From positions 1-64,000 of the forward strand of contig JBCDKT010000004.1 in the NCBI GenBank assembly GCA_038746285.1: a stretch of DNA of 64,000 nucleotides. Direction: 5' to 3'. How positions within the stretch are numbered: the first letter of the stretch is position 1; every line of letters starts with the position of its first letter. Shown here one piece after another: positions 1 to 64,000 of this stretch. The position numbers and the translations under genes are program-made. Below the pieces are notes generated by a model, which saw nothing but the letters and a program-made list of their open reading frames with translations, was not told the origin of the DNA and made no database searches. The DNA is from Bacteroidota bacterium. Its GTDB lineage: Bacteria; Bacteroidota; Rhodothermia; Rhodothermales; JANQRZ01.

Positions 1-75
1 TACGACCCGAGCCAGGAGGGAAACCTCCGGGTGCGGGACCACGCCATCGACAAGGAGATCTGGCCTCCATCATGA
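1..75 (+). CDS. C-terminal end of an unidentified gene (partial)
   Basis: The window opens inside an open frame of 24 codons ending in TGA at 73-75. The visible tail reads YDPSQEGNLRVRDHAIDKEI followed by WPPS. It is too short to assign to a family. The charged, non-repetitive composition and the clean stop are consistent with a real protein end, but no domain can be named. It faces moaC convergently, with 66 bases between the two stop codons. Confidence 0.4.
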   Translation, partial: YDPSQEGNLRVRDHAIDKEIWPPS

Positions 76-141
76 CCGTACCCCGCTGCCACTACCTTTC
101 AACCTGTACCCCTGCAGGAAACGGTGTCTGCAATCTTTACA

Positions 142-645
142 TCAGTTGCTGCGCCGGTAGTCGCCGCTCTGGCCGCCGGTCTTGGCCAGGAGCTGGGTGT
201 CGGTGATCGCGATGTCTTTCGAGACCGACTTGCACATGTCGTAGATCGTGAGTGCGGCGACGGAGACCGCCGTGAGCGCCTCCATCTCCACGCCCGTCGG
301 GCCGGTGGTCTTGACGAAGGCGCGGACGTCGATGGCGAAGTCGTCCTCGTTGAGCTCGAGGTCGAGGTCGACGCCTTCGAGGAGGACGTCGTGGCAGAGC
401 GGGACGAGGCGGCTGGTCTGCTTGGCCCCGAGGATGCCCGCGACCTGGGCGACGCTCAGCACGTCGCCTTTGCGGATGCGGTTCTCCCGGACGAGCGTGA
501 ACGCTTCTTGGCCGAGCACTACGCGGCCCCTCGCCACGGCGGTGCGTGCGGAGTCCGGCTTGGCGCTGACGTCGACCATCCGGGCGCGCCCGTCGTCGTC
601 GATGTGGGTGAGCGTGAGGGCGTCGGCAGTCGGGCTGTCGGTCAT
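142..645 (-). CDS. moaC: Cyclic pyranopterin monophosphate synthase MoaC
   Basis: MoaC converts 3',8-cyclo-7,8-dihydro-GTP, the product of MoaA, into cyclic pyranopterin monophosphate, the first stable molybdopterin intermediate, in the cytoplasm. The predicted 167-aa protein has the usual length. It carries VPLCHDVLLEGVDLDLE (about residues 81-97), the substrate-loop segment GPTGVEMEALTAVSVAAL, and IYDMCK, whose Asp136 and Lys139 match the conserved catalytic pair of the family. The ATG at 643-645 was chosen because it opens the conserved domain; an upstream open frame continues without family similarity. moaA lies 249 bp upstream on the same strand, so the two consecutive enzymes of the pathway sit together. 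No Shine-Dalgarno sequence precedes the start. Confidence 0.95.
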   Translation of the reverse strand: MTDSPTADALTLTHIDDDGRARMVDVSAKPDSARTAVARGRVVLGQEAFTLVRENRIRKGDVLSVAQVAGILGAKQTSRLVPLCHDVLLEGVDLDLELNEDDFAIDVRAFVKTTGPTGVEMEALTAVSVAALTIYDMCKSVSKDIAITDTQLLAKTGGQSGDYRRSN

Positions 646-894
646 CAGAGCGGAGGCTTGAGAAGAGACGTGAGCAGAGAAGTAACGTGCGGCGCGGCGA
701 CCGTAACGTTCACGATTCGGCAACTTCGCATGAAGTCCAGCGCATGCAGTCCAGCGCGGGGCAGCGGAAGCTAGCACCGGAGCGCACTCCGTGCAACGCA
801 TTCGCCCTTCCACTTCTGGCGCATTCTGAGCACAGCGCAAACAACGAGCCGGACGCACACGCCTGCCCGCCACTCCTGCGATTCGGCAGGCACC

Positions 895-1941
895 TCACCC
901 GCCGATCAAGATCATCGGACGGTTACCGGCCCGGCGTGCTGCGTGGGCGACCTCGTCGATGCCGCCGTGTGCTGCCTTTTTCCGCTGCACGGCGGCGTGG
1001 ACCGTCGCCCGCAACGCCTCGTCGCTGGCTCCGGCGCGCAGCGCGTCGCGCAGCGACACCTCGGCTTGCCCGAAGAGGCAGACTTTGAGCGCTCCGTCGG
1101 CGGTGAGGCGGAGCCGGTTGCACCCGGCGCAGAACGGAGCCGTCATCGAGGCAACGACACCGACGCGGCCTGCGTGGCCCGGCACGCGGTACGTCCGCGC
1201 CGTCTCGTGCGGCCCGTCCGCGCGCCGTTCGAGCGGAAAGCGCGCCTCGATACGGGCGAGCATCTCGGCGTAGGGCACGAGCCGGTCGCTGGCCCACCCG
1301 TTCCCGTCGAACGGCATGTACTCGATGAACCGGACCTCGACGGGGCGCTCCTCGGTGAGGGCGACGAAGTCGGCGAGCTCGTCGTCGTTGATCCCGCGCA
1401 TGACGACGACGTTGACCTTGAGCCGCTCGCCGGTGTAGCCGTAGCCCAGCGCGAGGTCGAGCGCGTCGAGCACGGCGTCGAGGCCGGAGCGGCGGGCGAG
1501 GTAGGCGAAGCGGTCGGCGCGGAGCGTGTCGAGCGAGAGGTTGATGTGGGTCAGCCCAGCCTGGTAGAGCCGGTCGAGCTTGCGGTGGAGCAGCAGCCCG
1601 TTGGTCGTGAGCGCGAGCGTGCGCAGGCCCGGCATCGCCCCGAGCGCTTCGGCGACGGCTTCGGCGTCTTTGCGCACGAGCGGCTCGCCCCCGGTCAGCC
1701 GGACTTTCTCGACGCCCATGCCGACGAAGAGCCGGGCGAGGCGGAGGATCTCCGGCGTCGTGAGCAGGTGGCCGCGCGGCGTGAGCGGGACGCCGGCCGC
1801 GGGCATGCAGTAGCGGCAGCGGAGGTTGCAGCGCTCCGTCAGCGAGAGCCGGAGGTAGGTGTGACGCCTGCCGAAGCGGTCCGTCAGCCGGCGGGCGCCC
1901 GTCGGAAGGTCCGTCGCGGTCTCGGCGACCGCCGCGCTCAC
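895..1941 (-). CDS. moaA: GTP 3',8-cyclase MoaA (radical SAM)
   Basis: This radical-SAM enzyme catalyses the first step of molybdenum cofactor synthesis, rearranging GTP to 3',8-cyclo-dihydro-GTP. The 348-aa product has the AdoMet cluster motif CNLRCRYC (Cys38, Cys42, Cys45), a TGGEPL motif, the C-terminal second-cluster motif FCAGCNRLRL with a third Cys near 288, and the C-terminal Gly-Gly tail needed for GTP binding. The start is a GTG at 1939-1941 that overlaps the TGA of the upstream regulator gene in a GTGA junction, implying translational coupling. The N-terminal helix before the cluster fits the family. moaC follows downstream. Confidence 0.95.
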   Translation of the reverse strand: MSAAVAETATDLPTGARRLTDRFGRRHTYLRLSLTERCNLRCRYCMPAAGVPLTPRGHLLTTPEILRLARLFVGMGVEKVRLTGGEPLVRKDAEAVAEALGAMPGLRTLALTTNGLLLHRKLDRLYQAGLTHINLSLDTLRADRFAYLARRSGLDAVLDALDLALGYGYTGERLKVNVVVMRGINDDELADFVALTEERPVEVRFIEYMPFDGNGWASDRLVPYAEMLARIEARFPLERRADGPHETARTYRVPGHAGRVGVVASMTAPFCAGCNRLRLTADGALKVCLFGQAEVSLRDALRAGASDEALRATVHAAVQRKKAAHGGIDEVAHAARRAGNRPMILIGG

Positions 1942-4184
1942 TGGAAGTCCTCGACCAGGAGGATGTCGCTCTCGTTGCGGTCTACGTGGGTGTAGAGCAG
2001 GACCCGGCCGTCCGGCGAGACGGCGAGGCTGGGCTGCTCGGGCACGTCGTCGAGCGTGGCGACGCGCGTGGACCAGCCGGAGAGGAAGCTGTAGAACCGG
2101 ATCGTCGGGCCGTCGTCCTCGCGCCGGATGAAGTAGATGCCGTCGTCGGTCACGGCCCAGTTGCCCCAGTCGAAGGGTTCGAGCGCGCCGAGCACGAGGG
2201 TCTCCTGCTCGTCGGTGAAGCCGTGGCGCCACAGGCCGGGCTCGCCTTTCTTGGCGTAGTAGAGCTGCTCGCCGTCGGGGGCCTGGAAGGCGTTGTAGCC
2301 GCCGTTGTAGGTGACGCGGCTGGGCCGCCCTCCTTCGGCGGCCACGAGCCAGACCTCCCACTCCCCGCTGCGGTCCGAGGAGAAGTAGACCACCGTCGAG
2401 TCGACGGACCAACTTGGGGCGACGTCGGAGGCCGGGTCGTCGGTGAGGCGGCGCGGCTGCCCGCCGGCGGCGTCGATGATGTAGATGTCCGCGTTGCCCT
2501 CCACGCGCGCGTCGAAGGCGAGGCGGCGGCCGTCCGGGGCCCAGCGCGGGAGCGTGACGAGGGGGCCGGCGAAGTCGGTGAGCTGGATCGGGTTCTCGCC
2601 GTCGGCGTCGACGACCCAGACCTCGGGGCTGCCGGAGCGGTCCGAGGCGAAGGCGATCTGCGTGCCGTCGGGCGAGAACTGGGGGTTGGACTCCCAGCGC
2701 GTCGAGTGGATGAGCGGCAGCCGCCCGAAGCGGCCCTGCCGGATCGCCCAGATGTTGGCGTCCGAGGAGCGCTGCTCGTAGGTCAGGCGCCGCGCGCGCC
2801 GCGCCACCGAGGGCTGGCGCACGCTCTCGCCCTCGCCCGAGGTCGCGATCCGCTCCGGCGTCCCGCCGGCGGCCGGGATGCGCCACAGTCCGGCCCCCTC
2901 GGCCCGGCTCGAGGCGAAGACGATGCTCTGGCCGTCGGAGGCCCAGTCGAGGCCGGCGATCTCGCGCTCGTCCCGCGTCAGGCGCTCCGGCTCGCCGCCG
3001 CGCGCCGAGACCACGAAGAGGTCCTCAACGCCCTCGCTGGCGCGCCGCACGAAGGCGAGGCGCTCGCTGTTGGGCGAGAATGCCGGCTCGGCGTCCCCCC
3101 ACTGCGCGGGCGCGGCCTCCGTGAGCTGGCGCACGTCGAGCGTCTCGACCGAGAGGAGGAAGAGGCTGTACGGCCCCGTCGGCTCGGCCTGCGCCGAGAG
3201 CGCGAGCGTGGTGCCGTCGGACGACCAGACGAGGCTCGACACCTCGCGGTCCTCGAACGTGGCGACGACGCGCTCGGTGCCGCCGATCGCAGGCACGATG
3301 ACAACTTCCCGCACCCCCTCGTCGGTGGCGCGCACGAAGGCGATGTTGAGGCCGTCGGGGCTCCAGGCCGGGCTGTGCTCGCGGGCAGGATTGTCGGTCA
3401 GGCGAAGCGGGATCTCGGCCCCGGCTTGCTTGACGTAGACGTCCACGTTGCCGCCGTCGGCCCCCTCCCAGGTGAAGGCTACCTTCTCGCCGTCCGGCGA
3501 CAGTTCCGGGTCGGCTTCCTGGCCGGGGAAGCTGGTGAAGGGGACGGTCTTGAGCGGTGCGTCGTCGCGGCCCTGGAAGAAAGCGAACCCGACGATGAGG
3601 CCGACGAGGAGCACGGTGCTGGCACCGGCGGCCCACCACATGGCCTCCTTCCAGCGCGGCGGCCCCGGCGGGGCCATGACCGGGAGCGACGCCCCGTCAG
3701 ACCCAGGACTGGCCTCGACGGAGACGGCGTCGACGGGTACGTCCGGTGCGGCGGCGAGGGCGGCGGCTTCGTTCTCGATGGGCTGCCCGGCGGCGGAGGG
3801 CGGCACCTCGGCCGGTGGCTCGGGGCGTGGGGCTGCGGGGGTCGAGACCGGGGCGATCAGCCGGTAGCCCGACTTGCGGATCGTCTCGATGTAGTCCGGC
3901 TTGCGGGGGTTGTCGCCGAAGGCCTTGCGCAGTTCCGAGATGCAGCGCGCGAGCACGTCGTCCGAGACGACCGTACCGGCCCAGACGCGGTCCATGAAGT
4001 CCTCCTTCGTCACCGTGCGGCCGGGGTGGGCGGCGAGGCATTCAAGCACCTGCATCACCTTCGGCTCCAGCCGGACCACGTCCCCCGCCGGCCCGTGCAG
4101 ACGGTTGCCCTTCGGGACGACCAGCCAGTCACCCACTCGAACGTCTCTCGTTGTCAGCGCGCGCGGCGCGGTCTGCTCACTCAT
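1938..4184 (-). CDS. CadC-like transmembrane transcription regulator with TolB-type propeller
   Basis: The 748-aa protein has three parts. Residues about 10-112 form an OmpR/PhoB-type winged-helix DNA-binding domain (VVRLEPKVMQVLECLAAHPG, ending KSGYRLIAP). A Pro/Ala-rich linker follows, then one membrane helix at about 183-203. The remainder is a periplasmic beta-propeller built of PD40/TolB-like repeats (recurring SPDG, WSPDG, IAFVR and SDRSG words). This is the ToxR/CadC layout, in which a membrane-anchored regulator binds DNA directly and senses through its extracytoplasmic domain. The ligand is unknown. The stop codon overlaps the moaA start, so it shares a transcript with moaA. A TATATTG promoter candidate lies about 135 bp upstream. 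Confidence 0.85.
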   Translation of the reverse strand: MSEQTAPRALTTRDVRVGDWLVVPKGNRLHGPAGDVVRLEPKVMQVLECLAAHPGRTVTKEDFMDRVWAGTVVSDDVLARCISELRKAFGDNPRKPDYIETIRKSGYRLIAPVSTPAAPRPEPPAEVPPSAAGQPIENEAAALAAAPDVPVDAVSVEASPGSDGASLPVMAPPGPPRWKEAMWWAAGASTVLLVGLIVGFAFFQGRDDAPLKTVPFTSFPGQEADPELSPDGEKVAFTWEGADGGNVDVYVKQAGAEIPLRLTDNPAREHSPAWSPDGLNIAFVRATDEGVREVVIVPAIGGTERVVATFEDREVSSLVWSSDGTTLALSAQAEPTGPYSLFLLSVETLDVRQLTEAAPAQWGDAEPAFSPNSERLAFVRRASEGVEDLFVVSARGGEPERLTRDEREIAGLDWASDGQSIVFASSRAEGAGLWRIPAAGGTPERIATSGEGESVRQPSVARRARRLTYEQRSSDANIWAIRQGRFGRLPLIHSTRWESNPQFSPDGTQIAFASDRSGSPEVWVVDADGENPIQLTDFAGPLVTLPRWAPDGRRLAFDARVEGNADIYIIDAAGGQPRRLTDDPASDVAPSWSVDSTVVYFSSDRSGEWEVWLVAAEGGRPSRVTYNGGYNAFQAPDGEQLYYAKKGEPGLWRHGFTDEQETLVLGALEPFDWGNWAVTDDGIYFIRREDDGPTIRFYSFLSGWSTRVATLDDVPEQPSLAVSPDGRVLLYTHVDRNESDILLVEDFQ

Positions 4185-4617
4185 TCCTGACCCGTGGTCC
4201 TGCTAGGCGCCCTGCATGTATTGGCCGCCGAGTCTGTCGTCTTCGAACAGGAAGCCCCCAGGGCTGTTCCTCTCGGCTTCCGCTCGGAAGCGGCCTACGA
4301 GGTGAACCGGCATCGCGCTCAATATACCGTGCACCGATTGCCCTGTCACACCCCCGCCGCAGAGGCCGTCCGGTTCGCACCGTTTTTCCCTCTACCTTTT
4401 TCTTTATGACCACAAGACCGCCCATTCTGGCCCTTAGAAGCGGATTCATTAGGTAACAATCAGGCTATGCCCATAGAGGTCCCGGCAGACCGGGCCTAGA
4501 ATGGTCCCACTCGCCGCCGGCACCCCGCCGTGCTGAGCGAGCGAGCAGCACCGGCAGCCCAAACGGTACCCCCGTGCCGGTGCGACTCACCGCCACACTG
4601 GCTATCCACCACCAATT
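4185..4617. other. Divergent intergenic region between regulator and fasciclin gene
   Basis: This 433-bp gap contains no convincing gene. It must hold the promoters of both flanking divergent genes. For the minus side, TATATTG at 4320-4326 fits the -7 element used elsewhere in the window. Before the fasciclin start there is a short inverted repeat (GTGCTG 4530-4535 and CAGCAC 4546-4551) within a G+C-rich stretch. The final 20 bases before the fasciclin ATG lack a Shine-Dalgarno sequence. A lower-GC strip at about 4380-4470 separates the two halves. Confidence 0.5.
4320..4326 (-). promoter_or_regulatory. Candidate -7 promoter element (TATATTG)
   Basis: Minus-strand TATATTG lies about 135 bp upstream of the CadC-like regulator start. 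It matches the TATNTTG-type element found before many genes in this window. No clear -33 TTG partner was verified, so the assignment is tentative. Confidence 0.35.
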
Positions 4618-5181
4618 ATGCCACGCACCTTAGCTCTCTCACTCCTCACCCTCCTGCTGCTGGCCGCCCCGGCGAGCTTCGCGCAGGAGACAGCCCCGCC
4701 TGAGGACGGTGCAGCCGCCGACCTTCTCACGACCCTCGAGTCGCTCGGCGACTTCACCGTCCTCGTTCAGGCACTCCGCGACACCGGTCTCGACGCGGCC
4801 CTCGCCGGAGGCGAGACCTTCACGCTCTTCGCGCCCACCGACGACGCCTTCCAGGCCCTGCCCGCCGGCACGCTCGACGGACTCTCGTCCGAACAGCTCA
4901 CCGGCATCCTGCGCCGCCACGTACTCGTCGGTGCCGTCTCGTCCGAAGACGCCTCGGCGCTCGGCACGGCGGCGACGGTCGAAGGCAGCAGCCTCGACAT
5001 CATCGCCACCGGCGATGGGTTGATGGTCGGCAACGCCCTCGTATCGAACGCTGACGTGCAGGCCTCCAACGGGGTCATCCATGTCATCAGTGCCGTTCTC
5101 CTCCCAGATGCCGCACCGGAGCAGGACGGCCAGGACCGGATGGACGAAAACGACCTCGAAGACCTCACGCCTCAACCCTGA
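4618..5181 (+). CDS. Secreted fasciclin (FAS1) domain protein
   Basis: The 187-aa protein starts with a signal peptide (MPRTLALSLLTLLLLAAPAS, cleavage after AFAQ or ASFAQ) and then one FAS1 domain at about residues 34-165. The FAS1 landmarks are FTLFAPTDDAFQALPAGTLD, the LRRHVLVGAV segment and the terminal NGVIHVISAVLLP. FAS1 domains act in adhesion and matrix or surface association; the partner is unknown here. The tail after the domain is short, acidic and probably disordered. The gene stands alone on the plus strand, with a terminator hairpin downstream at 5311-5367. Confidence 0.9.
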   Translation: MPRTLALSLLTLLLLAAPASFAQETAPPEDGAAADLLTTLESLGDFTVLVQALRDTGLDAALAGGETFTLFAPTDDAFQALPAGTLDGLSSEQLTGILRRHVLVGAVSSEDASALGTAATVEGSSLDIIATGDGLMVGNALVSNADVQASNGVIHVISAVLLPDAAPEQDGQDRMDENDLEDLTPQP

Positions 5182-5310
5182 CGACTGACGAGAAGCCTAC
5201 GGGCGCGGAACGCCCTGTCCGTGCTCACGCGACCTGAGCCCCCGCGTGAACTAAACCACCGCCGCGGACCACCTCTGGCCTTCCGTAGCCTCGCTCCGCC
5301 AGTCGTCAGT

Positions 5311-5367
5311 AGCGCCCTCGCACGCGCGAAGTTCTGTAAGACTTCCCGTGCGAGGGCGCTGCCTTTT
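5311..5367 (+). terminator. Rho-independent terminator after the fasciclin gene
   Basis: A perfect 14-bp stem pairs AGCGCCCTCGCACG (5311-5324) with its complement at 5347-5360, extended inward by GAAGT/ACTTC. It is followed by GCCTTTTTCGG with five T residues on the plus strand only. It lies 130 bp after the fasciclin stop codon. The sequence resembles a canonical intrinsic terminator; a small RNA ending here cannot be excluded. Confidence 0.7.
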
Positions 5368-5369
5368 TC

Positions 5370-5455
5370 GGAGGACGGTGAGACGGTGGCGGTGGCGCGT
5401 TGCGCGGCGGCCTCGGTAGCTTTGTGAGTCTTGCTTTCGGCAGCTGACAGCCAGC
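5370..5455 (+). repeat. Dispersed intergenic element with promoter-like core (copy 1)
   Basis: The word GAGGACGGTGAGACGGTGGC at 5371-5390 is the complement of a word in the pyrimidine-rich leader of glpK. It is followed by a core at 5397-5440 beginning GCGTTGCGCGGCGG and containing TAGCTTTG, an exact TA-N2-TTTG element. A closely related core occurs at 8493, and longer relatives occur at 27485 and 42703. The copy points into the 3' end of the convergent amidohydrolase gene, where it could only drive antisense transcription. The gap ends with GCTGACAGCCAGCCTACAGG, a word related to one at about 29740-29760. Confidence 0.45.
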
Positions 5456-7117
5456 CTACAGGCCGCCGAAGATGGGGAGGCCGTCGAGGTAGGTCGCTAC
5501 GACCTCGGTCTCCAGAATCTCCGGCGCGGGCACGGTCATGATATCGCGCGAGAGGACGACGAAGTCGGCCCGCTTGCCCGGCTCTAGGGAGCCTACCTGG
5601 TCTTCCATGAACGCGGCGTAGGCCGCGTCGAGGGTGAAGCCGCGCAGGGCCTCGGCGCGGGTCAGGCGCTGCTCCGGGTCCCACCCGCCCTCGGGATGGC
5701 CGCCGGCGTCCTGCCGGGTGACGGAGGCGTAGAGCCCGAGGAGCGGGCTGACGGGCTCGACGGGGAAGTCGGAGCCGAGAGCAAGGCGAGCACCGCTGCC
5801 GAGGAGCGAGCGCCACGCGTAGGCTCCCTCGATGCGCTGCGGGCCGACGCGGTCCTCGGCCCAGGGCCGGTCGCTCGTGGCATGGGTCGGCTGCACCGAG
5901 GCGATCACGCCGAGCGCGGCGAAGCGCGGGAGGTCCTCCGGGGCGATGACTTGGGCGTGCTCGACGCGGTGACGGCCCGGCCCGCCACCCGTCTCCTCGA
6001 CGGCCGCGGCGTAGGTGTCGAGCGCGATCCGGTTGGCCCGGTCGCCGATGGCGTGGGTGTTGACCTGGAGGCCGCACCACATCGCCCGGTTGACGAGCGA
6101 CTGGAACACGGAGGGGGCCGTGACGAGGAGGCCGCTGTTGCCGGGGTCGTCGCTGTAGGGTTCGAGGAGGGCCGCGCCCCGGCTGCCGAGCGCACCGTCG
6201 AGGTAGAACTTGACCGAGCGCACGGTGAGGCGCCCCCCGTAGTCGGCGAAGGGGCGGACCTCGCAGATGTAGTCCAGCGTCTGGCCCGGGCCGCCGATCA
6301 TCCCGTAGAGCCGGAGCGGGAACCGGCCCGCGTCGATCATCGCCCGGTAGAGCGCCATCGTGGCGAGGTCGACGCCGGCTTCGTGGACGCCGGTGAGGCC
6401 GTGCCGGGACGTCTCCTCCAGCGCCCGCTCCAGCCGGAGTTGCAGCTCCAGCTCGCTCGGCGGCGGCACGAACGCCTCGACGAGCGCCTCTGCGTTGTCC
6501 ACGAACACGCCGGTCGGTCGGCCCTCAGCGTCGCGGAGTACGGCCCCGCCCTCGGGGTTGGGCGGCGCAGGCTGGGCCGGGTCGATCCCGGCGGCGCGGA
6601 GGGCGGCCGTGTTGGCCCATGTGGCGTGCCCGTCGATGCGGGCGATCCAGACGGGCCGGTCGGGGAAGGCGGCGTCGAGGTCGGCGGCGGTCGGGAAGAG
6701 GTACGAGCCGTCGGCGGCGGCGGGCCAGTCGTTCTGGTCCCAGCCGCGCCCGAGCACCCACGCGCTGTCGGGCAGGGCGAGCGCGAAGCGCTGGAGCCGC
6801 TCGACGACCTCGGCCTTCGACGCGGTCCCGGCGAGGTTGGCTTGCAGGAGCGACGCGCCGAGGTTCATCAGGTGGGCGTGGGCGTCGATCAGCCCTGGGA
6901 CGACCGTGCGGCCCCCGGCGTCGAGCCGCGCAGCCTCGGGGTAGGCGGCGAACACGGCCGCGGTGTCCCCGACGGCCAGCAGCACGCCGTCCTCGAACGC
7001 GAGGGCCTCGGCCGTGGGCTGCGCCGGGTCGACGGTGTAGATGCGGGCGTTGTGCAGCACCGTCGGCTGCGCCGCGAGCGGGGTGGCGAGCAGCAGGAAC
7101 CAGAGAAAACGAAGCAT
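5456..7117 (-). CDS. Secreted amidohydrolase (YtcJ/AepA-like)
   Basis: This 553-aa metal-dependent hydrolase belongs to the amidohydrolase_3 group. It starts with a signal peptide (MLRFLWFLLLATPLAAQ), so it is probably periplasmic. Metal-binding landmarks are GLIDAHAHLMNLG (His80, His82), the NTHAIGDRAN segment, HRVEHAQVI and the late LALGSDFPVEP Asp. The substrate of this family is usually unknown; members cleave amide or carbamate bonds. The ATG at 7115-7117 was preferred over upstream in-frame codons because it opens the signal peptide and is preceded by a TATCTTC promoter element at 7145-7151 and a C/T-rich leader. Confidence 0.88.
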   Translation of the reverse strand: MLRFLWFLLLATPLAAQPTVLHNARIYTVDPAQPTAEALAFEDGVLLAVGDTAAVFAAYPEAARLDAGGRTVVPGLIDAHAHLMNLGASLLQANLAGTASKAEVVERLQRFALALPDSAWVLGRGWDQNDWPAAADGSYLFPTAADLDAAFPDRPVWIARIDGHATWANTAALRAAGIDPAQPAPPNPEGGAVLRDAEGRPTGVFVDNAEALVEAFVPPPSELELQLRLERALEETSRHGLTGVHEAGVDLATMALYRAMIDAGRFPLRLYGMIGGPGQTLDYICEVRPFADYGGRLTVRSVKFYLDGALGSRGAALLEPYSDDPGNSGLLVTAPSVFQSLVNRAMWCGLQVNTHAIGDRANRIALDTYAAAVEETGGGPGRHRVEHAQVIAPEDLPRFAALGVIASVQPTHATSDRPWAEDRVGPQRIEGAYAWRSLLGSGARLALGSDFPVEPVSPLLGLYASVTRQDAGGHPEGGWDPEQRLTRAEALRGFTLDAAYAAFMEDQVGSLEPGKRADFVVLSRDIMTVPAPEILETEVVATYLDGLPIFGGL

Positions 7118-7144
7118 GGGCGTGAGGCTCGGTGGGTGGGGAGC

Positions 7145-7151
7145 GAAGATA
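7145..7151 (-). promoter_or_regulatory. -7 promoter element (TATCTTC) of the amidohydrolase gene
   Basis: Minus-strand TATCTTC lies 28 bp before the ATG. The leader between them is pyrimidine-rich on the transcribed strand and lacks a Shine-Dalgarno sequence. The pattern repeats before several other genes here. Confidence 0.55.
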
Positions 7152-7277
7152 CCGAGTGCGACGCATGAGCCGCGACGCGTGAACTCGGCACGGACCGCGT
7201 CGCCTGCCCCACGCATTACGCATCGCGGACGGATATTACCCTCGCACGTCTCCCCGACCAGGCTCACCTTTCCCCCG

Positions 7278-7799
7278 ATGCCTCCCGCCCCCGACACCGT
7301 CTTCTGGACCCCGTTCACGACGCCGCTCGGCACCGCCTACGCTGCCTCGACCCGCAGCGGCCTGTGCCGACTCACCCTGCCCGACGAGACCGAGGCCCAC
7401 TTCACCGTCTGGCTCCACGACCACTTCGACGCGGCCCATATCCGCCCGCACCCCGAACCCAACCTCGACGCGATCGAGCAGATCGACGCCTACTGGAAGG
7501 GCGAGCGGACGCGCTTCGAACTGCGGCTAGACCTGCGGGGGACGGACTTCCAGCGCGCCGTCTGGGACCGGCTGCTCCACATTCCCTTCGGCAAGACCGA
7601 GACGTACAGCGTGCTCGCCGAGGCCGCCGGTGCGCCGCAGGGGTACCAGGCCGCGGGCGCGGCGGTCGGGCAGAACCCGGTGCGGCTCGTCGTCCCGTGC
7701 CACCGCGTGCTCGGGAGCGACGGCGGGCTGACGGGCTTCGCCTCAGGCGTCCGCTCCAAGCAGTGGCTGCTTCGCCACGAAGGCGCGCTGCTGCTGTGA
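7278..7799 (+). CDS. ogt: Methylated-DNA--protein-cysteine methyltransferase
   Basis: This protein repairs O6-alkylguanine by irreversible transfer of the alkyl group to an active-site cysteine. The 173-aa protein has an N-terminal ribonuclease-H-like part and the C-terminal catalytic domain. Landmarks include TDFQRAVWDRLLHIPFGKTE, the helix-turn-helix YSVLAEAAGAP, and the active-site VVPCHRVLGSDG with Cys141. The ATG at 7278 follows a C/T-rich leader with no Shine-Dalgarno sequence; TATTACC around 7233 is a possible promoter element. Upstream in-frame codons reach back across the divergent promoter and are unlikely to be used. Confidence 0.95.
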   Translation: MPPAPDTVFWTPFTTPLGTAYAASTRSGLCRLTLPDETEAHFTVWLHDHFDAAHIRPHPEPNLDAIEQIDAYWKGERTRFELRLDLRGTDFQRAVWDRLLHIPFGKTETYSVLAEAAGAPQGYQAAGAAVGQNPVRLVVPCHRVLGSDGGLTGFASGVRSKQWLLRHEGALLL

Positions 7800-7878
7800 T
7801 GCGGGAGACGTGATGCGTGATCTTATCCCTGGCCACTCTGCCCAGCCTCTCCTCCTTCCTCCCACTCGCCCCCACGCT

Positions 7879-8454
7879 GTGACCAACCGGTTTCTCTTCC
7901 TCGCACTCCTCGCCGCCGCGACGCTGCTCGCCGGGTGCAGCGGTCCGAAGCCCGGACCGCCGCCGCCCGCCGCCACCGAGGTCGGCCTCGACGTGCGCTA
8001 CGAGCGAGCCTTCGCCGCGCTCCGGGTCCACCCCGCCGTGCAGGCGTTCGGCGCCGCCCACCTCGCGGCGTCGGAGCCGCTCGCGATCGAGGTCTCGCCG
8101 GAGATCGTCCCGCTCGACTACGCTCTCCTCGCCCCGGACGTGGCGCGGCAGTCGGGGGCCGCCGGCAGCCGCGTCGACGGCGTCCGCGACTCCCTCGCCG
8201 TCCTCGCCGCCGCCGACCGCTTCGCCCCGACCTCGGACGAGGCGCTGCCGCTGCTCTCGATGCGGCAGCAGCGGCCCCTCGTGCTGTTCTTCAGCCAGCT
8301 ACGCGGCGACCGCCTCGGCGCGCAGCTCTACCCCAACCCGTTTCGCCGCCGGAGCTACGACGCGGTACGCGACGGCGCGCCCGGCCTCGCCCTGCTCGTC
8401 ACGTTCGAGGACGGGCGCGTGGCCGAGGTCTACGCCGAGGCGATGGGACGGTGA
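7879..8454 (+). CDS. Lipoprotein of unknown function
   Basis: The 191-aa product has a lipoprotein signal with lipobox LLAGC close to the N terminus and a Pro-rich spacer (GPKPGPPPPAATEVG), so it should be anchored in the inner or outer membrane. I recognise no domain in the remainder, which has alternating acidic and hydrophobic stretches and a C-terminal LALLVTFEDGRVAEVYAEAM. The GTG at 7879 was chosen because it opens the signal peptide; an ATG at 7810 would add 23 Pro-rich residues in front of it. It lies 79 bp after ogt, and the gap has the purine-rich then pyrimidine-rich layout seen elsewhere. Confidence 0.7.
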   Translation: MTNRFLFLALLAAATLLAGCSGPKPGPPPPAATEVGLDVRYERAFAALRVHPAVQAFGAAHLAASEPLAIEVSPEIVPLDYALLAPDVARQSGAAGSRVDGVRDSLAVLAAADRFAPTSDEALPLLSMRQQRPLVLFFSQLRGDRLGAQLYPNPFRRRSYDAVRDGAPGLALLVTFEDGRVAEVYAEAMGR

Positions 8455-8535
8455 GACGGAGGACAGCGGGCAGAAGACAGAGGACGGCTGACGCGTTGCG
8501 CGGCGTTCTCGCCAGCTCTGATAGTTTTGCTTTGT
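8447..8535 (+). repeat. Dispersed intergenic element with promoter-like core (copy 2)
   Basis: GACGGTGAGACGGAGGACAG spans the lipoprotein stop codon. AGAAGACAGAGGACGG follows, then a core starting GCGTTGCGCGGCGTTCTCG at 8493 and containing TAGTTTTG, an exact TA-N2-TTTG element. The first word matches those at 5371 and 44546. The core points into the 3' end of dtd, antisense to it. Confidence 0.45.
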
Positions 8536-8988
8536 TCATCCGTCGGCGCGCTTCTCGATCCAGAGCGTCACCGGGCCGTCGTTCGTGAGCCGCACGTCCA
8601 TGTGCGCACCGAATACACCGGTCGGGACCGGCTTGCCGAGCAGGTGGCGTAGCTCTGCCACGAAGGCTTTGTAGAGTGCCTCGGCCTGTTCCGGCGGGGC
8701 CGAGGCGACGAACGAGGGGCGGTTGCCCTTGCGCGTGTCGCCGTAGAGGGTGAACTGCGAGACCACGAGCGCTTCGCCGCCGGTGTCGAGGAGCGAGCGG
8801 TTCATACGCCCTTCCGTGTCGGGGAAGATGCGGAGGCCTGCGACCTTCTTCGCCACCCACGCTAGCTCTGCCTCCGTGTCGCTGCGGTGGACGCCGAGCA
8901 GGACGAGCAGGCCGGGACCGATCTCGCCCGTGACCTGACCGTCCACCGTGACCCTGGCTTCGGAGACGCGCTGGACGAGGGCAACCAT
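8536..8988 (-). CDS. dtd: D-aminoacyl-tRNA deacylase
   Basis: Dtd hydrolyses D-aminoacyl-tRNAs (and mischarged glycyl-tRNA-Ala), recycling the tRNA. The 150-aa length is typical. The two family signatures are present: [17 protein letters not shown] and the C-terminal [10 protein letters not shown] with the cross-subunit Gly-Pro motif. The ATG at 8986-8988 opens the conserved [15 protein letters not shown] strand; in-frame codons further upstream read through C-rich leader sequence. A TACCTTC element lies at 9017-9023. The gene is divergent from the small hypothetical gene at 9092. Confidence 0.95.
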
Positions 8989-9016
8989 AGGGGGGCGGGC
9001 AGGGGCGAGTGGATGC

Positions 9017-9023
9017 GAAGGTA
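9017..9023 (-). promoter_or_regulatory. -7 promoter element (TACCTTC) of dtd
   Basis: Minus-strand TACCTTC lies 29 bp upstream of the dtd ATG, at the same distance as similar elements before kgd, the STAS gene and the amidohydrolase gene. Confidence 0.45.
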
Positions 9024-9091
9024 CTGTAGGGCACGGCGGATCTTCGCCTGCTGCCCTGCCGTTTCGCCCCGCCCCCTTCGCCGTGCACCTC

Positions 9092-9364
9092 ATGGAACCC
9101 TACGCCTCCTACTCGACCAGCCCCCGCCGCCAAGACCGGCTCATCGTCCACGTCCGCGCCCCGGACGGCCGGCACGTCCAAGTGGCCCTCTACGGGTGGG
9201 ACGTGGAGACGCCGGCAGCGCGCGGCATGCGCCGCAAGGCGACCTGGGAGGCGGCCGTCTACGCCGACACCGAAGAGCCCCTAGCCCCGGACGACGCCGA
9301 GCGCTGGCACGACGACCTCGCCGCCGCCGTCCTCGTCCGAGCCGACGTCCGGGCCGCTAGCTAG
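9092..9364 (+). CDS. Small protein of unknown function (90 aa)
   Basis: A 90-aa product begins [20 protein letters not shown] and continues with alternating polar and hydrophobic residues ([20 protein letters not shown]). I do not recognise the family. It has no signal peptide or membrane segment. The stop codon overlaps the rdgB stop convergently by four bases. Codon bias matches neighbouring genes, and the compact non-repetitive sequence supports a real gene. A GTG three codons upstream is an alternative start. Confidence 0.55.
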
Positions 9365-9987
9365 ACCTCGGGCGTCGAGAGCCGGACGCGGAGGAACGCG
9401 GCGAAGCGGGCGAGCGCACGGCCTCGGTGACTGATTGCGTTCTTGGCCTCGGGCGGCATCTCGGCGAAGGTGCGCGTTTCGCCCTCCGGCTGGAAGACGG
9501 CGTCATACCCGAACCCGCCCTCGCCGCGCCCCGACTCGGTGATCGCGCCGGAGCAGACGCCCTCGAAGAACCGGACCTCGCCACCGCCGGCGAAGGCGAG
9601 GACGGTGCGGAAGCGGGCGCTCCGGTCGGTGGCTCGGTCGAGGTCGCGGAGGAGGCGGGCGCGGTTGGCGGCATCGTCGGCGTCGGGACCGGCGAAGCGG
9701 GCCGAGTGCACACCGGGCGCGCCGCCGAGGGCGTCCACTTCGAGCCCGGTGTCGTCGGCGAGCGACGGCAGGCCGGTGTAGGCGCGGAGCGTGTGGGCCT
9801 TCTTCTCCGCGTTGCCTTCGAGTGTCGGCGCGTCCTCCTCCACCTCCGGTGCCCCACCGATCTCAGCCGCGCTGACAAGCTCGACCGGCAGCCCGGCGAG
9901 AAGCGCCCGGAGTTCGTCGACTTTGCCGGGGTTGCGGGTGGCGAGGACGATGCGTTCGCCGTACGGCAGGTTGCTTCGCGGAGGCAT
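9361..9987 (-). CDS. rdgB: XTP/dITP diphosphatase (RdgB/HAM1)
   Basis: RdgB removes non-canonical purine nucleotides (ITP, dITP, XTP) by hydrolysing them to monophosphates, keeping them out of DNA and RNA. The 208-aa protein has the family landmarks TRNPGKVDELRALL near the N terminus, LADDTGLEVDALGGAPGVHS, the GGFGYDAVFQP segment, and the C-terminal SHRGRAL. The start is the ATG at 9985-9987, which precedes the conserved domain by about a dozen residues. A TATCTTC promoter element lies at 10022-10028. No Shine-Dalgarno sequence is visible. Confidence 0.95.
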   Translation of the reverse strand: MPPRSNLPYGERIVLATRNPGKVDELRALLAGLPVELVSAAEIGGAPEVEEDAPTLEGNAEKKAHTLRAYTGLPSLADDTGLEVDALGGAPGVHSARFAGPDADDAANRARLLRDLDRATDRSARFRTVLAFAGGGEVRFFEGVCSGAITESGRGEGGFGYDAVFQPEGETRTFAEMPPEAKNAISHRGRALARFAAFLRVRLSTPEV

Positions 9988-10021
9988 GGTTCTGTTCAGT
10001 GCACGGGCACGCGGAGGCGGG

Positions 10022-10028
10022 GAAGATA
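10022..10028 (-). promoter_or_regulatory. -7 promoter element (TATCTTC) of rdgB
   Basis: Minus-strand TATCTTC lies 35 bp upstream of the rdgB ATG, followed by a C-rich leader. Confidence 0.5.
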
Positions 10029-10149
10029 ACCGCGGATGTTGCATCCCAGGCTCTTCCGTGCGCCCCTGACCCTTCCTCACCGGACCGCCTTCGACTCGTT
10101 TTCAATCTTGCTTCCGAACAAACCGTTGCGTGGGCATGTTGTGAGGTCC

Positions 10150-10157
10150 TATCTTGA
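10150..10157 (+). promoter_or_regulatory. rpsU promoter, -7 element TATCTTGA with -33 TTG
   Basis: TATCTTGA at 10150-10157 lies 46 bp before the rpsU start. A TTG at 10126-10128 (in CCGTTGCGTGG) is 21 bp upstream, the spacing expected for Bacteroidota primary sigma promoters (TTG, about 19-21 bp, TA-N2-TTTG). Confidence 0.6.
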
Positions 10158-10193
10158 CAAGCTCGCACCCCGTCATCCTGATACCGTCTCCTC

Positions 10194-10199
10194 GGAGGT
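10194..10199 (+). promoter_or_regulatory. Strong Shine-Dalgarno sequence of rpsU (GGAGGT)
   Basis: GGAGGT ends four bases before the TTG start codon of rpsU. Nearly every other gene here lacks such a site, so this ribosome binding site stands out and fixes the otherwise weak TTG start. Confidence 0.75.
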
Positions 10200-10203
10200 C
10201 CCG

Positions 10204-10395
10204 TTGTCTGTAGGCATTAAAGTCCGCGATAAGGAATCCATCGACCGCGCCTTGCGCCGGTTCAAGCGCGCCGTCAACCGCAGCCGCGTGCTGCGCATCT
10301 ACCGCGGCAATATGGCGTTCACCAAGCCCTCCGAGGAGAAGCGCCTCGCCAAGGAGAAGGCGATGCGCAACGCTCGCCGCCGCCGCCACTACTAG
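10204..10395 (+). CDS. rpsU: Small ribosomal subunit protein bS21
   Basis: The 63-aa basic protein (SVGIKVRDKESIDRALRRFK near the N terminus, an Arg/Lys-rich C terminus ending RNARRRRHY) is bS21, which sits near the 3' end of 16S rRNA on the 30S platform. The TTG at 10204 is chosen because it is the first codon of the conserved sequence and is preceded at proper distance by GGAGGT; the open frame upstream encodes no conserved sequence. In Bacteroidota, bS21 helps occlude the anti-Shine-Dalgarno sequence, and a strong Shine-Dalgarno on rpsU is known to allow autoregulation; the arrangement here suggests the same. An intrinsic terminator follows. Confidence 0.93.
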   Translation: MSVGIKVRDKESIDRALRRFKRAVNRSRVLRIYRGNMAFTKPSEEKRLAKEKAMRNARRRRHY

Positions 10396-10419
10396 GCCGC
10401 CGCGGATCCCGACGTTTCG

Positions 10420-10463
10420 AACGGGCGACCCTGCCGATGCGCCGGGTCGCCCGTTTTGTGTTT
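10420..10463 (+). terminator. Rho-independent terminator of rpsU
   Basis: A perfect 12-bp stem pairs AACGGGCGACCC (10420-10431) with GGGTCGCCCGTT (10444-10455) around a 12-base loop. It is followed by TTGTGTTT. It lies 25 bp after the rpsU stop codon and between convergent genes. Confidence 0.8.
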
Positions 10464-10481
10464 GATCGCGCGAGGGTGGAC

Positions 10482-10509
10482 GCAGGGGCGTATTGCGATA
10501 CGCCCCTGC
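10482..10509. repeat. Palindromic repeat, GGGGC...GCCCC family (copy 1)
   Basis: GCAGGGGCGTAT and its exact complement flank a 4-base loop. The element ends one base before the kgd stop codon. Four related palindromes occur at 30789, 37445, 52090 and 53764. All five lie in gaps next to gene ends. Confidence 0.7.
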
Positions 10510-13500
10510 TCAACCCTCTACGGTGAGGGCTGTCTGCACGATGTGCCGCTGCTCGGCGGCGTGGACGCGGGCGCTGCCGGTGGCCGGGCTCGCGCTCGGC
10601 AGGCGGCCAACGTAGCCAACCTCCGCGCACGGGTCGCCGTGCTGCGTGCGGAGGAGGTCGTTGAACCGGGGCTGGAGGAAGCTCCACGCGCCCATGTTCT
10701 TCGGCTCTTCCTGCACCCAGTGCACGTCCCCGACGCCGAAGCGCTCCAGCTCCGCCGCGACCTGCTCGGCCGGGAACGGGTAGAACTGCTCGAGCCTGAC
10801 AATCGCGACCTCGGCGGGGTTCTCCAGCTCGCCCTGCGCCTTGAGGAGGTCGTAGTAGACCTTGCCGCTGCAGAAGAGCAGCCGCTTGGCAGACCCAGGC
10901 TCGGTCGCAGCGGGGATCACCTCCTGGAACTGTCCGTCGGCGAGTTCCTCCGGAGTGGCGACGGCCTGCGGGTGGCGCAGCAGGCTCTTCGGCGTCATCA
11001 CGACGAGCGGCTTGGCGACAGCGCGCTTCATCTGACGGCGGAGGGCGTGGAAGTAGTTGGCCGGGGTCGAGAAGTTGGCGACGATGATGTTGTCCTCGGC
11101 GCACGCCTGGAGGAAACGCTCGAGCCGGGCCGACGAGTGCTCCGGCCCCTGCCCCTCGAACCCGTGCGGGAGCAGCATCACAAGGCTGCTCGACTGGCCC
11201 CACTTCTCCTCGGCGGCGGTGATGAACTGGTCGATCATGATCTGCGCGCCGTTGACGAAGTCGCCGAACTGCGCCTCCCACAGCACGAGCGCCTCGGGCG
11301 CAGCGACCGAGTAGCCGTACTCAAACCCGAGCGCGGCGTACTCCGAGAGCAGGCTGTCGTAGACCTGGAACTCGGCCTGCTCTCCGTCGCCCGCGATCTC
11401 GGCGATGTGGTTGAGTGGGATGTAGAGGCTGGCGTCCTCCTGGTCGTGGAGGACGGCGTGGCGCTGGCTGAAGGTGCCGCGCCCGGAGTCCTGGCCGCTG
11501 AGCCGGACCGGCGTGCCTTCTTGCAAGAGCGTCCCGAAGGCGAGCGCCTCGGCGAAGGCCCAGTCCATCGTGCCCTTCTCGAACTGATCGTCCTTCCTCT
11601 GGATGAGCCGCCCGAGCTTCGGGTGGACGTTGAACGCCTCGGGGAGGTCGACGAGCGCGCGGAGCGTCTTTTCCAGCGCCTCGCGCGGCACGGTGGTGTC
11701 GACGCTGCCCTCGGCGACGGAGACGGGCGACTCGTCCGTCCGCACCGCCACCTCGCCGTCCTGCTCCTCGCTCAGGTTCTTGGTCTCCTCGAACGCCTGC
11801 TGGAGCTTCGCGTGGAAGTCGTCGAGGATCTGCTCGGCCGCCTCCGGGTCGAGGTCGCCGCGCCGGAGGAGCGTCTCGGTGTACTTCTTCCGCACCGAGC
11901 GGTGGCCCTTGATCTTGTCGTACATCAGGGGCTGGGTGTAGCTCGGCTCGTCACCCTCGTTGTGGCCGTGCTGGCGGTAGCAGACGAGGTCGATCACGAC
12001 GTCTTTGTTGAAGACCTGCCGGTAATCCAAAGCCAGGCGCGCCACGCGGATGGCGGCCTCGGGGTCGTCGCCGTTGACGTGGAAGATCGGAGCCTGGATG
12101 ATGCGCGCCACGTCGGTGGCATAGGCCGAGCTGCGGGCGTGCATCGGGAGCGTTGTGAACCCGATCTGGTTGTTGACGACGATGTGGACCGTGCCGCCGG
12201 TCTTGTAGCCGTCGAGTTGGGAGAGGTTGAGCGTCTCGCCGACCACGCCCTGCCCGGCGAAGGCGGCGTCGCCGTGGATGAGGATCGGGAGGACCGCGTC
12301 GCGGGCGGTGTCGCCTCGCTGGGTCTGCTTGGCGCGCACCATCCCCTCGACGACCGGGTTGACGGCCTCCAGGTGGCTCGGATTCCCGGCGAGCGTCAGG
12401 TCGATGGCCTGCCCACTCGGCGAGGAGTGGCTGCCGTGCGCGCCGAGGTGGTACTTCACGTCGCCCGAGCCGTGCGCCGTCCCGGTGTCGAGGTTGCCCT
12501 CGAACTCGCCGAAGATGGCGGTGTAGGGCTTGCCCATCACGTTGGCGAGCACGTTCAGCCGCCCGCGGTGCGCCATCCCGATCACCGCTTCGCCGACCTC
12601 CTGGTCGGCGGCGTCGGAGAGGATCTGGTCGAGGATCGGGATCAGCGTCTCGGCCCCTTCGAGGCTGAAGCGCTTGTGGCCGATGTACTTGGTGTGGATG
12701 AAGCGCTCGAAGGCCTCGGCGGCGTTGAGCTTCTCGAGGATGCGCTTCTTGCGGTCGAGCGGCACCTCGTCGCGCATCCGCTGTGGCTCGATCCGCTCGA
12801 TGAGCCAGTTCTTCTCGGTCGGGTCCGAGATGTGCATGAACTCGGTCCCGATGTGCCGGGTGTAGGTCTCCCAGACCGTGTCGAGGATCTCGCGCAGCGG
12901 GAGCGCCTCCTTGCCCCCGAGGCCGCCGCCGACGGTCCCGATGCCGCCGACGTAGAATGTGCGGTCGAGGTCCCACACGGTCAGGCCGTAGCTGGCCGGG
13001 TCGAGCTCGTCGTGCTGGCGGAGGTCGCCGCCGAGCGGGTTGAGGTCGGCCATGAGGTGGCCGCGCACGCGGTAGGCGCGGATGAGCTGGAGCACGCGCG
13101 CCTGCTTCTTGACGAGCGCCACCTCGCCGGTCTGCCCGAGGACCGGGGTCGTGTCGTGCCCCATCGTGAGCGGCGGGGTGCCCAGGCCGAGGTCGCGGAA
13201 GATGCCCTCGTAGAACCCGTGCTTGCCGGTGAGAAGCGCACTTACGTAGGCGAGAAACTCGCCACTCTCGGCCCCCTGGATCACGCGGTGGTCGTAGGTG
13301 CTCGTGATCGTCATCACGCGGCTGATGCCGAGGCGGGAGACCTCGTCCGGCGGGAGGGCCAGGAACTCCGGCGGGTAGCCGATGGAGCCGACAGCGAGGA
13401 TGAGGCCCTGACCCTGCATCAGGCGCGGCACGCTCATCACCGTCCCGATCATGCCGGGGTTGGTGAGCGTGACCGTCGTCCCCTGGAAGTCCTTGATCTC

Positions 13501-14238
13501 GAGCTTGCCGTCGCGGGCGCGGCGGACGATGTCGTTGTAGGCCCCCAGCAGTTCGGGGAACGTCAGCGCCCCGGCGTCGGGGACGTTCGGCACCATGAGC
13601 GAGCGCTGCCCGTTCTTGCGCTCCACGTCGATCGCGAGGCCGAAGTTGATCCCGGCGGGCTCGATCCGTTCGAGCGCTCCGGCCCCATCACCGGAGGAGG
13701 CTCGGCGGAAGGCGTTGTTCATCGCCGGGACCGCCTTGAGCGCCTGCACCAGCGCGTAGGCGATGATGTGGGTGAACGAGACCTTGTCGCCACCGACCGA
13801 GCGCTGGTGGTCGTTGATGAGCCGCCGGTTCTCGACCATCAGCTTGACCGGGATCGTCCGCGCGGAGGTCGCCGTCGGGATCTCGAGGCTCGCCTCCATG
13901 TTCTCGACGATCCGGGCAGCGGCGCCTCGGAGTGGCTTCAGGTCCGCGCCGCTCGGCGGAGGCGGCCCGGCGGGCTTCTCGGCCGGTGCCGGTGGTTCGG
14001 CTTTCGGGGCGGGCGCTTCGGTGGCGGCCCCGTCGCCGGACGGCTTGGCTGGGACCTCGGCCGGGGCTGCCTCGGCCTGCGGAGGCGGCGTCTGCAGCGC
14101 AGCCGGCGCGGTGAACGTGGGGCCGGGGTCGTAGTCGGCGAAGAACTCGCGCCAGCGCTCACTGACGGACTCGGGGTTTTCGAGGTACTGGGCGTAGAGG
14201 TCTTCGACGTAGCCGGTGTTGAATCCGAAGGTGCTCAC
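10510..14238 (-). CDS. kgd: Multifunctional 2-oxoglutarate decarboxylase/dehydrogenase E1-E2 (Kgd/SucA type)
   Basis: This 1242-aa enzyme is the fused type of 2-oxoglutarate metabolism protein best known from Actinobacteria. In order it has an E1 N-terminal segment (STFGFNTGYVEDLYAQYLE), a Pro/Ala-rich linker at about 42-98, an E2-type acyltransferase core at about 100-330 with the catalytic STYDHRVIQG (His317), and a full thiamine-diphosphate E1 domain with MAHRGRLNVLANVMGKP and GDAAFAGQGVVGETLNL. No lipoyl domain is present, so a separate lipoyl protein would be needed for dehydrogenase activity. The start is a GTG at 14236-14238, before the conserved N-terminal motif. A TACCTTC element lies 44 bp upstream. 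The protein works in the TCA cycle, in the cytoplasm. Confidence 0.93.
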   Translation of the reverse strand: MSTFGFNTGYVEDLYAQYLENPESVSERWREFFADYDPGPTFTAPAALQTPPPQAEAAPAEVPAKPSGDGAATEAPAPKAEPPAPAEKPAGPPPPSGADLKPLRGAAARIVENMEASLEIPTATSARTIPVKLMVENRRLINDHQRSVGGDKVSFTHIIAYALVQALKAVPAMNNAFRRASSGDGAGALERIEPAGINFGLAIDVERKNGQRSLMVPNVPDAGALTFPELLGAYNDIVRRARDGKLEIKDFQGTTVTLTNPGMIGTVMSVPRLMQGQGLILAVGSIGYPPEFLALPPDEVSRLGISRVMTITSTYDHRVIQGAESGEFLAYVSALLTGKHGFYEGIFRDLGLGTPPLTMGHDTTPVLGQTGEVALVKKQARVLQLIRAYRVRGHLMADLNPLGGDLRQHDELDPASYGLTVWDLDRTFYVGGIGTVGGGLGGKEALPLREILDTVWETYTRHIGTEFMHISDPTEKNWLIERIEPQRMRDEVPLDRKKRILEKLNAAEAFERFIHTKYIGHKRFSLEGAETLIPILDQILSDAADQEVGEAVIGMAHRGRLNVLANVMGKPYTAIFGEFEGNLDTGTAHGSGDVKYHLGAHGSHSSPSGQAIDLTLAGNPSHLEAVNPVVEGMVRAKQTQRGDTARDAVLPILIHGDAAFAGQGVVGETLNLSQLDGYKTGGTVHIVVNNQIGFTTLPMHARSSAYATDVARIIQAPIFHVNGDDPEAAIRVARLALDYRQVFNKDVVIDLVCYRQHGHNEGDEPSYTQPLMYDKIKGHRSVRKKYTETLLRRGDLDPEAAEQILDDFHAKLQQAFEETKNLSEEQDGEVAVRTDESPVSVAEGSVDTTVPREALEKTLRALVDLPEAFNVHPKLGRLIQRKDDQFEKGTMDWAFAEALAFGTLLQEGTPVRLSGQDSGRGTFSQRHAVLHDQEDASLYIPLNHIAEIAGDGEQAEFQVYDSLLSEYAALGFEYGYSVAAPEALVLWEAQFGDFVNGAQIMIDQFITAAEEKWGQSSSLVMLLPHGFEGQGPEHSSARLERFLQACAEDNIIVANFSTPANYFHALRRQMKRAVAKPLVVMTPKSLLRHPQAVATPEELADGQFQEVIPAATEPGSAKRLLFCSGKVYYDLLKAQGELENPAEVAIVRLEQFYPFPAEQVAAELERFGVGDVHWVQEEPKNMGAWSFLQPRFNDLLRTQHGDPCAEVGYVGRLPSASPATGSARVHAAEQRHIVQTALTVEG

Positions 14239-14281
14239 GGCGGCGGGCAGGTGCGTGGATGGGAACGGTGCGTGCCGGCTG

Positions 14282-14288
14282 GAAGGTA
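14282..14288 (-). promoter_or_regulatory. -7 promoter element (TACCTTC) of kgd
   Basis: Minus-strand TACCTTC lies 44 bp upstream of the kgd GTG. It sits between the purine/pyrimidine hairpin element at 14316-14393 and the gene. Confidence 0.45.
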
Positions 14289-14315
14289 CGCAGCTTCGGG
14301 ACGGGCGTTTCCCAA

Positions 14316-14393
14316 GCGACGAGGAACGAGCGACGAGCGTCGAGCCGGAAATGACCTCTCATTCGTCGCTCGACATTCGTCGCTCGCCGCTCG
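14316..14393 (-). repeat. Purine/pyrimidine inverted word array (GAGCGACGA family, copy 1)
   Basis: On the minus strand, directly after the epimerase stop codon, GAGCGGCGAGCGACGAATG and a second GAGCGACGAATG form a purine-rich half. A short spacer is followed by complementary pyrimidine-rich words (CTCGTCGCTCG, TCCTCGTCGC). Ten-base perfect pairing (CGAGCGACGA with TCGTCGCTCG) allows a large hairpin. The same words recur at 28617-28700 and 62957-63067. There is no T-run, so it is not an ordinary intrinsic terminator. Confidence 0.55.
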
Positions 14394-15371
14394 CTACAGC
14401 CACCCGTGCCTGCGGTACCACCGGACGGTCTCGGCCATGCCGTCCTCGATCTCGACCGTCTGCCGGTAGCCGAAATCGCGCCGCGCCTTCGCCACCGAGC
14501 ACAGCCACGACGCCGTCGCCTCGCGCGCCTTCTCGCGGTTGAGCGGCGGGTATTGCCCGAACAGTCCGCCGACCCGCTCCACCGCCGCCCCGACCGGCCC
14601 GACGAGCGCACGGGGCACGTTCAGCTTCAGCGCCCGGCGGCCGAGCGCGCCGAGCACGGCGTCGCGGATCTCGTTCCACGCGTAGTACGCCTCGGACCCG
14701 ATGAAGTAGGTCTCCCCCGCCGCCTTCCCAGCTTCGGCGGCGTCGGCCATGCCGCGCACGAGGTCGCGGACGTGGACGAGCGAGAGCTGCGGCTGCTCAC
14801 CCTTGCCAACGACCGGGAAGACGCGCTGCTTGTCGGCGGCTTTGATGATGGTGTAGATGTCGGCCTCGCGCGGACCGTAGACGGCCGGGGGCCGGACGGT
14901 CGTGACGGGCAGGCCGGCGTAGTGCTTCTGCACGGCCTCTTCCATACGCGCCTTGCTCAGCCCGTAGCGCGAGATCGGCTCCAGCGGCTCGGCTTCTTTC
15001 AGCGGCTGCGCCCCGCTCGGCCCGCACGCGGCGAGCGACGAGGTGATGAGGACCCGCCGCACGTCCGGCGCAGCGTCGCGCACGGCAGCGAGCAGGTTGA
15101 GCGTCCCCGCTACGTTCGCCCGGTCGAGCGCCTCCTGCGTCTCGGCCCGCGTCAGGCCCGCGACATGGTAGACGATGTCTGCGCCACGCGCACCCCGGCG
15201 CAGCGCCTCGGCATCGAACAGGTCGCCGCCCACCGTCTCCACCGGGAGCCCGTCGAGCCACTTCGGGTCAGAGCGGACGAGGCAGCGGACCTCGTCATAC
15301 CCGCGCCGGACCAGTTCTTCGGCGAGGTGGCTCCCGACGAATCCGGTCCCGCCGGTGACGAAGGCTTTCAT
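14394..15371 (-). CDS. NAD-dependent epimerase/dehydratase family protein
   Basis: The 325-aa protein is an extended short-chain dehydrogenase. The N-terminal Rossmann motif is TGGTGFVGSHL, the HVAGL segment follows the cofactor-binding strands, and the catalytic YGLSK (Tyr and Lys) sits mid-protein after a conserved TSS serine. Such enzymes act on nucleotide-sugars, hydroxysteroids or dihydroflavonols; the C-terminal part does not let me choose a substrate. The ATG at 15369-15371 opens the Rossmann motif directly. TACTTTG at 15411-15417 is a possible promoter element. Confidence 0.88.
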   Translation of the reverse strand: MKAFVTGGTGFVGSHLAEELVRRGYDEVRCLVRSDPKWLDGLPVETVGGDLFDAEALRRGARGADIVYHVAGLTRAETQEALDRANVAGTLNLLAAVRDAAPDVRRVLITSSLAACGPSGAQPLKEAEPLEPISRYGLSKARMEEAVQKHYAGLPVTTVRPPAVYGPREADIYTIIKAADKQRVFPVVGKGEQPQLSLVHVRDLVRGMADAAEAGKAAGETYFIGSEAYYAWNEIRDAVLGALGRRALKLNVPRALVGPVGAAVERVGGLFGQYPPLNREKAREATASWLCSVAKARRDFGYRQTVEIEDGMAETVRWYRRHGWL

Positions 15372-15410
15372 GGAGCGCTCGGTGGATTGCGGATCGGGAT
15401 GCGGCGCGGC

Positions 15411-15417
15411 CAAAGTA
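15411..15417 (-). promoter_or_regulatory. Candidate -7 element (TACTTTG) of the epimerase gene
   Basis: Minus-strand TACTTTG lies 40 bp upstream of the ATG and resembles the TA-N2-TTTG consensus minus one base. Confidence 0.4.
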
Positions 15418-15644
15418 CGGATCTACCCAGCGGCGTGCACTTTCTACCCACCCCCCTTTTTTTCTCTCTGTTTCCCGTTCTGAGACCGCTTCGTTTCACA
15501 GTGATCCGCATAGCCGGGGCGATTGCGAAGTCGAAAGCCATCCTCCCGAACCGTGCCAAAACGCATCCCAGGGTGAGATTCCGCAGGATAAGGCGGTCTC
15601 CTTGCTCAGCGCCGGAGTGCATTCACTCAACGCCTACAGTCGCC

Positions 15645-17771
15645 GTGAAAACTCCAATCGACACGTCCGAGCACTTCTCCCCTGCGCACGCGCTCTGGTT
15701 CGCAATCTTCCTGGCTGCGGCCTTCGTCCTCACGGGCTGCGACGTGGCCGACGTCAACGAGCCGACGGACGGACTCGGCGCGTCCCCGCTCACAGCGTCG
15801 GCCCCGATGGACGGCAAGCTGCGGCACGGGCACCTGATGGACCGCGCCACGCGCACGGTGACGGCATCGGCCCGGGGCGGCGAGGCTCCCGAGAACAGCA
15901 TCGGCCTCATCGTTGGGCTGGACACGTACAAGATCCTCGACCGCTACGGCGAGCTCGACCTGCAGAAGATCCTCGACCGCTACCAGGAGGTCGACGAGTA
16001 CCGCATCCTCGACCGCTACGAGTACGACCACGTCTTCGACGGCTTTGCGATCTGGGCCGACGAGGGCTACATCGACGAGCTCCTGAGGGACATGGCCGAC
16101 GACGACGAGATCTCGTGGGTCGAGCCGGACATCACGGTGAAGGTCCACCCGCTCGGCATCACGATGAGCGACGGCACCTCCAGCGAGACCACGCCGTGGG
16201 GCGTCGCCCGCATCGGGGCCGGGACGGGCGATGCGTCGAGCGTGGATCTGTTCGTGATCGACACGGGCCTTTCGCTCGCCAAGAACGACCTCCACGCCAG
16301 CGACGGCGTCGACTTTACCGGCGACCCCGGCGGCACGGCGGACTTCCGCGGACACGGCACACACCTCGCCGGCACCGCGGCAGCTCTCGCCAACGGGTAC
16401 GGCGTGCGCGGCGTCGCTCCGGGCGCGAACGTCCACCCGCTCCGCGTGCTGAGCGGCTACGAGGACGACGACGACTACGGACCGGTCGAGCTCTCGCGGG
16501 CGATCGCCGCGGTGGAGTACGTCACCGGCGAGAAGCTCCGCAGGCCGAACACTCCGATGGTGGTCAACTTCAGCCTCGGTGCCGACGTCGGCACGGCGCG
16601 CTACAACGCGCTCGACGAGGCCATCGTGGCCTCGATCGAGACGGGCGTGACCTACATCATCTCGGCCGGGAACGACCGCATCGACGCGGCGATGGTCACC
16701 CCGGCGCATGTCCGCGAGGCGATCACTGTCGGCGCTTACGACCAGCACAACCGGTTCGCCTCGTTCTCGAACTACGGCGCGGTGGTAGACCTCCACGCCC
16801 CCGGCGTGAACGTCCTCTCGCTGGCCAGCAGCCGCGCCGGGGACGGCAGCGACGGGCAGACGGCAGTCATGTCGGGCACGTCGATGGCGGCAGCGCACGT
16901 CTCGGGGGCGGCGGCACTCGTGCTCCAGGCCCACCCCCACGCCTCGCCGCGCCAGGTGGCGCGTGCCCTGCTGGCAACGGCACAGGCTACGGTCACCGGC
17001 ACGCCGCGCCAGACGACGGACCGCAGCGTCTGGGTGGGCGAGGGCGGTGCCGCTAGCCAGGACCTCCCACCGTTCTTCCAGTACGCTCTCACCGCAGGCG
17101 ACGACATCAAGACCTACTGGGGCACCCTCAGCGTGCTCAACGAAGGGTCCGGCGTCTCGAACGCCAACGTGTTCGCCAACGACCGGCTGTACCTGCACGA
17201 GAGCGGCTCCCGCTTCGAGGGCTTCGGCTACTACGGCACGAGCGTGAACCGCCCGGCGGCGTTCCACCCGGCCTACAACCCGACCCGGCTGCCCAGCACG
17301 ATGCGGCAGAAGGCCATCGAGGTCCCCTCCTTCCGCGCCGAGGACTTCAGCAGGCTCGCTACCGAGCGCTCCTCCAGCCGGTCGCTCAGCGGACACGTCC
17401 GTCTCGGCACGCAGGACAGGCCGGCCATCGTCTACGTGGACGGCAACCTCTCGATCGACGGACCGACGCAGATCAGCGGCTACGGCATCTTCCTCGTGAC
17501 AGGCACGGTGACGGTCAACGCCTCTGTCAAGGTGGACGGTAACGACGCGCTCGGCATCTACGCCAACGGCGCGATCTACATGCAGGCCCGGGGCAGCACG
17601 GTCGCAGCCCAGCTCTTCAGCCGAGGCGACATCATCTTCCGCGCCCCGACATCGCTCTACGGCACGGCGACAGCAGGCGACGATGTGCAGGTCCAGAGCG
17701 AAGGCGTGGAGGTCCACTACCGCCCGGCCTCGCCGGCCCTCACCGAACCGCTTTGGCCGGTGAGCGACTGA
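15645..17771 (+). CDS. Subtilisin-like serine protease lipoprotein with repeated propeptide
   Basis: The 708-aa protein carries a lipobox (VLTGC, Cys32), so the protease should be membrane-anchored and extracytoplasmic. An inhibitor I9-like propeptide spans about 83-168. It contains three 12-residue repeats starting (K/R)ILDRY at residues 96, 108 and 120. The S8 catalytic domain has Asp206 (FVIDTGL), His237 (GHGTHLAGT) and Ser413 (SGTSMAAAH). The C-terminal 170 residues form a separate beta-rich domain (VDGNLSIDGPTQISGYGIF) resembling bactofilin-like or pilus-associated beta-solenoid modules; this is an inference. The GTG at 15645 opens the lipoprotein signal; the frame is open much further upstream without meaning. 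Confidence 0.88.
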   Translation: MKTPIDTSEHFSPAHALWFAIFLAAAFVLTGCDVADVNEPTDGLGASPLTASAPMDGKLRHGHLMDRATRTVTASARGGEAPENSIGLIVGLDTYKILDRYGELDLQKILDRYQEVDEYRILDRYEYDHVFDGFAIWADEGYIDELLRDMADDDEISWVEPDITVKVHPLGITMSDGTSSETTPWGVARIGAGTGDASSVDLFVIDTGLSLAKNDLHASDGVDFTGDPGGTADFRGHGTHLAGTAAALANGYGVRGVAPGANVHPLRVLSGYEDDDDYGPVELSRAIAAVEYVTGEKLRRPNTPMVVNFSLGADVGTARYNALDEAIVASIETGVTYIISAGNDRIDAAMVTPAHVREAITVGAYDQHNRFASFSNYGAVVDLHAPGVNVLSLASSRAGDGSDGQTAVMSGTSMAAAHVSGAAALVLQAHPHASPRQVARALLATAQATVTGTPRQTTDRSVWVGEGGAASQDLPPFFQYALTAGDDIKTYWGTLSVLNEGSGVSNANVFANDRLYLHESGSRFEGFGYYGTSVNRPAAFHPAYNPTRLPSTMRQKAIEVPSFRAEDFSRLATERSSSRSLSGHVRLGTQDRPAIVYVDGNLSIDGPTQISGYGIFLVTGTVTVNASVKVDGNDALGIYANGAIYMQARGSTVAAQLFSRGDIIFRAPTSLYGTATAGDDVQVQSEGVEVHYRPASPALTEPLWPVSD
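15930..16037 (+). repeat. Three 36-bp in-gene repeats in the protease propeptide
   Basis: Copies start at 15930, 15966 and 16002. Each opens with AAGATCCTCGACCGCTAC or a one-codon variant (CGCATC...) and encodes (K/R)ILDRY plus six acidic or polar residues. The exact 36-bp spacing indicates tandem duplication inside the I9 propeptide. Confidence 0.8.
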
Positions 17772-17802
17772 CGCGCTGCCGCTTCCAGCAGTGCGCCGCC
17801 CC

Positions 17803-17825
17803 GCCGGAGGTTAAGGGCCTCCGGC
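17803..17825. other. Hairpin downstream of the subtilase gene
   Basis: GCCGGAGG (17803-17810) pairs perfectly with CCTCCGGC (17818-17825) around a 7-base loop, 31 bp after the subtilase stop. It has no T-run, so it may be a weak or Rho-assisted end, or a leader structure of the next gene. Confidence 0.35.
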
Positions 17826-17878
17826 TCGGCGTCGATACGTAACTCATGCCTGTGTAGCGGACTCTGTCCCTTCGTTTC

Positions 17879-18925
17879 GTGTACCTTCTTCGCCTGTCGC
17901 GCCCGGCCCTGCCTGCGTCCCGCCTCCGCCGCTGGGATAGGGCCCAGCCGTGCGCTCAGGTCCTGCTGTGGGGCTTGCTCGCAGCGCTGTGGACCGGCTC
18001 GCCTAGCCAGGCGCAGCCGTCACCGGGCCTCGACCCTGCGCACGCGCTGACCCAGTACGTGCTCGACGTGTGGACAGTGGACGAAGGTCTACCGCAGAAC
18101 AGCGTCACGGCCGTCCGACGCACCGCAGACGGCTTCCTGTGGGTTGGTACCCAGGAGGGCCTCGCCCGCTTCGACGGCGTCGAGTTCCTGGGCTACGAGG
18201 GCCTGCCGAGTTCATTCGTGTCGGCACTGCACGAGGACCGGGACGGGACCCTGTGGGTCGGTACCTACGGCGGCCTCGTCGCGCTCGACCCGGCGCGCGC
18301 GCAGCTAGGCGGCAGCGCCTTCACGGCCCCCGTCGAGGGCCTGCCGGGCAGCCGGGTCAGCGTGCTCGCCTCCGACGCCCGCGACGCCCTCTGGATCGGG
18401 ACCTTCGATGGCGGGCTCGGCCGGATGACGGAAGACGGCACCGAGGCCTTCTCGCTCACCGAGGGCGTACCGGAGGACGCCGTGATGGACATCGCGGTCG
18501 GTGCCGACGGCAGCGTCTGGATCGCCATGCAGACGGAGGGCCTGGTCCGCTATACCCGCTCGTCCAATGACTCCGGCGGCACCTTCACCACGCTTACCGG
18601 GGCCGATGGGCTGCCCGACGCGCCGCTGACAGGCCTCGCCCTCGCCCCCGACGGCACACTCTGGATCACGACCGAGCGCGGCCTCGCCCGCTACGACGGC
18701 AGCCGGTTCACGACTTTCGGCTCCGCTGACGGGCTGCCCATGCCCGACCTCCGCACGGTCGCCGCCGATGCGCGCGGCAGCGTCTGGCTCGGCGGCACGG
18801 ATGGCGGGCTGGCACGTTTCTACCAGGGCGATTTCAGCGCCCTCTCCGCCGGGGGCGACCTCCCCGACGGGAAGGTCGGCGCGCTTCACCTCGACGGCGA
18901 GGGGCAACCTATGGGTCGGGACTGA
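17879..18925 (+). CDS. Propeller sensor histidine kinase, N-terminal fragment before a frameshift
   Basis: This frame starts with GTG at 17879, has a signal peptide-like hydrophobic segment (VLLWGLLAALWTG), and then a series of Reg_prop (two-component regulator propeller) repeats, each with a WVGT or WIGT tryptophan motif (for example DGFLWVGTQEGLARFDG). It ends at a premature TGA after HLDGEGQPMGRD. Reading one base later restores GNLWVGTDSGGLGRL and the rest of a normal sensor kinase. Deleting one G from the run at 18901-18904 joins the two parts exactly. This is either a sequencing error or a genuine (possibly reversible) frameshift. Confidence 0.75.
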   Translation: MYLLRLSRPALPASRLRRWDRAQPCAQVLLWGLLAALWTGSPSQAQPSPGLDPAHALTQYVLDVWTVDEGLPQNSVTAVRRTADGFLWVGTQEGLARFDGVEFLGYEGLPSSFVSALHEDRDGTLWVGTYGGLVALDPARAQLGGSAFTAPVEGLPGSRVSVLASDARDALWIGTFDGGLGRMTEDGTEAFSLTEGVPEDAVMDIAVGADGSVWIAMQTEGLVRYTRSSNDSGGTFTTLTGADGLPDAPLTGLALAPDGTLWITTERGLARYDGSRFTTFGSADGLPMPDLRTVAADARGSVWLGGTDGGLARFYQGDFSALSAGGDLPDGKVGALHLDGEGQPMGRD

Positions 18926-21188
18926 CAGCGGCGGGCTGGGCCGCCTCCGCGACAGCGGCCTGACGCTGTACTCCTCCTCGGAGGGCCTGGCCGACTCCTA
19001 CGTCTGGTCCGTCTACGAGGACCCCGGCGGCGCGCTCTGGATCGGCACCGAGGGCGGTCTGAGCCGGTTCGACCAGGGGCAGTTCACGAACTTCGCGGTG
19101 GGCGACGGGTTGCCGAGCAGCCGCATCATCGCCGTCCGCGGAACCCAGGACGGGACCCTCTGGGCGGGCACGCACAGTGCGGGCCTCGTCCAGTACGCCA
19201 GCGGCCAGTTCAGCACCTACACCACCGACGACGGGCTACCCAGCCCTTCCGTCTACGCGCTCTACGAAGACCGCAGCGGCACGCTGTGGATCGGGACCGG
19301 GGGCGGCCTCGTCCGCTACAACCCTGGCGCAGAGCGCCGCTTCACAACGTTTACGACCGACGACGGCCTGTCGAGCAACCTCATCACGGTCGTCGCCGAG
19401 GACGCCGCCGGGTGCCTGCTCGTCGGGACCTACGACGGAGGACTGAACACGCTCTGCGGCGAGACCGTCGTCCGGCAGACCACGAAGGCCAGCGGCCTGC
19501 CGAGCGACCTCGTGCTGTCGCTCTACGTCGACGGCGAGGGTGTAGTCTGGGCCGGCCTGCTAGGCGGTCTCGCCCGCATCGAGGGCGGGGCGGTCCACAC
19601 GTTCACCACCGACGACGGGCTCTACAGTGACGAGGTGCTGCACCTCTTCGAAGACGAGGCGGGCACCTTCTGGCTGTCGTCTAACCGCGGCCTGTTCCGC
19701 GTTCCCAAGTCCTCGCTGACCGCTGCGGCACGCGGCCAGGACGTGACGGTCGCGTCGATCTCCTACGGGCGCGTCACGGGCCAGCGCACGCTGGAGTTCA
19801 ACGGCGGCGTGCAGCCCGCCGGCTGGCACAGCGCCGACGGGACCCTGTGGCTCCCGACGACAGAGGGCGTCATCAGCCTCCGGCCCGAGGACATGGCGGC
19901 GCTCCCTGTGCCCGCGCCCCACCTCGACGCCTTCCTCGTTGACGGCACCTCCGCTTCGATTGGTGGTCCCTTGCTGCTTCCGCCCGGCGGCAGCCGGTAC
20001 CACTTCCGCTTTGCCGCGCCGCGCTTCGTCGCCCCAGAGCGCCTGCGCTACCGCTACCGCCTGGACGGCGTCGACGCGGGGTGGACCGAGGGCGAGGGAC
20101 GGCACGAGGCCTTCTACACGAACCTGCCCCCCGGCCCCTACACCTTCCGCGTGCAAGCCGTAGATGAGGACGGGCGCGTCAGCGAAACCCGGAGCCTCGC
20201 CTTCGAGATCGAGCCTCATTTCTACCAGTCGCTCTGGTTCCTCGGGCCGGCGCTGCTCGGCCTCACCGGGCTGCTGTACCTGCTCTACCTCCTCCGCGTG
20301 CGCTACCTCGTGGCGCGGCAGCGCGCGCTGGAACGCCTCGTCGAGGCCCGCACGGCAGACTTGCGCGAGGCCAACCACCGGCTGGCCGAGACCAGTGAGT
20401 TGAAGTCCCACCTCATGCACATGGTAGCGCACGACCTCAAGAACCCGCTCAACGGGGTCCACGAGATCGCCAAGCTCCTGAAGATGGAACTGCCCCCCGA
20501 CGCTCCGCAGCAGGAGTTCGTCACGCTCGTCGAGGACGCCGCCGAGCAGATGCTGGCCCTCGTCCTCCGTTTCCTCGACGCCGAAGCACTCGACAGCGAC
20601 ACGCTCAACATCGAGCTTCAGGCGGTCGACATGGCCGCGGCTGCCCGCGCGGCGGCGGGCCGGTTCCAGGCCGCTGCGGAACGGAAGGACCAGCGAATCG
20701 CTGTCGAAACGAGCACCGAGACGCCGTTCGCGCAGGCGGACCCGGCGTGGCTCCAGGAAGTGCTCGACAACCTCGTCAGCAACGCCGTGAAGTTCACCCC
20801 CTCGGGCAAGCACATCTGGATCGGCGTCAGCTGCAGCCAGGACGCTGGCGGCGCGCGCTCGGTCCGCTTCTCGGTCCGGGACGAAGGGCCTGGGCTCACC
20901 CAGGACGACCTCGACAAGCTCTTCGGCAAGTTTCAGCGGCTCTCGGCTCGGCCTACGGGGGGCGAGTCGTCGAGCGGCCTCGGCCTGTCGATTGTGCAGC
21001 GCGTCGCTGAGCTGCTCGGCGGCCGAGTGTGGGCTGAGAATGCGCCAGAGGGCGGCAGCCTCTTCGTGGTCGAGCTACCGGCCTCGGAGCCTGCTCCGGC
21101 CGAGCGGTCTGCCCCGGCCTCGATAGCACCCGACGATGACACCGCTGTTGACGAGTTCGACCTCGGCGGCGTGCTGATCGGCGGCTAG
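18903..21188 (+). CDS. Propeller sensor histidine kinase, C-terminal fragment after a frameshift
   Basis: This continues the kinase of 17879-18925 in another frame. In order it has further Reg_prop repeats, a Y_Y_Y domain (RLRYRYRLDGVDAGWTEGEG), one membrane helix (LGPALLGLTGLLYLLYLLRV), a coiled linker, a HisKA domain with the phospho-acceptor in HMVAHDLKNPLNG, and a HATPase domain with NAVKFTP, DEGPGL and GLGLSIV. There is no receiver domain. Reg_prop/Y_Y_Y kinases of Bacteroidota typically sense extracellular ligands such as glycans; the ligand here is unknown. No start codon or leader supports independent translation, so it probably belongs to a single 3.3-kb gene. No response regulator gene adjoins it. 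Confidence 0.75.
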   Translation, partial: GNLWVGTDSGGLGRLRDSGLTLYSSSEGLADSYVWSVYEDPGGALWIGTEGGLSRFDQGQFTNFAVGDGLPSSRIIAVRGTQDGTLWAGTHSAGLVQYASGQFSTYTTDDGLPSPSVYALYEDRSGTLWIGTGGGLVRYNPGAERRFTTFTTDDGLSSNLITVVAEDAAGCLLVGTYDGGLNTLCGETVVRQTTKASGLPSDLVLSLYVDGEGVVWAGLLGGLARIEGGAVHTFTTDDGLYSDEVLHLFEDEAGTFWLSSNRGLFRVPKSSLTAAARGQDVTVASISYGRVTGQRTLEFNGGVQPAGWHSADGTLWLPTTEGVISLRPEDMAALPVPAPHLDAFLVDGTSASIGGPLLLPPGGSRYHFRFAAPRFVAPERLRYRYRLDGVDAGWTEGEGRHEAFYTNLPPGPYTFRVQAVDEDGRVSETRSLAFEIEPHFYQSLWFLGPALLGLTGLLYLLYLLRVRYLVARQRALERLVEARTADLREANHRLAETSELKSHLMHMVAHDLKNPLNGVHEIAKLLKMELPPDAPQQEFVTLVEDAAEQMLALVLRFLDAEALDSDTLNIELQAVDMAAAARAAAGRFQAAAERKDQRIAVETSTETPFAQADPAWLQEVLDNLVSNAVKFTPSGKHIWIGVSCSQDAGGARSVRFSVRDEGPGLTQDDLDKLFGKFQRLSARPTGGESSSGLGLSIVQRVAELLGGRVWAENAPEGGSLFVVELPASEPAPAERSAPASIAPDDDTAVDEFDLGGVLIGG

Positions 21189-21197
21189 CGAGCCCGC

Positions 21198-21644
21198 TCA
21201 GGGTAACTCCTCTAGATCGGCCAGGTCCTTGAGTCGCCCGCTGGCGCGCTTGTTCTTCTTGAGGCACGCTAGCCCGATGACCGTGACGGGCACCCCGTCC
21301 CATTCGTCTTCGACGCGCTCCGGCCAGCACTCCTCGAAAGTGACCCCGGAGACCGTCGTCATTATCTCGATCCGCAGCGGCTCGTAGCCCATCCTGATGA
21401 GACTCCGCTTGCTGAGAAAAGCGTCAGCCCTCAGCTCAGACACCCCAAAGCCGAAGTCTCCGAGTGCCGCGACGATGCGCTCTGCGTTCTGGGCGTCCAT
21501 TCGCACCCACACGTCCATGTCGTTCGTAGCGCGAGGGTATCCGTGCCGGGCGACAGCGTAGCCCCCGACAAGGAGGTACTCAACGCGGTGGTCGCTCAGC
21601 GATTTCAAGAACGCGCTGAAGTCGGTCGGTAGCTCGATCTCCAT
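21198..21644 (-). CDS. Nucleotidyltransferase (AbiEii/MNT-like)
   Basis: The 148-aa protein has the minimal nucleotidyltransferase signature: VEYLLVGGYAVARHGYPRAT followed by NDMDVWV, which supplies the GG and the D-x-D metal-binding pair. Members of this fold adenylylate or otherwise nucleotidylate targets and often serve as parts of toxin-antitoxin or abortive-infection systems. The substrate here is unknown. The gene overlaps the end of the upstream small gene by 65 bp in another frame, so the two are translated from one message. GC content is visibly lower than in surrounding housekeeping genes. Confidence 0.8.
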   Translation of the reverse strand: MEIELPTDFSAFLKSLSDHRVEYLLVGGYAVARHGYPRATNDMDVWVRMDAQNAERIVAALGDFGFGVSELRADAFLSKRSLIRMGYEPLRIEIMTTVSGVTFEECWPERVEDEWDGVPVTVIGLACLKKNKRASGRLKDLADLEELP

Positions 21645-21792
21645 AGTTGATCCGGCGTAGCATCTCTACGTGACGGAGACGTTCGCCGGGGGCTTGGCTC
21701 CACCAGTAGCGACGGTTGGCCTCCTCGGCCTCCTCGAAGGACGAGAAGACCTGGAACGCAGTACGGTCGATGCGGGCGTCGTCAGGATTCAT
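21580..21792 (-). CDS. Small partner protein of the nucleotidyltransferase
   Basis: The 70-aa protein reads RTAFQVFSSFEEAEEANRRY followed by a WW pair, then ERLRHVEMLRRINYG and ATDRLQRVLEIAERP. From memory, small proteins of this shape (a Phe-x-x-x-x-x-x-x-Glu-Ala start, a Trp, a P-x-E-R-L helix, an LR-x-x-x-YG end) commonly precede nucleotidyltransferase genes in Bacteroidota and Cyanobacteria. No function is established that I know. The gene overlaps the nucleotidyltransferase frame by 65 bp. A toxin-antitoxin or substrate-adaptor role is inference. Confidence 0.7.
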   Translation of the reverse strand: MNPDDARIDRTAFQVFSSFEEAEEANRRYWWSQAPGERLRHVEMLRRINYGDRATDRLQRVLEIAERPPR

Positions 21793-21806
21793 GCCGGTAA
21801 CATACG

Positions 21807-23246
21807 CTACACCGCGCGCAGGCTGACGACGTTCTCGACGTGGTGCGTGTGCGGGAAGAGGTCGACGGGCTGCACGGCTTCGATCCGGTAGTGCGCCCTC
21901 AGCGGCGCGAGGTCGCGGGCCTGCGACTGCGGGTTGCAGCTCACGTAGACGAACCGCTCGGGCCGGAGCGCCCCGATCTGCTCGACGACCTTCGGGTGCA
22001 GCCCGGCGCGCGGCGGGTCCACGATCAGCACGTCCGGCCGCCCGTGCGAAGCGACGAAGTCCGGCGTGAAGAGCTTCATCATGTCGCCCGTCACGAACGT
22101 GCAGTTGTCCACGCCGTTGGCCGCCGCGTTCGCCCTCGCGTTCTGCACGGCCGCCTCGACGAGCTCCACCCCGACGACGCGGCGGACCTGGCCGGCGACG
22201 AAGAGCGAGATCGTCCCGGCCCCGCAGTAGAGGTCGTAGACGAGGTCGTCCGGCGTGAACTCGGCGAAGGCGGCGGCAACAGCGTAGAGCACCTCCGCCT
22301 GGCGCGTGTTGGTCTGGAAAAACGCGTTCGGCGCGATCTCGAACGTGTGATCGCCGATCCGGTCGTGGACGATGCCGGAGCCGAATACGGTGTGCATCGC
22401 CTCGCCGAGGGCGGTCTGCGCTACGCCGGTGTTGACGGTGTTGACGAACGTCGTCGCTTCGGGAAACTCAGCCCGCAGAAGACCGGCGTACTCGGCGACG
22501 CGCGCCTCGTCGTAGCCGTTGGTGACGAGGTTAACCATCTTCTCGCCGGTATGCTCGGGCGTGCGGAGGACGAGGTGGCGGAGGTAGCCGGTCTTCTTGT
22601 GCACGTCCCAGGGTGCCCACCCGCACCGCTTGGCGAGCGCGCGCGTGGCGTTGACGAGGCGGGCGCTCCACGCGCTCTGGAGGTAGCACGCCGAGAGGTC
22701 GAGCACCTTGTCGAACCGGCCGGGGACGTGGAGGCCGAGCGCGAAGTCGCGGTCGAACGTCTCGCCGGAGGCGATCTCGCGGTCGGTCAACCAGCGCTGC
22801 GCCGAGAAGGAAAACTCCATCTTGTTGCGGTAGTAGTATTTCTCTTCGGCCCCGATGGTCGGGCGCACTTCGACGCCCTCGAATCCGCCGGCGTGGGCCA
22901 GTGCCTCGGCCACGCTCTGCCGCTTGGCTTCGAGCTGGGCAGGGTACTCGACGTGCTGCCACTTGCAGCCGCCGCAGCCCCAGAAGTACTCGCAGCGCGG
23001 GTCGGTGCGGAGCGGGCTCTCCTCGAGCACCTCCACGATCCGCGCCTCGCCGAAGCCGCGCTTGCGCTTGAAGAGCCGCGCCCGGACCGTGTCTCCCGGC
23101 ACCGCGCCCGCCACGAACACGACGTACCCGTTCAGGCGCGCGAGCGACTTGCCCCGGTCGGCGAACTTCTCGATCTTGAGATCGAGCGTCGCACCCTTCT
23201 TCGGACGCGTGGGCTTCTGGGCCGGAGGTGGAGGCAGGGACGTCAT
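21807..23246 (-). CDS. rlmD: 23S rRNA (uracil-C5)-methyltransferase, RlmD/TrmA family
   Basis: The 479-aa protein has a TRAM RNA-binding domain (about 20-80), an iron-sulfur cluster region with CEYFWGCGGCKWQH, and a C-terminal AdoMet methyltransferase domain (DLYCGAGTISLF, VDPPRAGLHP). The catalytic nucleophile lies in YVSCNPQSQARDL. This layout matches RumA/RlmD enzymes that form m5U in 23S rRNA; the exact target uridine (U747 or U1939 equivalent) cannot be read from the sequence. The ATG at 23244-23246 is chosen over a TTG/ATG seven codons upstream because it precedes the basic Pro-rich tail common in these proteins. The small partner gene follows 14 bp downstream. Confidence 0.9.
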   Translation of the reverse strand: MTSLPPPPAQKPTRPKKGATLDLKIEKFADRGKSLARLNGYVVFVAGAVPGDTVRARLFKRKRGFGEARIVEVLEESPLRTDPRCEYFWGCGGCKWQHVEYPAQLEAKRQSVAEALAHAGGFEGVEVRPTIGAEEKYYYRNKMEFSFSAQRWLTDREIASGETFDRDFALGLHVPGRFDKVLDLSACYLQSAWSARLVNATRALAKRCGWAPWDVHKKTGYLRHLVLRTPEHTGEKMVNLVTNGYDEARVAEYAGLLRAEFPEATTFVNTVNTGVAQTALGEAMHTVFGSGIVHDRIGDHTFEIAPNAFFQTNTRQAEVLYAVAAAFAEFTPDDLVYDLYCGAGTISLFVAGQVRRVVGVELVEAAVQNARANAAANGVDNCTFVTGDMMKLFTPDFVASHGRPDVLIVDPPRAGLHPKVVEQIGALRPERFVYVSCNPQSQARDLAPLRAHYRIEAVQPVDLFPHTHHVENVVSLRAV

Positions 23247-23327
23247 AGTTCCGAGGGGGAGACGCACATGGTAGCTGCCGCTCGGGAATAGGTTCTGCGC
23301 CTGAGCCGATCCTCGCGCCGGGAGGGT

Positions 23328-25679
23328 TCAAAAGGCTTGACCGATCCCGAAGTAGAACTGCGGCTCGTTCCCGGCGGGAAAGAGCGGGTCGTCTGGGTTA
23401 GGTGAGCGGACCTGCCACGCCAGGTCGAAGCGGACGATCAGGAACTCGTACGCCACGCGCAGCCCCACCCCGGCACCCACGGCGATCTCGCGCGCGAAGG
23501 AGTCGAACCGGAAGCGCCCTGCCGAGCTCGGGTTTCGGGGGCCGAGCCAGACGTTGCCGGCGTCGGAGAAGAGCGCGAGCGACCAGTCGGCGGCGAAGAG
23601 CTGGCGCAGCAGCAGCGTCCTGAACTCCATCCCCACCTCCAGCTTGACCTCGCCGCCCTGCGCGAAGGCGTCGCCGCTCGACACGTTCCCCGGCCCCAGC
23701 CGCCCCAGCCGCCAGCCGCGCACGCTGCTCGCCCCGCCGGCGTAGAACCGGCGGTCGAACGGCACCGTGTCCGGCGTCCCGGTCGGGTGGGCGAACCCGA
23801 CGATGGCCTTGGCGGCAACCGTCGAGAGCCGGCCAACCGGGCGGTACTCGCGCACGTCGCCGATGGCGCGTGCGTAGGGCCGGTAGGTGAGCTCGTTGCC
23901 TCCACCGAGCACGGGCAGCCCCGGCAGCGCACCCTCCAGCGTGTCAGGCGTGAAGACGAACCGGTCGAGGAGGTACGAGAGGTTGCCCCCCACTTCGAGC
24001 GCGGCGTCGCGGGCGTACCCCTGGTCGCGGCGGAAGAGGTCGGCGGTCGTCGCGCGGAGCGTGTAGCGGAGCGCGTTGTTGATCTGGGGCTCGGTATAGT
24101 CGTTGAGGATGGCGGCGCGCACCACCGGGTCCTCGATGGAGTCGAGGAAGTTGTCCTCGAAGTCCCCGAACGTGTCAGGGTCGGAGAGCCGGAGGTCGAC
24201 GAGGTCGAGCAGCGAGGTGAGCGAGGGGCTGTGCTGGACGGTGAAGCGCAGCCCCGCCGAGGCGCGGCCCCGGATGAGGATGCCAAGCTCCTGCTGCCGT
24301 GCGGTGAGGAACCCGAGCGAGAGCCGCGTCCGGGCGTCGAACGGCCGCAGCGCCCGCTCGGCGAAACCGAACGGGAAGATGAGGTACGGGTACGTCAGCG
24401 AGGTCGCCGCCTCAGCTTGCCACGAGCCGAGCGCCTCGTCGATGTCGATGGCACCGGCTACCGAGCCGCTGAGGCGGACGGCGAAGGCTTCGGCTCCGCC
24501 GAAGAGGTTGGCGTTGCGGTACGACGAGCCGATCCCGATGCCGAGCTCGCTGTCGCTGATGCCCGCGTCGTCGGAGGGCAAAATGGGCGTGCGCTGCAGC
24601 ACGAAGCCTTCGAAGCGCAGGCTGTGCCGCCGCCGCGTGCGCAGCTCGATCCGGTGCCCCAGGCGTGGGACGGTGTCGGTGCTGACACCGCCGGCGGCGA
24701 CGGGTGCGACCTCGGTGAACGAGAAGACGCCGGTGCGCTCCAGCCGCCGCTTCGTCGCCAGCAGGTCGCTGCGGCTGTACGAGGCCCCCGGCTGGAACTG
24801 GAGCGAACGGGCGAGCAGGCGCGTCTCCAGCACCCCCTCCCCGCTGTACGCCGACACGACCGTCCCGTCGCCTACGCGCAGCGTGTCCGCCCGCGCGGGA
24901 TCCGTCTCCGGCCCTCTCACCTCAAACCACACGTCGCCGAAGTCGTAGCGCGGTCCCGTGCTCACCCGGAAGGCGACGTCGAAGCGCAGCGAGTCCACGG
25001 CGAAGGCTACGGCGCGGACCGAGTCGCGCGTGATCCCGGCGAACCCCTCGTCGCGCAGGAACGCGAGCAGGCGGCGGCGCTCGTCCAGCAAGTCCGGCTC
25101 GGACAGACGCTGGCCGCGCGCGGCGAAGGCGAGCGTGTCGGCGTTCCGAACACCTACCAGCCGGAGGCGCGTGGTGCGGGCCAGCCGGCCCTGGGCGTCG
25201 GCCCCGAGTCCGTCCAGTCCCTCGTAGCGCACCGACGCGATCAGGCTCGGCGGCCCCCGGTCGATCTCAAACCGCACGTCGGCCCGCTCCGCCGAGAGCG
25301 TGTCGACGCGCGCAGCGACGAGCGCGCTCCGGTAGCCGGCCTGGCGGTAGAGCAGTTCGAGCCGGGTGCGGTCCGCCTCCACCAGGTCGAGGTCGAGGTC
25401 AGCGGGCGGTTCTCCGCTTCGCAGGAACGCTCCGGAGAGCGCACCGCCGAGCGTGCCGGCAGCACCGAGTTGGTGGATCCAGAGGCCCGGCGTGACCCCA
25501 GGCAAGCCGAGAAACTCCCGGTTGGGCTGCGTCCGCAGGAGCGCGCGCACCTCCTCGTCGTCGAACGGATCGAGGTCGCCGGAGAGCCGGACGGAGGCGA
25601 CGCGGAGCGGGTCCGTCTGCGCGCGGGCGGACGACGCAGCGAGGAGGCACCACAGAAGGCCGAGGGCGAGGCGTCGCAC
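23328..25679 (-). CDS. BamA/TamA-family (Omp85) outer membrane protein
   Basis: The 783-aa protein begins with a signal peptide (GLLWCLLAASSARAQ), has POTRA-like repeats in the first 350 residues (VRFEIDRGPPSLIASVRYEG), and ends in a 16-strand-type Omp85 barrel. The barrel contains the VRGW motif (GGASSVRGWRLGRLGPGN) that corresponds to the conserved VRGF/Y loop motif. The final residues YFGIGQAF form the usual aromatic C-terminal strand. It likely assembles or translocates outer-membrane components. BamA itself is usually longer with five POTRA domains, so a TamA-like or accessory role is more likely. The start is a GTG at 25677-25679. Confidence 0.87.
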   Translation of the reverse strand: MRRLALGLLWCLLAASSARAQTDPLRVASVRLSGDLDPFDDEEVRALLRTQPNREFLGLPGVTPGLWIHQLGAAGTLGGALSGAFLRSGEPPADLDLDLVEADRTRLELLYRQAGYRSALVAARVDTLSAERADVRFEIDRGPPSLIASVRYEGLDGLGADAQGRLARTTRLRLVGVRNADTLAFAARGQRLSEPDLLDERRRLLAFLRDEGFAGITRDSVRAVAFAVDSLRFDVAFRVSTGPRYDFGDVWFEVRGPETDPARADTLRVGDGTVVSAYSGEGVLETRLLARSLQFQPGASYSRSDLLATKRRLERTGVFSFTEVAPVAAGGVSTDTVPRLGHRIELRTRRRHSLRFEGFVLQRTPILPSDDAGISDSELGIGIGSSYRNANLFGGAEAFAVRLSGSVAGAIDIDEALGSWQAEAATSLTYPYLIFPFGFAERALRPFDARTRLSLGFLTARQQELGILIRGRASAGLRFTVQHSPSLTSLLDLVDLRLSDPDTFGDFEDNFLDSIEDPVVRAAILNDYTEPQINNALRYTLRATTADLFRRDQGYARDAALEVGGNLSYLLDRFVFTPDTLEGALPGLPVLGGGNELTYRPYARAIGDVREYRPVGRLSTVAAKAIVGFAHPTGTPDTVPFDRRFYAGGASSVRGWRLGRLGPGNVSSGDAFAQGGEVKLEVGMEFRTLLLRQLFAADWSLALFSDAGNVWLGPRNPSSAGRFRFDSFAREIAVGAGVGLRVAYEFLIVRFDLAWQVRSPNPDDPLFPAGNEPQFYFGIGQAF

Positions 25680-25720
25680 GGGGGCAGGCGAGGAGCCCGG
25701 GGACGGCTACCCGGGGACGG

Positions 25721-25939
25721 CTACTCGTCCTCGTAGTAGAAGTCGTCGTTGTTGACGGGATAGTCGGGCCAGATCTCCTCGATGCTTTCGTACGGCTCGC
25801 CGTCGTCCTCCATCTCGATCAGGTTCTGCCTGACTTCGAGGGGCGCACCGGTGCGGTCGCAGTAGTCGATGAGTTCTTCTTTGGTCGCCGGCCAGGGGGC
25901 ATCTTCGAGATGCGCTGCGAGATCCAGAGTCCAGTACAT
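25721..25939 (-). CDS. DUF2795 domain protein (72 aa)
   Basis: The 72-aa acidic protein (MYWTLDLAAHLEDAPWPATK, then EELIDYCDRTGAP and a highly acidic end) is a DUF2795 protein. Its small all-helical domain is found in several phyla, and this short acidic form is, from memory, widespread in Rhodothermales. No biochemical role is established. The gene lies between the M23 peptidase and Omp85 genes, 41 bp before the latter, suggesting co-transcription with the Omp85 gene. Confidence 0.8.
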   Translation of the reverse strand: MYWTLDLAAHLEDAPWPATKEELIDYCDRTGAPLEVRQNLIEMEDDGEPYESIEEIWPDYPVNNDDFYYEDE

Positions 25940-25999
25940 AGAGAAAGCCAGGAAGGTGCGGCAGGGGCTGCGCCGGTGGGGTGGCGCGGCACCGCACGA

Positions 26000-26007
26000 T
26001 AAAGCTA
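26000..26007 (-). promoter_or_regulatory. Candidate -7 element (TAGCTTTA) of the DUF2795 gene
   Basis: Minus-strand TAGCTTTA lies 60 bp upstream of the DUF2795 start and after the terminator of the M23 gene. It resembles TA-N2-TTTG with a final A. Confidence 0.3.
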
Positions 26008-26075
26008 GTTGGAGGCCAAAAGCAACCCACGCCCGGAGGTTCCTGCAATCTCGGGCCGGAGCCCGCAGGCCAGAG

Positions 26076-26112
26076 TAAAAAATCGGGGCGAGCGCTCTGT
26101 GCGCCCGCCCCG
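26076..26112 (-). terminator. Rho-independent terminator of the M23 peptidase gene
   Basis: On the minus strand CGGGGCG is matched by CGCCCCG around an internal GCG/CGC-containing loop, followed by ATTTTTTAC. It begins about 25 bp after the M23 stop codon at 26138. The run of six T residues on this strand identifies the direction. Confidence 0.8.
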
Positions 26113-26137
26113 CTGAAAGCGTTTCTGGCCTCGCCGG

Positions 26138-27115
26138 TCAGTCGAGCGGCATCGCTTCGCTCTCGGCGGTCTGCACGAGCGCCTGGTACTCGGACGGCTT
26201 CACGCCCGGCGCGAACGAGTAGACCGGGTTGACGGCCTCGTCGCTGCCCATGCGGCGGATCTCGTAGTGGAGGTGCGGCGACGTGGAGAGCCCCGTGTTG
26301 CCGCTGATCCCGATCACGTCGCCGCGCTCGACGGCGACGCCGGGGCGGACGCCCTCGGGAATCCGCGAGAGGTGGGCGTAGAGCGTAACGCGCTTCACCT
26401 TCGGGTGCCGGATGCGGACGTTGTAGCCGTAGCCAGAACTGACGCCGGCGAACTCGACGATGCCATCGCCGGTGGCGTAGATCTCCGTGCCGACGGGGAC
26501 CGAGAAGTCCACGCCCGCGTGCATCTTGTAGACGCGGTGGATCGGGTGGCGGCGCATCCCGAAGCCGGAGGTGAGCGGGCCGGAGGTCGGGAGGATGGCA
26601 GGCATCTGCGGGATCGCCTCGGCGCGCTGCGAGGCGAGCGTGAGCAGTTCGTCGTAGCTCGTGCGCTGAAGCGACACCTGGCGCTCGAGCTTGTCGAGCG
26701 TCGACTCGTTCTCCTGGAGCAGTTCGCCGGCCGTCTCGCTGAACCCGTCGAAGGTGCTCACGTCCGCGCCGCCGACGCCGACCTGCCGGACCTCGTCCGA
26801 GATCGGGTCGGCCTGGAAGATGGTGCGGTAGAGGTCGCGGTCCGTCTCGGCAAGGTCGTCGAGGCGCTCCGAGAGGGCGCTGAAGCGCTCGCCGTTGGCC
26901 TTGAGCTGCTCCTGGAGGGCCTCGTTCTCCTGCGCGAGCGCGACCTCCTTCGGCGTCGAACTCGTCTCGTAGACCGCCCACATCCCGGCCCCGGCGAAGA
27001 CGATGGCGAGGGCCAGCACGACGGCCGACTGCAGGAAGAACCTACGACGCTGAGGCTGGACTTCCACGAAGGTGCACGCCTCGTGGTCGTAGTAGTAGTA
27101 GCTGTTCTTGGACAT
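26138..27115 (-). CDS. M23 family metallopeptidase with membrane anchor
   Basis: The 325-aa protein has a cytoplasmic N terminus, one membrane helix (FFLQSAVVLALAIVFAGAGM, about 26-45), a coiled coil to about residue 170, and a C-terminal LytM/M23 domain. The zinc ligands are visible in SGFGMRRHPI, HAGVDF and HLHYE. Members cleave cross-links or bridges in peptidoglycan, or act as NlpD/EnvC-like activators of amidases. All catalytic residues seem present, so this one is probably active in the periplasm. A TATATTG promoter element lies about 230 bp upstream, giving an unusually long leader containing a perfect hairpin. Confidence 0.9.
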   Translation of the reverse strand: MSKNSYYYYDHEACTFVEVQPQRRRFFLQSAVVLALAIVFAGAGMWAVYETSSTPKEVALAQENEALQEQLKANGERFSALSERLDDLAETDRDLYRTIFQADPISDEVRQVGVGGADVSTFDGFSETAGELLQENESTLDKLERQVSLQRTSYDELLTLASQRAEAIPQMPAILPTSGPLTSGFGMRRHPIHRVYKMHAGVDFSVPVGTEIYATGDGIVEFAGVSSGYGYNVRIRHPKVKRVTLYAHLSRIPEGVRPGVAVERGDVIGISGNTGLSTSPHLHYEIRRMGSDEAVNPVYSFAPGVKPSEYQALVQTAESEAMPLD

Positions 27116-27160
27116 GTACGGCGAGCGGATGAGAGGTTGTGGTGGGGAGGCTCGCTCTCC

Positions 27161-27197
27161 GTGCTGAGCACACGTGATGCGGACGTGTGCTCAGCAC
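27161..27197. other. Perfect 15-bp hairpin in the M23 leader
   Basis: GTGCTGAGCACACGT (27161-27175) is exactly complementary to 27183-27197 around a 7-base loop. It lies 46 bp upstream of the M23 ATG and has no T-run on either strand. It could be an operator or an RNA leader structure. CATCTTCG on the minus strand just before it is a second, weaker -7 candidate. Confidence 0.65.
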
Positions 27198-27342
27198 GAA
27201 GATGCAGGTCGCGGCGCGGTGGGGGCTGGCGTCTCGCTACGTCAATCTCGCGATTGGCAACAACCAAGCCCGAAGTGCTGTCCACAGGGCGGAGCGCCGT
27301 CGGGGGAAACTTTACTCCTCGCATCGGGAAAGCCTGCGAGGA

Positions 27343-27349
27343 CAATATA
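27343..27349 (-). promoter_or_regulatory. Candidate -7 element (TATATTG) of the M23 gene
   Basis: Minus-strand TATATTG, with GTTGACC a few bases upstream, is the best promoter candidate for the M23 gene. It implies a leader of about 220 bases. Confidence 0.35.
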
Positions 27350-27450
27350 TCCAGGTCAACCGCTACCAGTCAACCGGCGGAACGGGTAGGACGGAAACTT
27401 CGCAAGAGATATCGCCCGTGCGGAGGTGCGCCTTCGGCGCGCGGTGTGAG

Positions 27451-27560
27451 GGCGTGGGAGGAATGAAGGGAATGGGAGGGATGAGCGTTGGCGCAGAGCG
27501 CGAGGGTCTCGGTAACCTGGTCGCCTTTTCTTGGCTCTCCCCACTCTCCCCACGCCAGAC
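27451..27560 (+). repeat. Dispersed intergenic element with promoter-like core (copy 3)
   Basis: A purine-rich half (GGGAGGAATGAAGGGAATGG) leads into a core at 27485 (GCGTTGGCGCAGAGCGCGAG, then GGTCTCGGTAACC). A pyrimidine-rich half (CTCTCCCCACTCTCCCCACG) follows. The core is nearly identical to that at 42703. Its orientation is antisense to hprK, whose stop codon is at 27582. Confidence 0.55.
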
Positions 27561-27581
27561 AGACCGGCGTGCGCAGCACAT

Positions 27582-28616
27582 CTACTCCGTGTCGTGCTCG
27601 AACCACTCGGTGTTGCGGCGCGGGCGGGCGGGGCTGCCCTCGGGGTCGCCCGCTTCCTTTGAGCGGATGCGGTCGGCGAGGCGGCGGGCGAAGACCTGGG
27701 CAGGGTCGTAGCCGTAGTGCTGCAGGAGGTGGTTCATCGCGATCACCTCGCAGATGACGGTCATGTTCTTGCCCGGCACGATCGGGAGCCGGACGAGCGG
27801 GAGCGGCACGCCGAGGATCTCGCGCGACGCATCGACCATGCCGATGCGCGTGTATTCCTGGTCGGGGTCCCACACCTCCATCGCCACCACCACCTCGACG
27901 CGCTTCTGGAACCGGATCGCCCGGATGCCGAACATGGCCCGCACGTCGACGATCCCGAGGCCGCGGATCTCCATGAAGTGCTGCGTCAGCTCCGTCCCCG
28001 AGCCCATCAGCACGCCCTCGCTCTTCTTCGTCACCACCACCACGTCGTCGGCCACGAGCCGGTGCCCGCGCTCGACGAGGTCGAGGGCGACCTCGGACTT
28101 CCCGATCCCGCTCTTGCCGACGAGCAGCAGGCCGATCCCGTAGACGTCCACGAGCGAGCTGTGGACGGTCTGCTGGAGCGCGAACTGGTCCTCGAGGAAG
28201 TCGCGGAGGTGGTGCATGAACTCGGTCGAGGGCACTGGGGTCGAGTAGGCGGGGATCCCCGCGTCGGTCGCCATCTCGACGAGGTCGGCGGGGAGCCCGT
28301 TGCTCTCGGTCATGAACAGGCATGGGATGCCGAACTGCACGAGGCGGCCGAACGCGGCGCGCCGGGCGTCCGCGCCGAGGTGGGCGAGGTACTGGCACTC
28401 GGTGTTGCCGAGCACCTGGACGCGCTCGTGCGTGAAGAGGTCGGTGTAGCCCGCGAGCGCGAGGCCCGGCCGGTTCAGGCTGCTCTCGACCACGACGCGC
28501 TCCGAGGCGTCGACCTCGTTGACCGCCTCGACGTCCACCCTGAGCAGTTCGCGGAGCTGCTCTACGAGGAACGCGACGGAGATCGACTCTTTCTTGAACG
28601 GCTCAGGACTGCGCAT
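27582..28616 (-). CDS. hprK: HPr kinase/phosphorylase
   Basis: HprK phosphorylates or dephosphorylates a serine of HPr-type proteins in response to metabolic state. The 344-aa protein has the N-terminal domain, then the P-loop GKSGIGKSEVALDLVERGHR, the ADDVV segment after it, and the HprK signature region including EIRGLGIVDVRAMFG. The ATG at 28614-28616 is preferred: an upstream ATG at 28691 would add 25 residues encoded wholly by the repeat-word element, with no family similarity. No HPr or PTS gene is in the window. In Bacteroidota HprK often occurs with incomplete PTS sets, so the partner must be sought elsewhere. Confidence 0.93.
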   Translation of the reverse strand: MRSPEPFKKESISVAFLVEQLRELLRVDVEAVNEVDASERVVVESSLNRPGLALAGYTDLFTHERVQVLGNTECQYLAHLGADARRAAFGRLVQFGIPCLFMTESNGLPADLVEMATDAGIPAYSTPVPSTEFMHHLRDFLEDQFALQQTVHSSLVDVYGIGLLLVGKSGIGKSEVALDLVERGHRLVADDVVVVTKKSEGVLMGSGTELTQHFMEIRGLGIVDVRAMFGIRAIRFQKRVEVVVAMEVWDPDQEYTRIGMVDASREILGVPLPLVRLPIVPGKNMTVICEVIAMNHLLQHYGYDPAQVFARRLADRIRSKEAGDPEGSPARPRRNTEWFEHDTE

Positions 28617-28700
28617 GGCGAGCGACGAGTTGCGAATGACGAGCGACGAGTGCGTGCCCAGAGCCACCGTTCGTAGCTCGTCGTTCGTCACTCGTCCTTC
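28617..28700 (-). repeat. Purine/pyrimidine inverted word array (GAGCGACGA family, copy 2)
   Basis: The whole gap between moxR and hprK is built of these words. On the minus strand it reads GAAGGACGAGTGACGAACGA and CGAGC after the moxR stop, then a 26-base core, then ACTCGTCGCTCGTCATTCGC and a second ACTCGTCGCTCGCC abutting the hprK ATG. The two halves are inverse complements of each other in words. Confidence 0.6.
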
Positions 28701-29696
28701 TCATGGGACTTCGACGGTGTCGAGGATTTGGCGGACGAGCTGCTCCGAGGTCACCTCTTCGGCCTCGGCCTCGTAGGTCACGCTGACGCGGTGGCGGAGC
28801 ACGTCGAGCGCGACGGCGCGCACATCCTCGGGCGTGACGTAGGCCCGGCGCTGGAGGAACGCGTGGGCGCGCGCCGCCCGGTTGAGGTAAATCGAGGCAC
28901 GCGGCGAGGCCCCGTAGGCGATCAGCGTGGCGGCCTCGGCGAGCCGGTAGCGCGCCGGCTCGCGCGTGGCCAGGACGAGGTCCACGATGTAGCCCTCGAC
29001 GCGCTCGTCCACGTAAAGGTCGGCGAGGACGGAGCGGGCGCGGAGGATCTGCTGCGGCTCGACGACGGGCTGCGCCTCGGGCACGGCCCCGTGCGCCGCC
29101 ATCCGGCGCATGATCTCGAGCTCCTGGTCCCGCGTCGGATAGTCCACGACCACCTTCAGCATGAAGCGGTCCACCTGCGCCTCGGGTAGTGGGTAGGTCC
29201 CCTCCTGCTCCACCGGGTTCTGCGTGGCGAGGACCAGAAACGGCTCCTCCAGCGGGAACGTCGACTCGCCGATCGTCACCTGGCGCTCCTGCATCGCCTC
29301 GAGGAGCGCGCTCTGGACCTTCGCCGGGGCGCGGTTGATCTCGTCGGCGAGGATGAGGTGGGCGAAGATGGGGCCCTGCTTGATGAAGAAGTCGGCCTCC
29401 TGCTGGTTGTAGACGAGCGTGCCGAGGAGGTCGGCCGGGAGGAGGTCGGGGGTGAACTGGATGCGCTGGAAGCTCGCCGAGATGGCCCGCGCCAGGGTCG
29501 AGACGGTCAGCGTCTTGGCGAGGCCGGGGACGCCTTCAAGCAGGACGTGCCCGCCGCTGAGCAGGCCGATCACCAGGCGCTCGATGAGCTCGTGCTGCCC
29601 GACCACCACGCGGTGCACCTCGGCCACGAGCGCCTCGGCGAACGCGCTCTCGCGCTCGATCCGCTCGGAGAGTTCGGTGATGTCTGCTTCGGTCAT
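28701..29696 (-). CDS. MoxR-family AAA+ ATPase
   Basis: The 331-aa ATPase has a Walker A GVPGLAKT, Walker B LILADEINRAP, a sensor segment ATQNPVEQEGTYPLPEAQVD and the C-terminal lid domain. MoxR proteins act as chaperone-like ATPases, usually with von Willebrand-A and DUF58 partners encoded alongside. No such partner flanks this gene; it sits between fmt and hprK. The start is the ATG at 29694-29696, immediately followed upstream by a 7-bp tandem repeat. Confidence 0.92.
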   Translation of the reverse strand: MTEADITELSERIERESAFAEALVAEVHRVVVGQHELIERLVIGLLSGGHVLLEGVPGLAKTLTVSTLARAISASFQRIQFTPDLLPADLLGTLVYNQQEADFFIKQGPIFAHLILADEINRAPAKVQSALLEAMQERQVTIGESTFPLEEPFLVLATQNPVEQEGTYPLPEAQVDRFMLKVVVDYPTRDQELEIMRRMAAHGAVPEAQPVVEPQQILRARSVLADLYVDERVEGYIVDLVLATREPARYRLAEAATLIAYGASPRASIYLNRAARAHAFLQRRAYVTPEDVRAVALDVLRHRVSVTYEAEAEEVTSEQLVRQILDTVEVP

Positions 29697-29704
29697 AGGG
29701 GCAG

Positions 29705-29732
29705 CTTTTGGCTTTTGGCTTTTGGCTTTTGG
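29705..29732. repeat. 7-bp tandem repeat (CTTTTGG x4) upstream of moxR
   Basis: Four perfect CTTTTGG units lie 9-36 bp upstream of the moxR start, so on the transcribed strand the leader reads (CCAAAAG)4. The adjoining bases up to the fmt stop carry GGGCTGACAGCC, an inverted repeat word shared with the gap at 5440. Confidence 0.8.
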
Positions 29733-29774
29733 CGGCGCAACCTACAGGCTGAGGGCTGACAGCCGAGAGCCTCC

Positions 29775-30704
29775 TCACCCAAGTCGTTCGCCGGGGCGGA
29801 AGCTGTAGCCGCGCAGGAACTCCTCGGCGCTCATTTTCGCTTTGCCTTCGCGCTGGAGCTCCAGCACCTCGACCGCCCGCTCGCCACAGGCGACGACGAG
29901 GCACTCGCCCTCGGCCTCGATCACCTCGCCCGGCTCGCCCGAGCCCTTCGCGGGGCACGTCCGGTAGAGCTTCAGGAGCGTGTCGCCGTGCGTCGTCCAC
30001 GCGGCCGGGTAGGGCGAGAGGCCACGCACGAGGTTGTGGACCGCGGCCGCCGGGCGCGACCAGTCGATCTCGGTGTCCTCGCGGAAGAGCTTGGGCGCGT
30101 AGCTGACCCGGGCCTCGTCCTGCCTCAGCGCCTCGGCCGTGCCCGAGGCGAGGTGCTCGGCGGTCTCGACGACGACCTCGGCCCCAAGCGCCGCGAGGCG
30201 GTCGTGCAGTTCGCCCGCTGTCTCGTCCGGCCCAATCCCGAGACGCCGCATCAGGAGCGTGTCACCGGTGTCGACTTTGGGCTGGAGCAGGAACGTCGTC
30301 ACGCCGGTCTCGATCTCGCCGGCCATGATGGCGCGGTTGATCGGGGCCGCGCCCCGGTACTGCGGCAGGAGCGATGCGTGGAGGTTGAACGCCCCCTGCC
30401 GAGCCACACCGTAGACTTCGGGCGGGAGGATGCGGAACGCGACGACCGCGATAATGTCTGGCTCCAGCGCACCCAGGGCCTCGGCGAAGGCGGGGTCGCG
30501 CAGGTCGTCGGGCTGGAGCACGTCGATCCCGTGGCGCTCGGCGGCGCGCTTGGCGGCCGAGGGCTGCACCTGCTGCCCGCGCCCCCGCGCCCGGTCCGGC
30601 ACCGTGACGACCGCCACCGGCGGCATCCCGGCCTCGACGAGCGCGTCGAGCGATGGGACGGCGAAGTCGGGCGTGCCCATGAAGACGATTCGAGGCGCAG
30701 GCAT
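29775..30704 (-). CDS. fmt: Methionyl-tRNA formyltransferase
   Basis: Fmt formylates the initiator Met-tRNA with 10-formyl-tetrahydrofolate. The 309-aa protein has the N-terminal FMGTPDFAVPSLDAL motif, the active-site region NLHASLLPQYRGAAPINRAI with the catalytic Asn/His, and VDTGDTLL; the C-terminal domain starts near SPYPAAW. Length is normal. The start is the ATG at 30702-30704. It is co-directional with moxR and hprK downstream. No def gene is adjacent, unlike in many bacteria. Confidence 0.95.
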   Translation of the reverse strand: MPAPRIVFMGTPDFAVPSLDALVEAGMPPVAVVTVPDRARGRGQQVQPSAAKRAAERHGIDVLQPDDLRDPAFAEALGALEPDIIAVVAFRILPPEVYGVARQGAFNLHASLLPQYRGAAPINRAIMAGEIETGVTTFLLQPKVDTGDTLLMRRLGIGPDETAGELHDRLAALGAEVVVETAEHLASGTAEALRQDEARVSYAPKLFREDTEIDWSRPAAAVHNLVRGLSPYPAAWTTHGDTLLKLYRTCPAKGSGEPGEVIEAEGECLVVACGERAVEVLELQREGKAKMSAEEFLRGYSFRPGERLG

Positions 30705-30788
30705 GGCGGAGTGCGTGGGGTGATTGGCGGAAACTGCGCCAAAAAATACGCCCCACGCCGGTGCGGGCGCAGGGCTCAGGTTAATCGG

Positions 30789-30816
30789 GTAGGGGCTTGA
30801 TTAATCAAGCCCCTAC
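30789..30816. repeat. Perfect 28-bp palindrome, GGGGC...GCCCC family (copy 2)
   Basis: GTAGGGGCTTGATT is followed immediately by its exact complement. It lies 7 bp after the GWxTD gene's stop codon. The inner TTGATTAATCAA is shared with the imperfect copy at 52090. It may act as a transcript end or be a mobile repeat. Confidence 0.8.
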
Positions 30817-30823
30817 TCAGGAC

Positions 30824-32218
30824 TTACATCCGCGTCCGCTCGTCCCAGATCGGGACCAGCAGTTCGAAGTCGCCGAAGCCCGTGTCGTCGACGAAGATGA
30901 AGCGGCGGCCGATGCGGTTGTAGTACCACACCTGGTAGGGCTTGTCGCCGTAGCTGAACGGGTGGCGCTCGACGAAGTCCGGCTCGCCGAAGCGGATGAA
31001 GACCTCGCCCCGGTCCGTGTTCCAGCCGTTGTCCTCGAAGCGGCCGTAGTTACGGTTGGCGAACGAGACGCGGAAGTAGTATTCCTCCATGCGCTCGTTG
31101 CGCCGCGTGCCGGGCGTGGGGTCGCGCTTCTCCCAGAAGCTCTCGAAGGCGCGGAACTGCTCCTCCGAGGTTTCGGCGTTGCGGATCGCCCGGAGGTCGC
31201 GGTCTTTGGCGATGTAGCGGAGCTGCGCGACGGCGCTTTCGAGGTCCGCGATCTGCTCGTCGAGGCCCATCCAGCGGACCGTGAACGCCTTCGACGCCGC
31301 CGCCACGACCACGCCGGCTTCGCTTTCGAGACGGACGGTGAACATATAATTGCCCGAGCCGAACGGGTCGGTCTCGAGCGTCAGGGTGGCAGGGTTGCGG
31401 CCGGGCTGGACGGTGAGCGTCTCGGTAGTTCGGAAGTCCGGGTCGCGCTCCTCGCTCTCCTTCGTCGGGAGGCCGAGGAGGGGGCGCAGGATTTCGGGAC
31501 GGCGGCGCTCCCGGTTCTGCTTCACCACCTCGTAGTGGACCTGGAGGGGCTGCTCCCGGTCGGCGTAGATCTCGTAGAACAGCGTAAACTCGTCGCTGTC
31601 GGTGCCGATGGCGTTCGAGACGTTGGGGAAGATGGTCTGCTGCTCGGCGTCGTAGCGGTCGGCGAGCAGGAGATCGCTCATCGATATGGGGGCGTCGAAG
31701 GCGCGGACGTCGAGCGGAAGCTCGCGCAGGAAGGTCCGGCTGGAGGCCGCGTCCTCGACCTGCACTTCGAGCGCGTAGGTGCCCGGTGTGAGGCGGAGCG
31801 ACTGCGTAGCGTAGTCGTAGAGCGTGTCGGACTGCGTCACCTCGTACTCGGGCGCGTCGACGGTGCGCTCCCACATCCGGCTGCGGACGAGCCCCTGAAC
31901 CTTGCCCTCGCTGTCGGTCCGGTAGATGTCCACCGAGACGCTGTAGCGCGCGCCGAACCCGCTGTCCTGGCTCAGAAAGCGCAGGCTCTGGTAGGGCACC
32001 TTGGTGTAAACGTCGAGGCGGGTCTCCGTGCGTCCGTCTTCGCCCCGGACGCTCACCGCGTCCACGTCGAACTCGGGCTGGTAGGCCGCGCGGCCACTGA
32101 GACCGCTCCGGTACTCTTCCTGGGCGTGGGCTTCGGGCGTCGCCCAGCAGAGGGAGACGAAAAGCGCGCAGGCGGCCCAGCGCGCGAGGATCCATCGGTC
32201 TGTGGCAAGGCAACCCAT
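30824..32218 (-). CDS. GWxTD domain-containing secreted protein
   Basis: The 464-aa protein has a signal peptide (WAACALFVSLCWATPEAHAQ) and a C-terminal GWxTD domain, read here as GWNTDRGEVFIRFGEPDFVE followed by a Tyr/Trp-rich end (QVWYYNRIGRRFIF). GWxTD proteins are found mainly in Bacteroidota and relatives; their function is unknown, though they often neighbour envelope genes. The first 300 residues are a beta-rich extracytoplasmic region. The gene lies between ftsY and fmt on the same strand. The ATG at 32216-32218 opens the signal peptide. Confidence 0.88.
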   Translation of the reverse strand: MGCLATDRWILARWAACALFVSLCWATPEAHAQEEYRSGLSGRAAYQPEFDVDAVSVRGEDGRTETRLDVYTKVPYQSLRFLSQDSGFGARYSVSVDIYRTDSEGKVQGLVRSRMWERTVDAPEYEVTQSDTLYDYATQSLRLTPGTYALEVQVEDAASSRTFLRELPLDVRAFDAPISMSDLLLADRYDAEQQTIFPNVSNAIGTDSDEFTLFYEIYADREQPLQVHYEVVKQNRERRRPEILRPLLGLPTKESEERDPDFRTTETLTVQPGRNPATLTLETDPFGSGNYMFTVRLESEAGVVVAAASKAFTVRWMGLDEQIADLESAVAQLRYIAKDRDLRAIRNAETSEEQFRAFESFWEKRDPTPGTRRNERMEEYYFRVSFANRNYGRFEDNGWNTDRGEVFIRFGEPDFVERHPFSYGDKPYQVWYYNRIGRRFIFVDDTGFGDFELLVPIWDERTRM

Positions 32219-32455
32219 AGGCTTCGGCCTCTGTTCGGCTTTTCCGGATCGCGAGCGATCCCTGCTTATGATACGCGCGCAGGTGAGTTCCGCAAGGTGG
32301 TACTGCCGGGAGCACCCCGCAGGGCAAGCGGTCCGGCGTAGGGTAAATATGACGACGGGGCGGCAGAAAACAAAGCGGGGCTGCGCCCTACCGTCTCCCT
32401 GCCACGCCGAACGGTTGCAGACGACCTCCGAACGGACGGGTCCAGACCACCCACG

Positions 32456-33433
32456 CTAGTCAAACAACGCGGCGACGAACGCGGGCCGGTCGAAGAGTTG
32501 GAGGTCGTCGATGCCCTCGCCGACACCGATATACTTTACGGGAATCTGGAACTCGTTGGAAATGCCAATCACAATGCCCCCTTTGGCGGTCCCGTCGAGC
32601 TTGGTGAGCACGAGGCCGGTGACATCCACGCTCTTGGTGAACTCCTCGGCCTGGCGGAGCGCGTTCTGGCCGGTCGAGGCGTCGAGGACGAGGAGGACCT
32701 CGTGCGGTGCCCCGGAGACCTGGCGGTCCATGACGCGCTTGACCTTGCTCAGTTCGTCCATCAGCCCGCCCTTCGTGTGCAGCCGCCCGGCGGTGTCGAT
32801 CAGCACCACGTCCGAGCCGCGCGAGGTGGCCGCGGCGAGCGTGTCGAAGGCGACAGCGGCGGGGTCGGCCCCGTGGTGCTGCCGGACGATGGGCACGTCG
32901 GCCCGCGTCGCCCACACTTCGAGCTGCTCGGCGGCGGCGGCGCGGAACGTGTCGGCAGCCCCGAGGAGCACCGACTTGCCCGCCTCCTTGTAGCGGTTGG
33001 CGATCTTACCGATCGAGGTCGTTTTGCCGACCCCGTTGACGCCGACCACCATCACGACGTGCGGGTGGTTCGGCAGCGGGGCGGCGAAGCCTGTCCCGGA
33101 CTCCGATCCGGGATCTCCCGGCCGGTCCGGGGCCGTGGCGAGGAGGAGGTCGGCGATCTCCTCGCGGATGATGCCGTTCAGGTCGCCCGTCGAGACGTAC
33201 TTGTCGCGCTTGACGCGCGCCTCGATCCGGCGGATGACGTCGACCGTCGTCTTGACGCCGACGTCGCTCGTGACGAGGACTTCTTCGAGGTCGTCCAGGA
33301 CCTCGTCGTCCACCTGGTCCTTGCCGGCGACGGCGCGGGTGAGCTTGCCGAAGAAGCTGGTGCGGGTCTTTTCGAGCCCCTCTTCGAGGCGCTCCTGCTC
33401 TTTCTCTTTCTTGCCGAAGCCGAACAAGGCCAT
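32456..33433 (-). CDS. ftsY: Signal recognition particle receptor FtsY
   Basis: FtsY docks SRP-ribosome complexes at the membrane. The 325-aa protein has the N domain (about 20-95) and the G domain with GVNGVGKTTSIGKIANRY, DTFRAAAAEQLEVW, LIDTAGRLHTK and LTKLDGTAKGG. The acidic A domain is reduced to a short charged N terminus (MALFGFGKKEKEQERLEEGL). Between the N and G domains an unusual insert reads DPGSESGTGFA. It is encoded by a palindromic repeat (33083-33115) that also occurs in the gene at 42849. It is 41 bp downstream of the phosphatidyltransferase gene. Confidence 0.95.
   Translation of the reverse strand: MALFGFGKKEKEQERLEEGLEKTRTSFFGKLTRAVAGKDQVDDEVLDDLEEVLVTSDVGVKTTVDVIRRIEARVKRDKYVSTGDLNGIIREEIADLLLATAPDRPGDPGSESGTGFAAPLPNHPHVVMVVGVNGVGKTTSIGKIANRYKEAGKSVLLGAADTFRAAAAEQLEVWATRADVPIVRQHHGADPAAVAFDTLAAATSRGSDVVLIDTAGRLHTKGGLMDELSKVKRVMDRQVSGAPHEVLLVLDASTGQNALRQAEEFTKSVDVTGLVLTKLDGTAKGGIVIGISNEFQIPVKYIGVGEGIDDLQLFDRPAFVAALFD
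33083..33115 (-). repeat. In-frame palindromic element within ftsY
   Basis: On the minus strand GATCCCGGATCGGAGTCCGG continues GACAGGCTTCGCC. It matches 43152-43184 at 29 of 33 positions and is read in the same frame in both genes. TCCCGGA and TCCGGGA form the stem. Intergenic relatives lie at 50642 and 52700. Confidence 0.75.
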
Positions 33434-33474
33434 GTCTATCGGGTGATTGGGCGAGGCGGTGACGGAGCGGTCGG

Positions 33475-34155
33475 CTATCCGGCGACCTGGTCTTTCGACT
33501 CCTCGCCGACGTTTTCGGGGAGGCGCCCGGTCACGACGCGGTGCTGCTCGTCCACGGGCACGTCGGGGCCGAGGCGCAGGACGAGCGCGAAGCGGTGGAG
33601 GTAGCGGGCGAGTGAGTAGGCCAGCAGCACCGTCGTCGTCCAGATGCAGGCGTCCAGCACGGGCGGGTCGGCGCGCAGGAGCGCCGCGAGGATCGTGACG
33701 GCGAGGGCGGTCACGGTCACTTTCCCGCTCCAGAGGCTCATCATCACGTAGCCGAGCTTCCGGGTCTGGATCAGCCCGCCGGCGGCGATCACGGCGTCGC
33801 GCAGGATCACGCAGGCGACGAACCACGCCGGCAGCGCCGGCCCGAACTCCGCCGGGCGCAGGACGAGCGCGAGCGTCACGGCCGCCGCCGCGAGCTTGTC
33901 GGTCGCCGGGTCGAGCACCCGGCCCCACTCCGAGACGGTCCCGCTCCAGCGAGCGATCTTGCCGTCCAGAAAGTCGGTGACGATGGCGAAACCGATCAGC
34001 CCCATCAGCCACCCGAACGGCCCGCCCTGGTAGACGAGCTGGGCAATCGGCCACACGAGCGCGCCCCGCGCGAGCGTCAGCACGTTCGCCGGCGTCCAGA
34101 ACCGACCGAGGTCCGGGAAGCCGACGGGCGCAGGGGACGATGAGGGGGCAGCCAT
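33475..34155 (-). CDS. CDP-alcohol phosphatidyltransferase family protein
   Basis: The 226-aa membrane enzyme transfers a phosphatidyl group from CDP-diacylglycerol to an alcohol, probably glycerol-3-phosphate or a related acceptor. The family motif D-x2-D-G-x2-A-R-x8-G-x3-D-x3-D is complete: DFLDGKIARW through GRVLDPATDK. Several hydrophobic helices follow. PgsA is a likely identity, but the acceptor cannot be decided. The ATG at 34153-34155 is supported by a TATCTTC element at 34182-34188. ftsY follows 41 bp downstream. Confidence 0.88.
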   Translation of the reverse strand: MAAPSSSPAPVGFPDLGRFWTPANVLTLARGALVWPIAQLVYQGGPFGWLMGLIGFAIVTDFLDGKIARWSGTVSEWGRVLDPATDKLAAAAVTLALVLRPAEFGPALPAWFVACVILRDAVIAAGGLIQTRKLGYVMMSLWSGKVTVTALAVTILAALLRADPPVLDACIWTTTVLLAYSLARYLHRFALVLRLGPDVPVDEQHRVVTGRLPENVGEESKDQVAG

Positions 34156-34181
34156 ACAGGGCAGGACGTGAAAGCAGCCAC

Positions 34182-34188
34182 GAAGATA
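34182..34188 (-). promoter_or_regulatory. -7 promoter element (TATCTTC) of the phosphatidyltransferase-ftsY unit
   Basis: Minus-strand TATCTTCG lies 27 bp upstream of the ATG. It probably starts a transcript for the phosphatidyltransferase gene and ftsY. Confidence 0.55.
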
Positions 34189-34330
34189 CACTGCGGACGT
34201 GCTGGGCCGAGGTAACCTGCGCAGCACATAAGGCAGAGATCGGGTGCGTTATTCGCTAAACCCGCAGGTCTCCCGGGCCACGCACACCGGCCAGCACCCG
34301 TACGTTTCGTGCCTCCTACCCGGTGCCGCT

Positions 34331-35404
34331 ATGCTTCTCCTCTTCGCCGCCGCATGCGCCGTGCAGGTCGGCTGCTGGCTCCTGCTCGGCCTCGGGTTCC
34401 GACGCGCTCGCCAGACGGCCATCGCCGCAGGCGCTGCGCTCCAGCCCGCATCGGTCGTCGTCGCGGCGCGGGACGAGGAAGAGCGGCTTCCGGACCTGCT
34501 CGCCGCCCTCGCCGCGCAGACCCATCCTGACTTCGAGGTGCTCGTCGTGGACGACGCCTCGGAAGACCGCACGGCAGCCCTTGTGGAAGAAAAGGCGGCG
34601 CAGGATACGCGCTTCCGGCTCGTGCAGGTGACGGACTCTCAGGATCCAAGAAAGAAGCACGCCCTCACACTCGGCATCGCGGCAGCCCGCCACGGCCTAC
34701 TCGCCTTCACCGACGCCGACTGCACGCCGCCGCCCGGCTGGCTCAGCACGCTTGCCGCGCACCACGCCGCCACGCCCGAGGCCGTGCTCGTCGGCTACGG
34801 ACCGTACCGCCGCGAGCCGGGCGCGCTGAACGCCTTCGTCCGCTACGAGACCCTCGTGACCGCGCTCACGACGGCGGCAGCGGTCGGGCTTGGGCGGCCG
34901 TACATGGCCGTCGGGCGCAACTTCAGCTACCCCGCGTCGGTGTTCGAGCAGGTCGGCGGGTTCGCGCACTCGGTGCAGTCGCTCTCGGGCGACGACGACC
35001 TGCTCGTGCAGGAGGCGCACCGCCACGGCGTCCCCGTCCGCTACGTCTTCGACGAGGTCGCGTTCGTCCCGAGCGAAGCGCCGCGCTCGTGGCGGCGGTG
35101 GGCGCGGCAGAAGCTCCGCCACACCTCAGCGGGCCGGTACTACGACCGAGGCGCGCAGGCCGCCCTCGTCGTCTTCCACGCGTCGAACCTGCTGGTCTGG
35201 GTCGCGCCGCTCGTGCTCGGGTGGACGGGGGCCGGGCTGCTCGCCGGACGCTTCCTCTTCCAGCGCGTCGTTCTCCGCGACGCCGCACGCACCTTCGGCG
35301 AGGCCGACCTGATGCTTGCGCAGCCGTTGCTTGACGCAGGGTACGTCCTGTACAACACTGTCCTCGCCTCGCTCGGGACGCTCCTGACGCCAAAACGCTG
35401 GTGA
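34331..35404 (+). CDS. Membrane glycosyltransferase, family 2
   Basis: The 357-aa protein has an N-terminal membrane helix (LLLFAAACAVQVGCWLLLGL), then a GT-A domain with VVVAARDEEERLPDLL, VLVVDDASEDRT, the DXD-type FTDADCTPP, and GDDDLLVQEAHR with RRWARQKLRH. It ends in two or three more helices. It probably builds a lipid-linked or extracellular glycan; donor and acceptor are unknown. The ATG at 34331 was chosen as the first codon of the helix. It is divergent from the phosphatidyltransferase gene. Confidence 0.87.
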   Translation: MLLLFAAACAVQVGCWLLLGLGFRRARQTAIAAGAALQPASVVVAARDEEERLPDLLAALAAQTHPDFEVLVVDDASEDRTAALVEEKAAQDTRFRLVQVTDSQDPRKKHALTLGIAAARHGLLAFTDADCTPPPGWLSTLAAHHAATPEAVLVGYGPYRREPGALNAFVRYETLVTALTTAAAVGLGRPYMAVGRNFSYPASVFEQVGGFAHSVQSLSGDDDLLVQEAHRHGVPVRYVFDEVAFVPSEAPRSWRRWARQKLRHTSAGRYYDRGAQAALVVFHASNLLVWVAPLVLGWTGAGLLAGRFLFQRVVLRDAARTFGEADLMLAQPLLDAGYVLYNTVLASLGTLLTPKRW

Positions 35405-35445
35405 GGCTTTATACTCCGCTGACCACTTTACGCTAGCCCGTCGCC

Positions 35446-37416
35446 ATGCGCTCGCTTCTCCTCGCTCTCTGCCTCCTCGCTCTTCCTGCCGCTGCGCAGG
35501 ACGCTCCGCCGCCAACGAATGCGGACCTCTTCGCCCCGCTCGACCTGCCCGCGCCGGACGCATACCGCACGGCCTCGGGCACGCCCGGCCCCGCCTACTG
35601 GCAGCAGCGCGCCGACTACGACATCGCCGTCGGCCTCGACCCCAACACCCACACCGTCACGGGCGAGGAGACGATCAAGTACACCAACAACAGCCCCCAG
35701 GCGCTCGGCTTCCTCTGGCTCTACCTGGAGCAGAACCTGTTCGCCGAGGGCAGCCGGGGCGCGGCGCTGACGCCGGCCGACAGCCGCTGGCGCGGGGCCT
35801 TCGCCGAGGGCGGGCTGACGCTCGGGTCGGTCGAGGTCGTCCACGGCGGCGAGACCTATACGCCCAACTACCTCGTCGACGACACGCGGATGCGGATCGA
35901 CCTCGCCGAGCCGCTCGCGGCCGGCGGCGGGCAGCTCCAGCTTCGGATTGCGTGGGGCTTCGTCGTGCCCGAGTACGGGGCCGACCGGATGGGGCGGCTC
36001 GCGGTCGAGGACGGGATGGTCTACGAGCTCGCGCAGTGGTTCCCGCAGATGGCCGTCTTCGACGACGTGCGCGGCTGGAACACGCTCCCTTACCTCGGAC
36101 AAGGCGAGTTCTACTTCAACTACGGCGACTTCGACCTCGCCATCACCGTCCCGACGCCCTACACGGTCGTCGCCACCGGCACGCTGCAAAACCCAGAAGA
36201 GGTCTGGACCACCGAGCAGCGCGACCGGCTCAAGGCGGCCGGCGCGAGCGCCGAGCGGGTCTACATCATCGCCCCCGATGAACTCGGTCGGGCGCACCCG
36301 CAGAAGAGCGCGGTGACGACGTGGCGCTTCCGCGCCGAGAACGTCCGCGACGTGGCGTGGGCCGCCTCGAACCGCTTCATCGTCGACGCCGCCGGAGCCA
36401 CCACCGACGCAGGCGACGTGCTCGTCATGTCGGCCTACCCACCCGAGGGCGTCTCCGACGACCCGAGCGAGCCCGGCTGGGAGGAGGCGACGCGGTTCGG
36501 GCGGGCCTCCGTCCTCGCCAACTCGCGCTGGACGCCCTACCCCTATCCCGTCATGGTCTCCGTCGCGGGCGTAGTCGGCGGGATGGAGTACCCGATGCTG
36601 CACTTCTCCGGCGTCGGGCGGCGCGGGCAGAGCCTGTTCGGGGTGATCGACCACGAGATCGCCCACACCTGGTTTCCGATGGTGGTCGGGTCCGACGAGC
36701 GGCGGCACGCGTGGATGGACGAGGGCTTCGTCTCGTTCATGAACACGTCCTCGGCCGTCGCTTTCTACGACGAGAACGAGGACCCCTCCATCGCCCACTT
36801 CGGCCAGGGAACGACGATCCGCGTCAACCGGCTGATGCGACGCGACACGGTCGTCGCCCTCATGGAGTCGCCCCCGATGCAGGACCAGACGGTCGCGACG
36901 CCGGCCGACCAGATCCGCCGCCCGTCGCTGGGCTTCCTCGCCTACCGCAAGCCTGGCAAGGGGCTGCTGATGCTCCGCAATGCCGTCCTCGGGCCGGAGC
37001 GCTTCGACGCGGCGTTCCGCGCCTATATCGAGCGCTGGGCCTACAAGCACCCGCAGCCCGCCGACTTCTTCCGCACCGTCGAGGACGTAGCCGGCGAGGA
37101 CCTGAGCTGGTTCTGGCGCGGCTGGTTTATGTCTACTGAGACGCTCGACCAGGCGATTGCGAGCGTCGAGCGGATGGGAGATGGCACCGTCGTCACCGTC
37201 GAGAACCGCGGCGGCCTCGTGATGCCCGCGGACCTGGAGGTGACATTCGCCGACGGGCAGACGGAGCGCGTCCGCGTTCCGGTCGAGGCCTTCTTCAAGA
37301 CCGATACGTTCGAGGTCGCCCTCCCCGGCCCGCGCCGCCTCACCTCCGTGCGCCTCGACCCCGACGGCGTGTTGCCGGACACCGACGAGGCGAACGACGT
37401 GTGGGCTGGTGGGTGA
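35446..37416 (+). CDS. Secreted M1 family metallopeptidase
   Basis: The 656-aa protein has a signal peptide (SLLLALCLLALPAAAQ) and the aminopeptidase N-like fold. Zinc-site residues lie in HEIAHTWFP with the third ligand in WMDEGF (HExxH-x18-E). VGGMEYPML stands for the GxMEN exopeptidase motif with Tyr in place of Asn. The catalytic Tyr region FLAYRKPGKGL follows. It likely trims peptides outside the cytoplasmic membrane for nutrient use. The gene is 41 bp after the glycosyltransferase gene. Confidence 0.92.
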   Translation: MRSLLLALCLLALPAAAQDAPPPTNADLFAPLDLPAPDAYRTASGTPGPAYWQQRADYDIAVGLDPNTHTVTGEETIKYTNNSPQALGFLWLYLEQNLFAEGSRGAALTPADSRWRGAFAEGGLTLGSVEVVHGGETYTPNYLVDDTRMRIDLAEPLAAGGGQLQLRIAWGFVVPEYGADRMGRLAVEDGMVYELAQWFPQMAVFDDVRGWNTLPYLGQGEFYFNYGDFDLAITVPTPYTVVATGTLQNPEEVWTTEQRDRLKAAGASAERVYIIAPDELGRAHPQKSAVTTWRFRAENVRDVAWAASNRFIVDAAGATTDAGDVLVMSAYPPEGVSDDPSEPGWEEATRFGRASVLANSRWTPYPYPVMVSVAGVVGGMEYPMLHFSGVGRRGQSLFGVIDHEIAHTWFPMVVGSDERRHAWMDEGFVSFMNTSSAVAFYDENEDPSIAHFGQGTTIRVNRLMRRDTVVALMESPPMQDQTVATPADQIRRPSLGFLAYRKPGKGLLMLRNAVLGPERFDAAFRAYIERWAYKHPQPADFFRTVEDVAGEDLSWFWRGWFMSTETLDQAIASVERMGDGTVVTVENRGGLVMPADLEVTFADGQTERVRVPVEAFFKTDTFEVALPGPRRLTSVRLDPDGVLPDTDEANDVWAGG

Positions 37417-37444
37417 CGCGGCGACGCTTAAGCCGTCGCCGGGA

Positions 37445-37477
37445 TCGTAGGGGCGGGTTTCAAACCCGCCCCTACGA
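37445..37477. repeat. Palindrome, GGGGC...GCCCC family (copy 3)
   Basis: TCGTAGGGGCGGGTTT and its exact 16-base complement flank a single C. It lies 28 bp after the M1 peptidase stop codon and 43 bp before the nupC promoter element. It is the longest stem of the five related palindromes. Confidence 0.8.
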
Positions 37478-37519
37478 CAACGCACCGCCGCGCCGACGCA
37501 TCGATCCCTCCGGCGGGAA

Positions 37520-37527
37520 TATCTTGG
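37520..37527 (+). promoter_or_regulatory. -7 promoter element (TATCTTGG) of the nucleoside transporter gene
   Basis: TATCTTGG lies about 100 bp before the ATG. It is one of the best matches to the local -7 consensus and implies a structured leader of roughly 90 bases. Confidence 0.55.
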
Positions 37528-37553
37528 CGCGGCCCGGTCCCACGGGGCCGCTC

Positions 37554-37615
37554 CGGGGCGCTGCCCCGTTTCTGCACCCGGCTCGGCACCGGCTGAGCCG
37601 GGTGCTTCTTTTCTT
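37554..37615 (+). promoter_or_regulatory. Terminator-like hairpins in the transporter leader (possible attenuator)
   Basis: CGGGGC/GCCCCG (37554-37568) forms a tight hairpin. It is followed by GCACCCGGCTC (37574-37584) pairing with GAGCCGGGTGC (37595-37605) and then TTCTTTTCTT. The second hairpin plus T-rich tail is a classic intrinsic terminator placed between the promoter and the start codon, 9 bp before it. It suggests regulated read-through; no known riboswitch class was recognised. Confidence 0.55.
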
Positions 37616-37623
37616 CCGCGCCT

Positions 37624-39012
37624 ATGGACATCGTCTCCCTCCTCCGGGGTCTGCTCGGTATCGCCGCCATCCTCGGCATCGCTTTCGCCTTTTCCTCCGC
37701 GCGCCGCAGCGTTAACTGGCGGACGATTGGGGCCGGACTGCTGCTCCAACTCCTCTTCGCTGTCGTCATCCTCAAGGGCGACGCGATGGCTGAGGTCTTT
37801 GCCCCGTTCGGGTGGCCGAAGGCGGCGTTCGCGTGGGTGGCCGGGCTGTTCGTCAAGTTCCTCGCGGCGGTCGAGGTCGGGGCGACATTCATCTTTGGGA
37901 GCCTCGGGCTGCCGCCGGGGGCCGACGGCTCGCTCGGGTTCTTCTTCTTCGCCTACGTCCTCCCGACGGTCGTCGTGTTCGCCTCGCTGATGGCGATCCT
38001 GTACTACCTCGGCGTGATGCAAGTCGTGGTGCGCGGGATGGCGTACGTCGTGCGCCGGGCGCTCGGGACGAGCGGGCCGGAGAGCCTGAGCGTGAGCGCC
38101 AACATCTTCGTCGGGCAGACCGAGGCCCCGCTCGTCATCAAGCCCTACATCAAGAACCTCTCGCGGAGCGAACTGATGGCGGTCATGACGGGCGGGATGG
38201 CGACGATCGCGGGCGGCGTCCTGGCGAGCTACGTCGCCTTCCTCGGCGAGCGCTACGCGTCGGTGACGGGAATCGCGGTCGAGGCCGGGCAGCAGCTCTT
38301 CGCCGAGCAGCTCCTCGGGGCGAGCGTGATGGCGGCCCCGGCGGCGCTCGTCCTCGCCAAGATTCTGATTCCCGAGACGCGCCCGGTCACGGCCGATGCC
38401 GTTCCCGACACCGATGCGGGCGAGGCCACGCTCCCGGCGACCTCCAGCGACGAAGCGCTGGGCGCGGCCGAGGAGGCTATCGAAGACGCCGGCCCCAAAA
38501 ACGTTATCGACGCCGCCGCGACGGGGGCGGCCGACGGGATGAAGCTCGCGCTCAACATCGGCGCGATGCTGATCGCCTTCCTCGCGCTCATCGCGATCAT
38601 CAATGGGATTATCGGCTGGGCCTTCGGCTTCGCCGGCCTGGAGATCACCCTCGAGACGATCCTCGGGACGGTGCTAGCCCCGGTCGCCTGGCTCATCGGT
38701 GTGCCGAACGCGGACCTGCTGACCTTCGGCGGGTTCCTCGGGACGAAGGTGATCGCCAACGAGTTCGTCGCCTACAGCCAGTTCGCCGACGCGATTGGGG
38801 CCGGCACCCTCCAGCCGAAGACCATCGTGATGGCGACCTTCGCGCTCTGCGGCTTCGCCAACCTGTCGTCGATCGGCATCCAGATCGGCGGGATCGGGCC
38901 GCTGGCACCGGAGCGGACGGGCGAGATCGCCTCGCTCGGCCTCCGCGCCGTCCTTGCCGGGACGCTCGCCAACCTGATGACGGCCACCATTGCCGGGGTT
39001 CTTCTCGGCTGA
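37624..39012 (+). CDS. nupC: NupC-type concentrative nucleoside transporter
   Basis: The 462-aa inner-membrane protein belongs to the CNT family, which imports nucleosides with H+ or Na+. It has about ten hydrophobic helices and the family motif NIFVGQTEAPLVIKPYIKNL, followed by MTGGMATIAGGVLASYV and later GTKVIANEFVAY and CGFANLSSIGIQIGG. A hydrophilic insert of about 60 acidic residues (TADAVPDTDAGEATLPATSS) separates the two halves, as in several Bacteroidota members. The leader carries a terminator-like hairpin, which suggests attenuation control. Confidence 0.93.
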   Translation: MDIVSLLRGLLGIAAILGIAFAFSSARRSVNWRTIGAGLLLQLLFAVVILKGDAMAEVFAPFGWPKAAFAWVAGLFVKFLAAVEVGATFIFGSLGLPPGADGSLGFFFFAYVLPTVVVFASLMAILYYLGVMQVVVRGMAYVVRRALGTSGPESLSVSANIFVGQTEAPLVIKPYIKNLSRSELMAVMTGGMATIAGGVLASYVAFLGERYASVTGIAVEAGQQLFAEQLLGASVMAAPAALVLAKILIPETRPVTADAVPDTDAGEATLPATSSDEALGAAEEAIEDAGPKNVIDAAATGAADGMKLALNIGAMLIAFLALIAIINGIIGWAFGFAGLEITLETILGTVLAPVAWLIGVPNADLLTFGGFLGTKVIANEFVAYSQFADAIGAGTLQPKTIVMATFALCGFANLSSIGIQIGGIGPLAPERTGEIASLGLRAVLAGTLANLMTATIAGVLLG

Positions 39013-39066
39013 CGCATCGGTCGGAACCGCTTGCCGCGCTCTCCGGTGAGAGCAGAAAACAGCACC

Positions 39067-39285
39067 ATGACCCAGCTTCTCGAACAGACGCTGCGCCGCC
39101 TGCAGGCGCTGCCGGCACGCGACCAGGACCGCATCGCTGCCGCGCTGCAAGAAGAACTCGACCGCCTCTCGCCGGTGCCCGAGCCGAAGGACGAGCGCAC
39201 TCCTGGTTTAGGCGAGGGACGCTTCGAGGTACCGGACGACTTCACCGCGCCGCTGCCCGATGCGTTCTGGCTGGGCAAGGGATGA
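39067..39285 (+). CDS. Antitoxin of a VapBC-type pair
   Basis: The 72-aa protein (MTQLLEQTLRRLQALPARDQ, acidic middle, ending DDFTAPLPDAFWLGKG) has the layout of small DUF2281-like antitoxins: an N-terminal helical dimer region followed by an extended C terminus that fits into a PIN toxin. No DNA-binding fold is evident. Its stop codon overlaps the toxin start in an ATGA junction, typical of toxin-antitoxin operons. The ATG at 39067 is the first codon of the helical region. Confidence 0.75.
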   Translation: MTQLLEQTLRRLQALPARDQDRIAAALQEELDRLSPVPEPKDERTPGLGEGRFEVPDDFTAPLPDAFWLGKG

Positions 39286-39668
39286 GGCTTCTCCTCGACA
39301 CGCACACGCTGCTCTGGTGGCACGCGAAGGCGGGTGCCCTCTCTGATACCGTTCGAGACGCGCTCAAAGACCCCAAGCACGACGTGTTTCTGAGCGTGGT
39401 GAGTGCCTGGGAGATGCAGATCAAGGTCAGCCTCGGCAAACTACCGCTCCCGGGTACGGTACCGGAACTCATAGGAGAAGAGCTACGGGAGAACGGCTTT
39501 CTTCCGCTCAGCGTGACGTTCGATCACGTCTACGCGTTAGCCGGGCTGCCCGCTCATCACAAAGACCCGTTCGACCGCTTGCTCGTCGCCCAGGCGCGTC
39601 ACGAGGGGCTGACTCTGGTAACCGACGACCGGCAGATACAGCAGTATGATCTGCTGACGCTGTGGTAG
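39282..39668 (+). CDS. PIN-domain ribonuclease toxin (VapC-like)
   Basis: The 128-aa protein is a PIN domain of the Sll0205-like type. The acidic active-site residues are visible in LLLDTHTLLWW (first Asp), SAWEMQIK (Glu), DPFDRLLVAQA and LVTDDRQI. Such toxins cleave RNA when free of the antitoxin. The gene is translationally coupled to the antitoxin and ends 13 bp before gluQ, so the pair is inserted between the transporter and gluQ genes. Confidence 0.87.
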   Translation: MRLLLDTHTLLWWHAKAGALSDTVRDALKDPKHDVFLSVVSAWEMQIKVSLGKLPLPGTVPELIGEELRENGFLPLSVTFDHVYALAGLPAHHKDPFDRLLVAQARHEGLTLVTDDRQIQQYDLLTLW

Positions 39669-39681
39669 ACCTGCTAGCCTG

Positions 39682-40671
39682 GTGAGCACACGCGCTAATC
39701 TCTTACCTGGGACGCCGCGCGGCCGCTTCGCGCCGAGTCCGACGGGGTTGCTGCACGTCGGCAGCGCGCGGACGGCGCTGGCGGCGTGGCTCTCGGCACG
39801 CAGCCAGGGCGGGCAGTTCGTGTGGCGGATCGAAGACCTGGATCCGCCGCGCGCGGTCGCCGGTACGGCCGAGGCGGCGCTCGACGACCTGCGCTGGCTC
39901 GGGCTAGACTGGGACGAAGGACCGGACATCGACGGTCCGCATGCACCGTACGTGCAGTCGGAGCGGTACGCGCTGTACGAGGCTGCGCTGCGGCAGCTGG
40001 CCGAGGCGGGGCGGCTGTTCCCGTGCCGCCGCTCGCGCAAGGACCTCCGCGCTATCGCCTCGGCTCCGCACGGGGCCTCCGGCTCACCCCCCTACCCCGC
40101 GTCGCTCCGCCCGACCGGCCTCGCCCCCGGCTGGTTCAACCGCGCGGACGGCTCCGACGCCGCACTCCGCTTTCTCATCGCCGAGGGGGCGGTGACGTTC
40201 GAGGACTACGTCCAGGGCACGGTCTCGGAGACCGTCAGCGAGACGACGGGCGACTTCGTACTCAAGCGCCGCGACGGGCTCTACGCCTACCAGCTCGCTG
40301 TCGTCGTGGACGACCTCGCGATGGGGATCACCGAAGTCGTGCGCGGGGCCGACCTGCTAGGCTCGACCGCGCGGCAGGTGCAGCTCATCGAGGCGCTCGG
40401 CGGGGCACGTCCGGCCTACGCCCACCTCCCGCTCGTCCTCAACGCCGAGGGCGAGAAGCTCTCGAAGCGCGACGAAGCGCTGGCGCTGCGGAGCCTGCGC
40501 GACCGGGGCGTGGCACCGGAGGCGCTCGTCGGTGTGCTCGCGCAGTCGCTCGGCTTGGCCGCGTCCTCCGCGCCCGTTTCTGCCCGTACGCTCGTCCCCC
40601 GTTTCGAGTGGTCGCACGTCCGCCCCGAGCCGTGGCGGCTGCCTGGCACGCTTACGAAAGAGCTGCGTTAG
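39682..40671 (+). CDS. gluQ: Glutamyl-Q tRNA(Asp) synthetase
   Basis: GluQ-RS attaches glutamate to the queuosine base of tRNA(Asp) and lacks an anticodon-binding domain. The 329-aa protein has RGRFAPSPTGLLHVGSARTA (with the HVGS form of the HIGH motif), RIEDLDPPR, and the KLSKR signature late in the Rossmann domain. The usual zinc-binding cysteines around FPCRRSRKDL are mostly missing: only one is seen. The start is a GTG at 39682. It is separated from the toxin gene by 13 bp. Confidence 0.88.
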   Translation: MSTRANLLPGTPRGRFAPSPTGLLHVGSARTALAAWLSARSQGGQFVWRIEDLDPPRAVAGTAEAALDDLRWLGLDWDEGPDIDGPHAPYVQSERYALYEAALRQLAEAGRLFPCRRSRKDLRAIASAPHGASGSPPYPASLRPTGLAPGWFNRADGSDAALRFLIAEGAVTFEDYVQGTVSETVSETTGDFVLKRRDGLYAYQLAVVVDDLAMGITEVVRGADLLGSTARQVQLIEALGGARPAYAHLPLVLNAEGEKLSKRDEALALRSLRDRGVAPEALVGVLAQSLGLAASSAPVSARTLVPRFEWSHVRPEPWRLPGTLTKELR

Positions 40672-40719
40672 GCCGAATACCAGGGGCATCCACCCCTCCT
40701 TCGCTCTTCCTGCTGCGCT

Positions 40720-41325
40720 GTGACCGCTCGCTCGCTGATCGCTCTGGCTCTCCTCTGCACCGGCTGCGGTTCGCCCGGCGCAGACGTGTCGGAAGAGGAC
40801 GCGTCGCTGCCTCTCTGCGCGTGGTGCGGCGCGGACGAGGCACCGGAGGGCCTCGACTGGGACATGACGATCGCCGGTCCCGATGAGGACGGCGAGCGCC
40901 TCGTCATTACCGGCACAGTCTACGAGGCGGGCGGAACGCGCCCCGCGTCGGGCGTGCTCGTCTACGCGTACCACGCCGACGTCGAGGGGGTCTATCCGCA
41001 GCCCGGTGCCGCGACGGGCAACGGGCCGCGCCACGGCGCGCTCCGGTCGTGGCTCCGCACGAACCCGCAGGGCCGCTACCGGATCACCACCGTCCGCCCG
41101 GCTCCGCCCGCTGACGAGGCGGGACCGGCTCGCATCCACATGACGGTGCAGCCGCCGACCGAGCGCGAGTACCCCATCGACGAGATCGTCTTCGCGGGCG
41201 ACTCGCTGCTCACCCCGGCGGTGCGGGCAGGGTTCGACCGGCGGGGCGGAACGGGGATCGTGAGGCTTCGCCGCGACGCGCAGGGCGTGTGGCGTGGGCG
41301 GCGGGACATCCTGCTGGAACGGTAG
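40720..41325 (+). CDS. Lipoprotein with intradiol dioxygenase-like fold
   Basis: The 201-aa protein starts with a lipobox (ALLCTGCGS). The remainder resembles the C-terminal beta-sandwich of intradiol ring-cleavage dioxygenases (VITGTVYEAGGTRPASGVLV, then YAYHADVEGVY, TNPQGRYRITTVRP and ARIHMTVQPP). In catalytic members the last region reads HIH; here the first His is Arg, so iron binding may be lost. Lipoproteins of this type are common in Bacteroidota and have no assigned substrate. The start is a GTG at 40720 after a C/T-rich leader. Its stop abuts the stop of the asparaginase remnant. Confidence 0.78.
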   Translation: MTARSLIALALLCTGCGSPGADVSEEDASLPLCAWCGADEAPEGLDWDMTIAGPDEDGERLVITGTVYEAGGTRPASGVLVYAYHADVEGVYPQPGAATGNGPRHGALRSWLRTNPQGRYRITTVRPAPPADEAGPARIHMTVQPPTEREYPIDEIVFAGDSLLTPAVRAGFDRRGGTGIVRLRRDAQGVWRGRRDILLER

Positions 41326-41595
41326 CTACCGGTTGCCTCCTGGCGGAAGTACCATCAAGCCGGGTGCGCTGACGAGGGGCGCTCGGCGACGCCCGAGCGG
41401 CCGAGGCGAGTCGTGTTTCTGACGAGCTACAGGAGCCCACGGCCCGGCCTCCAGCAGCGCCTGGCCGCGGGCGAGGGCCTCGGCCAGGCCCTCGACGTGG
41501 GCCGCCGTTTCGCCGAGCGGGATGTCCCACGCCCCGCCGTGGACGAGGAGGGCCGGGCGCCCCGGCGGGGGTGCAGCAACGGCAGCCGAGGTCAT
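41326..41595 (-). pseudogene. Truncated isoaspartyl peptidase/L-asparaginase remnant
   Basis: The first 52 of 89 residues match the start of plant-type asparaginases (PALLVHGGAWDIP, then a helix with LAEALARGQALLEAG). At the point where the family continues with the ALDAV helix, the frame turns into unrelated Pro/Arg-rich sequence and stops. The catalytic Thr region is absent, so no activity is possible. The ATG overlaps the yraN stop codon by four bases, suggesting the intact gene was once in that operon. Confidence 0.7.
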
Positions 41596-41984
41596 CCGAA
41601 CATCCCGAACGCGTTCTCGAAGTGCTCGATCTCCGGCCCGCCGGGCCCGAAGAGCACGGCGATCACGTCGAACCGGACAAGGGCCCCTTCGAGCTTAGTC
41701 TCGTGGAGGTAGGCCTCGGCGACGCGCATGATGGCCTTCTGCTTGTCGCGCGTCACGGACTCCTCGGGCCGGCCGTAGCCCAGCCCACGCCGCGCCTTGA
41801 CCTCGACGAAGACGAGTTCGCCGCCCTGCGTGTAGTCCTCGTAGGGCTGGAAGCAGACGAGGTCCACCTCCTCCCGGTTGAAGCGGTAGTTGCGCTCGAT
41901 CACGCGGTAGCCCTTCGCTTCGAGGAAGTCTGCCGCGAGGTCCTCGCCGAGGTCGCCGGTGGTCTTGGCCGAACGCTCAGGCAT
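41592..41984 (-). CDS. yraN: YraN family protein (UPF0102)
   Basis: The 130-aa protein has the YraN endonuclease-like fold: GDLGEDLAADFLEAKGYRVI, then NREEVDLVCFQ and LVFVEVKARRG, giving the E...D...E-x-K pattern of restriction-endonuclease-like nucleases. The biological role is unestablished; a DNA-processing function is suspected. It overlaps the GbsR-type regulator gene by 8 bp and the asparaginase remnant by 4 bp, so all three share a message. Confidence 0.9.
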   Translation of the reverse strand: MPERSAKTTGDLGEDLAADFLEAKGYRVIERNYRFNREEVDLVCFQPYEDYTQGGELVFVEVKARRGLGYGRPEESVTRDKQKAIMRVAEAYLHETKLEGALVRFDVIAVLFGPGGPEIEHFENAFGMFG

Positions 41985-42585
41985 CGCCCTCGCTGTTCTT
42001 GCGGCTGAGGCGGGCCGCGAAGCCGGTGAGCTTTCGCACCTTGCGGGCGTTGCGCTCGTGGAGGAACGGCAGGAGAGCCTCGGTGAACTCGTCGAAGACC
42101 CGTATGAACTCCTGCATGTTCTCCATCCGCTCGAGGAAGAGCGCCTCGTCCGAGGAGAGGGCCTCGCCGGCCTCCATCTCCGCGATGCAGTCGGTGAGAG
42201 CCTTCTCGACAGGCTTGATCTCGCGGCGCTGGCGCTCCTGGATGATCGTCGTCGTGATCTTCCAGATGTCCTTCTCGGCGACGTAGAAGTCCTTGCGGCT
42301 GCCCATCTGGTGGACCTTGCGGACGAGGTTCCATTCGGCCAGCGACCGGAGGTTCATGTTGGCGTTGCCCCGGCTGATCTGGAGGCGCTCCATGATCTCG
42401 TCGGTGTCGAGCGGGCGCTCGACGGCGTAGAGGAAGGCGTGGATCTGGGCCATCGTCCGGTTGATGCCCCAGTAGGTCGCCATCTCGCCCCAGAGCAGGA
42501 TGAACTGCTGGAGGGCGCGCCGGTGACGCTCGCTGAGCGCCGCGTCGGCGTCGGACAGGAGCAGGTCGGGGCGCTCGGCAGGCAT
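41977..42585 (-). CDS. GbsR/MarR-family transcription regulator
   Basis: The 202-aa protein has a winged-helix domain with MAQIHAFLYAVERPLDTDEI, then MERLQISRGNANMNLRSL, which is the hallmark pattern of GbsR-type regulators. A long helical C-terminal region probably mediates dimerisation. GbsR proteins often repress osmoprotectant genes; no such genes are nearby, so the targets are unknown. A TATCTTG element lies 26 bp upstream of the ATG at 42583-42585. The gene is divergent from the SAM hydroxide adenosyltransferase gene. Confidence 0.87.
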   Translation of the reverse strand: MPAERPDLLLSDADAALSERHRRALQQFILLWGEMATYWGINRTMAQIHAFLYAVERPLDTDEIMERLQISRGNANMNLRSLAEWNLVRKVHQMGSRKDFYVAEKDIWKITTTIIQERQRREIKPVEKALTDCIAEMEAGEALSSDEALFLERMENMQEFIRVFDEFTEALLPFLHERNARKVRKLTGFAARLSRKNSEGDA

Positions 42586-42610
42586 GGAGACGGGGGGCTG
42601 GCTGGGGAAA

Positions 42611-42617
42611 CAAGATA
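42611..42617 (-). promoter_or_regulatory. -7 promoter element (TATCTTG) of the GbsR-type gene
   Basis: Minus-strand TATCTTG lies 26 bp upstream of the ATG, leaving a very short leader. Confidence 0.55.
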
Positions 42618-42669
42618 GGGCGATTCGGCTCCGCGTGCCGAGCGGCTGCGGAAAAGGAGAAATGGTTCG

Positions 42670-42848
42670 GCGTGGAGGGAACGGAGGGCGAGGAGAGAAT
42701 GGGCGTTGGCGCAGGGCGCGGCGGTCTCGGTACCTTTCTCGGCTTTTCGTTCCCTGCCCTCCCTGCCCTCCCTGCCCTCCCTGCCCTCCCTGCCCTCCCT
42801 GCCCTCCCTGCCCTCCCTGCCCTCCCTGCCCTCCCTGCCCTCCCCACC
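42670..42848 (+). repeat. Dispersed element with promoter-like core (copy 4) plus 9-bp tandem array
   Basis: A purine-rich half (GGAGGGAACGGAGGGCGAGG) is followed by the core at 42703 (GCGTTGGCGCAGGGCGCGGC, then GGTCTCGGTACCTTTC). The core contains TACCTTTC, close to TA-N2-TTTG, 22 bp from the TTG of GCGTTG. Ten near-perfect CCCTGCCCT units occupy 42752-42841, 7 bp before the GTG of the next gene. The core is nearly identical to that at 27485. It is correctly oriented to be the promoter of the downstream gene. Confidence 0.7.
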
Positions 42849-43670
42849 GTGCCCCTCGTCACCCTCACCACCGACTTCGGCCTCGACGACGCCTACGTGG
42901 CGGCGATGAAGGGCGTCATCCTGTCGGTGGCGCCCGGCCTCCGCACGGTCGACGTGTCGCACGGCGTGACGCCGCAGGACGTGATGGGAGCGGCCTTCGT
43001 GCTCCGCGAGGCGGCTCCGTACTTCCCGGACGGTACGGTCCACCTCGCCGTCGTCGACCCCGGCGTGGGGACGGCCCGCCGGCCGATTGCGGCGCGGATC
43101 GGGGGGCACCTGTTCGTCGGGCCAGACAACGGACTGTTCTCGCTCCTGCTAGACCCCGGATCGGCGTCCGGGGCAGGCTCCGCCGAGCCCGAGGCCGTCG
43201 TCGTCCTCGACCGGCCGGCGTTCTGGCGGACGCCGGAGCCGAGCCGGACCTTCCACGGGCGCGACATCTTCGCCCCCGTCGCGGCGCACCTCGCCTCGGG
43301 CCGCACGCTCGGCGAGGTCGGCTCGCGGACGGACGGGCTGCAGCGGCTCCACTGGGTCCGCGCCCGCGCCGACGCCGAGGGGCTCCAGGGCTGGGTCGCC
43401 CACATCGACCGCTTCGGCAACGCCGTCACCAACATTCCGGCGGCGCTGCTGCTGGCCCACCGCGCCGGGCGCCCGCTCAAGTGCTACGTCGGCTCGGCGA
43501 TCCTGACGGGGCTGGAGGAGACCTACGCCGACGTGGAGGTCGGCGAGCCGGTCGCGCTCGTCGGCTCGTCGGGCTGGCTCGAGGTCGGGGTGCGCGACGG
43601 CGACGCGGCGGCGCTGCTGAGCATCCACAAAGGCAGCGCGGTCAACGTCGTGTTCGGGGACCGCGACTGA
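42849..43670 (+). CDS. SAM hydroxide adenosyltransferase (DUF62 family)
   Basis: The 273-aa protein belongs to the family that hydrolyses S-adenosylmethionine to adenosine and methionine; related enzymes are the chlorinase and fluorinase. Landmarks are VTLTTDFGLDDAYVAAMKG at the N terminus, VDPGVGTARRPI, FVGPDNGLFS and the C-terminal VAHIDRFGNAVTNIP with GSSGWLEVGV. The hydrolase triad context (Asp, Arg, His) is consistent with a hydrolase. The start is taken as GTG 42849, after the tandem array; the frame stays open through the array as PAL repeats, which I regard as untranslated. Residues DPGSASGAG come from an in-frame palindromic repeat. Confidence 0.88.
   Translation: MPLVTLTTDFGLDDAYVAAMKGVILSVAPGLRTVDVSHGVTPQDVMGAAFVLREAAPYFPDGTVHLAVVDPGVGTARRPIAARIGGHLFVGPDNGLFSLLLDPGSASGAGSAEPEAVVVLDRPAFWRTPEPSRTFHGRDIFAPVAAHLASGRTLGEVGSRTDGLQRLHWVRARADAEGLQGWVAHIDRFGNAVTNIPAALLLAHRAGRPLKCYVGSAILTGLEETYADVEVGEPVALVGSSGWLEVGVRDGDAAALLSIHKGSAVNVVFGDRD
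43152..43184 (+). repeat. In-frame palindromic element within the SAM hydroxide adenosyltransferase gene
   Basis: GACCCCGGATCGGCGTCCGG continues GGCAGGCTCCGCC. It matches the ftsY element at 29 of 33 positions and is read in the same frame, giving DPGSASGAGSA. It falls in a loop before a conserved strand. Confidence 0.75.
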
Positions 43671-43684
43671 CCGGCACCTGGTGC

Positions 43685-43691
43685 TATTTTG
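43685..43691 (+). promoter_or_regulatory. Candidate -7 element (TATTTTG)
   Basis: TATTTTG lies 24 bp before the ATG at 43715 and after the preceding gene's stop codon, matching the local TATNTTG pattern. Confidence 0.5.
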
Positions 43692-43714
43692 CCCCGCCTC
43701 CAGGTCCCCGCGCT

Positions 43715-44545
43715 ATGCTCCCGTTCGCCCTCGCTTCCGCCGATGCGCTGCCGCCCCGTCCCGACGGCGGAGGGGCCGACGCCGAGCGCTGGCCGGAGCC
43801 CTCGCCCGAGGCAGAGCCGACCGCGCCGTCCGGCGAAGCGGAGCCGGTTCCCGGCGCAGCGGACCTGCCAGACGAGAACCTGCCGGACGCCGCAGGGCTG
43901 CCCGACGCCACGCCGTTCCGCGACCCCGCGCCCGAGCCGCCGGCCATTCCACCGCCTGGTCCGGACGACCTGCCGCCGCCGCAGGCCCCTCCCGAGCCCG
44001 CGAAGCGCCCGCTCGTGCAGCGCCTCGTCCTCGCCCTGCTCCTCATCGCCGCCGCCGGGCTGATCGGGTACATGCTCTCGCGCCCGAGCCAGACGACCGA
44101 GACGCTCGGCGTCCTCGCGCGCTCGGTCGAGGCCGCCGGGACGCTGCGGCTCGCGGTCAACACCGACCTCCCCGCCGAGGCGCAGCAGTTCGTGCGCGAC
44201 GAGTTCGGCTGGCGCGTCGGCGTGCCTACGTTCTCGACGGCCACGCTGCGCGGCGTCGCCCTGGCGCGGGCGGCCCCGTCCGTCGAGGTCCCCGTCTTCC
44301 TCTACACCGACGGCACCAGCCGCGACGTCGCCGTCTTCGCCTACAGCTACGCCCTGCTCGACCAGGTCCCGGACCGCCTCACCCTCGCCCGCGACGACTA
44401 CGCCGAGCTCGACCTCGGTGCGCCGGTCGTCCGCCGCACCGGCCGCACCGACGTCCTGCTCTGGCGGGACCGGGACGACATCTACGTCGCCGTCACCGAC
44501 CTGCCGCCGAGCGCGCTGCGAGATGGCCTTTCGGTGGAACGGTGA
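43715..44545 (+). CDS. Membrane protein of unknown function with Pro-rich N terminus
   Basis: The 276-aa protein has about 105 residues of Pro/Ala/Glu-rich low-complexity sequence, one membrane helix (LVLALLLIAAAGLIGYML) and an extracytoplasmic C-terminal domain of 140 residues (AGTLRLAVNTDLPAEAQQFV; VPVFLYTDGTSRDVAVFAYS). The membrane topology resembles anti-sigma factors or other envelope regulators, but no motif supports that. I do not recognise the family. It follows the SAM hydroxide adenosyltransferase gene by 44 bp with its own promoter element, and its stop codon is followed at once by a 7-bp tandem array. Confidence 0.7.
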   Translation: MLPFALASADALPPRPDGGGADAERWPEPSPEAEPTAPSGEAEPVPGAADLPDENLPDAAGLPDATPFRDPAPEPPAIPPPGPDDLPPPQAPPEPAKRPLVQRLVLALLLIAAAGLIGYMLSRPSQTTETLGVLARSVEAAGTLRLAVNTDLPAEAQQFVRDEFGWRVGVPTFSTATLRGVALARAAPSVEVPVFLYTDGTSRDVAVFAYSYALLDQVPDRLTLARDDYAELDLGAPVVRRTGRTDVLLWRDRDDIYVAVTDLPPSALRDGLSVER

Positions 44546-44735
44546 GGCGGAGGACAGAGGACAGAGGACAGAGGACAGAGGACAGAGGACAGAGGACAGA
44601 GGACAGAGGACAGAGGACAATTTTTCCACGTTAGTTCCACAACACAAGCGTCTTCGTAATTTTCACGGCTTTTCTTGTCTCACCGTCTCACCGTCTCACC
44701 GTCTCACCGTCTCACCGTCTCACCGTCTCGCCCCC
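44546..44735 (+). repeat. Paired tandem arrays flanking a promoter-like core
   Basis: Between two codirectional genes lie ten 7-bp units AGGACAG (44551-44620, the last AGGACAA), a 56-base A/T-richer core containing TAATTTTC (a TA-N2-TTTG relative), and seven 8-bp units GTCTCACC (44677-44732, the last GTCTCGCC). The second array ends 3 bp before the ATG at 44736, so it forms the leader. The stop-proximal GGTGAGGCGG nearly complements the leader word. Related words occur at 5371, 8447 and 56642. Confidence 0.85.
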
Positions 44736-45533
44736 ATGCCCTACGGTCTCCTCCTCGCCCTCGCCTTGCTGCTCGTCGGCTGCGCTGAGCCGCCCGCACC
44801 GGAGCCGGAGTCGGCCGCTCCCTCGGCTCCTGCGCTCGTCACCAAAGCCGACTCCGTGGCGATGCAGGTCGTGGCGGCCTCCGGCGGGTTCGACGCGTGG
44901 CACGCGCTCCCGGCGCTGCGCTTCTCGTTCGGGGTCGAGCGCGGCGGCGAGGCGCGGGTCGCGGCGCGGCACCTGTGGGACAAGCAGACGGGCCGCTACC
45001 GCGTCGAGTGGCCCGGCGGCGCGGACTCGACCTACACCGCGCTCTTCACGGCGTGGCCGGACAGCGGCCGGGCCTACCTCAACGGCGAGCCCCTCGACGG
45101 CAGCGCCGCCGACGTGGCGATGGCGAGCGCCCGCAGCCGAACCCTCAACGACACCTACTGGCTCCTCGCCCCCTTCAAGCTCTTCGACGGCGGCGTCGCG
45201 CGCACCTACGCCCCCGACTCTTCGGACGCCGCCACCGACGTGATCCGGCTCGACTTCGACGGCGTCGGCCTCACGCCGGGCGACCGGTACTGGCTGTTTG
45301 TGGATAAAGAGAGCGGGCAGCTTACGCGGTGGACGTTCGTCCTCGAAGGCAGCACCACGCCGCGCTCCTCGACGTGGACGGCCTACCGCTCCCTCTCCAG
45401 TCCGCAGGGCCGGGTGGTGCTCTCGGCGCGCAAGGATGTCGTCGGCGCCCCCGTCACTATCCTCACCGACGAGCTGCAAGCCCCGGCAGCCCTCGACGAG
45501 ACGTGGTTCACCGATCCGCAGCCTCGCTTGTAG
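44736..45533 (+). CDS. Lipoprotein, DUF6503-like
   Basis: The 265-aa protein has a lipobox (LLLVGCAEP) and a Pro-rich spacer. The mature part contains VAASGGFDAWHALPALRFSF, a repeated W-x-x-L pattern, DKQTGRYRVEWPG, and a later YWLFVDKESGQLTRWTF. It resembles the DUF6503-type outer-envelope proteins of Bacteroidota, which look like LolA-type beta folds; this family assignment is from memory. The function is unknown. Its leader is a perfect pyrimidine-rich tandem array. Confidence 0.72.
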   Translation: MPYGLLLALALLLVGCAEPPAPEPESAAPSAPALVTKADSVAMQVVAASGGFDAWHALPALRFSFGVERGGEARVAARHLWDKQTGRYRVEWPGGADSTYTALFTAWPDSGRAYLNGEPLDGSAADVAMASARSRTLNDTYWLLAPFKLFDGGVARTYAPDSSDAATDVIRLDFDGVGLTPGDRYWLFVDKESGQLTRWTFVLEGSTTPRSSTWTAYRSLSSPQGRVVLSARKDVVGAPVTILTDELQAPAALDETWFTDPQPRL

Positions 45534-45555
45534 CGGTGCTGTTTACGCGGCCGAG

Positions 45556-45625
45556 GGGCTGTTTTCGCGCAGCAACGCGGCGTTACACTTCGGCCAGCCC
45601 GTGTATCTTAGCGGCTCGAAAACAG
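45556..45625. promoter_or_regulatory. Inverted repeat around a promoter element
   Basis: CTGTTTTCG (45556-45564) and CGAAAACAG (45617-45625) are exact complements 52 bp apart. They bracket TATCTTAG at 45604-45611, a good -7 match on the plus strand. The arrangement could be an operator pair for the accessory genes downstream. Confidence 0.4.
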
Positions 45626-45742
45626 CCTGGGCGGGCCCTGGGAGGACACGCGCCACCTAAACGCGGAGAGGTCCCCGGCACAGCCTCCTGGTATGTTATG
45701 CCGCCAGCCGCCCGCCTTCGAACATTCCTGGGGCTGCCGCCG

Positions 45743-45750
45743 TATCCTGA
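45743..45750 (+). promoter_or_regulatory. Candidate -7 element (TATCCTGA) of the DUF2188 gene
   Basis: TATCCTGA lies 24 bp before the ATG at 45774 and differs by one base from the TATCTTGA element of rpsU. Confidence 0.4.
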
Positions 45751-45773
45751 CCACGACCATCCGAATCCGAGCC

Positions 45774-45998
45774 ATGCCCAGAAAAACACAGCATGTCGTC
45801 CGCACCCCCGGCGGGTGGAGCGTGAAGAAGGGGGGGGCGAAGAGAGCCTCGAGGACTTTCAGCACCCAGAAGGAAGCAATCTCCTACGGAAAAGACCTCA
45901 GCAGAAAGCAAGGTGCCGAGCTGTATATCCACCGTAGGGACGGAATGATTAGGGAGAAGAACTCTTACGGCAAAGACCCGCATCCTCCCCGCGGATAG
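45774..45998 (+). CDS. DUF2188 domain protein
   Basis: The 74-aa basic protein (MPRKTQHVVRTPGGWSVKKG, then ASRTFSTQKEAISYGKDLSR and AELYIHRRDGMIREKNSYGK) matches the DUF2188 family: a small beta-beta-alpha-beta fold with the pattern HVVP-x-x-x-GW-x-V-K, found across bacteria and often near mobile or stress genes. The function is unknown. It ends 4 bp before the next gene, so both are co-transcribed. GC content is well below that of flanking genes, suggesting transfer. Confidence 0.85.
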   Translation: MPRKTQHVVRTPGGWSVKKGGAKRASRTFSTQKEAISYGKDLSRKQGAELYIHRRDGMIREKNSYGKDPHPPRG

Positions 45999-46002
45999 CT
46001 CT

Positions 46003-46692
46003 ATGGCTGCATCTAGCGCGGGTAGCGACGCTCCCGACAGCTTTGGTGAGAGTGTCTTCGTCAACTGCCCGTTCGACGCGAAGTACCTGGACCTTCTGCG
46101 CCCGATCCTTTTCACCGTTATCTACTTCGGACACAGACCCCGTATAGCGAGCGAGTCCTCCGACTCCGGCGAGAACAGGCTCTCGAAAATTAGTGGTCTG
46201 ATCTCGGCCTGTCGCTATAGCATCCACGACATTTCCCGGCTGAAAGCGAAGAAGCCGGACGAGTTCGCCCGGATGAATATGCCGTTCGAACTTGGGATCG
46301 ACTTCGGGACACGACTTCATGGCCCCGCTCACGCCTCGGAGAAGAAGTTTCTCGTCCTTGAAGAGAAGGCACACGACTTCAAGATTGCCTTATCTGACCT
46401 TAGCGGTATCGACGTCAAGCCTCACAGCAACGAGCCAGTTGACGTGTGCTGGGCTGTCCGGGATTGGTACTACGAGACGGTCGGGATCGACAACTCGTGG
46501 CCGGAGGAGCATCACTGGGCAAGCACGGTGTGGAGCAAGTTCAACGAGTTTGTAGCCTCACTATTCGAGGTCCGCTCACAGGCTGGTCTGTCTGATTCGG
46601 AGGCGACTAAGGCGGTAGAGAAGATGCCAATGGCCGAGTTCATCGACCGGGCGACGGAGTGGATTGAGGCCGACAGAGACCCGGCGGCATAA
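46003..46692 (+). CDS. Nucleoside deoxyribosyltransferase/TIR-like protein (putative immune-type effector)
   Basis: The 229-aa protein contains SVFVNCPFDAKYLDLLRPIL, ISACRYSIHDISRLK and RMNMPFELGIDFG, then KKFLVLEE and LSDLSGIDVKPH. The order (a strand with FVNCPFD, then I-x-x-x-D-I-S, then N-x-P-x-ELG) parallels the NDT/TIR-like fold, in which the Asp and the ELG Glu act on nucleosides or NAD. I recall many bacterial proteins of this shape annotated only as hypothetical. A role in nucleotide-based immunity is inference. It pairs with the DUF2188 gene and has visibly low GC, unlike its neighbours. A small membrane protein gene converges on it with four bases between. Confidence 0.65.
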   Translation: MAASSAGSDAPDSFGESVFVNCPFDAKYLDLLRPILFTVIYFGHRPRIASESSDSGENRLSKISGLISACRYSIHDISRLKAKKPDEFARMNMPFELGIDFGTRLHGPAHASEKKFLVLEEKAHDFKIALSDLSGIDVKPHSNEPVDVCWAVRDWYYETVGIDNSWPEEHHWASTVWSKFNEFVASLFEVRSQAGLSDSEATKAVEKMPMAEFIDRATEWIEADRDPAA

Positions 46693-46696
46693 TCTG

Positions 46697-46918
46697 TTAC
46701 AGGGCTCCTCCAATCAGCAGCACGCCGATTCCGGCAGCGAAGCTGATCAGCCCCGCCTTGGCCGTGTGCCAGTGCAGAAAGGCGAACACGAAGATCAGCG
46801 GCCCGCCCAGCAAACACGCTACGCCCCAGAGCGTGCTCTCTTCAAACGCCCGGACAAGCATGTGTAGGAGGCCGGCCGCGAGCGCGAGCGTTCCGGCGAT
46901 GGCCAAGACTAGGTCCAT
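46697..46918 (-). CDS. Small membrane protein (73 aa)
   Basis: The 73-aa product is almost entirely hydrophobic with three predicted helices (MDLVLAIAGTLALAAGLLHM; VACLLGGPLIFVFAFLHW; GLISFAAGIGVLLIGGAL). The W-x-x-L-P-I-F-x-F-x-HW pattern is seen in a widespread family of small inner-membrane proteins of unknown function. The ATG at 46916-46918 begins the first helix. It is convergent with the NDT/TIR-like gene. Confidence 0.7.
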   Translation of the reverse strand: MDLVLAIAGTLALAAGLLHMLVRAFEESTLWGVACLLGGPLIFVFAFLHWHTAKAGLISFAAGIGVLLIGGAL

Positions 46919-47019
46919 AGTGAGAAGACAGTAGTGTGGTCTGGATCTACTGCTGGAGGATCGGCACGGGGGCATCCAATCTAAAGACATGATTTTGCAT
47001 TGGAAGAAGCACTGTCCGA

Positions 47020-47838
47020 TCACGCCAGCAACGCCCTCTCGAGCACGGACTTGGCATGCGCAACGAGCGCGTCGGCCTCGTCCGTCGAGGTCGGGTGCAC
47101 GGTCTCCAGAATCGCTACGTCGGCCGTGATGGTGCCCCGGTGCCGGGCGAGGCGCCAGACGGCCTGCATCAGGGGCTCGCCCTCGTGCCAGCGGACGGCG
47201 GCCTCGTCGCTGTAGCGGATCGCGGCCAGCAGGTACGGCACCGAGCCTTCGGCGGCGACTTCGAACGCGCCGCGCCGGAGCGGTTGCAGGCCCGGTGCGC
47301 GGTTGATCCCGCCCTCGGGAAAGAGCACGAGCGGGGGATGGCTCCGGGCCGCCATCGTCTCGGCCAGCTCGCGCCGCGCCTCGGCCCGCGACGCCTTGCT
47401 CTCGCGGTTAACGAAGACCGTCCCGACCGCCTTCGCCAGCCACCCGATGAAGGGCATCCGCTCGACTTTGTGCTGGCTCAGAAACCGCACTGGGAAGAGG
47501 TGAAGCAGCACCGCGATGTCGGCGTAGGAGCGGTGGTTCGGAAAGAGGAATCCGCGATGCGACCGCAGCCGCCCGACCTCGTCGCACCGGATCCGGACGC
47601 CGAAGATCGCCCAGGTGACGTGCGCCATGCCCATCACGATCCACCCGCCAAGCCGAACTCCGCGAACGCGCACCCATCCCACGAGCAGCACGAAGACCGT
47701 ACCGAGCGCGACGACGAGCAGCACCGACACGAGCCGGACCGCACCGAGCGCCACGGCGATGGGACCAAGCCGCGGACATTCTGTCACCGTGTCGGCCTCA
47801 AGCGGCGCCTGCTTTTCTTCGTCCGACATCGGAGGCAT
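47020..47838 (-). CDS. plsC: 1-acyl-sn-glycerol-3-phosphate acyltransferase family protein
   Basis: The 272-aa membrane enzyme transfers an acyl chain to lysophosphatidic acid or a related acceptor. The PlsC motifs are NHRSYADI (NH-x4-D) and LFPEGGINRA (FPEG), with a hydrophobic N-terminal helix (LVSVLLVVALGTVFVLLVGW). The ATG at 47836-47838 lies 8 bp after the upstream PIN gene's stop codon; a second ATG three codons on (47829) is equally possible. Acceptor specificity is not determinable. Confidence 0.88.
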   Translation of the reverse strand: MPPMSDEEKQAPLEADTVTECPRLGPIAVALGAVRLVSVLLVVALGTVFVLLVGWVRVRGVRLGGWIVMGMAHVTWAIFGVRIRCDEVGRLRSHRGFLFPNHRSYADIAVLLHLFPVRFLSQHKVERMPFIGWLAKAVGTVFVNRESKASRAEARRELAETMAARSHPPLVLFPEGGINRAPGLQPLRRGAFEVAAEGSVPYLLAAIRYSDEAAVRWHEGEPLMQAVWRLARHRGTITADVAILETVHPTSTDEADALVAHAKSVLERALLA

Positions 47839-47845
47839 CGCAGAC

Positions 47846-48265
47846 TCAGGAGGCGAACCAGTTCTCGACGTGGAGGCCCTGGTAGCCCTCAAAGTCGCCG
47901 GTGTTGCGGGTGACGAGGATGAGGCCGCGCGTGGCGGCTATGGCAGCGACGATTCCACCGAGCGCGGGGCGGGGCTTCCCCAGCGCTTCGAGCCGCGCAC
48001 GCTCCCGGGCTAGCCACTCGGCAGCGTCTGCGTCGAACGAGAGGATAGGCATCGCCGGGCGCACCACGCTGAAGAGATAGCGGGCGAGAAACTCTCGCTT
48101 TCGCCCGGTCGGCATCCGTTCGAGCCCGTGGAGCAGTTCGTGCCAGACCGCGCTGGCCACGGCTGCCTCTTGCGCGTGCGCCTCAACCCGCGCCTGCACC
48201 TGCGGGGCCGGTCGCTGCCGTGTCGGTTCGGAGACGATGTTGGTATCGAGGAGGTAGCGGATCAC
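47846..48265 (-). CDS. PIN-domain ribonuclease toxin (FitB/VapC-like)
   Basis: The 139-aa protein has the PIN active-site pattern: YLLDTNIVSE (first Asp), a Glu in SAVWHELLHGLER, DADAAEWLA and VTRNTGDF. The long form with LEALGKPRPALGGIVAAIAA is typical of FitB-type toxins. It overlaps its antitoxin gene by 4 bp, and the plsC gene follows after 7 bp. Confidence 0.9.
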   Translation of the reverse strand: MIRYLLDTNIVSEPTRQRPAPQVQARVEAHAQEAAVASAVWHELLHGLERMPTGRKREFLARYLFSVVRPAMPILSFDADAAEWLARERARLEALGKPRPALGGIVAAIAATRGLILVTRNTGDFEGYQGLHVENWFAS

Positions 48266-48549
48266 GCGTCTGCCTCGTCCTCGAACGGCGAGGGCCGACC
48301 TAGACCCTGGTCTTGCAGGTTTCCAAACACCTCGTCGAACGTCTCATCGTCGAACGGCGAGGGACCGTATTTCTCGGTGAACGCCTCGTGCGCCTCGCGA
48401 AAGCTCGGGCGCGGCTCGTCGAGCGCAGCCTCCAGCAGCCAGATGGCCTGCTGGTTGAGGCTGCGGCGCTCGGACGCGGCCCGCTTGCGGAGCCGGGCGA
48501 GCGTGTCGTCGGGGATGCCTTTGAGCGTGAGCGAGGCCACTAGAGTCAC
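48262..48549 (-). CDS. FitA/VapB-like ribbon-helix-helix antitoxin
   Basis: The 95-aa protein begins with a ribbon-helix-helix DNA-binding fold (ASLTLKGIPDDTLARLRKRA, then SERRSLNQQAIWLLEAAL), as in FitA/Arc-type antitoxins that bind their own promoter. The C-terminal half holds two copies of an acidic motif (SPFDDETFDEVF and SPFEDEADA). It is probably the toxin-binding tail. The ATG at 48547-48549 is convincing. Confidence 0.87.
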   Translation of the reverse strand: MTLVASLTLKGIPDDTLARLRKRAASERRSLNQQAIWLLEAALDEPRPSFREAHEAFTEKYGPSPFDDETFDEVFGNLQDQGLGRPSPFEDEADA

Positions 48550-48621
48550 CGCTTTGGTTCCGTTTTGGGTAAGCTACGACGTACCCTTCGCCTGACGGCT
48601 CCAGCCCGCGCCTCCTCGGCG

Positions 48622-48954
48622 TCAGTCCTTGAGCCGGACCGCCGTGCCGTAGGCCAGCATCTCGGCCATGCCCTGCATCACCATGCTCGTCGTGAAGCGG
48701 ACGTTGATCACGGCGTCGGCCCCGAGGTCGAGGGCGTCCTCCTTCATGCGGTCCAGGGCCTCGTCGCGGGCCTCGCGGAGCATCTCGGTGTAGCCCCGGA
48801 TCTCGCCTCCGACGACCGTCTTGAGCCCCGCCATGATGTCGCGGCCGAGGTGCTTGGCGCGGACCGTGTTGCCGTAGACCACGTCGATGTGGTCGACGAT
48901 GGTCTCGCCAGGCAGGTGGTCGGCGGAGGTAATGGGAATGAGGGCGCTGTCCAT
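48622..48954 (-). CDS. YbjQ/UPF0145 family protein
   Basis: The 110-aa protein has the YbjQ signature: GETIVDHIDVVYGNTVRAKH, GRDIMAGLKTVVGGEIRGYT, then ALDLGADAVINVRF. Members form pentamers and have been called heavy-metal-binding on structural grounds; the function is unproven. The gene stands alone between the antitoxin and the histidine kinase genes. No membrane segment is present. Confidence 0.9.
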   Translation of the reverse strand: MDSALIPITSADHLPGETIVDHIDVVYGNTVRAKHLGRDIMAGLKTVVGGEIRGYTEMLREARDEALDRMKEDALDLGADAVINVRFTTSMVMQGMAEMLAYGTAVRLKD

Positions 48955-48999
48955 GCGAAAGAGAAAGGTTAGGCGGTGCGGTAGGAAACGGCGCGTCGC

Positions 49000-50388
49000 T
49001 TACGAAACCGGGCGCGGGCTGAACGCTTCCGGGTGCGGCTCGGCCGCAGCGTCGGCGACCGGCTCGGCCTCGGCGAGGACGATGCGGAACGTGGTGCCCT
49101 GGCCGGGGCGCGTCTCGGCGAGCGTCAGCGTGCCGCCGTGGTAGTCCTCGACGATCCGCTTGGCGAGGCTCAGGCCGAGGCCCCACCCGCGCTGCTTAGT
49201 CGAGAAACCGGGGCGGAAGACGTGACGGGCGGCGCTGCGCTCGATGCCCTTGCCGGTGTCGCGCACGTCGAGCGTGACGGTCCCCGCCCGGCCCGGCGTT
49301 CGGTAGCCCCGGACGGTGATCGTCCCGGCCTCGCCCTCGAGGGCGTCGAGCGCGTTCTTGAGGAGGTTCTCGACGACCCACTCGAACAGCTCGCGGTTGG
49401 CCGAGACCCAGAGGCCAGGCGGCACGTCCACCTCCAGCTCCACCCGGCGCCCGGCCGACGGGAGGCGGCGGCGGACGTAGTCGGCGATGGACTCGGTGAC
49501 CGGCGCGAGCGGCTGCGCCTCCAGCGCTGGGACCGAGCCAATCTTCTGGAACCGGTCGGCGACGCGGTGGAGGCGGCCGACGTCCTTGTCGAGCTCGTCG
49601 GCGACCTGCGCGTTGGGGACGCCGTTGCCCGCGCGGAGGAGCTCGGTCCAGCCCATGATGCTGGAGATCGGCGTGCCGAGCTGATGCGCCGCCTCCTTCG
49701 CCATCCCGACCCAGAGGCTCGACTGCTCGCTCCGCCGGACGTAGCTGAACCCGAGGTAGCCGACGAGGATGAAGAGGCCGACGAAGAGGAACTGCACGAA
49801 CGGAAACCACCGAAGCGTGCGGACGGTGTCGCTCTCGCCGTAGTGGATGAGCTGTACGTCGAGCCCGTCGCCGAGGTCGAGCCGGATCGGCGGGTGGATG
49901 GCGTCGAACGCGGCAGCCTCGCGCAGCAGGTCGGCGTCGATCTGCTCCTGGGTCCGCGACGAATCCACGTCCACGTTGCGGCTCGTGACGACGAGGCTGA
50001 GCGTGGTGTCGGTGATGATCGCGGGGACGTAGAAGCGCTCGGGCTGGACGATCTCGTTGAAGACGAAGTTGATCTCGTCCGAGGCGGGCATCGAGCGCGC
50101 CCACTGGAGGGCGGCCCGGAGCGAGTCGAGCGAGCGTCGCGGCAGCGGCTCCGCCGCAGGTCCGCGCAGCAGCCCTTCGAGCTGGGCGAAGGCGTCCTGG
50201 TACGGGTTCTCGGAGTCGACCTGGGTCTGGTACTCGATGGCCCGCGCCCAGAGCTGGATCGCCTCCTGCTCCTGCCGCATCAGCCGGTTGGCGAGGTCGT
50301 TCGTGTACCACAGCGACGCGACCGCGATGAGCACGGCGGCCACGATAAGGCCGAGCTTGATCTTGACGGACGTGCGGTACGCCTTCAT
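49000..50388 (-). CDS. Orphan sensor histidine kinase
   Basis: The 462-aa protein has an N-terminal membrane helix (IKLGLIVAAVLIAVASLW), a periplasmic sensor region of about 170 residues, a second helix (FVQFLFVGLFILVGYLGFSY), and a cytoplasmic kinase. The phospho-acceptor box is AKEAAHQLGTPISS, the HQLGTP form common in Bacteroidota. The ATPase boxes are NLLKNALDAL, DTGKGIERSA and GWGLGLSLAKRIVED. No response-regulator gene adjoins. The ATG at 50386-50388 is preceded by TATCTTC (50418-50424) and a C/T-rich leader. Confidence 0.92.
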   Translation of the reverse strand: MKAYRTSVKIKLGLIVAAVLIAVASLWYTNDLANRLMRQEQEAIQLWARAIEYQTQVDSENPYQDAFAQLEGLLRGPAAEPLPRRSLDSLRAALQWARSMPASDEINFVFNEIVQPERFYVPAIITDTTLSLVVTSRNVDVDSSRTQEQIDADLLREAAAFDAIHPPIRLDLGDGLDVQLIHYGESDTVRTLRWFPFVQFLFVGLFILVGYLGFSYVRRSEQSSLWVGMAKEAAHQLGTPISSIMGWTELLRAGNGVPNAQVADELDKDVGRLHRVADRFQKIGSVPALEAQPLAPVTESIADYVRRRLPSAGRRVELEVDVPPGLWVSANRELFEWVVENLLKNALDALEGEAGTITVRGYRTPGRAGTVTLDVRDTGKGIERSAARHVFRPGFSTKQRGWGLGLSLAKRIVEDYHGGTLTLAETRPGQGTTFRIVLAEAEPVADAAAEPHPEAFSPRPVS

Positions 50389-50417
50389 GAGCGGAGGAGC
50401 GGAGGCGAGGAAGAGCG

Positions 50418-50424
50418 GAAGATA
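50418..50424 (-). promoter_or_regulatory. -7 promoter element (TATCTTC) of the histidine kinase gene
   Basis: Minus-strand TATCTTC lies 30 bp upstream of the ATG, followed by a leader of only C, T and a few G residues. Confidence 0.55.
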
Positions 50425-50641
50425 CTGGCGTAACGCCTCGGTCGAGGGTGGATGTACCTCCCCACACACTCAGGTCTCCCTGCACCCTCTTCAACAGTCA
50501 TCCCCGCACAGGCGCTGACGCGGGAAGGCATGCACCCGAGGAGACACCTCCAGGCTCCAACCCCCAACACACGTCATCCCCGCCCGTTCGACTGCGCTCA
50601 GGACAGGCTCCGGCGGGGACCCACAGGGGTGCTGGCCGGTG

Positions 50642-50670
50642 GGTCCCGGATCGGAGTCCGGGATGACTGC
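50642..50670. repeat. Intergenic palindrome, CCCGGATCGG...TCCGGG family
   Basis: GGTCCCGGATCGGAGTCCGG is followed by GATGACTGC. It shares its first 20 bases, with one change, with the in-frame ftsY element. Confidence 0.65.
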
Positions 50671-50774
50671 TGTGGTAGTTTTCTACCAGAGGCCGTTGCG
50701 AGCAAAATTGGACCACACGACTAAAATCAGACGCAGTCGGCCCCCTGTCTTCCGCTCCTCCACTCTTCCACGCC

Positions 50775-52563
<1,789 letters not shown>

Positions 52564-52621
52564 GGGCTTCGAGAGGTGGGTGGACCGGAGCGGAGTGGAG
52601 GAAGGTACGGCACGCGGTGAA

Positions 52622-52629
52622 CAAAGGTA
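52622..52629 (-). promoter_or_regulatory. -7 promoter element (TACCTTTG) of the STAS gene
   Basis: Minus-strand TACCTTTG is an exact match to TA-N2-TTTG, 59 bp upstream of the ATG. A second candidate, TACCTTC at 52601-52607, is closer to the gene. Confidence 0.5.
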
Positions 52630-52699
52630 CGCGCCGCGTGCCGATACCACACGGCAGCTTAGTCCTCTGGCACGTTGAGACGGACAGGCTTTCTTCTTT

Positions 52700-52724
52700 G
52701 TCATCCCGGACCCCGATCCGGGAT
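52700..52724. repeat. Intergenic palindrome, CCCGGATCGG...TCCGGG family
   Basis: GTCATCCCGGACCCCGATCC is followed by GGGAT. TCCCGGA and TCCGGGA arms enclose a 6-base loop. It is the complement-oriented relative of the element at 50642 and lies between the STAS gene and secF. Confidence 0.65.
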
Positions 52725-52818
52725 CTGGGGCGTGGCCCGTAGATGGGCTGCGCCGCTGCTGCGCGGTCTGAACCACGTTCAGGATGACCTACCTGTCAAC
52801 GGGAGCTCGTCACAGCAC

Positions 52819-53742
52819 TTAGGCCGCCTTCGCGGCGAGGGCGCGCTGCTTCAGCTCGACGAGCACCGGCGAGGCGACGAAGACCGACGAGTAGGTCCCG
52901 ATGACGACGCCGACAATGAGCGCGAAGGCGAACCCGCGCAGCACCTCGCCGCCGAAGATGAACAGCGTCAGCACCACGATCAGCGTCGTGCCCGAGGTGA
53001 CGAGCGGGCGCGAGAGCGTCGAGTTGATCGAGCGGTCGACGACCTTCGCGTAGTCCTCAGTCTTGAACAGGTTGGTGTACTCGCGGATGCGGTCGAAGAC
53101 GACGACCGTGTCGTTGAGCGAGTAGCCGACGATCGTCAGCAGCGCCGCGATGATGGCCTGGTCGATTTGGAGCGAGAACGGCAGCAGGTGGTGAAACATC
53201 GCGAAGATGCCGAGGGTGATCGTCACGTCGTGCGCGAGCGCCGCCACGGCCCCGGCCGAGAAGCGCCACTCGAAGCGGAGCATGATGTAGAGGAAGATCA
53301 CGCCGAGCGAGGCAAGGACCGCCCAGATCGCGCCGCGCTTGAGGTCGTCGGCGAAGCGCGGCCCGACGGAGTCGATCTTGACGACGTTGACCGTAGCCTG
53401 GGGATACGCCGCCTGCATCGCGTTGACCGCGTTGCTCTGGAGGGCGTCGATGTTGTCGCCGCCGGCCGTCGTGCGGATGAGGAGGGTCTCGTCGTTGTCG
53501 TAGGTCTTGACCTCGGGCTGGACGCCGCCGAAGGCCGAGGCGAGGGCGTCGCGGACGCCGGGAATCGGGAGTGCCTCGCCCGTCTCGATGACGAACTCGG
53601 TGCCGCCCTGGAAGTCGATCCCGGTCTCGAGCCCGCGCGTGACGAGCGCGAAGATGCTGAGGACGATGAGGGTGCCGGAGATGAGGTAGGCCGTCCGGCG
53701 CTTCGGGATGAACTCGAAGCTGGTGTTTTCGAAAATGCGCAT
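52819..53742 (-). CDS. secF: Protein translocase subunit SecF
   Basis: SecF works with SecD to pull proteins across the membrane with the proton-motive force. The 307-aa protein has six membrane helices, the first at about 17-38 (AYLISGTLIVLSIFALVTRG), then a periplasmic domain, and the conserved SLNDTVVVFDRIREYTN region. The start ATG at 53740-53742 follows secD by 68 bp including a palindrome. Both subunits are separate here, unlike the SecDF fusions of many Bacteroidota. Confidence 0.96.
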   Translation of the reverse strand: MRIFENTSFEFIPKRRTAYLISGTLIVLSIFALVTRGLETGIDFQGGTEFVIETGEALPIPGVRDALASAFGGVQPEVKTYDNDETLLIRTTAGGDNIDALQSNAVNAMQAAYPQATVNVVKIDSVGPRFADDLKRGAIWAVLASLGVIFLYIMLRFEWRFSAGAVAALAHDVTITLGIFAMFHHLLPFSLQIDQAIIAALLTIVGYSLNDTVVVFDRIREYTNLFKTEDYAKVVDRSINSTLSRPLVTSGTTLIVVLTLFIFGGEVLRGFAFALIVGVVIGTYSSVFVASPVLVELKQRALAAKAA

Positions 53743-53763
53743 GGTGTTTCCAATTGAGGATTC

Positions 53764-53792
53764 GTACGGGCAGGTCTGAGACCCGCCCGTAC
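53764..53792. repeat. Palindrome, GGGC...GCCC family (copy 5)
   Basis: GTACGGGCAGGTCT and a near-complement ACCCGCCCGTAC flank a short GAG centre. It fills most of the 68-bp gap between secD and secF. Confidence 0.65.
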
Positions 53793-53810
53793 AAAAGATT
53801 CGGAGGCGGG

Positions 53811-55745
53811 TCAGCCGAAGGCGACCGCGCTGCGGCGCTCGGCGACGAAGTAGTCGAAGACGATGCGGGTCACGACGATCGCGGTGAAGAGCGACGACAG
53901 GATGCCCGCCATCAGCGTGACGGCGAAGCCCTGGATCGGGCCGACGCCGAACGAGTAGAGGATCACGCCGACAAAGAACGTCGTGATGTTGGCGTCGGCA
54001 ATCGCCGAGAGCGCCTTCGCGTAGCCCCCGTCGATGGCAGCCTTGAGCGTCTTCCCGCTCGCCATCTCCTCCCGGATGCGCTCGAAGATGAGCACGTTGG
54101 CGTCGACCGCCATGCCGATCGTGAGCACGATGCCGGCGATGCCGGGGAGCGTGAGCGTCGCCCGGAAGGCCGCCAGAATCCCGAAGATGAACAGGATGTT
54201 CAGCAGCAGGGCGAGGTTGGCCACCATGCCGGCGGTGCGGTAGTAGAAGATCATGAAGATCGCCACGAGCCCGAGCCCGACGAGGATCGAGACCGTCCCC
54301 GCCCGGATCGAGGCCGCGCCGAGGCTCGGCCCGACGGTGCGCTCCTCGACGATGTCTACCGGCGCGGGCAGCGAGCCGGACTTGAGGACGGTCACGACGT
54401 CCTCCTGGTCCTGGCGCGTCACGCCGGTGATCGAGGTGCGCCCGCCGGGGATCTTGTCGATGATCGTCGGGCGCGAGTAGACGACGTTGTCGAGCACGAT
54501 CGCGACGGGCTTGCCGACGTTCGCGCCGGTGAGGCGGCTCCAGGTCTGGGCACCCTCGGCGTTCATCGTGAGCGAGATCTCCGGCTCGTTGGTGAACGGG
54601 TCGAAGCTCGGCCCGGCCTCGGTGATGACTTCGCCGGTCAGTTCGGGGTCGCCGCCGCGCACGCCGACGAGGTAGAACACGTCCTCGCCGGCTTCGGTCT
54701 GGCCCTCGGCTTTGGCGTCGTAGACGAGGCGGATGCCCGGCGGCAGGAGCGCCAGCACCTCGGCGCGGCGGAGCAGGGAGCCGGCCTCGGCCGTGTCGCG
54801 CTCGGCGACGGCACCGAAGATGACGCTCTCCCCGCCCAGCGGCGAGAGCACCCGCAGGAGCGCGTTGTCGAGTTCATCGACCGCCTCGTCCAAGCCGAGG
54901 AGGTCGTCCACGTCGGCAGCCCCGGTATCGGCCTCGGCGAGGTCGTCGGTCTCCACCGCGTCGGCTTCGGCGAGGTCGGCTGCTTCGAGCGTCGTCGTGT
55001 CGAGCGCGGAGGTCTCGTCCTCGGCCCCGAGGGCGTCGAAGTAGCCGATGATCCGGTTGCGCGAGGCGGTTAGCTCGGTCGGGTCGGCCATCAGGCGGAA
55101 CTCCAGGCGGGCCGTGCCGCGCAGGAGGTCGCGGACGCGCTGCGGGTCGTCCACGCCGGGCAGCTCGACGACGATGCGGCGCGAGCCCTGGCGCTGGATC
55201 GACGGCTCGCTGACGCCGTAGCGGTCGACGCGCTCACGGACGATCGAGACGGCGCGCTGCACGGCCTCGTCGGCCTCGGACTGGAGGTAGGACGCCACCT
55301 CGCCGTTCTCAGAGCGGCGCGTGATGTCGGCCCCGGTCGAGCGGAAGTAGCGCGAGAGGCGGACGTTGGGGTCCTGCTCCTCGAAGACCTCGACGAAGGT
55401 GGCGACGAAGTCGTCGTCGCCCGCGTCGGACGCCTCGCGGGCGGCGGTGAGGGCCTGGTCGAAGGCCGGGTCGGTGTCGGTGGCGAGGGCGCGCACGAGG
55501 GCGTCCATGCGCACCTCGAGCGTGACGTGCATCCCGCCCTGGAGGTCGAGGCCGAGCTTGAGCGCCCGCTCGCGCAGGTCGCGGATCTCGGTGTAGTTCG
55601 CGTTGAGGTAGTCCGTGCGCTCGGTCTCCTCCATGGCCTCAATCCGGTTCTCCGTGAAGTAGCTCTGGAGCGTCGGGAAGAGGTACCACAGCGACAGCGA
55701 CAGGAAGGCGAGCGTGGCGAATAGCTTAAAACCGTTCTCTTGCAT
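53811..55745 (-). CDS. secD: Protein translocase subunit SecD
   Basis: SecD and SecF form the accessory translocase that completes protein export. The 644-aa protein has the first membrane helix (LFATLAFLSLSLWYLFPTL), the P1 head and base domain (GLDLQGGMHVTLEVRMD), and five C-terminal helices with GMAVDANVLIFERIREEMAS. The P1 region contains a long acidic insert of about 60 residues (LDTTTLEAADLAEADAVETD, with a repeated DLAEAD) not present in most SecD proteins. The ATG at 55743-55745 opens the first helix. Confidence 0.95.
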   Translation of the reverse strand: MQENGFKLFATLAFLSLSLWYLFPTLQSYFTENRIEAMEETERTDYLNANYTEIRDLRERALKLGLDLQGGMHVTLEVRMDALVRALATDTDPAFDQALTAAREASDAGDDDFVATFVEVFEEQDPNVRLSRYFRSTGADITRRSENGEVASYLQSEADEAVQRAVSIVRERVDRYGVSEPSIQRQGSRRIVVELPGVDDPQRVRDLLRGTARLEFRLMADPTELTASRNRIIGYFDALGAEDETSALDTTTLEAADLAEADAVETDDLAEADTGAADVDDLLGLDEAVDELDNALLRVLSPLGGESVIFGAVAERDTAEAGSLLRRAEVLALLPPGIRLVYDAKAEGQTEAGEDVFYLVGVRGGDPELTGEVITEAGPSFDPFTNEPEISLTMNAEGAQTWSRLTGANVGKPVAIVLDNVVYSRPTIIDKIPGGRTSITGVTRQDQEDVVTVLKSGSLPAPVDIVEERTVGPSLGAASIRAGTVSILVGLGLVAIFMIFYYRTAGMVANLALLLNILFIFGILAAFRATLTLPGIAGIVLTIGMAVDANVLIFERIREEMASGKTLKAAIDGGYAKALSAIADANITTFFVGVILYSFGVGPIQGFAVTLMAGILSSLFTAIVVTRIVFDYFVAERRSAVAFG

Positions 55746-55889
55746 GGGTACGTCTGGGGTCTTGGGTCGGGGGCCGGGCCTCCGCCGGGGAGGGCCCGAG
55801 GAAGCACGCGGCTTCCAGACGAGGAGGGCCCGCACCCTAGACGTGCAGGCCAGAGGCACCGGCAGACAGCCGGCGATGGGACGGCTCGG

Positions 55890-56402
55890 CTAAGGGCCGA
55901 GCGGCTGCGCCGCCGAGAGGACGGCGAGCGGGACGACGGTGTCGGGACAGGACGAAGCCGGAGCGATCGCGACCGGCCTCGGCGCGAGGGCCTGGGCGTG
56001 GAGCAGCTTGGCGGCCAGGCTGGAGGTCCCACCCGCAGGCGCGGCGACCGGCGGGGCCGGGGCCGCCACGACGCCGCGGTCGTGCCCGAAGGCTTGGAGG
56101 AGGTGCCCGTAGAGGATCGACAGGAGCAGCTCGGCTCCGCCTCGCTGGTCGAGGAACTGGGCGAGGTCCGGCTCCGCACTGAGGGCTTCGGCGAAGGCGG
56201 CGACGAACGCTTCGGGCGTGCGGGCGTCCGCTGCCGCCGCGAGAGCCTGCTCGAAGGCGGCCTCTACCGTCGGCGGCGCGCCGGGCGGTGCAGCCACCGG
56301 CCGCGCCGCGCCCGTCGCCGGGGCCACGAGCCACAGCCCGAGCCCGAGCAGAAGGCCCGCGCTGAGGACGCGCTGTATCGCAGAGTGCCGAAGAAAACGC
56401 AT
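55890..56402 (-). CDS. Exported protein of unknown function (170 aa)
   Basis: The 170-aa product has an N-terminal hydrophobic segment (VLSAGLLLGLGLWLVAPATG, about 12-31) that is a signal peptide or membrane anchor. The mature part is rich in Ala and Pro with a helical region (VEAAFEQALAAAADARTPEA) and a C-terminal Ala-rich tail. I do not recognise a domain. It lies 144 bp before secD on the same strand. The ATG at 56400-56402 opens the signal. Confidence 0.6.
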   Translation of the reverse strand: MRFLRHSAIQRVLSAGLLLGLGLWLVAPATGAARPVAAPPGAPPTVEAAFEQALAAAADARTPEAFVAAFAEALSAEPDLAQFLDQRGGAELLLSILYGHLLQAFGHDRGVVAAPAPPVAAPAGGTSSLAAKLLHAQALAPRPVAIAPASSCPDTVVPLAVLSAAQPLGP

Positions 56403-56499
56403 GGGATAGAGCAAAACGAGCGGTGCAACATACCGCCTCCGCTGAGGCGGTGTCAACGCGCACCCCCGGAGTTCACTGGAGCTTGGGGAAGAGGAGGGC

Positions 56500-56679
56500 G
56501 TAGAGGATGCGGATGGAATGGGAGGAGTGGGAGGAGCATCGAGGACTCGCCGTAGGCAAATCCACGCTAGCGGGCGCGCCATGGCTACCGGGGAGACGCG
56601 CTGCCCGCCAAACGCGCACGCTGGGTTCGCTATTTTCTGCCCACCGTCTCACCGTCTTCTGTCTCACCGTCCTCCGACC
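56500..56679 (+). repeat. Purine/pyrimidine word array forming the glpK leader
   Basis: GGAATGGGAGGAGTGGGAGG (about 56515-56534) forms the purine half. A core with TATTTTCTG at 56631 follows, then CCGTCTCACCGTCTTCTGTC and TCACCGTCCTCCGACC run up to the glpK GTG at 56680. The leader words are the complements of those at 5371 (GAGGACGGTGAGACGG) and 8447. Confidence 0.6.
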
Positions 56680-58167
<1,488 letters not shown>

Positions 58168-58191
58168 GCGCCGCCGGGCCGTCCCCGCGGG

Positions 58192-60174
58192 CTACGACTC
58201 GACGGAGAACACGAGGGTCGGGAGGTTGAGGCGGGAGCGGCTGCCGGTGAGGTCGAGCAGCGTCCCGAAGTCGGACGGCGGCGCCTCAGACTGCCGCAGC
58301 GTGAGCGCGTAGTCGGCCTCCATCCGGCCGTCGCCGACCGTGTACCGGCTGGCGAGCGTGCCGAACTGGTTCTCCACGGCGACCTCGTCCAGTTCGGTGG
58401 CGAGGCTCCAGTGGGCCGGATAGCGAAGCTCGATGCGCTTGTTCTGGACCTCGTCGTAGTAGATGCGGATCGGGCTCTCGCGCTCCTCGGTGTCCACCTT
58501 GAGGCTGACGCTGGAGGCCGGCGAGAACAGCCCGCCGGTCTGGAAGAGCACCTCCTCCGGCGTCACCGTGACGAGGTTGTCGATGCCGTACGTCAGCCGG
58601 ATCACGAGCGGCTGCTTCGGAGCCCCCTCGTTGTCGATGGTGTATTCCAGGTCCTGCACCTCGCCGTCGGTGTAGGTCAGCAGCTCCTCGACCACCTCGT
58701 CGCGCTCGTCGTCCTCCAGGTCGCGGAGCGCCGTGCGGAGCGCGTAGGCCGCCGACCCCCGGAAGACGCGCTCCTCCTCGACCTCCACGACGCCGTCCTC
58801 GTCGAGCGCGACGGTGAAGTTCTCCTCCGTGGCGTTGTCGGCCGCGTTCCCGGTCGGGACCACCATGAACCCCGCGAAGCCGTCGGCGTCGATCTGCATC
58901 GCCGCCTGGCCCTGGAAGTGCTCGGGGACGTGCGTGACCGGAAGTCCCTCCACCCAGGGAAACGCCACGCGGTCCCGGCCCTCGATCTCGACGGCCACGG
59001 CGGGGATGTAGAGCTGGCTCCCCGTGATGTAGCTCCGGTCGAAGTAGCCGTCGCGGGCGGAGTGGATCAGCACGTAGGTCGCCGGGACGCCGGCCTCTTC
59101 CAGCATCGCCTGGGCCAGGCCCGTGATGAGGTAGACGCTCCCGCGCTGCTCCTTGAGGACGGTGTTGAAATCGTCTTTGCTGCTGCTCCCCGGCTCGATC
59201 GTCGTCTGGACGTAGGTGACGATGAGGTCGAGCTTCTCCTCGTCGCTCAGCCCCTGGAGGTCGAGGTCATCGAGGGCCCGGCGGACGGGGTTCGAGAAGA
59301 AGCCGCCGCGCCGGAAGGCGTACTTCTTGAAGCCGTCGGCCATCTCCTCCCAGCTCGCCCGCGCGGTGTAGTCCAGCGAGCCGAGCTTCAACTCCGTGAT
59401 CTGGAAGGCGAGGTACTCGGCCCGCTCCTTGAAGTACGGCGCGTAGACCTCGTCGGCGACCGCCGGCACGTCGAGCGCCTTGTGGACGAGGAAGGTCTTC
59501 TTCTGCTCCTCGTCGTACTCGGTGTCGAAGGCCGGGGTGCGCCCCGTCTCGACCTGCTTGAGCTTGAGCGCCCACCACGACGGGTAGCCGAAGCGGTAGG
59601 ACAGGCGCTCGATCGGGATCGAGGACTGGAGCGGGATGTCGTACTCGAGCGGCGGCGTGAACTGCATCCCTGCCTTGTACCGGACGCGGACGTTCTCCTC
59701 GACGACCGTCCCGGCCTCGACGTTCGGGTAGGCCATCTTGTAGACGGTCTTGCCCGAGCTTTCCTCCTTGGCCAGGTTGCCCTCGGAGAACACGCTGACC
59801 GAGCCGTCCGGCGACGTGACCCGGATCGCCACGCCCTCGAACTGCCCGCCGGGCTCGACCTCGGTGCGGAACGTGGCCAGCCACTCCGCCTCCGGGTCGA
59901 GGATGACGTAGCGGATGCGGGTGTCCCGGTAGTAGTGCCAGTTCGGCACCGCGCTCATGCTGGTGGTCACGACGTGCTCTGCCGTCTGCTCCCAGTGCGT
60001 AAAGACGCCCTCGTGCCCTTCGTACTCGGCCTGGTACGCCTCGACGTCCACGGAGTCCGCGGGCGCGAAGGCGGCAACGTCGCGCTGGATGAAGGCCGAG
60101 CGGCCAGAGGTTACGCAGCCGGTCAGGAGCAGCAGGGCGGCGAGCGGGAAGAAAAGCAGACGGCGAGCAGGCAT
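58192..60174 (-). CDS. Lipoprotein with DUF3857 and transglutaminase-like domains
   Basis: The 660-aa protein has a lipobox (LLLLTGCVTS), a DUF3857 region (RIRYVILDPEAEWLATFRTE through ENVRVRYKAG), a central transglutaminase-like domain (about 340-430, LIVTYVQTTIEPGSSSKDDF) and a long C-terminal beta region. The expected catalytic Cys of transglutaminases is not seen: the place reads RGSVYLITGLAQAMLEEAGV, so the domain is probably a non-catalytic binding fold. It is followed upstream by a related gene, suggesting a tandem pair. ATG 60174 was chosen over a TTG three codons earlier. Confidence 0.8.
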   Translation of the reverse strand: MPARRLLFFPLAALLLLTGCVTSGRSAFIQRDVAAFAPADSVDVEAYQAEYEGHEGVFTHWEQTAEHVVTTSMSAVPNWHYYRDTRIRYVILDPEAEWLATFRTEVEPGGQFEGVAIRVTSPDGSVSVFSEGNLAKEESSGKTVYKMAYPNVEAGTVVEENVRVRYKAGMQFTPPLEYDIPLQSSIPIERLSYRFGYPSWWALKLKQVETGRTPAFDTEYDEEQKKTFLVHKALDVPAVADEVYAPYFKERAEYLAFQITELKLGSLDYTARASWEEMADGFKKYAFRRGGFFSNPVRRALDDLDLQGLSDEEKLDLIVTYVQTTIEPGSSSKDDFNTVLKEQRGSVYLITGLAQAMLEEAGVPATYVLIHSARDGYFDRSYITGSQLYIPAVAVEIEGRDRVAFPWVEGLPVTHVPEHFQGQAAMQIDADGFAGFMVVPTGNAADNATEENFTVALDEDGVVEVEEERVFRGSAAYALRTALRDLEDDERDEVVEELLTYTDGEVQDLEYTIDNEGAPKQPLVIRLTYGIDNLVTVTPEEVLFQTGGLFSPASSVSLKVDTEERESPIRIYYDEVQNKRIELRYPAHWSLATELDEVAVENQFGTLASRYTVGDGRMEADYALTLRQSEAPPSDFGTLLDLTGSRSRLNLPTLVFSVES

Positions 60175-60221
60175 AGAGACCAAGTCAGGAAGCGTGAGCG
60201 GAGGGTGCGTTGAGCCGTGAA

Positions 60222-62108
60222 CTAGGGGCGGCCCGAGTCCAGGTCGGCGTCTTCGGCGGGTGCGTCTTCGGCGGGTGCGTCTTCGAGCGGCCGGAGGATG
60301 AACATCCCGCGCCGGGCGTCGAGGTACTGGCCGGCCGCGGCGAGGTACTGCGCCTTGCTGTCACCGCTGAGCCTCTTGGCCCGGTGGTGGAAGGCGTACT
60401 CGATGCGCGTGCGGCCCGCCTCGGGCGCGGACAGCGCCGCCTCGAAGTGCAGCGGGCCGCTGCCGCCGACCTCGACGCGCTCCTCGGCCGCCGCGAAGTC
60501 CGGCGTCTCCAGGTCGAGCGTGAGGCGGAGGTGCGGGCGGCCCGAGAAGTAGAGCGCGTAGTCGTCCTCGGCCCGCTCCATCACGTCGGGATCGACGGTG
60601 CGGAAGGGCGTGTGCGGCACGTAGCGCCGCGTCGGCGACGCCACGACGAAGTCGGAGAGGTCGGCCACGGCGGAGAACGTCGCCGCGTCGGGGCCGACGT
60701 CGAGCGGGATGAAGTGGTCGAGCGACAGCTTGCGGAGCGGCTCCGTCGCCGCGACCGAGAGGAAGTTCTCCATCTCGAGGTCGGTCCCCTCGGCCTGGAG
60801 CCGGTGCAGCTCGGCCGCGAAGCCGCCCCGGACCGTGACCTCGGCCCGGGCCTCGGCCGGTGCCGCGAGGCTGCCGGTCACGGCGATCTCGACCAGGGCC
60901 CCGGACGGCGGCGCGGGCACCCGGCCTTTCCAGCTGCCGCTCGCCCCGATGGCGAGCGCTGAGGCGTCGACGTCGGACTCGGGGAGGGCACCGAACGGGA
61001 CGTAGCGGTGGGTGGGATCGAAGAACACCGTGCCCTCCCCGTCCTCGAACCGGGAGATGACGTGGTCGTAGAGCCCGACGTGGGTGCCCTCGAACTCCGG
61101 CACCGGGCCGGTGGAGACGAGCACCACGTCCACGTCCAGGCCCAGCTCGCGGGCGAGGGCCGCGACGAGGAACGCGCGGTCCTTGCAGTCGCCGTAGCCG
61201 TTGGCGAGCACGGTGCCGGGCGGGCGCGGGACGATCGCGTTCTCGGCCCGCTCGTCGGCCACGTAGCGGATCGAGGAGCGGACGTGGTCGTGGATGGCGG
61301 CGACGGTCTGGCGCGGCGTCTCGCGCTCCAGCTCCGCCGCGACCGCCGCGAGGCCGTCGCCGCCCAGGTCACCGACCAGGTCGCGGTACCACGCGCCGAA
61401 GGCGTCGGTGGCGTTCGGCGTCACAGGCACCCCGCCCTGGGTGATCTGCACGAGGACGGCGGCCTGGAAGTGGTCGAACGGGAAGTACGGCAGCCCGTCG
61501 CTCCTGCCGAGCCCGTGGAACCGGAGCTCCGTGCGCTTCTTGTTCGACCGGTCGATGTCCGGCGCGAGGGTCTCGCGCGGGTAGAAGAACGAGAAGTCCA
61601 CCTCCACGTCGTCCGGGTGCTCGATCGTGACGTGGTAGCTGCTGAGGTGGTCGGCGTTGGGGACCTTGAGGACCGGCAGGTAGGCCACGTCGTCGTACGA
61701 CTCGCGGTACGAGTAGCGCGCCACGTCGCCGGGCTCCAGGTCGTCGGGGAACTCGAGGTAGTGCACGCGCCCGCTCGTCATGAACACGTCCTGGTACTCC
61801 GGCACCTGCACCCCGATGCGGTAGCCGGGCAGGCGCTCGCCGCCGAGCTCGCCGCGCAGCTTCGAGACCTCGGCGTAGAACGGTTCGGGGACGAAGAAAA
61901 CGCGGTCCCGCGTCGACCGCTCCGAGTGAAAGGTGTAGGCCACCTCCACGTCGCACGTCAGCGAGAACCCGCCGTCGCGGGTCGGCTTCAGCCGGAACGT
62001 CCGGCTCTCCGCGTAGGACCCGTCTTCTCCCCCGCGAGGCTCAGCCTCAGCCAAGTCCCCTGCGCCGGCCCACAGGACGGCGACCACCAACAGATACCGC
62101 ACACGCAT
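60222..62108 (-). CDS. Secreted DUF3857/transglutaminase-like protein
   Basis: The 628-aa protein has a signal peptide (VRYLLVVAVLWAGAGDLAEA), a DUF3857 domain, and a transglutaminase-like domain with the catalytic context LANGYGDCKDRAFLVAALAR (Cys) and TVFFDPTHRYVPFG (His/Asp). Here the Cys is present, unlike in the neighbour at 58192. The C terminus carries a short acidic tandem (EDAPAEDAPAEDA) from a 15-bp repeat. The pair may act together on envelope peptides or proteins; the function is unproven. A TATATTC element lies at 62183-62189. Confidence 0.82.
   Translation of the reverse strand: MRVRYLLVVAVLWAGAGDLAEAEPRGGEDGSYAESRTFRLKPTRDGGFSLTCDVEVAYTFHSERSTRDRVFFVPEPFYAEVSKLRGELGGERLPGYRIGVQVPEYQDVFMTSGRVHYLEFPDDLEPGDVARYSYRESYDDVAYLPVLKVPNADHLSSYHVTIEHPDDVEVDFSFFYPRETLAPDIDRSNKKRTELRFHGLGRSDGLPYFPFDHFQAAVLVQITQGGVPVTPNATDAFGAWYRDLVGDLGGDGLAAVAAELERETPRQTVAAIHDHVRSSIRYVADERAENAIVPRPPGTVLANGYGDCKDRAFLVAALARELGLDVDVVLVSTGPVPEFEGTHVGLYDHVISRFEDGEGTVFFDPTHRYVPFGALPESDVDASALAIGASGSWKGRVPAPPSGALVEIAVTGSLAAPAEARAEVTVRGGFAAELHRLQAEGTDLEMENFLSVAATEPLRKLSLDHFIPLDVGPDAATFSAVADLSDFVVASPTRRYVPHTPFRTVDPDVMERAEDDYALYFSGRPHLRLTLDLETPDFAAAEERVEVGGSGPLHFEAALSAPEAGRTRIEYAFHHRAKRLSGDSKAQYLAAAGQYLDARRGMFILRPLEDAPAEDAPAEDADLDSGRP
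60247..60285 (-). repeat. 15-bp tandem repeat at the 3' end of the DUF3857 gene
   Basis: Two GCGTCTTCGGCGGGT units plus a partial third (plus strand) encode the acidic tail EDAPAEDAPAEDA. The repeat is in frame. Confidence 0.7.
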
Positions 62109-62182
62109 ACGTCCCCCTCTAGCTCTTTGATCACTCGAACGAGACCGGTTTTCCGCGAGCCCCCGGTCTCGACTAGAGCCGG

Positions 62183-62189
62183 GAATATA
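62183..62189 (-). promoter_or_regulatory. Candidate -7 element (TATATTC) of the DUF3857 gene
   Basis: Minus-strand TATATTCCC lies 75 bp upstream of the ATG at 62106-62108, at a local A/T-rich spot. It is followed by CCCGGCTCTAGTCGAGACCG. Confidence 0.35.
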
Positions 62190-62205
62190 TCCCAAACATG
62201 CCAAC

Positions 62206-62320
62206 TCTGCCAGCGGCCGGTCCGGGTGGGCGTGGAAGGGTGGAAGGAAGAGCGGGAGAGCGCTCTCCTCCGGTCGGCCCTGCCCGTCTTCCCTGCCTCC
62301 GCTCTTCCGAACCTCCGCGC
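62206..62320 (-). repeat. Purine/pyrimidine word array between DUF427 and DUF3857 genes
   Basis: On the minus strand GGAAGAGCGGAGGCAGGGAA follows the DUF427 stop region, then a GAGAGCGCTCTC palindrome, then TCCCGCTCTTCCTTCCACCC and TTCCACGCCC. The words GAAGAGCGGAGG and CTCTTCC repeat those around the histidine kinase gene at 50389 and 50750. Confidence 0.5.
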
Positions 62321-62602
62321 CTACCCCGTCACCTCGACGCCGCGCCAGAAGGCGACGTGGTCTTTGATCTCGGCGGCGGCGTCCTTCGGGTCGGGGTAGA
62401 ACCACGCGGCGTTCTCGTTGGTCTCGCCGCCGGCCTCGACGGTGTAGTAGCTCGCGGTGCCCTTCCAGGGGCAGGTGGTGTGGTGGCTGGTCTCGCGGAA
62501 ATGCTCGCGCTTCAGCGCGCTGGGCGGGAAGTAGTGGTTGCCTTCGATGACGACCGTGGCGTCGCTCTCGGCGAGGATGGTGCCGTTCCAGGTGGCTTTC
62601 AT
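62321..62602 (-). CDS. DUF427 domain protein
   Basis: The 93-aa protein has the DUF427 signature MKATWNGTILAESDATVVIE, with YFPPSALKREHF, TTCPWKGTASYYTVE and WFYPDPKDAA. The family forms small beta-rich proteins, some with pterin- or nucleotide-like pockets; the function is unknown. The ATG at 62600-62602 opens the domain. It is preceded on the same strand by the unknown small gene ending at 62669. Confidence 0.9.
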   Translation of the reverse strand: MKATWNGTILAESDATVVIEGNHYFPPSALKREHFRETSHHTTCPWKGTASYYTVEAGGETNENAAWFYPDPKDAAAEIKDHVAFWRGVEVTG

Positions 62603-62668
62603 GGGTACACGGTTGGGAGTGAGAGGGTGAGTGTAGGGGGTACGCATGGTTTGCGCTCTCATCCTCGA

Positions 62669-62956
62669 TTAGACCCGCACGCCGCGGACGCCGTCGGCGA
62701 GGTCGCCGGGAGCGGGGAGCACGCAGACGGTGTCGGCGCGGAACGGGTCGAGGACGATCGTGAGGTACTGGTACGTCTCGAAGCGGCCCGGCGTTCGGTT
62801 GAACTGCCGGGCGATGGCGTCGCAGAGCATCCCGTACGCGGCCGGCCCGACGAGGACCGTGCGCGGCTCCAGGCCCTCGTGCTGCAGGGCGCGGAGGCCC
62901 TCGTCGATGGAGGCGAGCACGGTGTCCGGCGTGGCGGTGGTTTCGGTGACGGTCAT
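62669..62956 (-). CDS. Small protein of unknown function (95 aa)
   Basis: The 95-aa product contains ASIDEGLRALQHEGLEPRTV, GPAAYGMLCDAIARQFNRTP and TIVLDPFRADTVCVLPAPGD. The pattern of a helix, a GP-x-x-Y-x-x-L segment and a strand with LDPFR is coherent, but I do not recognise the family. It lacks membrane or signal segments. The ATG at 62954-62956 begins the reading. Its leader is part of the divergent element at 62957-63067. Confidence 0.6.
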   Translation of the reverse strand: MTVTETTATPDTVLASIDEGLRALQHEGLEPRTVLVGPAAYGMLCDAIARQFNRTPGRFETYQYLTIVLDPFRADTVCVLPAPGDLADGVRGVRV

Positions 62957-63067
62957 GGGAATGTCGAGCGGCGAGTGATGAATGTCGAGTGGTGGGTGGC
63001 GAAGAGCGAGTGGGCAGCGGGATATTAACCACTCGACCCTCGCCCTTCGACCCTCGCCAATCGCAAG
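62957..63067. repeat. Purine/pyrimidine word array in a divergent promoter region (GAGCGACGA relative, copy 3)
   Basis: GTCGAGCGGCGAGTGATGAA, GTCGAGTGGTGGG and GAAGAGCGAGTGGG form a purine-rich half next to the minus-strand gene. TATTAACC sits in the centre (63021-63028). ACTCGACCCTCGCCCTTCGA and CCCTCGCC form the pyrimidine half leading to the ATG at 63068. Both genes therefore have pyrimidine-rich leaders in their own sense. Confidence 0.55.
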
Positions 63068-63919
63068 ATGCAGCACGACGCTGGCACGTTCCGCACGGAC
63101 GACGGCCTCACCCTCGCCACGCGCCGCTGGGTGCCCCACGACCACCCGAAGGCGGCCGTCGTGATCGTCCACGGCATCGCCGACCACAGCGGGCGCTTCG
63201 CCCACGTCGCGGCGCACCTGATGCTGAGCGACTACGAGGTCTACGCCTTCGACCTGCGCGGGCACGGGCGCTCCGAGGGCGAGCCGCGCGCCTACGTCGA
63301 GTCGTTCGACGCCTACGTCGCCGACCTCGGGCTCTTTCTGGAGCACGTCCACGAGGCGGCCGCGAAGCCGGTCTTCCTGCTCGGCCACTCGCTCGGGGGC
63401 CTGATCGCGGCGCGCTACGTCGCCCTGTACGGCACCGGCGGCCTGGCTGGCCTCCTCCTGTCGTCGGCCGCGCTGCGCATCCCGGCCGACCTCTCCCCGG
63501 TCCTCCAGAAGCTGGCCGGCACCGTCAGCCGCTTCACGCCGACGCTGGCCACCACCAAGCTCAACACGGAGCACCTCTCGCGGGACCCTGGCGTCGTGCG
63601 CGGCTACGAGCAGGACCCGCTGACCTACACCGGCGGCGTGCGCGCCCGCACCGGGGCCGAGACCCTGCGCGTCACGAAGGAGATGCCGAGCCACATCGGG
63701 GCCTTCACGCTGCCGCTCTACCTCTTCCACGGGGCCGCCGACCGCATCACCGACCCCGCCGGCAGCCAGTGGCTCTACGAGCACGCCCCGTCCGAGGACA
63801 AGACCTTCAACCTCTACGACGACCTCTACCACGAGACGATGAACGAGCCCGAGCGACACGTCGTGCTCGGCGACCTCGTGGCCTGGCTCGACGCCCACAC
63901 CGGGGACGCCGGCCCCTGA
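63068..63919 (+). CDS. Alpha/beta hydrolase, monoacylglycerol lipase type
   Basis: The 283-aa cytoplasmic protein is a serine alpha/beta hydrolase of the lysophospholipase/monoglyceride lipase group. It has VVIVHGIADHSGRFAHVAAH (oxyanion HG), FDLRGHGRSEG, the nucleophile elbow LLGHSLGGLIA, the acid in FHGAADRITDPAG, and a C-terminal His in YDDLYHETMNEP. Length and motif spacing are normal. It probably hydrolyses monoacylglycerols or lysolipids. The ATG at 63068 follows a pyrimidine-rich leader. Confidence 0.92.
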   Translation: MQHDAGTFRTDDGLTLATRRWVPHDHPKAAVVIVHGIADHSGRFAHVAAHLMLSDYEVYAFDLRGHGRSEGEPRAYVESFDAYVADLGLFLEHVHEAAAKPVFLLGHSLGGLIAARYVALYGTGGLAGLLLSSAALRIPADLSPVLQKLAGTVSRFTPTLATTKLNTEHLSRDPGVVRGYEQDPLTYTGGVRARTGAETLRVTKEMPSHIGAFTLPLYLFHGAADRITDPAGSQWLYEHAPSEDKTFNLYDDLYHETMNEPERHVVLGDLVAWLDAHTGDAGP

Positions 63920-63921
63920 CC

Positions 63922-64000
63922 GCACGGTTCGCCGGATCGCACGGTTCGCCGGATCGCACGGTTCGCCGGATCGCACGGTTCGCCGGATCGCACGAGCGCC
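63922..64000. repeat. 17-bp tandem repeat at the window's edge
   Basis: Four perfect GCACGGTTCGCCGGATC units (63922-63989) and a partial fifth follow the hydrolase stop codon after two bases. The array may continue past the window's right-hand end. It has no spacers, so it is not CRISPR. Confidence 0.85.

Follow-up and report, generated by a model that had tools for sequence, protein, structure and literature searches.

Paired tandem arrays before a LolA/LolB-like lipoprotein gene as a probable copy of a dispersed, replication-polar intergenic element

Described systems and the locus at 44.6 kb

IS200/IS605 and Tn7 insertions have their orientation set by replication (PMC5371812), and in IS200/IS605 it follows host replication by way of the lagging-strand template, much as 36 of 37 mapped copies of the family described below share one polarity. 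These insertion sequences, however, encode a Y1 transposase, which was absent from our searches of the genome studied here, and they carry no flanking tandem arrays (PMC5371812). REPIN/RAYT systems likewise consist of hundreds of short intergenic mobile repeats, for which single-stranded transposition has been proposed, but they are built of REP palindromes and depend on a RAYT transposase of the Y1 type that we did not find in this genome (PMC3116915). The BrickBuilt MITE of Porphyromonas gingivalis resembles the present element in its Bacteroidota host, its dispersal between genes, its variable minisatellite, its promoter activity (putative in the present element) and its lack of an internal transposase (PMC4596501). 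The portions of that source used here set it apart by description, with a 23-bp repeat, a defined leader and tail with terminal inverted repeats, and 19 copies, and they report no replication polarity (PMC4596501).

Heptamer arrays that flank genes form another body of work. The GGGNATC repeats of Xanthomonas and Nostoc follow stop codons in a G-rich form, precede start codons in a C-rich one and occur as inverted pairs, features that the present family shares; they are also intergenic and variable in copy number (PMC4692102). They differ from the present family in having one unit per genome, no described conserved core and no leading- or lagging-strand preference, and in being mostly conserved between relatives (83%; PMC4692102). 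The pairing of a purine array with a pyrimidine array matches these Xanthomonas repeats of Rehm et al. (PMC4692102), and this part of our observation is therefore already known. TAACTGA heptamers of Beggiatoaceae, cyanobacteria and some Bacteroidetes also lie a few bases from start codons and coincide with contig breaks, and some are absent from relatives with shorter gaps; the sections of that report drawn on here describe a single unit without a core and do not report replication polarity (PMC4679880). Dispersed repeats and gene-flanking heptamer arrays of bacteria have usually been treated as separate subjects. Here the two coincide: arrays enclose a core that bears a host-type promoter box, this unit occurs more than 100 times and is almost completely polar with respect to the replication strand, and a close relative lacks the core.

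The DNA analysed (the window; 64,000 nucleotides) is contig C4:1-64000 of a 4.08-Mb genome (G000) in 134 contigs, with 69% G+C across the 864 kb surveyed. It was compared with a congener (G001; 3.7 Mb, 64% G+C over the 1.35 Mb examined) and with a genus-level relative (G002). The element at 44,546-44,733 (forward strand, like the genes and family members of the window given below) fills the gap between two genes; from left to right it consists of AGGACAG repeats (70 bp), a core and GTCTCACC repeats (53 bp). The upstream gene (43,715-44,545; no Pfam match) contributes its last codons and stop to the left junction: its TGA at 44,543-44,545 is followed by GGCGG and then by the AGGACAG (GAGGACA) array at 44,550-44,619, which TRF reports as period 7, 10.0 copies and 100% match and which comprises nine full AGGACAG units and an AGGACAA. 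The core region spans 44,620-44,676; positions 44,641-44,677 score 26.7 bits against the family core model (E 2.4e-5), and TAATTTTC, resembling a promoter -7 box (TAnnTT), stands at 44,657-44,664. The GTCTCACC array occupies 44,677-44,732 and is perfect over 44,677-44,729 (TRF: 6.6 copies, 100% match). The original prediction of ten AGGACAG units starting 5 bp past the stop codon, with a TA-N2-TTTC element between the arrays, was thus accurate; its seven GTCTCACC units ending 3 bp before the ATG at 44,736 are correctly positioned, but six are perfect and the seventh is the variant GTCTCGCC. Perfect arrays of 70 and 53 bases are far beyond what chance could produce, and AGGACAGAGGACAG occurs 66 times in the genome against none for a reversed control pattern. 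A hairpin between the two arrays was considered and rejected, their folding being no better than that of shuffles (RNA z +2.39, DNA z +1.42). An Rfam search gave no match near the gathering score, and a scan for sigma-70 promoter and terminator consensus sequences gave none.

The downstream gene (44,736-45,533) encodes a lipoprotein with an invariant lipobox cysteine (Cys16). Its product has no Pfam match, but the structure model, which is confident (pLDDT 86.9), matches LolA/LolB and DUF1329 proteins. The protein, kept in 54 of 60 relatives and LolA/LolB-like in its predicted fold, is a conserved lipoprotein, which argues against a variable surface antigen. The C/T-rich leader without a Shine-Dalgarno sequence, to which the original prediction had drawn attention, is real at this locus but not special: Shine-Dalgarno words occur in 5-6% of host leaders, equal to their frequency at control positions, and host leaders near the start codon are 64-67% pyrimidine. 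The proposal of a phase-variable surface protein is therefore unsupported, since such a leader is the norm of the lineage and the protein it precedes is a conserved LolA-like lipoprotein.

A family of copies and their sites in a congener

A search with a 501-bp region matched 50 places in the genome, at which one layout recurs, a purine array, a core and a pyrimidine array, with a 3′ unit that changes by locus. A model of the sequence alone, derived from 24 cores, found at least 106 matches in this genome (all 106 scored candidates), none in the congener and three in the genus-level relative (E 0.01), these three with the same layout; the notion of a genome-level design was borne out. The core is 43 bp long (GCGCGGAGCGCGACGG-CTCGGTAACTTTCTCGGCTTTTCTTG), with purine-rich sequence 5′ and pyrimidine-rich sequence 3′, and it varies least at T19, in the TA and TT of TAnnTT and in a TTT at 36-38. 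Among 82 copies extracted with their flanks, the purine fraction of the 5′ arm exceeds 0.6 in 76 (mean 0.74), the pyrimidine fraction of the 3′ arm does so in 71 of 81 (mean 0.75), and a perfect array lies immediately 3′ of the core in 65. Most arms consist of 7-9-bp units in tandem, and whole elements measure about 90-260 bp; the 27 distinct 3′ units include none of the GGGNATC type. In the 864-kb survey, intergenic arrays of 7-9-bp units mostly adjoin a core. Perfect intergenic arrays also occur away from any core, at 63,921-63,994 (17-bp unit, 4.4 copies) and 29,704-29,733 (GCTTTTG, 4.3 copies).

As 79 of the 82 extracted copies were called outside genes, the family is short, non-coding, dispersed and intergenic in the manner of a MITE. 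About 60 bp 5′ of the core are near-identical across many unrelated loci, and subfamilies have long stretches in common beyond the core, such as GGTGCGCC-TNC-GGCGCGGAATGGGAGGAATGGGG, the end hairpin of which occurs in GCGCC/GGCGC and GCACC/GGTGC versions. Sequence held in common by unrelated loci outside the core indicates copying rather than convergence. Element ends differ between subfamilies, and inverted end motifs (TTCGGCGTGGAG / CTCCACGCC(GAA)) are present in one subfamily only. GCGC-NNN-GCGC in the core is paired in 89-99% of distinct cores, yet few two-sided changes are seen. The left end often supplies the stop codon of its neighbour (CGG-TGA-GGC), and neighbouring genes therefore end inside the array. 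A stretch of 180 kb of the largest contig (C1:1-180000) holds no core, against about five predicted by the mean density in the genome.

The window holds several further copies. Two lie between convergent genes, at 5,368-5,459 (core 5,395-5,436; gap of 6 bp in the congener) and at 8,445-8,541 (core 8,492-8,532; the two stop codons abut in the congener). A third, at 27,414-27,582, has both neighbours antisense, a core at 27,491-27,533 and a short 3′ array, with no core in the congener, and a fourth, at 42,590-42,846 in a divergent gap, combines a core at 42,709-42,749 with a TCCCTGCCC array at 42,751-42,844 and replaces a congener spacer that bears TATATTTG. The related words first noticed at 5,371 and 8,447 thus belong to the same family, but those at 56,642 lie in a degenerate relative (56,630-56,680) with GTCTCACC/CCGTCC words and no core above threshold; the full copy at 42,709-42,844 and the copy at 27,491-27,533 had been missed. 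Directly 5′ of the 5.4-kb element, a hairpin (GCGCCCTCGCACG...CGTGCGAGGGCGC) with a T run at 5,310-5,368, kept in the congener, resembles an intrinsic terminator.

The congener is collinear with the window, and where five copies of the window have a detectable core, its syntenic sites have none. By alignment, its orthologue of the 44.6-kb gap is GGAACGCTAACCCCATGCCC, that is, a stop codon, 4 bp and an ATG. The gap is also short in the genus-level relative, judged by alignment spacing, which points to insertion and not to loss. Thirty copies could be placed on the congener with both flanks, and the gaps there are mostly shorter; at the compared sites, where ends are fuzzy and relatives diverged, no clear target-site duplication was seen. 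Diverged relatives, such as GGCAGAG arrays beside AAATTAACGGTCTCAGTAGCG, occupy two orthologous gaps in the congener and a few others there, so that the family predates the split of the genus and expanded in the present lineage, and new insertion does not account for every copy. Three congener contigs (C16, C14 and C8) have intergenic 7-8-mer arrays of their own, some as inverted pairs (GTTTCTC...GAGAAAC), in a different vocabulary.

Orientation to genes, to replication and to a promoter-like box

The gene context of 82 copies and of 1.35 Mb of the congener was surveyed. Of 72 cores, 41 point toward the start of the downstream gene and 31 (about 43%) toward its 3′ end, a near-random division that argues against placement of the copies as promoters for their neighbours. 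The idea of a unit built for the lipoprotein gene fails on the same count, and on the empty 44.6-kb site of the congener. Orientation to replication is a different matter. Core orientation is uniform on 28 of 29 contigs with at least two copies, whereas label permutation gave a mean of 13.1 uniform contigs and a maximum of 22 in 100,000 trials. Mapped onto the congener, cores are oriented 12/12 plus on C16 (480 kb), 9/9 minus on C14 (386 kb) and 4/4 plus on C8, so that two-sided maps agree in polarity in 25 of 25 cases and one-sided maps in 11 of 12. GC skew in the congener is negative in 12/12 bins of C16, positive in 10/10 of C14 and negative in 5/5 of C8, with fourfold-site z values of -11.7, +11.5 and -10.3, respectively.

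Because orientation tracks the sign of congener GC skew, from which replication direction was inferred, 36 of the 37 mapped copies can be assigned a core on the C-rich sequence of the lagging strand (binomial P about 3e-10), and the reverse complement of the core is then on the lagging-strand template. The skew of the congener was used because that of the genome itself is too weak for orienting contigs. For five copies on smaller other contigs the sign agrees, in one case weakly, as it does for a copy on contig C24 of the genus-level relative; the exceptions to polarity are the one mapped copy in 37 and one of four copies on C13. Replication-linked GC skew is strong in the congener and almost absent in the present genome of higher G+C content.

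Upstream of congener genes, TAnnTT occurs 136 times in sense against 32 times in antisense among 422 regions, with a peak 30-50 bp before the start, and several tRNA genes are also preceded by it. By sequence, then, the TAnnTT contained in the element core is a putative host -7-type box. The "promoter core" of the original prediction holds insofar as the box is promoter-like, but it is not dedicated to the lipoprotein gene. At 42.7 kb, where the element takes the place of the TATATTTG-bearing spacer, this replacement suggests that the core may supply a promoter to its neighbour.

Spread of the copies and competing explanations

The enzyme families searched were Y1, Y2, reverse transcriptase and tyrosine recombinase. 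The Y1 (IS200-type) transposase model PF01797 had no match in the genome or in the congener, with positive controls, and the Y2 search had none either, though its controls were silent too. No gene family common to the neighbourhoods of copies was found, and no transposase adjoins them. A reverse transcriptase was rejected as the mobiliser: the genome has one, with no core nearby, and the genus-level relative, which has copies, has none. Its frame, on contig C77 (L385:1003-2547), lies next to a frame that a reading of its translation named cas1-like, is absent from both comparison genomes and probably encodes a CRISPR-associated enzyme. REP-like palindromes (GTAGGGGCGA...TCGCCCCTAC) adjoin some cores (L319, L320, L028 and L314), though no Y1 transposase was found.

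Layout, dispersal, copy number, intergenic location, congener sites without the element, polarity and unequal unit counts between loci together lead us to regard the 44.6-kb feature, with a probability of roughly 0.6, as a member of a dispersed, non-autonomous family of non-coding intergenic elements; insertion would have followed the polarity of the replication strands, slippage would lengthen the arrays, and the core brings along a -7 box of the host type. Spread at replication forks is the most economical reading. Copies moved by a transposase acting in trans would enter the lagging-strand template by a fork-coupled, probably single-stranded-DNA route, and their arrays would then lengthen and shorten by slippage. 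In copies directed toward a gene, TAnnTT could serve as its promoter, and the array could provide a C/U-rich leader; the 44.6-kb insertion would have split an ancestral operon and placed the lipoprotein gene behind a promoter and leader that it did not have before. The family offers a test case for the origin of arrays, for fork-coupled transposition and for the splitting of operons by ready-made promoters and leaders.

The original prediction, a promoter-plus-leader module whose repeat number tunes or phase-varies the lipoprotein gene, now seems unlikely. The TAnnTT box and the array do face the ATG at 44.6 kb, and array lengths do differ widely between loci sharing one unit, from 2.0 to 11.7 copies for ACTCCTCCC (20 loci) and from 2.4 to 12.8 for ACTCTCCC. 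Moreover, 14 of 106 copies lie less than 300 bp from a contig end, where about 2 would be expected, so that true lengths are uncertain and assembled ones not trustworthy, and the Coxiella VNTR loci ms24 and ms33, with GGACAGAGGACAG in their primers, vary between isolates (PMC1488860). Against such a module stand the copies that face gene ends, the ordinariness of the leader and the conservation of the protein, and Rehm et al. argue against phase variation in similar heptamer repeats (PMC4692102). Before phase variation is invoked for a conspicuous repeat beside a gene, the rest of the genome should be searched for that repeat. That the arrays never moved but grew in place by slippage at native promoters, with cores alike because promoters are alike, we hold to be highly improbable: several co-directional congener sites do have TAnnTT in the same gap, and host leaders are pyrimidine-rich, but the 4-bp congener gap at 44.6 kb, the copies with both neighbours antisense or in convergent gaps, and the near-identity of some 60 bp 5′ of the core at many unrelated loci all oppose it, and native promoters would be expected to lack replication polarity.

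Polarity itself admits other explanations. A functional replication-polar signal in fork movement, segregation or priming, spread by copying and held in orientation by selection, would account for the near-perfect polarity on several contigs and for a conserved core between diverged arms; it is nevertheless doubtful, as the congener has normal replication skew without the core, which must then be dispensable, and the 180 kb of contig C1 have no copies. We consider it very unlikely that the copies are what is left of ordinary insertion sequences, one or several, with array-bearing ends, polarized through fork targeting by their transposase. Some copies do have inverted end motifs (TTCGGCGTGGAG / CTCCACGCCGAA) and Tn7 and IS200/IS605 show such a bias (PMC5371812), but transposase genes are missing beside the copies and most subfamilies lack end motifs. 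The faintest candidate is a core that acts as a promoter on single-stranded DNA, from which RNA polymerase would copy the lagging-strand template into RNA that primes or restarts lagging-strand synthesis; the copies would be fork-service sites and not parasites, and polarity would then be their function.

AGGACAG arrays are present in many phyla. Of 62 such arrays, 13 have an inverted partner of the CTGTCCT type no more than 220 bp away on the 3′ side and none has one on the 5′ side, against 17 of 790 control windows. By the family model, the hairpin cores that accompany such arrays in other phyla are not homologous to the present core (best E 0.21). In unrelated phyla (L078-L147), the paired arrays are often arranged around a hairpin-like spacer.
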